The notes under the pieces are model-generated. The model was not told the origin of the DNA, did not search any database, and saw only the letters and a program-made list of their open reading frames with translations. This document shows, one piece after another, positions 1-36,395 of a DNA stretch of 36,395 nt. The DNA comes from a virus, in the IMG/VR virus record IMGVR_UViG_3300014501_000043, positions 1 through 36,395 of that record. One strand, written 5' to 3'. Each line of letters starts with the position of its first letter. Position 1 is the stretch's first letter. The position numbers and the translations under genes are program-made.

Positions 1-18
1 AAAAGTGTATTTTAAACT

Positions 19-693
19 ATGTATAATTTAACAAATGATCAATTAAATCAGAACCAATGGAAACACTATTCGCAGTTACATCAGGATAGCATTCTAGAGA
101 AAATATTTAACCAGATAGGCACAACTAACGAGGTGGCAGTTGAGTTCGGTGCGAGAGACGGAGTTGATTTGAGCAATAGTTGTAACTTTAGATTAAACCA
201 TAACTGGAAGACATATTTATTTGACGGTAACGCTAAGGGGAATCTTGTTCATAAAGAACATTTAACCGCAGAGAATATCGAAGAGGTTTTTTCTCGTCAT
301 CGCGTCCCGAAAGAGTTTGATTACCTTAGTATAGATTTGGATAATTTCGACTGGTATGTACTTAAGGCTATTGTAAATTATAGTCCACGAGTGATTAGTG
401 TAGAATATAACTCAAATATTCCTGTGCCTCTCTGTAAGGTTGTAGAGTATGACCCAAATTCACATTGGGATAATTTTTCTAATTTTTATGGAGGATCGCT
501 CTCTGCATTTAAAAAACTAGGAAACCATAAGGGGTATCAACTTGTTGGTAAATGCGAGCAGTTAGATTTATTTTTCGTCAGGAATGACTTAATAGATCCA
601 CAATATATTCCTCCAACTGAATTGGAGTTATTGCCACAACCAATCACTTGTCACCAACCATATAATGGGAAAAGAATCTGGGTTGATGTATAA
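19..693 (+). CDS. FkbM-like SAM-dependent methyltransferase
   Basis: 224 aa. Seen: a class I methyltransferase-like motif I (VEFGARDG, residues 41-48), an acidic strand (YLFDGN, about 66-71) and a later strand-plus-acid segment (DYLSIDLDNFDWYVL, 101-115) followed by ISVEYN. This order resembles FkbM-type and other small phage methyltransferases that O-methylate sugars, but the acceptor here is unknown. No clear ribosome site is visible before the ATG, and the window begins only 18 bases upstream, so the start is the least certain part. A second methyltransferase-like gene lies just beyond the HNH gene that follows. With the glycosyltransferase block further on, a role in glycan modification is plausible but inferred. 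Confidence 0.6.
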   Translation: MYNLTNDQLNQNQWKHYSQLHQDSILEKIFNQIGTTNEVAVEFGARDGVDLSNSCNFRLNHNWKTYLFDGNAKGNLVHKEHLTAENIEEVFSRHRVPKEFDYLSIDLDNFDWYVLKAIVNYSPRVISVEYNSNIPVPLCKVVEYDPNSHWDNFSNFYGGSLSAFKKLGNHKGYQLVGKCEQLDLFFVRNDLIDPQYIPPTELELLPQPITCHQPYNGKRIWVDV

Positions 694-709
694 AAAATAG
701 TTTATTTTT
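693..709 (+). terminator. AT-only hairpin after the first gene
   Basis: Perfect 7-bp inverted repeat AAAAATA/TATTTTT with a 3-nt loop, starting at the last base of the stop codon and followed by a second T-rich run (713-719). It has no G/C pairs, so it would be a weak terminator. It could simply be AT-rich spacer. Confidence 0.25.
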
Positions 710-725
710 CCCATTTTTATATTCC

Positions 726-752
726 TTGATATTGTATATCAATATATATAAA
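726..752 (+). promoter_or_regulatory. Palindrome and possible promoter before HNH gene 1
   Basis: Perfect inverted repeat TTGATAT-tgt-ATATCAA at 726-742. Its left arm starts with TTGATA (5 of 6 to a -35 box), and TATAAA lies at 747-752. The 15-nt spacing is short for sigma70, so the promoter reading is weak. The palindrome itself is exact. Confidence 0.3.
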
Positions 753-765
753 GACGGAGAAAAAT

Positions 766-1491
766 ATGACATTAGTTAAAAACTTAGTAGGAGAACGATT
801 TAACAATCTTGTTGTCCAAGAAGATTTTATTAAGGATGGCATACGCTGGATAAAGTGTAAATGCGACTGTGGAAATTTTACTATAATTAGAGCACACAAT
901 AGAAAACAAGTATTATCATGTGGATGTTCATATAGAAATGATTTAACTAATCAAAGATTTGACAGTCTTATTGCAATAAAATATTTACGCACAACAGAAC
1001 CACATCATAGGGTATATTGGCTTTGTCAATGTGATTGTGGAAAATTTATAGAAGTTACCAGTAAAAATCTTATTAGGAAATCTACAAAAAACTGTGGTGA
1101 TAGAAATATCCACAAACATTATAAATATAAAGGGTATCAAGATATACCAGGTAGTCTTTTTCATAGAATGAAAGACGGTGCCAGAAAAAGAAATCATGAG
1201 TTTGACATAACCATAGAACAAATGTGGGAGTTATTTCTTAAACAAAATAAAAAATGTGCATTGTCCGGAAGAGATATAGACTTTGGTGATTTCAATATCA
1301 TTACCCAATATCGAAAAACTACAGCTTCATTAGACAGGATAGATAGTAAGAAAGGATATACTATAGATAATGTGCAATGGGTGCATAGGGATATAAATAT
1401 GATGAAGCACATTTACGATCAAGGTTACTTTATATCAACTTGTAGAGAAATAGTGTTAGTTGCAGATAGTAAAGGAATAAAATGCCAGTAA
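766..1491 (+). CDS. HNH homing endonuclease, family A copy 1
   Basis: 241 aa. Seen: two tandem N-terminal repeats (about 1-56 and 58-113), each with a CxCDCG core (CKCDCGN 31-37; CQCDCGK near 87-93) and a later Cys pair or single Cys (SCGC 51-54; NCGD near 109-112). These probably bind zinc and DNA. The C-terminal third carries an HNH-like block: CALSGRDIDF, then ASLDRIDSKKGYT and NVQWVHRDIN. The gene has its own ribosome site (GGAG) and palindrome. Its last codons overlap the next gene, so the C-terminal coding sequence doubles as that gene's ribosome site (AAGGA). This is the usual look of a free-standing homing endonuclease lodged between genes. A close paralogue lies at 2632-3363. Confidence 0.85.
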   Translation: MTLVKNLVGERFNNLVVQEDFIKDGIRWIKCKCDCGNFTIIRAHNRKQVLSCGCSYRNDLTNQRFDSLIAIKYLRTTEPHHRVYWLCQCDCGKFIEVTSKNLIRKSTKNCGDRNIHKHYKYKGYQDIPGSLFHRMKDGARKRNHEFDITIEQMWELFLKQNKKCALSGRDIDFGDFNIITQYRKTTASLDRIDSKKGYTIDNVQWVHRDINMMKHIYDQGYFISTCREIVLVADSKGIKCQ

Positions 1492-2015
1492 CATCAGCGG
1501 TTTTTTCTAAGTATTTAACCCCATCAAAAAAGCTAGTCGAAACAGGCACGGCTTTTGGAGACGGGCTTATCCAAGCCATGGCGGCTGGATTTACAGAAGT
1601 TTATAGTATAGAAGTGTATAAACCCAACTTTGATTTTTCGTCTAAGCGTTTTGCTGACGATAAACGAGTCCATCTATACTTCGGTGCTAGTAACAATATT
1701 CTACTGAATATACTTAAAGAAGTTGGAGAACAATGTACACTTTGGCTTGATGGCCATTGGTCGGGTGCTGGAACTGGAAAAGATGGTGATTTGTGGAATC
1801 CAATATGGCAAGAACTGGGTGCAATCCAAAATTGCGGAGTTTCTGACCATACAATATTAATTGACGACCGCCGCCTTTTTTCTAGCGATCAATTCTGTTA
1901 TATATCAGAGAAAGATATTAAAGACAAAATCCTCCAAATCAACCCCAAATATAAGTTTTCATATGAAGATGGGTTTTGTAAAGACGATATTCTTGTTGCA
2001 AAGGTAGAAGAATGA
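1482..2015 (+). CDS. Methyltransferase-fold protein
   Basis: 177 aa. Seen: a Rossmann-type motif I (LVETGTAFGDG, residues 18-28) followed by YSIEV (an acidic residue ending strand 2), a middle CTLWLDGHWSG strand and an acidic TILIDDRR strand. This is the pattern of small class I SAM-dependent enzymes. Acceptor unknown. The start overlaps the end of the HNH gene by 10 bases and uses AAGGA at about 1472-1476. Its stop overlaps the next gene's ATG (ATGA), so the two are probably translationally coupled. It could instead be a non-catalytic Rossmann protein. Confidence 0.5.
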   Translation: MPVTSAVFSKYLTPSKKLVETGTAFGDGLIQAMAAGFTEVYSIEVYKPNFDFSSKRFADDKRVHLYFGASNNILLNILKEVGEQCTLWLDGHWSGAGTGKDGDLWNPIWQELGAIQNCGVSDHTILIDDRRLFSSDQFCYISEKDIKDKILQINPKYKFSYEDGFCKDDILVAKVEE

Positions 2016-2530
2016 TCAACGGAATTAATGATGAAGAAGTCCACAATCCTTTGACGGTTTTACGTGGCTTAAAATGGAATCGACAACTTACGGAAAAACT
2101 AACTCAGGTTTATATTGCTGAATATCTACAGTCTTTTGTCGAAAATAATCCAAAAACCCAAGATGAAATAGATAAGCAGTGTGAATGTTTAAATGAGTTA
2201 ATTGAAAATGAAGTGGATGGGGTGGGGCAATTTCTAGGCGGTTTTCATAGCATTGGAGAACTAGTTGGCGAACTCTGTCGGTCAGTACGGGAAAAAACCC
2301 GGAACTCTATTGTGCCGAAAAAATTATTTATACCCAGTGGTTTGTATACTAAAGAGGTTGAAACCCCAGTTAGCATTGATGGGAAAAACCCAGAAGTTAG
2401 CATACTTGGGGTTAAATTAATTCAAACCACAATATTACTATCTGGTTATCAATGTATAGCATTATGTACCCCTAGGTTTAATTTTGCTGATCCTTCTGAT
2501 TTATTATTCTTCGCTGAGTTAATATCATAA
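2012..2530 (+). CDS. Hypothetical protein, coupled to upstream methyltransferase-like gene
   Basis: 172 aa, not recognised. The N-terminal half is helical and acidic (about residues 20-95). The C-terminal half looks more beta-rich (VSILGVKLIQTTILLSGYQCIALC). No signal peptide or membrane segment. The ATG overlaps the previous stop as ATGA. A 7-bp inverted repeat spans its stop codon. The second family A HNH gene follows after an 101-nt gap, so this gene and its upstream neighbour are bracketed by endonuclease genes. Confidence 0.6.
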   Translation: MINGINDEEVHNPLTVLRGLKWNRQLTEKLTQVYIAEYLQSFVENNPKTQDEIDKQCECLNELIENEVDGVGQFLGGFHSIGELVGELCRSVREKTRNSIVPKKLFIPSGLYTKEVETPVSIDGKNPEVSILGVKLIQTTILLSGYQCIALCTPRFNFADPSDLLFFAELIS

Positions 2531-2546
2531 TTTCACTATATGATAT
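2522..2546 (+). promoter_or_regulatory. Inverted repeat spanning the stop codon, before HNH gene 2
   Basis: Arms ATATCAT (2522-2528) and ATGATAT (2540-2546) pair perfectly across an 11-nt loop. It could be a weak terminator for the upstream gene or an operator. Similar AT-rich palindromes precede other HNH genes here. Confidence 0.3.
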
Positions 2547-2575
2547 CACTCAATATGATAAATATGATTTAGACG

Positions 2576-2603
2576 TTGACATAATTAAAACATTTTTTAT
2601 TAT
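2576..2603 (+). promoter_or_regulatory. Sigma70-like promoter for HNH gene 2
   Basis: TTGACA at 2576-2581 is an exact -35 box, with TATTAT at 2598-2603 (5 of 6 to the -10 consensus) after a 16-nt spacer. Transcription would start near 2610, just upstream of GGAG (2623-2626) and the ATG at 2632. It lies in an 85-nt gap without genes. Confidence 0.5.
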
Positions 2604-2631
2604 TGTTTGTATATAGTTGCATGGAGCAATT

Positions 2632-3363
2632 ATGTTAAAACAATATGAAGAATTTATCGGTGCTAGGTTTGGCAAGTTAAAAGTGAATGATATTTTTAGG
2701 AATCATGAAAATAGAGCATGTGCAAATTGTACTTGCGATTGTGGTAATTTTCACACACTACTGATTGATAATCTTAAAAAGAGTAGTTCGACAATATCTT
2801 GTGGATGTATTCCTAAAACTGATTTGACAGGGCAAAGATTTGGTTGTTTAGTGGTTTTAAGGTATCTTAAATTAACCCCTAGACCATTTTACTTATGGTT
2901 ATGCCAATGTGATTGTGGAAGAACAAGAGAGGTTCTTTCTTATAATCTAACATCATTATATACTAAAAACTGTGGAGATTTAAGTGTTCATCCTAGAAAA
3001 ATAATCAAAAGTCGCGGTGACATTCAATCTAGCTATTTGTCCCAGATAAGGTGTAGTGCCAAAATAAGAAACTTAGAAGTTAATATAACATTAGAATATT
3101 TATGGGACATTTTTATTGCACAAAATAAACAATGTGCTTTATCTGGGATGGATATAGTTTTTGGTAATAAATCTAAAAGATATCCAGTAAAACAAACAGC
3201 TTCTTTAGATAGAATTGATAGCTCAAAAGGATATATTATAGGCAATGTTCAATGGGTTCATAGGGATATAAATTTTATGAAACAAGCATACGACCAAGAA
3301 TATTTTATAGACTTGTGCCAAAAAATCGTAAACCATAAAAGAAAAATATCAATTATTCAATAA
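2632..3363 (+). CDS. HNH homing endonuclease, family A copy 2
   Basis: 243 aa. Same plan as the gene at 766: tandem Cys repeats (CTCDCGN and SCGC; CQCDCGR and NCGD) and a C-terminal HNH-like block (CALSGMDIVF, ASLDRIDSSKGY, NVQWVHRDIN). The two copies are clearly paralogous over their full length but not identical, so this is not a recent duplication. The ATG at 2632 is preferred over a TTG at 2617 because GGAG sits 5 nt upstream of it. The promoter at 2576-2603 suggests independent expression. Expected role (family knowledge): site-specific cleavage that promotes its own spread. Confidence 0.85.
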   Translation: MLKQYEEFIGARFGKLKVNDIFRNHENRACANCTCDCGNFHTLLIDNLKKSSSTISCGCIPKTDLTGQRFGCLVVLRYLKLTPRPFYLWLCQCDCGRTREVLSYNLTSLYTKNCGDLSVHPRKIIKSRGDIQSSYLSQIRCSAKIRNLEVNITLEYLWDIFIAQNKQCALSGMDIVFGNKSKRYPVKQTASLDRIDSSKGYIIGNVQWVHRDINFMKQAYDQEYFIDLCQKIVNHKRKISIIQ

Positions 3364-3388
3364 CTTTCAAAACCAAAGGTGATATAAA

Positions 3389-3607
3389 ATGGCTCAAAAC
3401 TTTGTAACTCTTAATGTGGCTTCTGGGACGTGGAGTAATGTTATCCCAGATAAAAGGGCGACAATTAATACAGGTGGAAATCTTTATCAGCATAGGTCTT
3501 TAGTAGAAACTGAACTAGGAGAAGTGGATTTTTCGCCGGGAAGTGGAGTCATGGTGGTCGGGTCGGATCTGTGGATGGGACCAACAACTGGGCCTAGCGG
3601 ATATTAA
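3389..3607 (+). CDS. Small hypothetical protein, Gly/Ser-rich
   Basis: 72 aa, not recognised. Glycine-, serine- and threonine-rich, probably beta-structured, ending GPTTGPSGY. Good ribosome site (AAAGGTGA, 7 nt before the ATG). No Cys, membrane or signal segment. It sits directly after an HNH gene and before a run of small Cys-pair proteins. Confidence 0.55.
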   Translation: MAQNFVTLNVASGTWSNVIPDKRATINTGGNLYQHRSLVETELGEVDFSPGSGVMVVGSDLWMGPTTGPSGY

Positions 3608-3612
3608 AATAT

Positions 3613-3834
3613 ATGAGCAAAAATACTTGGCCTAACGGCTATCGCCACGCACTTCACCAAAATGAACACGAATCTTGGAACGCATCGCACTATCCAGGAA
3701 CTAAACAACTTTGTAGCAATTGCGAAGCACCAACTGGTAGATGCGAGGAAGACACAATGTATTCCCATAATGGAGAACCACTTTGTGAAGAATGTTATAT
3801 AAACGAACGAAATGATGCTATATTGTTTAAATAA
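3613..3834 (+). CDS. Small protein with possible zinc-binding Cys pairs
   Basis: 73 aa. Seen: C34-x2-C37, C44 and C58-x2-C61, a zinc-ribbon-like spacing. The N-terminus is rich in His, Asn and Trp. No known family recognised. It starts 5 bases after the previous stop with a poor ribosome site, so it may be translated by coupling. Confidence 0.55.
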   Translation: MSKNTWPNGYRHALHQNEHESWNASHYPGTKQLCSNCEAPTGRCEEDTMYSHNGEPLCEECYINERNDAILFK

Positions 3835-3840
3835 GGACTT

Positions 3841-4443
3841 ATGGACGAAAAAAAATCCATTGATGGTCGTTTCGATGTCAGATCTAAAGAACAATTCACA
3901 CTGGACATCAAAAGGGCCAGCCAAATAGAAGCGTTTATAGCAGTTAGGCTTGCGATCAAAGAACATGCGGTCAGTGGAATATGGTCAGAAATTACTGCCA
4001 ATGGCTGTGACGCTAGCGGGAACTACATACCTAATCGCTCAAAAGTCACAACAGAACCAGATTTTAAGATAGGCGATAAATTCGTTGAAATAACTAATTC
4101 AAGAAGGGTTTGCCCAAGGGTTTTTCACGAAAAAGTCCATAAAGTAGATAAAATAATTCAAAATAATTACGATTTGGTGTTTGTCAATGGGTTTGAAGAA
4201 CAAAAACAACCAAAGTTTATTAGGCTTAGTGGCGAAGACTTGAAGCCCTTCATAGATAGATCTATAACCAAGTACGGAAAAACCCCTACTCCTATTGGTA
4301 GGAATCAATGGAGGGCACTTCCATCACTACGATTCGATGTATATTGGTTCAAAGATTTATTTCAAATACTTCCTGTATTATCTGTGGATCTATTAAAAGT
4401 TGTCCCTCAGCAGTATAAAGATATTTTGGCTTTAACGGGTTAA
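3841..4443 (+). CDS. Hypothetical protein with PD-(D/E)XK-like core
   Basis: 200 aa. Seen: EPDFKIGDKFVEITNSRR at residues 72-89, which reads as the PD...(D/E)x(K) strand pair of restriction-endonuclease-fold nucleases (P73, D74, E83), then a helix with basic residues (HEKVHKVDKII) and a hydrophobic strand (YDLVFVNG). The usual lysine two positions after E83 is a threonine, so either the Lys has migrated or the protein is inactive. A nuclease role is inferred and not firm. AAGGA precedes the ATG. Several small zinc-ribbon-like genes surround it. Confidence 0.5.
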   Translation: MDEKKSIDGRFDVRSKEQFTLDIKRASQIEAFIAVRLAIKEHAVSGIWSEITANGCDASGNYIPNRSKVTTEPDFKIGDKFVEITNSRRVCPRVFHEKVHKVDKIIQNNYDLVFVNGFEEQKQPKFIRLSGEDLKPFIDRSITKYGKTPTPIGRNQWRALPSLRFDVYWFKDLFQILPVLSVDLLKVVPQQYKDILALTG

Positions 4444-4465
4444 AATCAACAAAACCGAGGTTTGT

Positions 4466-4777
4466 ATGGCAAAACGCAAAAGTTTTAGTCATGTTTTCAA
4501 CGGTGTTAAGTATAAAATTAAATTTGTTAGTCCAGAAGAACTGGAAAAGCATTTTAAAGGTTGCGATGGCTTGTGTGAGGAACCAAAAACCCCTAACCCG
4601 AAAATTTATCTTAATAATAGCGTAGATCCAATGAGAGCAATCCAAATCCTAGTCCATGAGCTAACCCACAGCGAACTCTTCTATACGCTCAGTGAAAAAA
4701 CAGTCACTAGAATAGGCGAAGAAATAGGGTCATGTTTATGGAAATTAGGTTACAGGAAAGTAGAACCAGAGGAATAA
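4466..4777 (+). CDS. Mini zinc metallopeptidase-like protein (HExxH)
   Basis: 103 aa. Seen: VHELTHSELF with an exact HExxH motif (H64, E65, H68), followed after 15-20 residues by RIGEEIGSCLW, whose glutamates could supply the third metal ligand. This matches the short catalytic core of zincin-type domains seen in phage proteins, although the protein is far shorter than typical proteases. Two Cys (GCDGLC) lie upstream. GAGG precedes the ATG. The substrate is unknown, and a non-proteolytic metal-binding role is possible. Confidence 0.55.
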   Translation: MAKRKSFSHVFNGVKYKIKFVSPEELEKHFKGCDGLCEEPKTPNPKIYLNNSVDPMRAIQILVHELTHSELFYTLSEKTVTRIGEEIGSCLWKLGYRKVEPEE

Positions 4778-4778
4778 A

Positions 4779-5138
4779 ATGAGTATTTGGGATGAACCTT
4801 TGAATAGATGGTATAGATGCGGAACGATGGAATGCCAAGCGGAAATTGTCTGCAAGGAAAAACCCACCGATATTTTTAGATTAGACTGCCCTTTCTGTCA
4901 CAACCCCACTTTACTTCTGCACCATGCAAACTGTAGTGTTACTACATTAGTAGGACTTACTACACCAAAAACTTGGGGTGCTATTAGCGAACAGAACCAT
5001 AAAAGACATAAGAATGAAGAACCGACTGAACCAGTAAAGAAAAAACCAGATTATTGGTGGCGAAAACCTGGACAAAAAGAAGTAGATTTTTCAGTGCTGA
5101 AAAACCCTAAAAATTACATTGCTACAGGACAAGTATAA
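4779..5138 (+). CDS. Zinc-ribbon-like small protein
   Basis: 119 aa. Seen: C14-x4-C19 and C37-x2-C40 (with C25 between), typical of a zinc ribbon. The C-terminal half is basic and low in hydrophobics (KKKPDYWWRKPGQKE). It starts one base after the previous stop with a strong AGAGGA site and ends overlapping the next ATG. Role unknown; nucleic-acid or protein binding would fit. Confidence 0.55.
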   Translation: MSIWDEPLNRWYRCGTMECQAEIVCKEKPTDIFRLDCPFCHNPTLLLHHANCSVTTLVGLTTPKTWGAISEQNHKRHKNEEPTEPVKKKPDYWWRKPGQKEVDFSVLKNPKNYIATGQV

Positions 5139-5416
5139 TGGTGGAACAAGCAAAAACAATCCTTTCAACTATAATTCTAAAATGTGGCGACTGCAATAAT
5201 CCATTAATGGAAATCAATGTTGTAGAAAATATTGATTATCGTACAGATTATTTATGTGATTGCTGGAAATGTGGCGGGCAAAGTTTTGTAGTTAAGGTTA
5301 TTGGATCGGCTATATTCGCTCCAATCGGCGAAAATATCGACGTAAGAATTGTTTCTAGTGATAGTTTTTCAGACGGTTCTACTTTATTGCGGTTAAAAAC
5401 TAAAAGGGCTAAATAG
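5138..5416 (+). CDS. Zinc-ribbon-like small protein
   Basis: 92 aa. Seen: C16-x2-C19 and C42-x2-C45 (DCWKCGG), a four-Cys zinc ribbon, then a beta-rich C-terminal half. The ATG overlaps the previous stop (TAATGG), with AGGA upstream, so it is probably co-translated with the preceding zinc-ribbon gene. Function unknown. Confidence 0.55.
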   Translation: MVEQAKTILSTIILKCGDCNNPLMEINVVENIDYRTDYLCDCWKCGGQSFVVKVIGSAIFAPIGENIDVRIVSSDSFSDGSTLLRLKTKRAK

Positions 5417-5424
5417 GTAAAATA

Positions 5425-5808
5425 ATGCATTTAACACCAAAAGACATGGACGCAGCAGTTACAACGATTAAGCGAGAAACAACTAAAGTTGAACCGACCA
5501 CATCCATACAATACAATATTAAAGGTGAATCTGACGAAAACCGCAAGGATAAATTCACAAATATAGAGGTTGCGGCTGTTAAGATAAGTTCAGGGGCACA
5601 TAGATTCTATAAGGTTAAGGCCGATAAAAAGGGACATTATTTTGATATGAATAAAATCAACGTAATGTACGGACTTGATGTTCCAGATAGAAATACTCAA
5701 AATTTAATGTTTAATCTAAAAGAGATATCAGAAAATTCTTTCAATGGGTACTTGCGTTTTTTGCAGACAGGTTTTACTTCATACCTAACTGCGGCTGAAA
5801 GGGTCTAA
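5425..5808 (+). CDS. Hypothetical protein
   Basis: 127 aa, not recognised. Soluble, mixed charge. The segment IEVAAVKISSGAHRFYKVKADKKGHYFDM is strand-like with basic residues. Starts 8 bases after the previous stop with AGGT upstream. Its place in an unbroken run of small genes supports it being real. Confidence 0.55.
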   Translation: MHLTPKDMDAAVTTIKRETTKVEPTTSIQYNIKGESDENRKDKFTNIEVAAVKISSGAHRFYKVKADKKGHYFDMNKINVMYGLDVPDRNTQNLMFNLKEISENSFNGYLRFLQTGFTSYLTAAERV

Positions 5809-5831
5809 ATATAGACAAAGGTTTTATTTAT

Positions 5832-6260
5832 ATGAGCGAAGAGAATAATGTGGTTTTAGGTTCTAACCCTAAATGGCTTGAGGACGTTTTAGATACCGTG
5901 GATGATATGTTAGCTGACCCCAAGAAAGTTAGTTTTAACACCCACAAAAATAGAAAAGGGTTCTCGGGTAAGATAAGATCACTCGTGATTGATGCTTACA
6001 GAAGTAATTGTATGGTAAAAACCCATACTGAACCTGAGCCACAACCATTAACTACCTCGACGCATAAAGACTGTATCGCAAGAATACACAACAATGCCCC
6101 AGTTGGCTCGGCAGTTATGACACCGCAGTTGAGTTCTGCTGGTGATGATATTTTGGGTGTCGGGTTAAATCCAGATCCTTCCAAAGCAATGAAACGCATG
6201 ATAGAAAAACCCCAGCCTAGACCTCATGGGCCTTATGATAATTCAACGAGAAGTTGGTAG
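5832..6260 (+). CDS. Hypothetical protein, Pro/Asn-rich tail
   Basis: 142 aa, not recognised. An acidic, helical N-terminus (LEDVLDTVDDMLADP), a basic middle (THKNRKGFSGKIRSL) and a proline-rich, probably disordered C-terminal half. AAGG lies before the ATG. It ends 7 bases before the start of the next gene. Confidence 0.5.
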   Translation: MSEENNVVLGSNPKWLEDVLDTVDDMLADPKKVSFNTHKNRKGFSGKIRSLVIDAYRSNCMVKTHTEPEPQPLTTSTHKDCIARIHNNAPVGSAVMTPQLSSAGDDILGVGLNPDPSKAMKRMIEKPQPRPHGPYDNSTRSW

Positions 6261-6267
6261 GAAAATT

Positions 6268-6645
6268 ATGTCTAATCCTGTCAGATGGGAAGCAAAAATT
6301 AATTCTGGAGCGGTTTATGGCGGGGAAACTGATTCAGGCAGTTGGCGTGAATTTGGACAACGCTTAGCGACAGATCCAAATAAATATAGCATCATAAGCC
6401 TGAAGATTTATAACGATCAAGGCGAATATACTATCGATCCTTATAGGGATGGGTATACAATTTTAAATAAGGTCGTGGCTTTAGTGGATAGCGGTTTTCA
6501 GACACGGTATGTCGGTATAGGCTATTGGTCTAAGAGCGACAATATATGCAGGATTTTGTGGCACAACGCAGATACAATGATCGTAGATCATAATGAGGCT
6601 AGAGGAGGAGACAAATGTGGAGCAGCACTCATTAAAAACACCTAA
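6268..6645 (+). CDS. Hypothetical protein
   Basis: 125 aa, not recognised. Beta-rich, with a Trp/Gly pattern (SGSWREFGQRL, GIGYWSKSDN). The ATG at 6268 is preferred over 6226 because AGGA is 6-9 nt upstream and it clears the previous gene. The 3' end overlaps the GIY-YIG gene, whose ribosome site lies inside this reading frame. The last residues (about 115-125) could therefore have been altered by that insertion. Confidence 0.55.
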   Translation: MSNPVRWEAKINSGAVYGGETDSGSWREFGQRLATDPNKYSIISLKIYNDQGEYTIDPYRDGYTILNKVVALVDSGFQTRYVGIGYWSKSDNICRILWHNADTMIVDHNEARGGDKCGAALIKNT

Positions 6646-7384
6646 TAAAAATGTTGTATATAACTCTCGGATTCAGGCAGTATATCAAATCAGATGCTTG
6701 ATAGATAATAAAGTGTATATTGGAAGTTCTATTGATATCTACCAAAGATGGCATAAACACAGATATTGTCTAAATGAAAATAAACATCCAAATAAACGAC
6801 TCCAAAGTTCTTGGAACAAATATGGCGAAGAAAATCATATATTTGAGATTTTAGAAGAAACATTTAGTTTGGGAAAACAAGAGTTATTTTCGGTAGAGCA
6901 AACTTATATGGATTTAGCCAATTGCTTTTTAATAGAATGTGGATTTAATGTTCACCAAAAGGCAAATAGTGCCATAGGATACAAACATTCTGATGCAGTT
7001 AAACGTAAACTTCGTGATTTTCATACCGGAAATACATATAATTTAGGCAGAAAACACTCAGAAGAAATTAAAAAACGTGTATCAGAACGATTAATGGGAA
7101 ATCAATATAGATTAGGCATTTCTCATTCAGAAGAAACAAAAAAGGAAATGTCGAGAACACGAAAGGGGAAAAAACATTCCGAGGAATCATGTACAAAATT
7201 AAGAAAGCCAGTTCAACAGTTTGATAATGGCAGATTAATTAATGAATTCCCCAGTATAACCGTGGCAGCACAGACTACCAAAATACAACACGGCAGCATT
7301 AGTCTGTGTTGTAATTTTAAAATGATGAATGCTGGTGGTTTTCAATGGCGTTTTAAACCAAAGGAACAGATAGATGCAGGATAG
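6617..7384 (+). CDS. GIY-YIG homing endonuclease with NUMOD3 repeats
   Basis: 255 aa from a GTG start at 6617, chosen because AGGAGG ends 8 nt before it (an ATG at 6593 lacks this). Seen: a GIY-YIG nuclease domain at the N-terminus (VYQIRCLIDNKVYIGSS, the first signature degenerate, then RWHKH and a downstream Glu in FEILEE). Then three NUMOD3-type DNA-binding repeats (GYKHSDAVKRKL, GRKHSEEIKKRV, GISHSEETKKEM) and a C-terminal NUMOD1/IENR1-like helix-turn-helix (FPSITVAAQTTKI...GFQWRF). This matches I-TevI-type and I-BmoI-type modular enzymes. It overlaps both neighbours, as expected of a gene that invaded a compact operon. Confidence 0.88.
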   Translation: MEQHSLKTPNKNVVYNSRIQAVYQIRCLIDNKVYIGSSIDIYQRWHKHRYCLNENKHPNKRLQSSWNKYGEENHIFEILEETFSLGKQELFSVEQTYMDLANCFLIECGFNVHQKANSAIGYKHSDAVKRKLRDFHTGNTYNLGRKHSEEIKKRVSERLMGNQYRLGISHSEETKKEMSRTRKGKKHSEESCTKLRKPVQQFDNGRLINEFPSITVAAQTTKIQHGSISLCCNFKMMNAGGFQWRFKPKEQIDAG

Positions 7385-7991
7385 ACTTAGTATTGATTGG
7401 CAGAATCCTCCTTTCTTGGGACAAGAATACCCGAAAAATTTCACTTGTATATTTAACCCTCCCGAAAAGATATCGTTCCCCGCCTTCTTGGTCCAGATGT
7501 GTCTGTTTAATCGCGAACGCTTCATTAAAACACATAAAAAAATTCCTCGTGGCTCAGGTTGGTCAACTGGCCTCGGATCAACTGTTAGATTAATGATGAT
7601 GCAAGCTTATGTCATCTGTGGATATTTTCTAGCCCCACATATAGAGCCCCTTGTGGGAGTGGCGTTTAAAAACTATTTTCGGAGCAATAGGGTTTTTAAA
7701 CTTGGTACATATAAGAAAAATCGCAAAAATATTTCTATTGATGAGAAAGAGTTAATTAAAGGCATAAGTGTAGAACTATCTCGCTTAAAAAACCAAAGGG
7801 ATATTTTCTCACAGGTCGCTCCACAAAAAACTGAAGTTAAAGCTCCGGAGGATATAACTTTTTCTAGCGGTTCTGCTACTTTGCATAAAAAATCTACCCT
7901 TGCAGATTTGATAGAATTGGAAAAACGCCTCAAGTCCAACCCTCCTGTGGTCGATATATCCTTAGACAAACCTCAGCAAAATAAGGAGTAG
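7374..7991 (+). CDS. Hypothetical protein upstream of recA-like gene
   Basis: 205 aa, not recognised. Residues about 1-115 form an ordered, aromatic-rich domain. The C-terminal 80 residues are charged and partly disordered. It overlaps the GIY-YIG gene by 11 bases, using AAGGA inside it, and ends one base before the recA-like ATG. That tight junction suggests a partner of the recombinase, for example a mediator or ssDNA-related factor, but nothing in the sequence proves it. Confidence 0.55.
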   Translation: MQDRLSIDWQNPPFLGQEYPKNFTCIFNPPEKISFPAFLVQMCLFNRERFIKTHKKIPRGSGWSTGLGSTVRLMMMQAYVICGYFLAPHIEPLVGVAFKNYFRSNRVFKLGTYKKNRKNISIDEKELIKGISVELSRLKNQRDIFSQVAPQKTEVKAPEDITFSSGSATLHKKSTLADLIELEKRLKSNPPVVDISLDKPQQNKE

Positions 7992-7992
7992 A

Positions 7993-9051
7993 ATGGCTAA
8001 AGAAAAAGCTACAGCAGATCCAGACGCCCCATATAGGATGAGTGGTGAACAGTTAAAAAGTTCTAAAAGACACCAGATTATTTCAACATTATCATTAGAC
8101 ATTGGCCTGAATGGGGGTATACCTTTAGGATGTGCGGTTTTATTGTTTGGACCACCATCTACGGGTAAGACTACATTATCTCTACAAATAGCATCAAATG
8201 CCCAACAACAATATGGGAGTAAAGTTTTCCTATTCCCCTGTGAAGGACGTATCACATCTAGTATATTAGAACAGGTTCAAGGGTTTAATCTTAAAGATTT
8301 TGAAATTGTAAGACCTCCAGCTATATTTGATAAGAATGGAGAAGTTGTTGGATATAAGAAGTGGCCAGCGGAGAAGTGGTGGCAGGCCATTGGGTCTTGT
8401 ATAGAGGAAAATCCCAGAAGCGTTATCATTGTGGACTCTATCGCTAATATGTCTTCAGAAAAGGAGATCAGCGAGGGGGTGGGGTATCAAGGAAGAGGGC
8501 AGACTCAACAAAAGGAGAGTAGTTTCACAAGGATATATGGCGATTCAATTATAGCAAATCAAGTTGTCTGTTTTTTCTTGACACAAATTCAAGCGAACAC
8601 ATCCGGATGGGGAAAATCAATTTTACCGAAGTGCGGTTGGTCTATTCGCTTTCAGTCTGACTTGACGCTATATGCAAAAAAAACCGAGGAATGGCCAGAA
8701 GAAGAAGGTAGAGTTAGGGGCCATGATATAGTTATAGAGGTAGACAAGGCGACATTTTCCCCACCAGGATTAACCTTAAAAGTACCTTTACGATATGGTT
8801 TCGGGATTGACGTAATTCGCGATATTATGAATCATGCTATTAATTGGGGGTTGATTAAGAAAAATGGTTCTTGGTATGATGTGCCTTTTATCGAAAAAGA
8901 TGGTAAATTAGAATATGCCGAAATGTCTAGCGATAAAGATATCCCATACGTAAAGGTTCAGGGTGAAAATAAAGCTTGGAAGTGGCTACACGGGCATCCA
9001 GAAGAAACCGCTGTGATAAAAAAACTCATTACAGATAAGGTTTTATTATAA
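7993..9051 (+). CDS. recA-like: RecA/UvsX-like recombinase
   Basis: 352 aa, the usual length for RecA. Seen: Walker A GPPSTGKT at residues 53-60, Walker B SVIIVDSIAN around D148, a CEGRI segment where RecA has its catalytic-Glu region, a glycine/Gln-rich loop (GVGYQGRGQTQQKES) like DNA-binding loop 1, and FFLTQIQANTSGWG near loop 2. Known role: ATP-dependent strand exchange for recombination-dependent replication and repair. AAGGAG precedes the ATG. A Vsr/DUF559-like nuclease gene follows immediately. Confidence 0.9.
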   Translation: MAKEKATADPDAPYRMSGEQLKSSKRHQIISTLSLDIGLNGGIPLGCAVLLFGPPSTGKTTLSLQIASNAQQQYGSKVFLFPCEGRITSSILEQVQGFNLKDFEIVRPPAIFDKNGEVVGYKKWPAEKWWQAIGSCIEENPRSVIIVDSIANMSSEKEISEGVGYQGRGQTQQKESSFTRIYGDSIIANQVVCFFLTQIQANTSGWGKSILPKCGWSIRFQSDLTLYAKKTEEWPEEEGRVRGHDIVIEVDKATFSPPGLTLKVPLRYGFGIDVIRDIMNHAINWGLIKKNGSWYDVPFIEKDGKLEYAEMSSDKDIPYVKVQGENKAWKWLHGHPEETAVIKKLITDKVLL

Positions 9052-9052
9052 T

Positions 9053-9436
9053 ATGAAAATGTTTGATATTGATGATAAAACAGTTAATGTAGACGTAAGG
9101 CCCAGTACGTGGCCAATGCGTGGTGTGTCTAAGTCAAAATTACAGCACAAAGTCGGCCAGAAATTACTTGAGTTATATCCACACGATGCGGTTTTAGAAG
9201 AGTTCCGAATCCCTGGAAGTTTACTGACGATAGATTTTTTGGTCGTTAAACAAAAGCTGGCAATTGAATCAGACTCGAAAATCCATGATGAATATTTACC
9301 GTTTTTCCACGGTGGCCCCATGGAGAATAATTTTGCCAAACAAGTAAATCATGATGTAAGAAAAGAGCAGTGGGTCGAAAATAATGGTTTTAAAATGGTT
9401 AGAATTAATTCTGAAAAAGACTTAGAAAAATTATAA
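9053..9436 (+). CDS. Vsr/DUF559-like PD-(D/E)XK nuclease
   Basis: 127 aa. Seen: LHKV-type opening, EEFRIPG, then LTIDFLVVKQKLAIESD (D61, E72) followed by H78, D101 and K104 before NGFKMVRIN. This order matches the single-domain very-short-patch/DUF559 nuclease fold. It starts one base after the recA-like stop with a poor ribosome site, so it is probably coupled. Likely acts on branched or mismatched DNA beside the recombinase (inference). TATAAATA lies at its 3' end. Confidence 0.7.
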   Translation: MKMFDIDDKTVNVDVRPSTWPMRGVSKSKLQHKVGQKLLELYPHDAVLEEFRIPGSLLTIDFLVVKQKLAIESDSKIHDEYLPFFHGGPMENNFAKQVNHDVRKEQWVENNGFKMVRINSEKDLEKL

Positions 9437-9439
9437 ATA
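9432..9439 (+). promoter_or_regulatory. TATAAATA, T4-late-promoter-like octamer
   Basis: Exact TATAAATA, overlapping the stop codon of the nuclease gene and 52 nt before the HNH start. TATAAT also begins at 9438. Whether this phage uses T4-style late transcription is unknown, and AT-rich DNA yields such octamers by chance. Confidence 0.25.
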
Positions 9440-9460
9440 TAATATTCGTGCATGTCACTG

Positions 9461-9479
9461 TATAGTGTAATATACTATA
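9461..9479 (+). promoter_or_regulatory. Inverted repeat before HNH gene 3
   Basis: Arms TATAGT (9461-9466) and ACTATA (9474-9479) with a 7-nt loop. TATACT within the right part could serve as a -10 box. The hairpin ends directly before AGGAG (9481-9485) and the GTG start, so it could affect access to the ribosome site. Confidence 0.3.
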
Positions 9480-9491
9480 TAGGAGACAAAA

Positions 9492-10436
9492 GTGTTAATA
9501 GACGAATATCAGCATAAATACATTATAGACAACGTAACAATGAAAGGTTATGCACAGGTAGCCAGAGATCTTGGGATATCTTTTAGTAGAGTGTGGACTC
9601 ATGCCACAAAAAATAAGGTGCCTCCAAGAATTCAATATAAACCTTTAAATCAACAAGATAAGGATTTTATAAAAGAAAATGCATGTATTATGTCCGTTTC
9701 CGCTATGGCAAAAGCCCTAGGTAGTAGAAATAGCAGTGTTTCTCATTATGCACAAGCCAAAGGTATATGTGTTAGAAAATATCAGTGGCCGGACGGCGAT
9801 TTGGAATATATCCAAAAGTGGTACCAACACTGGGGGGCAAAGAATGTAGCGAAAGATTTAGGACAAAAACGAGAGAGGGTTGGCCAAAAGGCAAGACAAA
9901 TGAAGCTACATATGCTTCCTATTAAACAACGTATTTGTTATCATTGTAAAGTTAATATGTGCGAAAAATTGAATGGAAAATATGAGTGTAGTTCTTGTTC
10001 TAAGATAAGGATTACAGAAGAATATAAAAGACGCAGCAACAAAGATATTTTTCATACAAAAATAACACACTTCCTTTCCCACGCCAAGGGAAGATCATTG
10101 TGTAGAGGAATGCCATTTGATATAGATATTAATTTCATACGTGAGTTGTGGGATGAACAAGATGGAAAATGTTTTTATTCTGGTGTACCAATGCTTTTAT
10201 CTGAACATGGGAACGGAAGAAATCTATTAAATATATCTATAGATAGAATGGATAGCAAAAGGGGATATACAAAAGATAATGTAGTTTTAACTACTGTATT
10301 CTGTAATGTGGCAAAAACCGATAGTAGCATTAAAGAATTTATAGATATGTGCGAGACGGTTGCTAGGCATAATGGTCGTTTTAAAACAGATAGTTCATTG
10401 ATAGAAGATCATGTTGTAGAATTTGAAAAAGTATAA
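9492..10436 (+). CDS. HNH homing endonuclease with N-terminal helix-turn-helix region
   Basis: 314 aa from a GTG start with AGGAG 6 nt upstream. Seen: three helix-turn-helix-like segments (GYAQVARDLGISFSRVWTH; VSAMAKALGSRNSSVSHYA; GAKNVAKDLGQKRERVGQKA) in residues about 10-140, a four-Cys zinc finger (CYHC...CSSC, about 155-180) and an HNH block (CFYSGVPM, SIDRMDSKRGYTKDNV). The block resembles family A C-termini, but the N-terminus is unrelated, showing domain swapping. The next gene starts 2 bases after its stop with no ribosome site, consistent with insertion there. Confidence 0.85.
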   Translation: MLIDEYQHKYIIDNVTMKGYAQVARDLGISFSRVWTHATKNKVPPRIQYKPLNQQDKDFIKENACIMSVSAMAKALGSRNSSVSHYAQAKGICVRKYQWPDGDLEYIQKWYQHWGAKNVAKDLGQKRERVGQKARQMKLHMLPIKQRICYHCKVNMCEKLNGKYECSSCSKIRITEEYKRRSNKDIFHTKITHFLSHAKGRSLCRGMPFDIDINFIRELWDEQDGKCFYSGVPMLLSEHGNGRNLLNISIDRMDSKRGYTKDNVVLTTVFCNVAKTDSSIKEFIDMCETVARHNGRFKTDSSLIEDHVVEFEKV

Positions 10437-10438
10437 TT

Positions 10439-10936
10439 ATGGATACTGAACCTAAGGATGAGATCAGTAAAGAATTACGCGAAGAAATTAATAAAAGTCT
10501 TGATGAATATGAAAAGCAACTTAAACTCCCCCAATTTAGCTCTGAAATCGAAGCACCTAAATATTTGACAATGAACCTAGAGGATCTACGGAAAAAATCG
10601 CCAGAAGAACTGGCTGAAGCGAGTTATTTACTTGCACAATATGGATTTTTTATAGCTAGAAGTATTAATCGCTTGCGTGTTTGGAAACGCTGGGGCGAGG
10701 GAAAGCTAGATGCCGCTACCGCTTTCAATTTTGAAAAGATACCAAACACTGGTTGGTCTGAAAGAGTATTGATTGCCCGAAATGGATCAGACTACTGTAA
10801 ACGACTAAACGACTTTTTATTTCATGTTGGTTCTAGATTAGATCGCTTATACAACATCCCAGAGTTTATAAAACAGATAAATGACAGTTTGAGAGATATC
10901 CGCTTTATTGCTTTACGCCGAGAAAAAGAAGAATGA
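10439..10936 (+). CDS. Hypothetical helical protein
   Basis: 165 aa, not recognised. Strongly acidic N-terminus, then long amphipathic helices (about 40-165), for example SPEELAEASYLLAQYGFFIARSINRLRVWKRWG. No Cys motif or membrane segment. It lacks a visible ribosome site, perhaps lost when the HNH gene inserted upstream. Its stop overlaps the next ATG (ATGA). Its place between recA-like and dnaB-like genes hints at a replication accessory role, unproven. Confidence 0.55.
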   Translation: MDTEPKDEISKELREEINKSLDEYEKQLKLPQFSSEIEAPKYLTMNLEDLRKKSPEELAEASYLLAQYGFFIARSINRLRVWKRWGEGKLDAATAFNFEKIPNTGWSERVLIARNGSDYCKRLNDFLFHVGSRLDRLYNIPEFIKQINDSLRDIRFIALRREKEE

Positions 10937-11166
10937 ACCCAATAGAAAAACCAATTTATAATGATACAGAAAAACCAATTTGCGTCATAGATCTGATTAT
11001 CAAGCTACAAAGTATCGAACGCCAATATAACAACCCCCATATCAAGTTTGGTCAAATCCAATGTGGATATGAATGGGCGAATGCATTAGTAATTTTTGAT
11101 AGCAATGAACCTAAAAAAGAAAAGAAGGTGAATGATGCCGAGTATAACGATAGCCTCTGCGACTGA
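10933..11166 (+). CDS. Small hypothetical protein
   Basis: 77 aa, not recognised. A helical centre (VIDLIIKLQSIERQY) with a charged C-terminus. Coupled by ATGA overlap to the gene before, and overlaps the gene after by 35 bases. Confidence 0.45.
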   Translation: MNPIEKPIYNDTEKPICVIDLIIKLQSIERQYNNPHIKFGQIQCGYEWANALVIFDSNEPKKEKKVNDAEYNDSLCD

Positions 11167-11764
11167 AGAACCAGAAGAAAGTCCAAAACCAAAAAATAAG
11201 GGTAATAAGATTAGTAAAAAAGCTCAGAGTGAAGATGACCTAATCGTGGAGGGTTTTTTGTTAGTTAGGGCTGGAATCCTTTCTGGCAGTTGGGAATCTG
11301 TCTGTGCTGGATATCAGTTGATCAGTTCTGAGCACTTGGAGCCACCTACGCCTAAAGAAAAACCCAAGACTCGTCTTGAAAAGATTAGAGAAGGTATTCT
11401 TAGTAAGGTTGAAGTGGATGATAATGCAGATGAAGTGTTAGAAAAAGGATTAGGTAGCGTTTTTAAAAAGGAAAAACCTGAACCGACGCTGGTAGAAAAA
11501 CGCGATGACCAATCTTTTGCCATAAAAACCACAGAAAATTTTAAGGGGGGAGATCATTTCGCACAAAAAGGGTTTAAAGTGATTGAAACGGCAGAGAATT
11601 TAAGCGAACGTGAGAAGAACGAGATCGACGCAAAAAAAACCATGAACCTTCCCCAAGTAGAACGCATTACTGCACCTAAGGATACCTCGTCTAGCACCCA
11701 AGCAACTAGATATTACGAAAAACCTCCGAAACCTCCCGGATGGGGCGAAAGCAGGGCGGATTAA
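11132..11764 (+). CDS. Hypothetical protein, mostly disordered
   Basis: 210 aa, not recognised. Rich in Lys, Glu and Pro, with one ordered hydrophobic segment (LIVEGFLLVRAGILSGSWESVCAGYQLI, about 30-57). Two adjacent ATGs: the second (11135) is better spaced from AAGAAGG. The stop overlaps the ATG of the first membrane peptide (TAATG). Confidence 0.5.
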   Translation: MMPSITIASATEEPEESPKPKNKGNKISKKAQSEDDLIVEGFLLVRAGILSGSWESVCAGYQLISSEHLEPPTPKEKPKTRLEKIREGILSKVEVDDNADEVLEKGLGSVFKKEKPEPTLVEKRDDQSFAIKTTENFKGGDHFAQKGFKVIETAENLSEREKNEIDAKKTMNLPQVERITAPKDTSSSTQATRYYEKPPKPPGWGESRAD

Positions 11765-11859
11765 TGATTGGTGATTTTTTACTTGGCGTTTTCCTTGGTG
11801 TCTGGGTTTTACTCGGTTTATTTATTTTGCTATTCTCAGTGTTTCGTGTGATTCAATGA
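11764..11859 (+). CDS. One-helix membrane peptide 1
   Basis: 31 aa: a short polar start and one hydrophobic helix (LLGVFLGVWVLLGLFILLF) with a basic end (FRVIQ). ATG overlaps the previous stop and its stop overlaps the next ATG. First of four such peptides laid head to tail. No family recognised; holin-like or membrane-regulator roles are possible. Support is the unbroken overlap chain and the consistent amphipathic plan. Confidence 0.45.
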   Translation: MIGDFLLGVFLGVWVLLGLFILLFSVFRVIQ

Positions 11860-11951
11860 ATAATGAATATATTATGGCGGTTTTCTGGGGTTTTCTTTGG
11901 GTGTTTACAATACTTGCATTAGTTATTACTTTAATGGTGGTTTATGGATGA
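11856..11951 (+). CDS. One-helix membrane peptide 2
   Basis: 31 aa: MNNEYIM followed by a Trp/Phe-rich hydrophobic helix to the end (VFWGFLWVFTILALVITLM). Starts inside the ATGA stop of peptide 1 and ends in overlap with peptide 3. Function unknown. Confidence 0.45.
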   Translation: MNNEYIMAVFWGFLWVFTILALVITLMVVYG

Positions 11952-12060
11952 TCCAAATGATCACAAAGGTGATTTTGCCGCAGAAATAGTTTGTGGGGTT
12001 TTATTGCTGATATTTATACTGTGGTTACTATGGATGATTTTTAGTCAGGGTATTACATGA
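11944..12060 (+). CDS. One-helix membrane peptide 3
   Basis: 38 aa: an acidic, polar N-terminus (MDDPNDHKGDFAAE) then one hydrophobic helix (VCGVLLLIFILWLLWMIF). Overlaps peptide 2 by 8 bases and peptide 4 by ATGA. Function unknown. Confidence 0.45.
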   Translation: MDDPNDHKGDFAAEIVCGVLLLIFILWLLWMIFSQGIT

Positions 12061-12170
12061 ATTTTGAAACCGCATTAATAATTGTGGCTTATATTTTCAG
12101 TTTAACTGGAATGGCTTTTATTATACTGTTTATCATTTGTGGATTGGTGATATTATTAACAAAGAAATAG
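12057..12170 (+). CDS. One-helix membrane peptide 4
   Basis: 37 aa, hydrophobic nearly throughout (ALIIVAYIFSL...FIILFIICGLVILL) with a basic end (TKK). Its end overlaps the helicase gene if that starts at the TTG at 12137. Function unknown. Confidence 0.4.
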   Translation: MNFETALIIVAYIFSLTGMAFIILFIICGLVILLTKK

Positions 12171-13657
12171 CAAATCTTCGGGATGCAGGAGCAGAAAGAT
12201 CACTTTTGGCCACTGTAATCACAAAAGGCAAAGACGCTTTAATTGATGCTGGTGGTATAATTTCTGCCTCAGATTTCAGCCTGCCCTTAAATAGAACCAT
12301 TTTTACCTGCCTAGAATATTTAGGCGAAGATCCAAATTGTCAGGTTTTTGATAGTCAAGCAATTATTACTCAGGCTAAGGCTTTAGGGTTTGGGGACCAG
12401 TTTCAAGATCAAAAAAACGCAGAGTATCTGGACTTACTCCCTGCTGTAAAGTCTGATATACAAAATATCCCATTGTTTGGGTTACAGATTAAAAAATATA
12501 GTGTTGCTAGGGATTTATATCAGAGATATGAGGCGGCACAGAAATATATAAGCAATATCACAGGTTCGGAGCCACTTTCTGAAATTATCAAAAACGCCGA
12601 AGGTAGTATTGTCGATTTTGTCACAGGCGAGGGATCAAGTAAATTAACAGAACTTGGTGAAGGGGTCGATGAATACGTAGAAAGACTCATTGCTGCCCCA
12701 GAGGTCGATCAAATTGGAATTCCCACAGGCTTCCCTATCTGGGACAATTGCATTGGCGGGGGCATCAGGCCCGGCTGCGTTGCAATTACAGCTAGTAGAA
12801 GCAAGGTGGGAAAGTCATGGCATGGGATGAACGTTGGGAGGAACGTAGGAAAACGTGGCTTGCCGGTCTTGTACTTGGACTCTGAGTTGACTGCTGAGTA
12901 TCAAAAAAGCCGCATTTTAGGAATAGACTCTGGTGTCCCAATTAAACTGTTAGAAACAGGTCAGTTCAATAGAAACCAAAATTATGTATGTTCATTACGA
13001 GCGGCTAGCCAACGTGTCAAAAAATATCCCATAACATACCAAAGTATTTCTGGAATGTCTCATATAGAGGCATTAGCAGTAGCTCGCAGGTGGTTAGTGC
13101 GTACCGTCGGTTTTAACGAACTAGGTCATGCAAACCCATGTTTAATTGTGTATGATTATATCAAGATAGCTAATGGGAAAGATTTAGCCAGTTTTAGCCC
13201 GGAGCATATTTTACTGGGTCTACTCATTACATGTATGCACGAGTTCGCTGTGCGATACAATGTACCAATTTTAGCTTACGCCCAGTTAAACAGAGATGGC
13301 ATCACAGAAACAGATACTAGCATTGTGGCTGGTTCAGACAGACTTTTATGGCTCTGTTCATCATTAAGTATTATTCGCAATAAAGATGACACCGATACGC
13401 AAATGAATTGCGGCAAAGAATTCGGCAATAAAAAACTTATCCCAATGGAAACAAGACACGGTCCTGGATTAGAGCTAGAAGCCGATTATATAAATCTTAG
13501 AGCCAGTTTAAGGCCTGGAATTAATGAATTTGAAGCAACTGGGCTAATGACTGAAGGATTAAAATTTAGTGATGTCATAAACAATGGAAATCAGGGACAA
13601 AATGATTCCGGCGGAAGTTCTAGAGAAGATAGAAACCCTCGGGAACGACAATATTGA
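12137..13657 (+). CDS. dnaB-like: DnaB-type replicative helicase
   Basis: Up to 506 aa. Seen: an N-terminal helical domain beginning near GAERSLLATVI, as in DnaB; a RecA-fold motor with Walker A ASRSKVGKS (219-227, lacking the first Gly as DnaB does), LPVLYLDSELT, Walker B CLIVYDYIK and ILAYAQLNR ending in a candidate arginine; and METRHGPG near the DNA-binding loops. Known role: hexameric 5'-3' helicase. The start is uncertain. No ATG fits, the TTG at 12137 overlaps membrane peptide 4 and has no ribosome site, and a non-standard start just downstream is possible. The 3' end overlaps the primase gene by 56 bases. Confidence 0.88.
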   Translation: MWIGDIINKEIANLRDAGAERSLLATVITKGKDALIDAGGIISASDFSLPLNRTIFTCLEYLGEDPNCQVFDSQAIITQAKALGFGDQFQDQKNAEYLDLLPAVKSDIQNIPLFGLQIKKYSVARDLYQRYEAAQKYISNITGSEPLSEIIKNAEGSIVDFVTGEGSSKLTELGEGVDEYVERLIAAPEVDQIGIPTGFPIWDNCIGGGIRPGCVAITASRSKVGKSWHGMNVGRNVGKRGLPVLYLDSELTAEYQKSRILGIDSGVPIKLLETGQFNRNQNYVCSLRAASQRVKKYPITYQSISGMSHIEALAVARRWLVRTVGFNELGHANPCLIVYDYIKIANGKDLASFSPEHILLGLLITCMHEFAVRYNVPILAYAQLNRDGITETDTSIVAGSDRLLWLCSSLSIIRNKDDTDTQMNCGKEFGNKKLIPMETRHGPGLELEADYINLRASLRPGINEFEATGLMTEGLKFSDVINNGNQGQNDSGGSSREDRNPRERQY

Positions 13658-14717
13658 TAAGGTTTTTGAATCCCTAGGAATAGAAGTGTCGGGATACGGG
13701 GAAGAATTGCGGTCTAAATGTCCCATTCACGACAATGCAGATAACCCATCAGGATTTTGTTATAGTACTAGAAAAAGAAAATGGTGGTGTTTTACAAACC
13801 ACTGTGAAAAAGGAAACCCTTATTTAGTTGGTCTTGTCATAAAGCTTCTTTCTAAGAAAGAACATAGGGAAGTAAAGTTAGATGAGGCGGTTTTTTGGTT
13901 AGCGGCGTTGCTGAATTTTTCTATAGAAAATGCGACATCAAATATAAAACCACAAAGCATTGATGATGTGGAAATTTCGCGGTTCGTTAAGGAAACTAAA
14001 TATAGACAACCTAGAGAAGAAAACCCAAAGAAGAGTTCAAGTTATGGGTTCCCTGTGTCGATATTAAAAGGACGACCAGTTAGTGAACGGTTTTTGAAGA
14101 TGGGGTTTTCTAGGGAAATATTAGAAAAATACCATGTGGGTTTCTGTAATAACCCGAACAAAATTTTATACAACAGGTCAGTTGTTCCCATTCTGGAACC
14201 TAGTGGGAAAATTGTCATTGGGGCTACGGGACGAACGGCTTTTGAGGTTTGTAATTATTGTGGGGCTTACCATAATGGTAATGCGGGTTGCCCTGTGGAT
14301 AACCCAAAAGTTAAAGCCGTAAGTAAATGGTATCATGAAAATTTTAACACTAGCGAAGTACTGTTTAATGAGTGGTTTGCTAAAGAACATATAATTGCTA
14401 GTAAAATCGCAGTCTGTGTTGAAGGCCCTAAGGATTGTTTACGTCTCGTTGATAATAAAGTCGATAATGTAGTAGCTTTATTCGGTTTGCGGGTTTTAAA
14501 ACCCCACCTTATAAAACTTATCCAAATGGGAGTTACTAAGTTGGTTTTGTGTTTAGATAATGATGAAAAGGGCATTGAAGCCTCGAAGGAAATCACCGGC
14601 AACTTGAGTAATTATTTTAAAATTGAAAACATTCAACCAATGTTAAAGGATTACAAGGATATTGCGGAAGTTCCCAAAGAGGAAATCGGAAATATTGTTA
14701 AGTATTTCAATGTATAA
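13602..14717 (+). CDS. dnaG-like: DnaG-type primase
   Basis: 371 aa. Seen: an N-terminal CHC2 zinc-binding domain (C40-x2-H43, C63, C68) and a C-terminal TOPRIM core (AVCVEGPKDCLRL with the catalytic Glu, then LCLDNDEKG with the DxD). Shorter than bacterial DnaG and without an obvious helicase-binding tail. The ATG at 13602 is preferred over 13584 because AGGGA lies at 13593-13597. Additional Cys in CNYCGAYHNGNAGCP may form a second zinc site. Overlap with the helicase gene supports a helicase-primase unit. Confidence 0.88.
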   Translation: MIPAEVLEKIETLGNDNIDKVFESLGIEVSGYGEELRSKCPIHDNADNPSGFCYSTRKRKWWCFTNHCEKGNPYLVGLVIKLLSKKEHREVKLDEAVFWLAALLNFSIENATSNIKPQSIDDVEISRFVKETKYRQPREENPKKSSSYGFPVSILKGRPVSERFLKMGFSREILEKYHVGFCNNPNKILYNRSVVPILEPSGKIVIGATGRTAFEVCNYCGAYHNGNAGCPVDNPKVKAVSKWYHENFNTSEVLFNEWFAKEHIIASKIAVCVEGPKDCLRLVDNKVDNVVALFGLRVLKPHLIKLIQMGVTKLVLCLDNDEKGIEASKEITGNLSNYFKIENIQPMLKDYKDIAEVPKEEIGNIVKYFNV

Positions 14718-14748
14718 TATAGTGGCGGTTTTAAATAAAGGATAACAA

Positions 14749-14841
14749 TGCACACATTTTAAACGTAACTTACTGGCGAACCCCTTTAAATACTGATGGC
14801 ACTAAGAAGTTTATAAACTTTGACTCTAGTACTTCATGTTG
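14749..14841 (+). pseudogene. Possible broken small gene after primase
   Basis: AAAGGA precedes an ATG at 14749 that reads only four codons (MHTF). In another frame the DNA stays open from about 14751 to a TAA at 14839-14841, encoding a plausible soluble peptide (NVTYWRTPLNTDGTKKFI...). A small gene frameshifted near its start would explain this, but so would chance. Nothing else is seen in 14718-14857. Confidence 0.2.
14807..14820. promoter_or_regulatory. Perfect 14-bp palindrome AAGTTTATAAACTT
   Basis: Exact two-fold symmetric site with no loop, 38 nt before the next membrane peptide. The size suits a dimeric repressor site, but no regulator gene is identified here. Confidence 0.3.
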
Positions 14842-14857
14842 GTAAGAAAGGTCTTAA

Positions 14858-14962
14858 ATGAATGATGAAAATGTTACTATTTTCTTTTTGGGCATGATCT
14901 CAGGTGTAATAATTGAATTTTTAGTTTGTTTGGTTGCTATTAATTTTAGGGATAAAGAATAA
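14858..14962 (+). CDS. One-helix membrane peptide 5
   Basis: 34 aa: polar start (MNDENVT), hydrophobic helix (FFLGMISGVIIEFLVCLVAI), charged end (RDKE). Same plan as the peptides before the helicase gene. AAAGG lies upstream. Function unknown. Confidence 0.45.
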   Translation: MNDENVTIFFLGMISGVIIEFLVCLVAINFRDKE

Positions 14963-15061
14963 GTGATTATACCAAAGGAAGGTTTTTATTTTCTATGGGG
15001 GTTTGTGCTTGGTTGTGCTTCTGGTTTTGTTACGATGATTATTATGCTGTATCATAAATAA
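14963..15061 (+). CDS. One-helix membrane peptide 6
   Basis: 32 aa from a GTG directly abutting the previous stop. One hydrophobic helix (FLWGFVLGCASGFVTMIIML) with the same LG...SG spacing as peptide 5, suggesting a tandem duplicate. The ribosome site is weak (AGGGAT). Confidence 0.4.
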   Translation: MIIPKEGFYFLWGFVLGCASGFVTMIIMLYHK

Positions 15062-15080
15062 CTTAGATTAGGTTTTGGAT

Positions 15081-15175
15081 GTGATTAAAATAGATATAGA
15101 ATTTGTCTTGGGGTTTTTATCTGCGTAATAGATATCCTGAGCATTACTTGGTTAATACTTCATTATGGCAAATAA
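15081..15175 (+). pseudogene. Possible frameshifted one-helix membrane peptide 7
   Basis: A GTG at 15081 encodes IKIDIEFVLGFLSA and stops at 15128. After a -1 shift at the G4T5 run (about 15109-15117) the frame continues hydrophobically (FICVIDILSITWLILHYGK) to TAA at 15173-15175, overlapping the kinase-remnant ATG. Either an indel mutation or a coincidence in AT-rich DNA. Confidence 0.25.
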
Positions 15176-15257
15176 ACTAACTATACTTTTAAGTGGACAA
15201 AATAATTTCAGTATTTTTATTATGCATACATGTATAATCATGTATGAAGAAATTTAA
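15165..15257 (+). pseudogene. Duplicated 5' end of the dNMP kinase-like gene
   Basis: ATG at 15165 encodes MANKLTILLSG and then diverges, stopping at 15257. The true kinase at 16246 begins MNKLTILLSG. The nine shared residues have four synonymous codon differences (AAT/AAC, TTA/TTG, AGT/AGC, GGA/GGG) plus CTA/TTG. Similarity ends at about 15197. The HNH gene lies exactly between the two copies. This is the footprint expected if an endonuclease gene plus flanking DNA inserted near the kinase start codon. See findings. Confidence 0.6.
15225..15246 (+). promoter_or_regulatory. Hairpin holding the HNH start codon
   Basis: Perfect 8-bp arms CATACATG (15225-15232) and CATGTATG (15239-15246) around the 6-nt loop TATAAT. 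The HNH ATG (15244-15246) is the end of the right arm. In RNA this would hide the start codon. In DNA the loop is an exact -10 box that would start transcription at about the ATG. Confidence 0.5.
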
Positions 15258-16242
15258 TCAGCAAGATGTAGAAAAGATTTTAGCGGTACAGGGCAGTAAA
15301 TTATTGTCAGAATACACTGGATATATTGATGATATTAAAATTCAGTGCCAATGCGGGAGAGAATATACGACCAGTTTGCGATCATTCAGGCGTTATAAAC
15401 ATTGCATAAAATGCGGCAGTCTTAAAAAGAAAGTGTCATTTGATTTAGTGCAAGAGCTTTTTAATGAGAGGGGATATAAGTTATTAAGTACCGAAATGAT
15501 TAGTACCACAAAGCAGAAGTTAGACTTTATTTGCGACCAAGGACACCTTGGCAAAATATCATATAATCACATGATAACCGGTAGGGGTTGTTGGGAATGT
15601 GGTATTAAAAAACGAAATAAAACTAGGACAATTCCATATGAAATATTTAAAGAAGATGTAGAAAAAAATTCACACTTTATAATACTAACACCCAAAGAAG
15701 AATATATCAATGGAAAATTTAAAATTAAAATACAGTGTTCGATCTGTAAAATGTGTTATAGTAGACTTGGTTGTGATATTATAAGAAAACCGTGTCACCA
15801 TGGAATACGCAAACACAACCCTCCTCGTGGAGAAAACCATCCACATTGGATTAAAGATAGAGAAGAATGGAAACTTAGAAAAAGATTCAAGCAAACATGT
15901 ATTAATAATGTTTTTGTGGTATTAAATGCTATCGGAAAAATTAAGAACGCTAGATCTCATATATTATTAGGATATGGTCCAGATGAACTACGAAACCATA
16001 TTTTTTCTCACCCCAATTGGCCCTCAGTTAAAGACCAAAAATGGGAAGTAGACCATATTTTCCCAATCAAAGCGTTTTTAGATTATGGTATAACTGATAT
16101 AAAAATAGTTAATGGACTTGATAATTTACAGCCATTATCCGAAATAGATAATATGCATAAAAGTGCCAAGTATAATCTGAAAAATTTTGAACAATGGTTG
16201 ACAATTAAAGGCGTAAATTTTATCAGTCAACTTAACAATTAA
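15244..16242 (+). CDS. HNH homing endonuclease, family B copy 1
   Basis: 332 aa. Seen: two N-terminal repeats beginning KILAVQGSKLLSEY and LFNERGYKLLSTEM with Cys pairs (CQCG, CIKCG; CWECG, CSICKMC), probably zinc-binding DNA-recognition units. Then GENHPHWIKDRE and a C-terminal HNH block: EVDHIFPIKAFLDYG, then NLQPLSEIDNMHKSAKY with the downstream Asn and Lys typical of HNH enzymes. It lies between a remnant and the intact copy of the kinase start. No conventional ribosome site. Its ATG is part of a hairpin. The kinase ATG follows 3 bases after its stop. Confidence 0.87.
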   Translation: MKKFNQQDVEKILAVQGSKLLSEYTGYIDDIKIQCQCGREYTTSLRSFRRYKHCIKCGSLKKKVSFDLVQELFNERGYKLLSTEMISTTKQKLDFICDQGHLGKISYNHMITGRGCWECGIKKRNKTRTIPYEIFKEDVEKNSHFIILTPKEEYINGKFKIKIQCSICKMCYSRLGCDIIRKPCHHGIRKHNPPRGENHPHWIKDREEWKLRKRFKQTCINNVFVVLNAIGKIKNARSHILLGYGPDELRNHIFSHPNWPSVKDQKWEVDHIFPIKAFLDYGITDIKIVNGLDNLQPLSEIDNMHKSAKYNLKNFEQWLTIKGVNFISQLNN

Positions 16243-16245
16243 TAT

Positions 16246-17010
16246 ATGAACAAATTGACTATACTTTTGAGCGGGAGATCTCACAGTGGTCGTATGACTT
16301 GTGCGAACTTCGTTTTATGTGAATATCTTAACCGTAAAATTGGGGCGAAAAGGTTCACGCTGGAAAAAACTGGGAAAGAGTACAGAGTCTACGACTCGTT
16401 TTCTAATGTAATCATACCCACAGCCTACCCAAATGAACTAGCTGAACAAATCTACAAGACTTACTCGGTTAAAATGTATAGCTTTAATAATCCTTTGTGG
16501 GATTTTTGTATAAATTGTCTTGGGTTGGAACATACTGGGTGTTATGGATTTGAAGGGGATGAAAATGCTAATACCCATATATTGTGGGAAGATTTTCCGG
16601 ATACAATTCGTGAGCACTTTGGACGGCTAAAGGGCGACAAAATAAAGCTCGCTGGAGGACTTTTAAACAATAGGGAAGTGATTGAAGTTTTCAAAAATGA
16701 TATCTTTAGAAGAATAGACCGCAATTGTTTATCTCGCTGGCTATTAAACACAATCACCAATGAAAAATTCGACCTTTCAATCGTATTTGATGCGGAATAT
16801 GAATCAGACATTACCTTATTTACAGAAGTGGGAGGAAAGACAATTCACTTGCTTAAAGCTGGTAAAAAAGATCCAATTTCGCATATCCAACAACTGCCAC
16901 TTGGTGAATTTAGCTGCGTCATAGATAATTCTTCAATGACGGCTGAAGAGGTTTTTGCAAAAATTAAGCCAATTATTACAGCATGGTTTTTTGAGAGAGG
17001 ATTAATCTGA
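16246..17010 (+). CDS. Deoxynucleoside monophosphate kinase-like protein
   Basis: 254 aa. Seen: an N-terminal strand and P-loop, LTILLSGRSHSGRMT (residues 4-18), in the position of the GxxxxGKDT loop of T4 gp1-type dNMP kinases. Lys is replaced by Arg16 and the next residue is Met17, so nucleotide binding may be altered. VFDAEYESD in the C-terminal half suits a later acidic motif. Known role of the family: phosphorylating dNMPs for phage DNA synthesis. No ribosome site precedes the ATG because HNH coding DNA lies there. The stop overlaps the next ATG (TGATGG). Confidence 0.55.
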   Translation: MNKLTILLSGRSHSGRMTCANFVLCEYLNRKIGAKRFTLEKTGKEYRVYDSFSNVIIPTAYPNELAEQIYKTYSVKMYSFNNPLWDFCINCLGLEHTGCYGFEGDENANTHILWEDFPDTIREHFGRLKGDKIKLAGGLLNNREVIEVFKNDIFRRIDRNCLSRWLLNTITNEKFDLSIVFDAEYESDITLFTEVGGKTIHLLKAGKKDPISHIQQLPLGEFSCVIDNSSMTAEEVFAKIKPIITAWFFERGLI

Positions 17011-17582
17011 TGGTTGATGAAAGAATAAATGATGATCATAATTGTAAGATGAGTAAGAGAATTGATAAAACTAATGATCCGCGAAAATACGACCATGAAA
17101 AACACTACAAAGCTATAGCTGACGATAATTTATATGGAAAAGATGGTATGGTGGACCAAGTTTCAAAATTGATGAAAGAGATAAAGGAAACGAAAGAATC
17201 CCCACAAGGCTTTCAATTTAAGGATAGCGGCACTAGAGAATCATTTGGACAATCGGTACGTGATTCTAGCGAAGGAAAAGGGGCGTACGAGCTAATTTCT
17301 CCGTTAGCTCTTAAAAGACTTGCGGTAGTTTTAGAACATGGCCGAAAAAAATATGCGGCTAGAAATTGGGAGCATTCAATGCCAATGGGTAGAATTCTTC
17401 AGTCTGCTTTAAGGCATATATGGCAATATATTGAAGGGCAAAAATTATCGAACGAATATGAAGACCATTTAGGACATGCCGCTTTTAATATTTTTGCAGC
17501 GATACATTATGATGAAATGGTGAGGCGTGGATTAATAGATCCATCAATCATAGATTTGCCAGATTATATCCATAAAAAATAA
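17010..17582 (+). CDS. dATP/dGTP diphosphohydrolase-like protein (DUF5664 type)
   Basis: 190 aa. Residues 113-170 show the DUF5664 pattern: KKYAARNWEHSMPMGRILQSALRH, an acidic YEDHLGHAAFN segment and HYDEM, consistent with a helical MazG-like or HD-like nucleotide hydrolase. The N-terminal 90 residues are charged and probably flexible. GAGAGGA precedes the ATG inside the kinase gene. The pairing with a dNMP kinase suggests control of purine dNTP levels. MazZ-type enzymes of Z-genome phages are related by family, but no purZ-type gene is seen here. Confidence 0.6.
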   Translation: MVDERINDDHNCKMSKRIDKTNDPRKYDHEKHYKAIADDNLYGKDGMVDQVSKLMKEIKETKESPQGFQFKDSGTRESFGQSVRDSSEGKGAYELISPLALKRLAVVLEHGRKKYAARNWEHSMPMGRILQSALRHIWQYIEGQKLSNEYEDHLGHAAFNIFAAIHYDEMVRRGLIDPSIIDLPDYIHKK

Positions 17583-18587
17583 ATGGCTAACCATAAGCTT
17601 ACGCAAGAGTACGCAGAAAAAATCTTTGCCGATAAAGGTTGTAAGCTTTTGTCTGAATATAAAGACCGTATAAAAACCAAATTAAAATACCTATGTGTTT
17701 GTGGTAAAATCAAAGAAACTACATTTGTAAACTTTACCAATTTCTATTCTAGAAAAGACATTTTTGAATGTAACCCGCTTAAAAAACAAGAAAGATTTAA
17801 TTATTTAAAAGAACTTTTTGAAAAAGCAAATTGCCAACTTATATCAAGCGATTATAAAAACGGAGAAAGTTTTATAGAATATATATGTCCAAATGGTCAT
17901 AAAACATCTACTAAATTCAGAATCTTTATACAGGGTGGGGGTTGTTTGCCGTGTGCTAGGAAACGCAATGAAGATGCCAGAAAATGGACATTTGAAGAAG
18001 CTAGGGCAATTATAGAAAAAGATGACCTATATAAAATTGTATCGGAAAGACCAAATAGATTTTATCATGGTAGTCGCATTAAAATATTATGCACAAAATG
18101 TGGTATAGTTTGGAAAAAGAATATTAATGATTTTATAAAATGGAAAGGGTGTGATCATACTACCAAAGCGGTTTCTGGTGAAAAACACCCATATTGGATT
18201 AAGGATAGGGTTTTGTTGAAAGAGAGAAGAAAATTTAGGCAATATTGTAGTCAGTTGGTTAATAGGGTGCTAAAGCTCTGCCACCAAAAAAAGACATCAA
18301 GATCAGAGAAAATTTTAGGGTATTCATCTACAGATTTACGAAATCATCTTTATAATAACTGTGGATGGTTAAATATTAAAAATGACTCACCAAGTATAGA
18401 TCATATTTTTCCGATCATGGCATTTATTCGCTATAATATATTTGATGCTAGATTAATTAATTCTCTCGACAATTTGACGGCTCTACCGTTAAAAGATAAT
18501 ATGAGCAAACATGACAAGTATGATAAACTGAGTTTTGAAAAATGGTTAACCTCTAAGGGTGTAAATTTCACCAGTCAGATTAATTAA
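17583..18587 (+). CDS. HNH homing endonuclease, family B copy 2
   Basis: 334 aa. Collinear with the gene at 15244: repeats KIFADKGCKLLSEY and LFEKANCQLISSDY, Cys pairs (CVCG; CLPCA; CTKCG), GEKHPYWIKDR, then the HNH block SIDHIFPIMAFIRY and NLTALPLKDNMSKHDKYD. The C-termini of both copies end in nearly the same GVNF(I/T)SQ motif. The ATG directly abuts the previous stop and the stop overlaps the next ATG, so it fits seamlessly into the junction. No flanking remnant like that at 15165 was found. Confidence 0.87.
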   Translation: MANHKLTQEYAEKIFADKGCKLLSEYKDRIKTKLKYLCVCGKIKETTFVNFTNFYSRKDIFECNPLKKQERFNYLKELFEKANCQLISSDYKNGESFIEYICPNGHKTSTKFRIFIQGGGCLPCARKRNEDARKWTFEEARAIIEKDDLYKIVSERPNRFYHGSRIKILCTKCGIVWKKNINDFIKWKGCDHTTKAVSGEKHPYWIKDRVLLKERRKFRQYCSQLVNRVLKLCHQKKTSRSEKILGYSSTDLRNHLYNNCGWLNIKNDSPSIDHIFPIMAFIRYNIFDARLINSLDNLTALPLKDNMSKHDKYDKLSFEKWLTSKGVNFTSQIN

Positions 18588-19528
18588 TGAAAATCAATCG
18601 TCTCTCTGCTTCCTCGTTTGCCACGTACACCGCCTGTGCTTGGAAGTACTATCTCAATTATGAATTGGGGTTTCAGGAGACTGGTCCAAAATCAGCAGCA
18701 CTTGCTGGAACTATTGCTCATGGAGTCTTTCAAACATTGTCAACTGCATCTATAGTTAATAAATATCCAGAGTCAAAAGTTTGGAACCTCGATTATCTAT
18801 GGAAAATATGCTATGACCACTATTGCAAATTAGATCCGGTTTCTGCTGCCGAAATAGATAATACTAAACTAAAAAAAATCTGCAAAGGAATGCACGACTT
18901 AATCAATGGTCCGTATTCCCCGAAAACAAATAGGACAATTGGCGTAGAAATTCCATTTGACATTGAGATCAAAGAACCAGGTTTTGAACTTCCTCAAAGT
19001 TTGACTGATAATCAAAAGGTTCCAGTAGGAGAGCAGGTCCATAAATACTATGGAATCAGAGGTAGAATCGATAGAATAGATAAAATAGGCGATGGTGCAA
19101 TAGAGATCATTGATTATAAAAGCGGTGGGGATTTATGCTGGTCGTCTAAAGATCGTCATAAAAAAACCGCACACGATCTATTTAGTTCAGATGATCAACA
19201 AGCTAGAATGTACCATCTTGCAGCTAAAACGCTGTATCCTGATGCAAAAAGCGTATTAGTAACGTTTCTATATTTTGTACCGAATAATTTTATTACAGTA
19301 CCATTTTGTGATGCCGATCTAGAAGACACAAAAAAAACACTGCTTAGGCGTTTTAAAACAATTCAGGCCGCAACAAATCCCGCTAGAACTATTAGCTGGC
19401 AATGTCGTACTCTTTGTGGACACGGAAAATCAGGACTGTGTGACCGTGTTTTTCAGGAGTTTGCTGAGTTAGGGGCTGGCTTTGTCGGGCAGAAATATTC
19501 AATTCTTAACGAACGAAAGAAACATTAA
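18587..19528 (+). CDS. RecB/Cas4-type PD-(D/E)XK nuclease with Fe-S cysteines
   Basis: 313 aa. Seen: LSASSFATYTACAWKYYLNY at the N-terminus, GTIAHGVF, GRIDRID, EIIDYKSG (the D...ExK catalytic core) and QQARMY (the Q-x3-Y motif of RecB-family nucleases). C17 plus C273, C277 and C285 form the four-Cys iron-sulfur staple known from AddB and Cas4. Expected role: 5' or 3' DNA end processing in recombination or replication. It is stand-alone; no Cas or helicase partner is adjacent. The ribosome site is weak because HNH coding DNA precedes it. Confidence 0.85.
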   Translation: MKINRLSASSFATYTACAWKYYLNYELGFQETGPKSAALAGTIAHGVFQTLSTASIVNKYPESKVWNLDYLWKICYDHYCKLDPVSAAEIDNTKLKKICKGMHDLINGPYSPKTNRTIGVEIPFDIEIKEPGFELPQSLTDNQKVPVGEQVHKYYGIRGRIDRIDKIGDGAIEIIDYKSGGDLCWSSKDRHKKTAHDLFSSDDQQARMYHLAAKTLYPDAKSVLVTFLYFVPNNFITVPFCDADLEDTKKTLLRRFKTIQAATNPARTISWQCRTLCGHGKSGLCDRVFQEFAELGAGFVGQKYSILNERKKH

Positions 19529-19529
19529 T

Positions 19530-19907
19530 ATGTGGTTTTTAACAAAAAAATTAAGGGAGTTGACTAATTGGATAGATCGAAAAAACGTCAAATCCCTAGT
19601 TAAAGATAAAGAATATTTAGATAGGGTTGTTGGGCCAGCTTTGGCTAAGGCATTTTTAGGTAATAAAAGTATTACTGTCCATAGTAAATTTGTCAAATTA
19701 CCAATTGAAGAAGATCCGGTAGAATTTGCAGAAAATATAACTTTAAGCTTTACTGCTGAAAAAGATGGACGACAATTTTCTAAAACAAATGACGATGGAT
19801 CTGAATGGAGTTATAATAATCCGCAAATACTAAAGCCAACCCTTAGAAGAGATAAGATTTTAAAATCTTGGCGTGAATGGATTAATGGCGTTTTTAACAA
19901 AAAATAA
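19530..19907 (+). CDS. Hypothetical protein
   Basis: 125 aa, not recognised. Basic and helical N-terminus (FLTKKLRELTNWIDRKN), a strand-rich centre and a basic C-terminus (RRDKILKSWREWI). The ATG at 19530 is preferred over 19482, which would overlap the nuclease gene without a ribosome site. GAAAG lies upstream. Confidence 0.5.
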   Translation: MWFLTKKLRELTNWIDRKNVKSLVKDKEYLDRVVGPALAKAFLGNKSITVHSKFVKLPIEEDPVEFAENITLSFTAEKDGRQFSKTNDDGSEWSYNNPQILKPTLRRDKILKSWREWINGVFNKK

Positions 19908-19953
19908 AAGATTTACCATCTTCAAAGAAGGAAATATTGGTTTTTGAACCATT

Positions 19954-20208
19954 ATGAAAACTGAATACGATATATACTTGCCCTGCATTTGTGGCTTAAC
20001 CTATCTAGCTCCAAGACAGCGTTTTTCAATTTGTCCTGAGTGTAAATATCTATATGATTTAAGCCCAGATGAACCACCACCGTCAGTACACAATATACCT
20101 TTTGATTTGAAGATATGGAATGAGTGGGTTTTGAAACATTGTAAAGAAGAGTGGTATCAGGTTTGGAAGATGGAATTTTTGAGAAAACTACATGGAAACA
20201 CTTTATAG
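19954..20208 (+). CDS. Small zinc-ribbon-like protein
   Basis: 84 aa. C11-x1-C13 and C27-x2-C30 near the N-terminus suggest a zinc ribbon. The C-terminal half is Trp-rich and helical. Overlaps the next gene by 17 bases. Function unknown. Confidence 0.55.
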   Translation: MKTEYDIYLPCICGLTYLAPRQRFSICPECKYLYDLSPDEPPPSVHNIPFDLKIWNEWVLKHCKEEWYQVWKMEFLRKLHGNTL

Positions 20209-20455
20209 CGGTTTTTTAATAGATGCAATGATCGTCCTCTATAAAAAGAACCTAGACGATGTGTATTTTCGCAGCCATAAAGATGGTCACTGCCTATTTA
20301 TTTATATAGATAAACACTCGGGTAATATATTGTTTGTTTTTGATGGCGATACTATATATAATAAACCGCTAGATGAATTTGATATTGAATCCACTGAAGA
20401 AATTGACAAAAAAATCGAGGAAACATTAAATGGCCGAGCAATTGGAACCACCTAA
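20192..20455 (+). CDS. Small hypothetical protein
   Basis: 87 aa, not recognised. Beta-rich first half (DVYFRSHKDGHCLFIYIDK, then ILFVFDGDTIY) and an acidic helix at the end. Start and end both overlap neighbours, a sign of coupled translation. Confidence 0.5.
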   Translation: METLYSGFLIDAMIVLYKKNLDDVYFRSHKDGHCLFIYIDKHSGNILFVFDGDTIYNKPLDEFDIESTEEIDKKIEETLNGRAIGTT

Positions 20456-20675
20456 TAAACCAGATGATTTTACTCTAGCCGAAAAGAAAAAAATCGAGCT
20501 AATCCAATGGGATTTATATCTTGAGGGTAAGTACAAGGGCGAAGGGGCTATGAAAATTAGGTGGGATGAAGCGGTTAAACTTTATCAAAGTGGTTTTGAA
20601 GGCAGGCCAACTTTGAAAGATACAACGCCGATTGTCTACAAGAAAAAACGCGGTAGACCAAGAAAAATCAGGTGA
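20430..20675 (+). CDS. Small AT-hook protein
   Basis: 81 aa. The C-terminus, KKKRGRPRKIR (71-81), contains the AT-hook core RGRPRK, known to bind the minor groove of AT-rich DNA. The rest is a short helical region (DEAVKLYQSGFEGRP). It precedes an HNH gene and the polymerase genes. A DNA-binding role is likely; its target is unknown. Confidence 0.6.
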   Translation: MAEQLEPPNKPDDFTLAEKKKIELIQWDLYLEGKYKGEGAMKIRWDEAVKLYQSGFEGRPTLKDTTPIVYKKKRGRPRKIR

Positions 20676-20679
20676 TATC

Positions 20680-20763
20680 ATGAGAAATAACTTGTCCCCG
20701 GATAATTGTCCACATCCTAAATACTATATGATTTTTTATAAAAACGGGGTGAAGATTGAGTAA
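20680..20763 (+). CDS. Short peptide, possible remnant before HNH gene
   Basis: 27 aa (MRNNLSPDNCPHPKYYM...). AGGTGA lies 5 nt before the ATG, a better ribosome site than most here. It ends inside the start of the HNH gene. It may be a small gene truncated by the endonuclease insertion, or a leader that couples translation into the TTG-started HNH gene. I found no match to nearby gene starts. Confidence 0.3.
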   Translation: MRNNLSPDNCPHPKYYMIFYKNGVKIE

Positions 20764-21373
20764 AAAATTTAATTTATTGTGGGGAACCTTAATAATTGCG
20801 AAAGGTCTAGATAATGATCTTATAGCTTTGAATATTAAACAACCATCTACGGACGAAGAACGAGAACAAAACACTAATATTTGTACAAAAACTTGGGGAC
20901 TTATAAAGAAAAGTCAAATGTGTTCAATTTGTAAAGGTAAAGAAACAAGGGGTAGTAAACATTACAGGTGGCGTCTTGATAGAGAGCAAGTCGCATTAGA
21001 GAAAAAGTTTCGCGTTTTAAATAAAAGCATTTTGCGTAATTGTTTAGTTAGACTTAAAATATCTAAAATCAATAAAACGATTGATATGCTTGGATATACT
21101 AGTCAAGATTTATATAATCATTTAATCAATCATCCGAACTGGTTAAATGTTCAAAATGTAAAATGGCACATAGATCACTATTTTCCAATTAAAGCTTTTA
21201 TGGACTATGGTATTTTTGACACAAAGATTGTTAATTGTTTAGAAAATTTACAACCACTAACAGCAAAAGAAAATCTTCTTAAGTATGATACGTATAATCA
21301 AGAAGAATTTGAAGATTGGTTGAATAGTAAAAATATCACATATATAAAACCCAAAGATAGCAATGTCATATAG
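20756..21373 (+). CDS. HNH homing endonuclease, family B, short form
   Basis: 205 aa from a TTG. The C-terminal two thirds match family B: RGSKHYRWRLDRE, GYTSQDLYNHLINHPNW, HIDHYFPIKAFMDYG and NLQPLTAKENLLKYDTY. The long repeat-containing N-terminus of the other two copies is missing, with only one Cys pair (CSIC) left, so target recognition would differ or be lost. It overlaps the polymerase ATG by 11 bases. The start is uncertain. Confidence 0.8.
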   Translation: MSKKFNLLWGTLIIAKGLDNDLIALNIKQPSTDEEREQNTNICTKTWGLIKKSQMCSICKGKETRGSKHYRWRLDREQVALEKKFRVLNKSILRNCLVRLKISKINKTIDMLGYTSQDLYNHLINHPNWLNVQNVKWHIDHYFPIKAFMDYGIFDTKIVNCLENLQPLTAKENLLKYDTYNQEEFEDWLNSKNITYIKPKDSNVI

Positions 21374-23441
21374 CCTTTTCCATGCCCACGATTTCTATTC
21401 CACGATGGATGGGTTCGCTTCGCCCAAGCAAAACGTTCAACGAGCTAAAGAGTTAAAACTTAATGCTATAGGTGTTTCAAATCACGGCTCTATTTCAGGT
21501 GCCGTAGAACACTGGGAGGCCTGCAAAAAGAACAAAATCAAGTGTATTCTTGGTAATGAATTGTATATAACGCATAAACCTGCTTGTATTAAAACTCCAG
21601 AAAACCGCAATAGAACACACATGGTGGTTTTTGCCAAAAACTATGAAGGCTGGCGAGACCTAATTAAGCTAACAAGTCAGACTAATCATCCTGATTACTT
21701 CTATTATAAACCTAGGATTTACCCTTGGGATTATACTGACGAAAATGGAAAGTTTTGGCCAGGACTAGAAAGTTTTACTAAAGGTAATATTATTGGTATA
21801 TCAGGTCATCAAGGTTCAATGATTTCAGATTTTTGTTTTTTTGATCCTTATGGTGGTGCTATTGATATAACAAATTTACGTAAAGCTTATACACAGAAAC
21901 GTGGTATGAAAACTGATTATTACGAACAGTTTTTAAAACCCAATTGGTTGGAATCTACCTGTGATATAGCTTTAAAATTAGAAAAACTATTTGGTAAAGG
22001 TAATTTTTTCATTGAATTACAAAATGAATTAGATCCAAATGATACACTAGCTTTATATATTCACCCCTTAATAGTTAAATGCCTTAGGGAGGTTAGTATA
22101 AAAACTGGCATTCCAGCAATAGCCAGTGCAGATTCCCATTACGCAATAAAAGAACAGAGCGTTTTACAGAGGATTATGCTAGCAACCTCCATGAAGGAGA
22201 CTGAAGCTTCAATAGAAGCTAAGCTTTCTGGGGCAGATGATGAACAAGATGTAATGGTTTTTTTTGGAAGTGATAATTTTTATATCCACTCTCCTGAGGA
22301 AATGTCAGAAAAATTCACTAAAACAGAATTAGAACAAACTAATGTAGTAGCAGCCATGGTTGAAGAATATAGTATCATTCGCAGACCGTATATTCCACGA
22401 TTTAGTGTACCAGAGGTTCCAAAAGAAAAATCACACCACCTAACTGAAATAAAAAACCCATCTGATCAATATTTAATGCATCTATGTGTTGAGGGTGCAA
22501 AAAAACTCCAACCTTGGAAAACCTCAAAAATAAACAAACAAGTATATTGGGATCGTCTTCAAGATGAAACCAAAGGAATATTCAGTGTAGGTTTATCTGA
22601 CTATTTCTTAGTAGTAGATGATATTTGTAAAGCAGCAGACTTTAGACCAAAAGACCATAGTTTTGATTGGCAAAAGAACAAAGGTGAAGTAGATCCAATC
22701 ACGCGAGGTTGTGGGCGTGGAAGCTCAAGTGGCTGTTTAATCAGTTATTTAACTGGAATCACAGGAATTGACCCAGTAAAACATGATTTAGTATTTAGTA
22801 GGTTTTTTAATGTTGGACGCTGTTCTGGTGATCATATGTCATTACCGGACATCGATCTCGATTTTCAAACTGGGGTATCTGGAAGAGATTGGATTATTGA
22901 ATATATCCGGCATAAATATGGTCATGATAAAGTAGGACAAATTATAACCTTTTCTACTATTAAGGGACGTTCTGCAATTAAGGATGTCTTCAGAATTAAA
23001 GCAATCGAAGGTGGTTTTGATTTAGCTAATAAAATTTGCGATTGTATTGCACAGGAAAGTGTTATTGCTGATGAAATACAACAGATGAAAAACGAAGGTG
23101 ACCAAGGGTACAATATATTACGATGGACGCTTGATAATGTGGCACAATTTCAAGAGTACTATAAAAATCCAAAATTAAAAGAACTTATAGATCTTTCTAT
23201 GAAATGCGAAGGCGTTCTTCGTGGTTCAGGCAGACATCCATCTGGAATTGTAGTAGCCAACGAACCCCTAGAGAACATATTTCCTATGGTTTACGATCCT
23301 AAGTCAAAACAAAGAATAGTAGGGTTTGATCTAAAAAGTGCAGAGAAAATGGGTGCTGCTAAATTTGATATCCTTGGGGTAGCAATTCTAAGTAAACTTA
23401 AGATGACCGAGGAATTAGTTCATGAAAACTATAGAAGTTGA
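21363..23441 (+). CDS. dnaE-like (N): DNA polymerase III alpha, N-terminal part (PHP and palm)
   Basis: 692 aa. Seen: PHP domain opening FHAHDFYSTMDG (H7, H9) and AIGVSNHGSISGA (Asn where an Asp is common); a palm with GCGRGSSSGCLISY; PDIDLDF (catalytic D498, D500); and AKFDILG with the third Asp, D669. The gene ends 23 residues after D669, so all three catalytic acids lie here but the fingers and C-terminal domains are in the next gene. Known role: replicative DNA synthesis. It overlaps the second-part gene by 20 bases in another frame. Confidence 0.9.
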   Translation: MSYSLFHAHDFYSTMDGFASPKQNVQRAKELKLNAIGVSNHGSISGAVEHWEACKKNKIKCILGNELYITHKPACIKTPENRNRTHMVVFAKNYEGWRDLIKLTSQTNHPDYFYYKPRIYPWDYTDENGKFWPGLESFTKGNIIGISGHQGSMISDFCFFDPYGGAIDITNLRKAYTQKRGMKTDYYEQFLKPNWLESTCDIALKLEKLFGKGNFFIELQNELDPNDTLALYIHPLIVKCLREVSIKTGIPAIASADSHYAIKEQSVLQRIMLATSMKETEASIEAKLSGADDEQDVMVFFGSDNFYIHSPEEMSEKFTKTELEQTNVVAAMVEEYSIIRRPYIPRFSVPEVPKEKSHHLTEIKNPSDQYLMHLCVEGAKKLQPWKTSKINKQVYWDRLQDETKGIFSVGLSDYFLVVDDICKAADFRPKDHSFDWQKNKGEVDPITRGCGRGSSSGCLISYLTGITGIDPVKHDLVFSRFFNVGRCSGDHMSLPDIDLDFQTGVSGRDWIIEYIRHKYGHDKVGQIITFSTIKGRSAIKDVFRIKAIEGGFDLANKICDCIAQESVIADEIQQMKNEGDQGYNILRWTLDNVAQFQEYYKNPKLKELIDLSMKCEGVLRGSGRHPSGIVVANEPLENIFPMVYDPKSKQRIVGFDLKSAEKMGAAKFDILGVAILSKLKMTEELVHENYRS

Positions 23442-25053
23442 CGATAGATCTGATACTGAAAAATATCAAAAACCAGATTTTGAGAACTACCAATTCCAAA
23501 AGATTTCTACAGAAGATCCATTAGTATGGCAATTATATCAAAGTGGTGATGTTAAGGGTTTATTTCAGGTAGAGAGTGCATTGTGTCAACAATGGTGTAA
23601 AAAAATAAAGCCGAAAAACCTTGATGAACTATCTGCATTAATTAGCTTGGTGCGTCCGGGTGGGCTTGAATCGGGATTTTGTGAAAAATACGCTAATATT
23701 AAAAACGGATTAGAAGAACCGAGTTATATTCATCCAGCATTAGAACCTATTTTAGGTAAAACTTATTCCTGCTTGGTTTTTCAAGAGTCTATTTTAAGAA
23801 TATGTATAGATATTGCGGGTTTTTCAGATATCGAAGCAGATAATGCTAGACGTGCGGTAGGACACAAACTACCAGAAGAGATGGATAAAGTTAAGGTTCT
23901 ATTCATGGAAGGGTCGGCAAAAAAGGGCATTGTCTCTAAAGAGATAGCCGAAGAGATATTCTCATGGATTCAAAAGTCAGTTCGATATCTTTTTTGTGCT
24001 GGACACTCCTATAGTTATAGCTACACTTCGTATTTTGGTGCATATCAAAAACGCTACTTCCCTACTGAATTTTACACTTCTGCTTTGACTTTTTCAGATG
24101 AAAAACTAGACCCCAAGTTAGAGGTTTATGAATTAGTTCAGGATGCCAAACGACATAATGTGAAAATCTTGCCACCTGATATTCGTGAACGCAATATAGA
24201 CTTCAAAATCCTTAGAGATAAATTAATCTTGTTTGGATTATGCCACATTAGAAATATTGGTCGGGCCTCAATCGAGGAATTACAAGACCCCGAAAATGAC
24301 TTCTCCACCTTCACTGGCGTCCTAAAATCTCTCGGAAAAGTAAAACGCTCCGTAATTGAATCAATCATAAAGTCAGGTGGTTGTGATTGTTATGGTTTAT
24401 CTCGCAATCAAATGCTGCGTACAATATATGTAATCTGTGGCAGGAACGAAGTCGATCTCCGGGGAGACGATCTAGCTGTTTCCCGTCCACTAAGTCCCAT
24501 CGAACTTAAGTACTTTCACTTAGCTATAGGTCAATTTACAGTTCAACAAATCCTCCAGAAAATCCTAGATGAAGAAATCTGTATAAAAACCCGTAGACCT
24601 GCGATCGAAGCTAAGTTAAAGTATTTAGAGAACATCCCAAAAGAAACAAACCGCCAGAAAGCTATTTGGGAAAAACTCTATCTCGGCCTTAATCTAACTT
24701 GTTCCGCAGCAGATGATTTCACAAAGAACGAAAACGCAAAAACCTGTAAAGAGATCTACTCTCAACCTGTGGCTAACGAAAAGGAATGGAAAAATAAAGG
24801 AAAAAACTCAGTTACCATGCACGTTGTGGTCGATAGTATAAAAGAAGTAGAAAGTAAGACAAACGGTAATAAGTTTGGGATTTTAAAGGTATCGGATTCA
24901 AGCGGGGTTTTAGATCTAATGGTTTTTTCCAAAAATTGGGAACAGTATAAACCAGAACTCATGGAAGGCATAGTTTGTTGCATCAACGGACGAAAAAACC
25001 TGTTTAAAGATAGAGAATCAGTTATTGTAGAAGATATAGAAATCATAGGTTAA
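23422..25053 (+). CDS. dnaE-like (C): DNA polymerase III alpha, C-terminal part (fingers to OB fold)
   Basis: 543 aa. Begins in the linker before the conserved LYQSGDVKGLFQVES, continues through ISLVRPGG, LVFQESILRI, ARRAVGHK and AGHSYSYSYTSYFGAYQKRYFP (fingers), a helix-hairpin-helix region (LGKVKRSVIESIIKSGG) and a C-terminal OB fold (about 460-543). An ATG with GAGGA at 23409-23413, and an in-frame TAG two codons upstream, favour independent initiation over frameshifting. No sequence seems to be missing between the parts. Probably a two-subunit polymerase. Confidence 0.9.
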   Translation: MKTIEVDDRSDTEKYQKPDFENYQFQKISTEDPLVWQLYQSGDVKGLFQVESALCQQWCKKIKPKNLDELSALISLVRPGGLESGFCEKYANIKNGLEEPSYIHPALEPILGKTYSCLVFQESILRICIDIAGFSDIEADNARRAVGHKLPEEMDKVKVLFMEGSAKKGIVSKEIAEEIFSWIQKSVRYLFCAGHSYSYSYTSYFGAYQKRYFPTEFYTSALTFSDEKLDPKLEVYELVQDAKRHNVKILPPDIRERNIDFKILRDKLILFGLCHIRNIGRASIEELQDPENDFSTFTGVLKSLGKVKRSVIESIIKSGGCDCYGLSRNQMLRTIYVICGRNEVDLRGDDLAVSRPLSPIELKYFHLAIGQFTVQQILQKILDEEICIKTRRPAIEAKLKYLENIPKETNRQKAIWEKLYLGLNLTCSAADDFTKNENAKTCKEIYSQPVANEKEWKNKGKNSVTMHVVVDSIKEVESKTNGNKFGILKVSDSSGVLDLMVFSKNWEQYKPELMEGIVCCINGRKNLFKDRESVIVEDIEIIG

Positions 25054-25095
25054 ATATTCGTATAGCAAATTGTTTAAATAAAAATTAGGATTTAA

Positions 25096-27831
25096 ATGGA
25101 ACGAAAAAAACGCATTCTCTGGTGTTCTGAAGCAAGTTTTTTACACTCTGGGTTTTCTACACTTAGTCTAGACATACTCCATAAGTTATATAAGGCTGGC
25201 AAATATGAGATTGCCGAACTTTCTAGCTACGCTGCTAGCGATGATCCAAGAGCAATTGATGTTCCATGGAAGGTTTATGGTGCCATTCCCCCAAAGGAAA
25301 ACGAGTATGCTTATAAACATTATCATTCTGTGCAAACAGGTCAATTTGGGGAATCGGTTTTTGAGCAAGTGTGTTTAGATTTTAGACCTGATATTGTCCA
25401 CGACAATCGTGATGCATGGATGTGTTTGGCAGCTAACTCCTTAATATATAAAGATTTAGGGCAAATTGCCAAGATACAAGATGTTAAAATTGGCGATAAA
25501 ACATTAACACAAAATAGCGAAATACATTCCGTAACAAACATATTTCAAAGAAAGTTTACTGGCAAAACCTTTAAAATCAAAACATCTGTATTGTCAGACA
25601 CTTTAGAGATGACTGGTAATCATCCTGTGTATATCGTAGAAACTCATAGGCCTAGATGGTTTCCTAAAAATATAAATAATGGCCGATGGATTAACGCCGA
25701 AGATGTTAAAGTTGGACAATACACTCTTTTTCCATTACCAACTTTTGAAACCAAAAAAACCGACTTTAGTAATGAAATGCTCGAAGCTTTGGGTAATTTT
25801 GTTGCAGAAGGTTGTTATTTAAAACATAGTAATATGACCCATTTAAATATTAAAGATGGTATTCAAATTACAGGAAATGGCGAAGAAAAGGATAAATTTG
25901 ATAAGTTTATTAATACTCTAGCTCTACTAGATCCACAGTCTCATGTCCACAATACGAGGATGGACGATATTCATCCTACCTTTGTGATAAGAAGACTTGG
26001 ATCAAAAATAATACCACAATTATTGTGCAACTGGTTTGGAGAATATGCTAAAGGTAAAAGTTTACCAGATTGGATAATGTGCTTGCCAGTAGATCAATTG
26101 TCTTGGTTTATGAAAGGATTGATCAACGGAGATGGATCAAGATGTCATAAAACAAGAAACGGAAGATACTATACAGTGTCAGAGACACTGGCAAGGCAAA
26201 CATGGCTATGTCTACTCAAGTGCGGTATATACTCTTCCTTAAACAAAGGAACCACTAAGATTGGAGAGAGGGTTTTTGAAAGATATTTGTTAAATGTTCC
26301 TAAACTGCAATTTGACAAGTTCGTTAAACTTTTTGATTTTGGTTTATTTTCAAAATTAGAACATAGAAAAATTATAGATAATAATATTATAATGAGGATT
26401 AGATCTATAGAGGAAAAAACAGTAGAAAATATAGATGTATTTAACCTTGAAATAGAAGGGTCGCATACATATGTTTCCAATTTCCTGGTACATAATTGCG
26501 ACCATGAAATTAAAAGCCCATTTCGTGATAAATATAAACTATTTTGGATGCCGACAGTTGATGGGGAGCCACAAAGGCTTCAATGGCTAGATGATTATTC
26601 AAGAGCAGACTTGATTATGACATATAGCCAATATGGCAAGGATATATTAGAAAGAGAAGCACCAAATAAAGTAAAAGTTTTCGACGTTGGTCGTCCTGGT
26701 GTAAATCACGAGTTATTTGTTCCTATGGATAGGACTAAACTCAGGCAAGAGTACGGAATAGATCCACACGCTCAAATTCTAATGACAGTGATGCGTAATC
26801 AAAAACGCAAGTTATTTCCTGACTTAATTGAAATGTTTGCGGGATATCTTAAGCACTGCAAAACTATTGGCAATAAATTTTTAGAACAAAACTCATACCT
26901 TTTTATGCATACTTCCTATCCTGACGTAGGATATGATTTAGGCAAGTATATCATGGAGTTTGGTGTTGGTCATCGCTGTTTGTTTAGTTACTACTGTCGT
27001 AATTGTAGAAAAACCGCTATAGATTTCTTTCAAGGAGAATTTGCGGTTTGTAAATATTGCAATAAATTAGCTGCCTCAATGCCTAATACCTCTATTGGGG
27101 TTTCTAGGGAAGAACTAGCTAGGCTTTATAATCTAGCTGATCTGTATTGCCAGTATAGTATTGCAGAAGGCCTCGCCTGCCCACTAGTGGAAGCCAAGTC
27201 TTGTGGTTTGCCTGCTCTGGCTGTAGATTACACCGCAATGGCAGAACAAGTGAATATAGAAGGGTGTCAACCAATAAAGGTAGGGCGGTTTTTCTATGAA
27301 TCGTGCATGGAAACCGAACAGCGTCGTGCTTTGCCAGATAATACTGATTGCATAAAGAAAGTTTATGATTATTTCATTCTACCTACAGAAACTCGCCAGC
27401 GTTTTTCGCAACTTTGCCGTAACGATGTGGTTCAAAATTATACATTTGAGAGATGTGCTAGAATCTTTGAAAAGGCGATAGATTCACTTGAAGTGCCAGA
27501 ACATAGTGAAACTTGGCTGAATCCCAAAGGTAAATTTGCCCCAATGTCAATGCAATGGAATGAACCTAAATCAAACAGCGATTTTGTTGATGCTGTTATT
27601 GATAACATCCTAGGTAAGCCCGAGTTAAAAAACACATATTGGAAAACAGAACTCGTCAAAGGTTTAAATGTAGGATACGTCACGGAGAGGTCGGGACAGC
27701 ATAAATTCGACAGAAAAGCTTGTATTGGTATGTTTCAACAAATGGCTAAATTACATAATTATTGGGAAAATTCAAGGTTGAGTCTGCTGGAAAAACCTGA
27801 TAACAACAAAATTTCGTGGAAGCTTATTTAA
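25096..27831 (+). CDS. GT4-type glycosyltransferase with intein and zinc ribbon
   Basis: 911-aa precursor, about 553 aa after splicing. N-terminal Rossmann half (RILWCSEASFLHSGFSTLS, then FRPDIVHDNRDAWM). Intein at residues 110-467. The C-terminal half has KVKVFDVGRPGVNHELF, MTVMRNQKRKLFPDL and the E-x7-E donor-site motif AEGLACPLVEAKSCG, as in GT4 retaining enzymes. A four-Cys zinc ribbon (C634, C637, C652, C655) is inserted before that motif, which is unusual. Sugar and acceptor unknown. AGGA lies 5 nt before the ATG in a short gap after the polymerase gene. It starts the glycan block. Confidence 0.85.
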   Translation: MERKKRILWCSEASFLHSGFSTLSLDILHKLYKAGKYEIAELSSYAASDDPRAIDVPWKVYGAIPPKENEYAYKHYHSVQTGQFGESVFEQVCLDFRPDIVHDNRDAWMCLAANSLIYKDLGQIAKIQDVKIGDKTLTQNSEIHSVTNIFQRKFTGKTFKIKTSVLSDTLEMTGNHPVYIVETHRPRWFPKNINNGRWINAEDVKVGQYTLFPLPTFETKKTDFSNEMLEALGNFVAEGCYLKHSNMTHLNIKDGIQITGNGEEKDKFDKFINTLALLDPQSHVHNTRMDDIHPTFVIRRLGSKIIPQLLCNWFGEYAKGKSLPDWIMCLPVDQLSWFMKGLINGDGSRCHKTRNGRYYTVSETLARQTWLCLLKCGIYSSLNKGTTKIGERVFERYLLNVPKLQFDKFVKLFDFGLFSKLEHRKIIDNNIIMRIRSIEEKTVENIDVFNLEIEGSHTYVSNFLVHNCDHEIKSPFRDKYKLFWMPTVDGEPQRLQWLDDYSRADLIMTYSQYGKDILEREAPNKVKVFDVGRPGVNHELFVPMDRTKLRQEYGIDPHAQILMTVMRNQKRKLFPDLIEMFAGYLKHCKTIGNKFLEQNSYLFMHTSYPDVGYDLGKYIMEFGVGHRCLFSYYCRNCRKTAIDFFQGEFAVCKYCNKLAASMPNTSIGVSREELARLYNLADLYCQYSIAEGLACPLVEAKSCGLPALAVDYTAMAEQVNIEGCQPIKVGRFFYESCMETEQRRALPDNTDCIKKVYDYFILPTETRQRFSQLCRNDVVQNYTFERCARIFEKAIDSLEVPEHSETWLNPKGKFAPMSMQWNEPKSNSDFVDAVIDNILGKPELKNTYWKTELVKGLNVGYVTERSGQHKFDRKACIGMFQQMAKLHNYWENSRLSLLEKPDNNKISWKLI
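25423..26496 (+). mobile_element. LAGLIDADG intein in the first glycosyltransferase
   Basis: 358 aa, in frame, residues 110-467 of the host protein. Seen: C1 start (CLAANSLIY), block B GNHPVYIV, two LAGLIDADG-type helices (LGNFVAEG near 232-239; FMKGLINGDG 338-347) and a block F/G ending (VFNLEIEGSHTYVSNFLVHN) followed by Cys468 of the host. All splice residues (Cys1, terminal His-Asn, +1 Cys) are present, so splicing should work. The ligated junction would read DAWM-CDHEIK. The second helix keeps its acidic residue, so nuclease activity is possible. Confidence 0.9.
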
Positions 27832-27840
27832 AAAAAGCTG

Positions 27841-27848
27841 TATAAATA
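27841..27848 (+). promoter_or_regulatory. TATAAATA, T4-late-promoter-like octamer
   Basis: Exact TATAAATA in the 70-nt gap between the glycosyltransferase and the membrane-anchored protein, 53 nt before that gene's ATG. It matches the spacing seen at 9432. Tentative. Confidence 0.25.
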
Positions 27849-27901
27849 TCTTGGCGTTCTTTGGGTTCTTAAACCCACTTCTACAAGAAAGGGAACTTGC
27901 C

Positions 27902-28477
27902 ATGAAAAAGGTTTTTGGTTATATACTAGCGTTTACCGCAGTGATTTGTATGACTTTTGGTGGGGTTTTATGGCTGGAACATAAACCTATTCAGCGATCA
28001 ACATTAGATAATTTCCCTGGTGTTATTATGGCTGTCCAGGATGATAGTCTTGAACAATATGCACCTTTGTGGCAAAAAGAAATTGCAAGACGCTTTCCAA
28101 CAAAAACAGTCGGAATTTTATGCCACGGTGGAGATTTTATCGAGGGACAATTCGTGGTTAAAGTGGCTAATGGCGATCATTCGATTATGACCGCACAGGA
28201 TTTAGTACACCATTATCAAAAATTATATCCTGGATATCAGTTGGTACTTTTGGCGTGCAACACACATGCTCTTAAACTTGGTATTCCGGGGGTTTACTAC
28301 TCGCATTCAGAAACATGGTGTGCCCCAGACCGAGCTATTGAAGAAAACCCAGAAAATGAGTTTTTGACTTTAGATAAGAAACTTGATGGAGATACATCCG
28401 TAAGCCACAAAAGCCGTTGGGAATTATACCCAAACGTCACAGGTAATATTTATGAGATGGTTTCTGATTCTGAGTAA
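27902..28477 (+). CDS. Membrane-anchored protein with caspase/CHAT-like His-Cys pattern
   Basis: 191 aa. The ATG at 27902 is chosen over 27851 because AAAGGGA lies upstream and it gives a clean MKK start. Seen: an N-terminal hydrophobic helix (about 4-24) as signal or anchor, then VGILCHGGDF (H75) and LVLLACNT (C119), with strand-helix order between them. Caspase, CHAT and C80 cysteine peptidases place the catalytic His after one strand (HG) and the catalytic Cys after the next (xAC). The match is short, so a protease role is a hypothesis. It lies between two intein-bearing glycosyltransferase genes. Confidence 0.55.
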   Translation: MKKVFGYILAFTAVICMTFGGVLWLEHKPIQRSTLDNFPGVIMAVQDDSLEQYAPLWQKEIARRFPTKTVGILCHGGDFIEGQFVVKVANGDHSIMTAQDLVHHYQKLYPGYQLVLLACNTHALKLGIPGVYYSHSETWCAPDRAIEENPENEFLTLDKKLDGDTSVSHKSRWELYPNVTGNIYEMVSDSE

Positions 28478-28517
28478 ATAAATTTAGTTTAGACCAAGGA
28501 AATTAAAGGATTAAGGA

Positions 28518-30899
28518 ATGAAGATAGCATATCTTGGCCCCGTTTTTGATTCCACTGGATATTCAAAAGCTATAATTGAGAGTGTTTTAGCCCTAGATGA
28601 AATTGGGGTTGACGTAGCAGTTCGTTCAGTTAAGATGACCAATACATCTGGAGAAGTACCGCAAAGAATTAAGGAATTATCCAAGAATAATCTACAAGGG
28701 GTGGATTGTGTCATCCAACATAATTTACCTAGCGAGTTTGTCTATAGTTCTAAATGCCAACAAATCGGTCGTTGGGACTATGAGACATCAAACTTCAAAA
28801 ATGCAAATTGGTGCGATAATCTTAGGTTAATGGATAAATTGATAGTTTCGGCTACCTTCGCAAAAACCGCAGTAAAAAACACCGATCCATCCCTAGATGA
28901 AAAAACCTACGTCTGTCCTCACGCCATAGACACTTCCAAATTCGACAAACAATATGATTTAATGGATTTTGGTTTCAAAAATAAACCGCTGAAATTCTAC
29001 ACCGTCGCTGAATTTGGTATGCGGAAAAACCTTCCTGCAACTATAGCTGCTTACTATTCCTCATTTTGTAGCGATGATTCAGTCTTGTTAGTGATCAAAT
29101 CACATATCTCAGGTGGTGATGTCACCAAAATGATTGAGGATATTTGTAATGACCTCAAGCGTACGATGCATAAGTTTAACGATCCAAACCTATATCCACC
29201 TATAGCGGTTATAGGAAGTTATTTAAGCGATGATAAGATTAATTCGTTACATAAAAGTTGCGATGTTTTTGTAAGTTCATCTCGTGGAGAAGCATTCTGT
29301 ACATTACCATCTGCTGAAATTAAGACTATTGGTGGCACAAAGCCAATATCCTCATTTATAGTTGGAGACAAAGTATATTCTCATACTGGCCAACTGAGGG
29401 ATGTTACGGGTGTGATTTCAAGACAATATGATGGTGAAATGATCAATATAGATTGTGTGTCTAGAAATAAAGACATCTTGTCGTTAACACCAAACCATAA
29501 AGTTAGAGCAGTCAGGACTTCTTCTTTATGTAATTGTTCTAAAAAACGAATGTTCGATGAATTGATTTATAATCCCATTATAGATCAAATAGAACACTCA
29601 AATAAAAACATTCAATATAATTCAAAATATAATAAAATTCAACTAGAATGGATAGAAGCCTCCGATTTAAAAGTTGGCGATCATATCTTTTACCCTAAAT
29701 TGAAATCTTTGAATCCACCATTATTCTTAAATGCCAGTGAATTTATTGATAATAATAAATATACTTTTAAAGACGGCAAAATATTTGGAAAAACTAGTAA
29801 TCAATTTGGTGAAAAATATGAAAGTAAAAGATTAATATCCAGTTGGGATAGAATACCAATAAATAAAGATATTATGAAACTATTCGGATATTTTGTTGCC
29901 GAAGGATGCACTACCGATCAAGGTGTGATATACTTTTGTTTTCATGCCAAAGAAATAGAATATCATAATGAAGTCGCATCCCTAATGGGTTTATTAGGGA
30001 TAAAACAAGCTAAACCAAATGTAAGAGGTAATTCTTATTCCTGTAAATTTTCCAACATAGTTTTAGCAAATATGCTAAGAAAATTATTTGGTGGATATTC
30101 TAGAAATAGAGTTTTACCAGAATGGTTCTTAAGTCTTGATGATGAATTAAAATTATCTTTTATCAATGGTTTATTTAATGGAGATGCCTCATATTTAGCC
30201 AAAACATCGTACGATATATCATCAAAAAAACTATCATCTCAAATATTTGATATACTATCATCATTAGGATTTTGTTGTTCTCAAAGCAAGAGAATGATAA
30301 ATGATAGATTTTATTATAAAATAAAAATATCGAACATTTTTGACCACAATAGACTGATGGATCTACTTAATAGACCAAAAGAAGAATACTTAATACAAGG
30401 CAGAAATCAAAGAGCTAACCTAACGCAAAAGGATTTTCAACTAGTGAAAATTCGCTCTGTCACAAAATCACAGTATTCTGGTCAAGTATATAATTTGTCT
30501 GTGAGTGATGAAAATAGCTATTTGTGTAACGATCTGGCTATCCATAACTGTATTCCATATATTGAAGCTTTAGGTTTTGGTAATCCTTGCATTGTACCAA
30601 AACACTCCGCTTTTTTAGATTATCATTATGACACAGATTTGATGGTCGATTCAACTGACTCTATAGTTTTTGGAGTCCAAGGTTGTCCACCTGGATTATA
30701 TACCGCAAATGAGATTTGGGGAAACCCTTCATTAGTTGATCTAGCATATAAAATGAGAGTGGTCTATGAAGACTCAGAAATATATTTTCAGAAAGAAATG
30801 GTTGAGGGAAGAAAAGCATATGTACAGCGGGATTTTAGCCGCAAAGTAGTAGGGCAGAAATTGATGGAGATCATCTCTGGGAGCCAAGATGCAAAATAA
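28518..30899 (+). CDS. GT4-type glycosyltransferase with intein in its donor-site motif
   Basis: 793-aa precursor, about 376 aa after splicing. N-terminal half: IAYLGPVFDSTGYSKAIIES, with the GT4 hinge segment VCPHAIDTSKF and FYTVAEFGMRKNLPATIAAY. Host sequence stops at SSSRGEAF and resumes at CIPYIEALGFGNPCIVP, so the intein splits the E-x7-E nucleotide-sugar motif (GEAF-CIPYIE). The enzyme must therefore be inactive until splicing. Sugar and acceptor unknown. It ends overlapping the next GT gene by 11 bases. Confidence 0.87.
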   Translation: MKIAYLGPVFDSTGYSKAIIESVLALDEIGVDVAVRSVKMTNTSGEVPQRIKELSKNNLQGVDCVIQHNLPSEFVYSSKCQQIGRWDYETSNFKNANWCDNLRLMDKLIVSATFAKTAVKNTDPSLDEKTYVCPHAIDTSKFDKQYDLMDFGFKNKPLKFYTVAEFGMRKNLPATIAAYYSSFCSDDSVLLVIKSHISGGDVTKMIEDICNDLKRTMHKFNDPNLYPPIAVIGSYLSDDKINSLHKSCDVFVSSSRGEAFCTLPSAEIKTIGGTKPISSFIVGDKVYSHTGQLRDVTGVISRQYDGEMINIDCVSRNKDILSLTPNHKVRAVRTSSLCNCSKKRMFDELIYNPIIDQIEHSNKNIQYNSKYNKIQLEWIEASDLKVGDHIFYPKLKSLNPPLFLNASEFIDNNKYTFKDGKIFGKTSNQFGEKYESKRLISSWDRIPINKDIMKLFGYFVAEGCTTDQGVIYFCFHAKEIEYHNEVASLMGLLGIKQAKPNVRGNSYSCKFSNIVLANMLRKLFGGYSRNRVLPEWFLSLDDELKLSFINGLFNGDASYLAKTSYDISSKKLSSQIFDILSSLGFCCSQSKRMINDRFYYKIKISNIFDHNRLMDLLNRPKEEYLIQGRNQRANLTQKDFQLVKIRSVTKSQYSGQVYNLSVSDENSYLCNDLAIHNCIPYIEALGFGNPCIVPKHSAFLDYHYDTDLMVDSTDSIVFGVQGCPPGLYTANEIWGNPSLVDLAYKMRVVYEDSEIYFQKEMVEGRKAYVQRDFSRKVVGQKLMEIISGSQDAK
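29298..30548 (+). mobile_element. LAGLIDADG intein in the second glycosyltransferase
   Basis: 417 aa, residues 261-677 of the host protein. Seen: Cys1 (CTLPSAEIKTI), block B SLTPNHKVRAV, two LAGLIDADG-type helices (LFGYFVAEG 455-463; INGLFNGDAS with D556), a block F-like VYNLSVSDENSYLCND and LAIHN-C at the end. All splice residues are present. It differs in length, site and sequence from the first intein, so the two entered separately. Confidence 0.9.
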
Positions 30900-31884
30900 A
30901 GTTGAAGGTATACTTAGGCAAATTAATCGAGACCCAAAAGAAGATTTACATGTTTTAACCTTCGCGACTCATGAATCGAGCCAGGAAAATTTATCTACTT
31001 TGCCTATAAAATACTATTTATACCAAGGACAGGGGGTGAAAATCTGGGAAAATAAATATCGTCAATTGCCAAAAAATCACATTTTGCTTGATGGTTCACC
31101 TAATCAAATAAAACCAGATATAAAATTGGATTGTGTTTTATCTCAGAATAAATTTGCACATTGGAAAATATCTAAACAAATAGCCCAACAGTGCAATATC
31201 CCGTTAATAAATTTAGAACATTGCCTACCACATCCCAAAGCTAATGAAAAATACTTAACGATGTACAAATCAATGGAATCTGACTTAGATTTGTTTATCA
31301 GTCATTATAGTATGAAAAAGTGGGGTTATGAAGAAAACGGAAAAACCAAGGTAATTAATCATGGTATAAATACTGAGGTTTTTAAAAGGAACAAGAGTAT
31401 ATTGAAGGAAGGCTTTGCTCTGTCGGTTTGTAATGATCTAAAAAATCGTCAATGGGCGTGTGGTTACAATGAGTGGCAACAATTAGTTAGTGGATTTCCT
31501 AATAAGATTCTAGGTTCTAATCCAGGATTGTCCGAACCAGCAAAGTCTTTAGATGATCTAGTAGAAAACTATAATAAAGCGGTTTGTTTTGTTTCATCAA
31601 GTTTGGTTAGTCCAATTCCTACGGTCGTTTTAGAGGCAATGAGTTGTAGTTTACCTATTATTTGTTTGGACAATTGCTGTCTACCCGAGATTGTACAAGA
31701 TGGTTTTAACGGATTTATTAGTAATGACATTGAATATTTGCGATCTAAAATTAAACTTTTACTAGAAAGTCCAAAGCTAGCTATTGAGCTTGGTGAAAAT
31801 GCTAGAAAAACCATAGAAGATAAGTTCTCACTTAAGAACCATTTAAATCAATGGATGCAAATATTTAAGGAAATTGTTCAATGA
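30889..31884 (+). CDS. GT4-type glycosyltransferase
   Basis: 331 aa. Seen: DLDLFISHYSMKKWGYEENGKTKVINHGINTEVF, the GT4 hinge pattern, and SPIPTVVLEAMSCSLPIICLDNCCLPEIV followed by NGFI, typical of the C-terminal donor-binding half. The first Glu of the E-x7-E motif is replaced (SLVSPIP), so activity may differ. The N-terminal half is shorter than usual. No intein. Overlaps the GT genes/MTase-like genes on either side, so this block is a coupled operon. Confidence 0.8.
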   Translation: MQNKVEGILRQINRDPKEDLHVLTFATHESSQENLSTLPIKYYLYQGQGVKIWENKYRQLPKNHILLDGSPNQIKPDIKLDCVLSQNKFAHWKISKQIAQQCNIPLINLEHCLPHPKANEKYLTMYKSMESDLDLFISHYSMKKWGYEENGKTKVINHGINTEVFKRNKSILKEGFALSVCNDLKNRQWACGYNEWQQLVSGFPNKILGSNPGLSEPAKSLDDLVENYNKAVCFVSSSLVSPIPTVVLEAMSCSLPIICLDNCCLPEIVQDGFNGFISNDIEYLRSKIKLLLESPKLAIELGENARKTIEDKFSLKNHLNQWMQIFKEIVQ

Positions 31885-32357
31885 ACCAAAAAATTAATTT
31901 ACAAGGTGAAGCAACGCCAGGCTATTTCAATCTCTCAACAGACCTATCGCATCTTTTAAGCATTAAAGATCCCCCAGATCACACTGAATTTTCAGCGGGT
32001 TCTTGGGAAAAGATACCATGTGATGATAATTTCGCAGAAGAGATTATTTTTTCTCCCCCAATCAATGTTTTAAGTCCGGAAAAAATCACTAGTACACTTT
32101 TACACTGGCTAAGTAAACTTAAAAAAAGCGGCGTTTTAAAGTGTCATTTAATCGATATTAAACGTGTGGGCAAAGCTGCTTATAATGGTTTGGGCTTACA
32201 AGAATTAGACCAATTAATATTTGGTGGAGTTGATAGACCGTTTCATTCGCTTGTTGATTCTAAAATATTCGAAAAGGTCTTGCAATCATTAGGTTTTCAA
32301 TTGGAAGTTATTTCGCATCAAGGTTTTATTACGACAATAGAGGCTTCTAAATGTTAA
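31881..32357 (+). CDS. Degenerate methyltransferase-like protein
   Basis: 158 aa. Seen: INLQGEATPGYFNLSTDLSH in the place of the LNLGCG...PGYINVD opening of glycan-cluster methyltransferases, then EEIIFSPPINVLSPEKITSTLLHWLSKLKKSG and VLKCHLIDI. The Gly-rich SAM loop is lost, so it may be a structural relative. Coupled by overlaps on both sides. Confidence 0.45.
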   Translation: MNQKINLQGEATPGYFNLSTDLSHLLSIKDPPDHTEFSAGSWEKIPCDDNFAEEIIFSPPINVLSPEKITSTLLHWLSKLKKSGVLKCHLIDIKRVGKAAYNGLGLQELDQLIFGGVDRPFHSLVDSKIFEKVLQSLGFQLEVISHQGFITTIEASKC

Positions 32358-33133
32358 ATGTTATTTCTGAATCAAAAGAAGAAAAACCAGAAGAAAATAA
32401 GGATAAGTTAAGAACTACTTGTAAGGGATGCGTTTTTAATTTAAAATATGGGTGTTTTTTGGGAAAAACTATTTACTATGATCGAGTTGATTTAAGTCAA
32501 TATTTAGAAGGGTTTTGCCGATACAAAAGAAGTGAAAAATGGTTAAACCAACTTTTTCCTAAAGGATCACATGGAGAAGCTGGTCAACAAATAGATAAGA
32601 TAAACCAAGAAAATAATAAACTATCCGTTGTGATAATCCATCTAAATAATACAATCGAACAGTTAGAAAAAACCATTAAAAGTTTACTTTGCCACGATAT
32701 CATAAAAGAAGTAGTGGTTATATCAAAAGAAGAAACAGACGATGGACAAAAAGAAATACTTTCACGGTTTTATGATAAAGGATGGCACTGGCAATATCAA
32801 AACCTACAAAAACTAGAAGATATAGATAATTTAGATGATTGTGGTCAAACTACTTGGCGGTTTATGATAGAGTTTGGAATTAAATTAGCTAAAAACCATT
32901 GGTTGGTTCTACTTAATTCTGGCGTAGAAATTAATCAAAATGATCCATCTACACTACTTAATCAGTTGAACTATATAGACAATAGTTATGTTGGATTTTG
33001 GGATTCTTGTGGGCAAAAACAATTGTTCTTTAGTAATGATATTTATAAAGCTATGAAGGGTGACGAAGAACTACCTTGGTTGGAAAAGTTAAGTCAATTT
33101 AGCAACGGGAAAGAGGTTTTATGCAGTCTTTAG
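32351..33133 (+). CDS. GT-A-like protein with N-terminal Cys domain
   Basis: 260 aa. Residues 20-60 hold a four-Cys motif (C24, C27, C35, C56; ending EGFCRYKR). Residues from about 93 resemble a GT-A glycosyltransferase start (LSVVIIHLNNTIEQLEKTIKSLL, KEVVVIS) and NHWLVLLNSGVEI sits where a DxD strand is expected but lacks DxD. Probably a non-standard or inactive GT2 relative. Overlaps the next GT2 gene by 13 bases. Confidence 0.5.
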   Translation: MLNVISESKEEKPEENKDKLRTTCKGCVFNLKYGCFLGKTIYYDRVDLSQYLEGFCRYKRSEKWLNQLFPKGSHGEAGQQIDKINQENNKLSVVIIHLNNTIEQLEKTIKSLLCHDIIKEVVVISKEETDDGQKEILSRFYDKGWHWQYQNLQKLEDIDNLDDCGQTTWRFMIEFGIKLAKNHWLVLLNSGVEINQNDPSTLLNQLNYIDNSYVGFWDSCGQKQLFFSNDIYKAMKGDEELPWLEKLSQFSNGKEVLCSL

Positions 33134-33921
33134 TCCCAAAGCCGCTAAAACTAAAAACCGGGTTAATAACAGCATGTTATAATAATGCGAAGTTTATTCC
33201 AGAGTGTTTTTCGGCGATTTTCGCTCAATCTGTAAAACCAGACATTGTTGTTTTCATAGATGATTGTTCAACTGATGATTCATGGGGAGAAGTTCAGCGG
33301 TTTTTATATGCAGACCCAAGTTGTAAACCGGTTTTTGAACATGATTGTTTTGGGTACGTGTTTTTGTTTCAGGTTCAAAATATCACTATAGCAGGATTTA
33401 AGTTAGACAAGAATGGTGGACCTGCTGTTGCTCGGAATATCGGGTTGAAATACCTACTAGATAAAGTAGACGTTATAGGAATAGCTGATTGCGATGATGT
33501 GTATTATCCAACCAAGATAGAAAAAACCCTTGAAATATTTAAAAAGTATCCTCAGGTTGCTTTGGTCTATTCTGACTACGATACTGAAAACACTACAACC
33601 GGAAAAACCCAGCGAGAATTCAAAGAATGTTATAGTTACCGACGCCTTTTTGAAGAATGCATCGTAAGTAACAACTCATTTTTCCCCGCTACAATTATAG
33701 GTTTAGTGGGTTTTTATGATGAAACTTTACGTGGCCCTGAAGATTATGATATGTGGCTGCGTATAGGCGAAAAAGCTAGCGTTTATCATATTCCCGAATC
33801 TCTTTATAAATACAGAATCCATGGTTCAAATATTACAGTGACAACCCCATCTGAAAAATTCGCCAAGCAAGTTCACTATGTAAAACAAAAAGCTATGAAA
33901 AGAGCAGGTGGAAATGTCTAA
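33121..33921 (+). CDS. GT2 family glycosyltransferase
   Basis: 266 aa. Seen: GLITACYNNAKFIPECFSAI, VVFIDDCSTDDSW, GGPAVARNIGLKY, IADCDDVYYPTK with the DxD motif (123-125), and GPEDYDMWLRIGE, all typical of GT2 inverting enzymes. No membrane segment, so soluble. Likely the most standard sugar transferase in the block. It starts inside the previous gene. Confidence 0.88.
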   Translation: MQSLVPKPLKLKTGLITACYNNAKFIPECFSAIFAQSVKPDIVVFIDDCSTDDSWGEVQRFLYADPSCKPVFEHDCFGYVFLFQVQNITIAGFKLDKNGGPAVARNIGLKYLLDKVDVIGIADCDDVYYPTKIEKTLEIFKKYPQVALVYSDYDTENTTTGKTQREFKECYSYRRLFEECIVSNNSFFPATIIGLVGFYDETLRGPEDYDMWLRIGEKASVYHIPESLYKYRIHGSNITVTTPSEKFAKQVHYVKQKAMKRAGGNV

Positions 33922-34348
33922 ATCAACCCTAGGTTTTGTTCTTGAAGATTTACTACCAACACAAACAGCATATTGCTTAACTTACAACATAAACCGTTAT
34001 TTAAAATCCCACCCTGAAACTGATATCTGTATGTTTCTAATTGATAATGTGCCGCCTTGCATACAGCCCCGGTTTGCCAGATATCACTTAAAGGATGCTT
34101 TTGGGTTCGATGGGTCATTAGTAGCTACTTCGCTAAAAACCGCAGAATCTATTAAGGATTTCACTAGAGCAAGTCGATATTATTATATCACAGATCTAAA
34201 AGACGTGTTTCAACAAGGATTAGAAAACACGCAATATATATTTAGGTCTAAAGACTACCCCGTCAATACAGGTAGAGACTTTCCGGTAGTTGAAGATTAT
34301 AATATAGAGAAAATTTTGGAGTTAACGAATGGCAGAAACAGTAAATGA
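33914..34348 (+). CDS. Hypothetical protein in glycan block
   Basis: 144 aa, not recognised. Alternating strands and helices (TLGFVLEDLLPTQTAYCLTYNI; ETDICMFLID; YYYITDLKDV). The ATG at 33914 is preferred over the GTG at 33908, though spacing to AGGTGG is short. It overlaps neighbours on both sides. A nucleotide-sugar-binding fold is possible, but I cannot support it. Confidence 0.5.
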   Translation: MSKSTLGFVLEDLLPTQTAYCLTYNINRYLKSHPETDICMFLIDNVPPCIQPRFARYHLKDAFGFDGSLVATSLKTAESIKDFTRASRYYYITDLKDVFQQGLENTQYIFRSKDYPVNTGRDFPVVEDYNIEKILELTNGRNSK

Positions 34349-35201
34349 TCTTAGGGAGATTTTAGTTAAAAGCGGCCAATATAGTCAAGATGATCTAAAG
34401 GGAAAATCAAAACCAGAATTAAAGGAAATGGTAGATGTGGTGCGGGCTTCTGGCAAAATACTGGATTCAGCCGAAGCGGTTTTAAACGATGTGAATCAAC
34501 TCGGGCTATTTGAAACGAATCAGGTTATAGATAGCTCGCCTCCACAACCAGAAAAGGTTCCAGAGGTTAAACTGCCCGAAAAACCGCCTATCTTACCTAC
34601 TGATCCTTTATGGTCAGATTATGTCATGGGGTTTTTTACACCAGCCGAACTCGACAATAATAATCCTCGAACCGATGCTCTACGAAGAGTAGCTGAACTT
34701 CTCTTAGGTCCATTTAATATTCTAAGTGAAGTAATTCAATGGCCAGAGTTAGCTAATCGGGCTACTGTAATGGTTAAATTAGAATTTTTACGTGATAAAA
34801 CCACTGGAACTTCTCGTATAGTCAGCGGGGCTGCTGATGTTTCTTCCGTTAATACCGATAGTAAATTTGCAGTACATCCAGTGGCTACAGCAGAGACTAG
34901 GGCAGAAGGCAGGGCACTTCGCAAGGCATTACGCCTAACTAAGGTTCTCGCAGCGGAGGAAACGTATGGTGCGGATAAGGATGAACCTAGTGGGAATGAT
35001 AACCGCATTGAAACTGGTATGACTAATAGTTTAAAAATGATGTGTAATAAAATGGGTATCGATGAAAGTAAGTTATCTGGTTATATGTTTAAGGCTTCTC
35101 AATTGGTTGATTTAACCGCACAACAAGGAAGAGAGATGGGGTTTTTGCTTGGTGATTTTCGCAGCGGTAAGTCCGTCATTCCAGAGGACGTAAAACTTTG
35201 A
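34329..35201 (+). CDS. SAP-like/possible DNA-annealing protein
   Basis: 290 aa. Residues 6-40 read as a short SAP/HeH-type DNA-binding helix pair (LREILVKSG...LKGKSKPELKEMV). After a Pro-rich linker, the core contains ATAETRAEGRALRKALRL and AAEETYG, a pattern like the ET-x-A-x-GRAL signature of Rad52/ERF-type single-strand annealing proteins. That similarity is short, so this is a hypothesis. The gene leads the final nucleotide/replication group. Confidence 0.45.
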   Translation: MAETVNDLREILVKSGQYSQDDLKGKSKPELKEMVDVVRASGKILDSAEAVLNDVNQLGLFETNQVIDSSPPQPEKVPEVKLPEKPPILPTDPLWSDYVMGFFTPAELDNNNPRTDALRRVAELLLGPFNILSEVIQWPELANRATVMVKLEFLRDKTTGTSRIVSGAADVSSVNTDSKFAVHPVATAETRAEGRALRKALRLTKVLAAEETYGADKDEPSGNDNRIETGMTNSLKMMCNKMGIDESKLSGYMFKASQLVDLTAQQGREMGFLLGDFRSGKSVIPEDVKL

Positions 35202-35701
35202 TCAAACAAGAACAAATTCCAGATTTATTAACACAAGCTTACTATGTTGCTTTAGGCAGCAGAGATCCTTCCACACAAAATGGTGCTTTGCTTGTGAATT
35301 CGTGGAATGGGCAAGTTTTACTTTCTGACTATAATAAATTCCCCGATGGGGTTAAAGAAAATATCGTTAGGTGGGAAAGACCATTAAAATATGATATCAT
35401 AGTTCATTCCGAAATTGCCCTATTATCTAAAGCTGCTAGTAAAGGATTGTGTACTACTGGTTTAACGCTGATAAGTCCTTGGCATCCTTGCAATGAGTGT
35501 GCTAAGGCGATAATTCAATCTAAAATTAAAACTGTTATTTGCCATAAACAAGCTATAGATAGAATCCATTATTCTTGGGCCGCTAGATTTGAAATAGCTG
35601 CATTAATGATGAAAGAAGCTGAAATAGAAAAAATTATTTACGATGGAAATTTAAATTTTCCTAGAGAAATTAGATTTCACGAGGAATTATGGAAACCATA
35701 A
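35198..35701 (+). CDS. dCMP deaminase-like cytidine/deoxycytidylate deaminase
   Basis: 167 aa from a TTG start with GAGGA upstream. Seen: VHSEIALL (H70, E72) and PWHPCNEC (C98, C101), the zinc-binding and catalytic HxE...PCxxC set. SRDPSTQNGALLV matches the N-terminal DPSxxVGA-like strand. Known role: dCMP to dUMP for dTTP synthesis. It overlaps the next gene by 13 bases. Confidence 0.85.
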   Translation: MIKQEQIPDLLTQAYYVALGSRDPSTQNGALLVNSWNGQVLLSDYNKFPDGVKENIVRWERPLKYDIIVHSEIALLSKAASKGLCTTGLTLISPWHPCNECAKAIIQSKIKTVICHKQAIDRIHYSWAARFEIAALMMKEAEIEKIIYDGNLNFPREIRFHEELWKP

Positions 35702-36129
35702 ACCAAATAAAAAAACCTTTGTGCTACGTAGCTGGCGGCATGAGAGGATATCCGCAATTCAACTTTCCAGCATTTGATCAAGCACGAGATCTAGGGATTT
35801 CCCTTGGTTTTGATATTATATCTCCAGCAGATATTGATCGCGAAGACCCCGCTCAATTTAGCGAAGAGGAATTTAACGGTGGCAATTTAAAACGAAACCA
35901 AAAGAAAATCAATAGGTTAGTGAAAAAATGTGCTAAACGTGACACTCAGGCAATTTTTAAATGTACACATATAGCAATGTTGCCAAATTGGCAAAAAAGC
36001 ACAGGGGCAAAGGCAGAGTTTTTTCTAGCAAAGTGGTTGGGACTTACAGTTTTAGATGCATTAACATTTAAACCTTTTACTGGGGTTGTTTCAGTTTCTT
36101 ATACGATAGACGATGTAGTTTTTAATTAA
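35689..36129 (+). CDS. DUF4406 protein, nucleoside deoxyribosyltransferase-like
   Basis: 146 aa. Seen: CYVAGGMRGYPQFNFPAFDQA, IISPADIDRED, KRDTQAIFKCTHIAMLPNW and STGAKAEFFLAKWLGLTVLD, the usual order of DUF4406, a relative of nucleoside 2-deoxyribosyltransferases. Often found in phage nucleotide-metabolism clusters. Its substrate is not established. GAGGA precedes the ATG. Confidence 0.8.
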   Translation: METINQIKKPLCYVAGGMRGYPQFNFPAFDQARDLGISLGFDIISPADIDREDPAQFSEEEFNGGNLKRNQKKINRLVKKCAKRDTQAIFKCTHIAMLPNWQKSTGAKAEFFLAKWLGLTVLDALTFKPFTGVVSVSYTIDDVVFN

Positions 36130-36143
36130 AGAAAGAAAATTTT

Positions 36144-36395
36144 ATGAACGAAGAACAATATCAAGAAGCAAAGCCTGTTCAAGTAGAAAAACCAAAAGAT
36201 CTAAGAATTTATCGCCCATATGAAGGTAAGGGTGCCGCCTCGAAATGGCAACTCAGTTTTAAACCAGAAAACCGCTATGATAAATATATCCTGTTCCTTA
36301 CAGCCGCTAAAGAAACTGGGCAAGATGATAAAGGCAACCCAGTGTTTGATTGGGGTAGTGGAAAAACCATTAAGATGAATGAGGCAGATATTGGG
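36144..36395 (+). CDS. Possible ssDNA-binding protein, cut by window end
   Basis: First 84 codons only. Charged start, then RPYEGKGAASKWQLSFKP, DKYILFLTAAKETG, FDWGSGKTIKMNEADIG. This GxGAAxxW...FLxAA...FDW...DIG pattern resembles Whirly/PC4-type ssDNA-binding proteins in phages. Tentative. A weak AAAGA site precedes the ATG. Confidence 0.4.
   Translation, partial: MNEEQYQEAKPVQVEKPKDLRIYRPYEGKGAASKWQLSFKPENRYDKYILFLTAAKETGQDDKGNPVFDWGSGKTIKMNEADIG

Follow-up and report, generated by a model that had tools for sequence, protein, structure and literature searches.

A free-standing HNH endonuclease gene between two synonymously diverged copies of the start of a phage dNMP kinase-family gene

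Organisation of the locus

We analysed a 36,395-base record of an uncultured virus (the window), focusing on the interval between its primase and exonuclease genes. This interval holds small open reading frames (ORFs), a 30-codon ORF, an HNH endonuclease gene (HNH_B1), a gene of the dNMP kinase family, a dATP/dGTP diphosphohydrolase gene and a second HNH gene of the same family as HNH_B1. The features considered below are as follows.

13584-14717: primase gene, upstream border of the region
14858-14962, plus strand: sm1, small single-helix-like ORF
14963-15061, plus strand: sm2, small single-helix-like ORF with a GTG start
15081-15175, plus strand: sm3, small ORF with a GTG start at 15081 and an apparent frameshift at a GGGGTTTTT run
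15165-15257, plus strand: upstream ORF, MANKLTILLSGQNNFSIFIMHTCIIMYEEI and stop, reading MANKLTILLSG and then an unrelated tail; homologous part 15165-15197
15225-15246, plus strand: 8-bp perfect inverted repeat, CATACATG-TATAAT-CATGTATG, spanning the HNH_B1 start codon
15244-16242, plus strand: HNH_B1, free-standing HNH endonuclease gene whose start overlaps the stop of the upstream ORF by 14 bases
16246-17010, plus strand: dNMP kinase-family gene with the second copy of the first codons; homologous part 16249-16275
18587-19528: exonuclease gene, downstream border of the region

On re-inspection this layout agrees with an earlier note on the same DNA, made from the letters alone, which had placed an ATG at 15165 opening MANKLTILLSG, then the HNH gene, then a kinase beginning MNKLTILLSG. 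The kinase ATG at 16246 lies three bases (TAT) past the HNH_B1 stop, and a Shine-Dalgarno-like sequence was found before none of the three starts checked (upstream ORF, HNH_B1 and kinase), in keeping with the description of the kinase start in that note. The stop of sm3 falls in another frame (TAA, 15173-15175), giving an 11-base overlap with the kinase-like start of the upstream ORF. Judged by eye sm3 resembles sm1 and sm2, and the three (14858-15175) appear as membrane-like ORFs in tandem.

HNH_B1 combines a CapR-type zinc-finger N-terminus (CapR domain, E 6.8e-7) with an HNH C-terminus and matches the phrog_559 HNH endonuclease (E 4.3e-18). An alignment of the three family-B proteins of the window (B1-B3) contains a conserved DHxFPI...N...K region, and both the HNH residues and the zinc fingers are retained in HNH_B1. 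As an ORF of its own with these domains it has the make-up of a free-standing HNH homing endonuclease gene, its cleavage activity being a prediction. The inverted repeat at 15225-15246 could be an operator or a hairpin that hides the HNH_B1 start; its folding energy is not above that of shuffled sequences (z -0.70) despite the perfect 8-bp arms. A hairpin is reported for mobE in the title of a work cited in the excerpted text of PMC2988022.

Two copies of the kinase start

The peptide NKLTILLSG is encoded at 15171-15197 and again at 16249-16275, directly after each start region. When all six frames of the window were searched for repeats, only four 9-residue strings recurred identically: these nine common residues, which had already been remarked on in the earlier note, and three strings shared by two paralogous HNH genes. 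Shuffled windows yield a mean of 0.025 identical 9-residue pairs. When the region upstream of HNH_B1 was shuffled 1000 times, matches to the kinase start reached at most 5 residues, compared with the 9 observed. The DNA repeat on its own (21/26 bases) is not above chance, several chance families of like size occurring in the window. What marks the pair as a duplicate is its reading frame, its start codons and its position.

Across the nine codons in common, 6 of 27 bases differ between the copies and all six differences are synonymous (78% identity in DNA, 100% in protein), so that the earlier statement that most of the differing codons were synonymous was correct but understated. Neutral drift simulated to six differences preserved the peptide in 2.5e-5 to 3.5e-4 of runs, a probability biased by the route of discovery, as the pair was spotted through its matching residues and the stretch spans only nine codons. 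Divergence that is purely synonymous, and rare under neutral drift, argues that the copies separated while both were selected as protein. On this sequence comparison, separation under protein-level selection is the most likely history of the pair, rather than decay of a duplicate in place, which fits the earlier view that this is not a fresh tandem repeat. The codon composition of the 5′ part of the kinase gene was not significantly foreign (change-point P 0.08).

The uninterrupted locus in relatives

Relatives were retrieved with a kinase-based motif pattern (YSFxxPLxxFCxxxLGL), which returned the contigs L002 and L010, and were extended by helicase and kinase alignments to about 17 distinct phages in all, sharing with the window the gene order helicase, primase, kinase, exonuclease and PolIII. 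The nearest is L002, whose kinase is about 45-46% identical to that of the window; L010, L012, L029 and others overlap it, with identical proteins in the region. In L002 the primase is followed after one base by an uninterrupted kinase starting ATGGCAAATAAG... (MANKL), MANKLKIILSGRKQAGKSS, with no HNH gene. Most kinase-bearing relatives likewise have the kinase directly after the primase with no HNH gene between them, and every one of them has a single kinase at the locus. The syntenic primase-kinase site is thus represented by an occupied allele in the window and empty alleles in L002 and other relatives. Neither sm1 nor sm2 is found in the L002 locus.

No close relative of the window was present in the searched collections (best kinase identity 46%), so it is not possible to read off directly which phage was the donor, where exactly the junctions lie or which way the event ran. 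No relatives of the window kinase were found among isolate phages, a scan of a genome collection gave no match and, when viral sequences were scanned for this kinase start, nothing came back beyond the known relative and its overlapping contigs. The check proposed in the earlier note, alignment with HNH-less relatives, bore out its reading with L002, though at 45% identity this is not a close sister; its kinase is uninterrupted and its MANKL matches the remnant. The same note had held that its reading would fail if HNH-less relatives carried two such starts or if the upstream copy belonged to a separate gene; no relative that we found has two, and the upstream ORF is not a separate gene.

Three weak points favour the upstream copy as the resident start. 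Ala2 is common to the L002 kinase (ATGGCAAATAAG) and the upstream copy (ATGGCAAATAAA) and is absent from the downstream copy, a feature shared with one relative that could be coincidence. Counted against L002, itself a distant relative, the 27 shared bases show 9 differences for the upstream copy and 12 for the downstream one. The 11-base overlap of the upstream ATG with the end of the small gene is of a kind present elsewhere in the operon, as for a native start. From the Ala2 and MANKL match to L002, the resident kinase probably once began at the upstream copy, now stranded, and the HNH gene probably came in together with a new 5′ end for the kinase. To this extent the earlier reading stands, the empty relatives supporting an insertion at the 5′ end of the kinase and the MANKL match a stranded start upstream; what that note had concluded about the state of the kinase is taken up below.

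The downstream kinase

A profile of the kinase family finds the T4 dNMP kinase (1dek) with E 1.1e-12, and a predicted model of the window protein (pLDDT 88.7) has 1dek as its best PDB match (E 4.7e-5). By sequence and by the fold of this model the protein is a member of the T4 gp1-type dNMP kinase family. Its Walker-A motif GxxxxGK[ST] has become GRSHSGRM with loss of the lysine (K16R), and other family motifs have changed as well: FGT to FKN, W to L, DxRFPNE to DAEYESD and SE to QQ. Besides K16R, 11 invariant residues are altered (window numbering): A81N, K85W, K106E, G150K, T151N, W162L, R184E, F185Y, E188D, R204K and E216Q. The kinase thus keeps 14/26 of the columns that are invariant in 16 relatives; the neighbouring genes of the window keep 51/53 (helicase), 19/20 (primase), 25/26 (exonuclease) and 27/32 (RecA).

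Identity of the kinase to L002 (46%) is similar to that of the neighbour genes (41-54%), and its 254 codons contain no stop or frameshift. Neighbour-like identity in an unbroken frame suggests a gene that is still maintained and not one in decay, and its product is likely a pseudoenzyme, a phage pseudokinase. The earlier note had called the kinase intact, which holds for the reading frame and not for the enzyme. Nor do the data support its further suggestion that the homing gene had entered without killing its target, since the Walker-A lysine and the 11 other invariant residues are gone.

In the window the dATP/dGTP diphosphohydrolase gene (17010-17582) directly follows this apparently dead kinase. 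In one relative (L015, 5902-6525) the slot between primase and exonuclease is filled by a relative of this diphosphohydrolase gene instead of a kinase, an arrangement that suggests a swap in nucleotide handling.

Proposed insertion and alternative explanations

We favour the reading, at a probability of about 0.6, that an HNH homing gene invaded the start of a phage kinase gene and brought recoded first codons with it. Observed directly are two copies that differ only by synonymous changes, a syntenic locus lacking the HNH gene, and an upstream copy that shares MANKL with that locus. On this reading HNH_B1 would have cut an uninterrupted kinase gene in the conserved P-loop codons, near codon 11, and repair would have copied in the HNH gene together with the synonymously diverged first ~10 kinase codons from a donor that presumably already carried both the HNH gene and the replacement 5′ end. 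The kinase frame would thereby have been rebuilt, restarting three bases after the HNH stop, with the resident start left stranded upstream of the HNH gene. The altered codons may protect the rebuilt gene from HNH_B1, and the stranded start may have become coupled to HNH_B1 translation. The downstream protein would later have lost kinase catalysis, keeping its frame and fold. A more specific proposal, which we regard as tentative and rather doubtful, is that the mobile unit consists of the HNH gene plus a recoded, cleavage-resistant 5′ end of the target and enters at the P-loop codons, with the old start serving as a translational feeder for the endonuclease. If true, such a unit would be a 5′-end counterpart of the yeast WHO elements and the fungal mobile ORFs, independently evolved in phages.

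The same layout could have arisen with the opposite polarity, the upstream copy being the left flank of the HNH gene, carried in from a donor whose kinase that gene interrupts after codon 11, and the downstream copy being native. L002 lacks the small ORFs that precede the upstream copy, which could be donor DNA, and the apparent frameshift of the small gene together with the absence of small genes from L002 keeps this explanation in play; it is opposed by the Ala2 that the upstream copy has in common with the uninterrupted relative, and by the fewer base differences of that copy to L002, and we consider it unlikely. A history of tandem paralogues also seems improbable to us. In this scheme an active kinase beginning MANKL... 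preceded a neofunctionalised one beginning MNKL..., and an HNH insertion with a deletion left 11 codons of the former. Long separation of the copies at the coding level would then need no donor, and a catalytically dead survivor would be expected for a second copy with a new function, but each kinase-bearing relative has exactly one kinase, and the scheme requires a duplication as well as a deletion that stopped just before the HNH start.

Two further explanations carry very little weight. A short leader peptide might resemble the kinase start by accident, given that 21/26 DNA identity is within the range of chance repeats; the excess of the 9-residue match over anything seen in the shuffles, and its beginning at the ATG where the relative's kinase starts, leave that explanation close to refuted. 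The HNH gene might instead sit inside a self-splicing intron with MANKLTILLSG as a short first exon, an arrangement hinted at when the earlier note spoke of a first exon-like copy, and splicing would restore a single kinase frame. The region matches no Rfam family, either at gathering thresholds or with E relaxed to 1, and an intron leaves the duplicate downstream start unexplained, making it a highly improbable account.

Comparison with known systems

Mobile ORFs of fungal mitochondria have been described in Allomyces macrogynus (atp6) and in Glomus sp. (atp6, atp9, cox2 and nad3), where they carry a diverged 3′ end of the host gene that replaces the resident end, the old end remaining downstream (PMC3630166). 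The Glomus atp6 copies share 63.5% identity in DNA against 91% in protein (PMC3630166). The window locus resembles these in that DNA has diverged more than protein and the old end is retained; a diverged second end of the target gene lies beyond the endonuclease gene with the old end still in place (15171-15197 and 16249-16275). The fungal elements differ in affecting the 3′ end (the carboxy-terminus) of mitochondrial genes with LAGLIDADG or GIY-YIG enzymes, whereas here an HNH gene in a phage is associated with about 10 codons of a 5′ end. Yeast WHO elements similarly join an endonuclease gene to a resistant replacement 3′ end of FBA1, displaced fragments of which remain; the enzyme is intein-derived with a zinc finger and its allele-specific cleavage was shown experimentally (PMC7282813). 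The phage locus shares the pairing of endonuclease gene and replacement target end but involves the 5′ end, and its cleavage and resistance are predictions.

The nearest idea from phages is T4 gene 39/60, split by a homing endonuclease, with a 50-nt bypassed insert (PMC5009743); the excerpted text of PMC2988022 names the enzyme mobA. Both cases pair a phage homing gene with a changed target segment presumed to shield the gene from the nuclease, but in T4 the gene is in two parts, the protective segment is the 50-nt bypassed insert and there is no duplicated recoded end. The mob and seg homing genes of T4 lie between core genes, are often promoterless and have starts that overlap the upstream ORF, as described in the same excerpt; the overlaps of segC, segF, mobA and mobC are 11-24 bases, and reinitiation by ribosome scanning has been proposed (PMC2988022). 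The 14-base overlap at the HNH_B1 start is similar to these and suggests coupled translation, and by analogy the upstream ORF probably now feeds ribosomes into the HNH_B1 start. That excerpt reports no stranded target start upstream of the T4 genes (PMC2988022).

A search of open-licence literature turned up no phage in which a recoded gene end is duplicated. The arrangement is known in fungi for 3′ ends and, as far as that literature shows, the phage 5′-end case would be new, its footprint being short. How free-standing homing genes enter essential genes without an intron or intein is an open question. One answer, known from fungal 3′ ends, is for the homing gene to bring a substitute piece of its target. 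A phage 5′-end case would suggest a general strategy, and it provides a defined empty site. The later loss of catalytic residues by the kinase suggests that such entry may do harm in the long run.

Other homing genes

No stranded target start was found at the six other homing genes of the window (two family-B HNH genes and four further genes) or at three homing genes in a relative (L031). HNH_B1 being the sole positive among the window's seven and the three of L031, a general rule that HNH genes carry target 5′ ends was rejected. About 30 more HNH_B relatives, scanned more coarsely, gave no convincing stranded start. Three candidates flagged there were discarded by eye: L048 as a gapped, low-identity likeness judged to be chance, L060 because the likeness appears to be a motif belonging to a second homing gene, and L077 as an artefact of two overlapping regions. 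Several homing genes in the window and L031 end a few bases from the start codon of a core gene.

HNH_B3 (20756-21373) resembles a truncated HNH_B1 or B2 with no zinc-finger N-terminus; it has a TTG start and overlaps the PolIII start by 11 bases. PolIII alpha itself occupies two overlapping ORFs in the window (21363-25053), and in L026 (17066-21503) an HNH gene lies between the two PolIII alpha parts; the split could be the trace of an old homing event. Further downstream, the glycosyltransferase ORFs at 25096-27831 and 28518-30899 contain apparent inteins, recognised by eye from the ends ...LVHN/C and ...AIHN/C and from LAGLIDADG-like centres.
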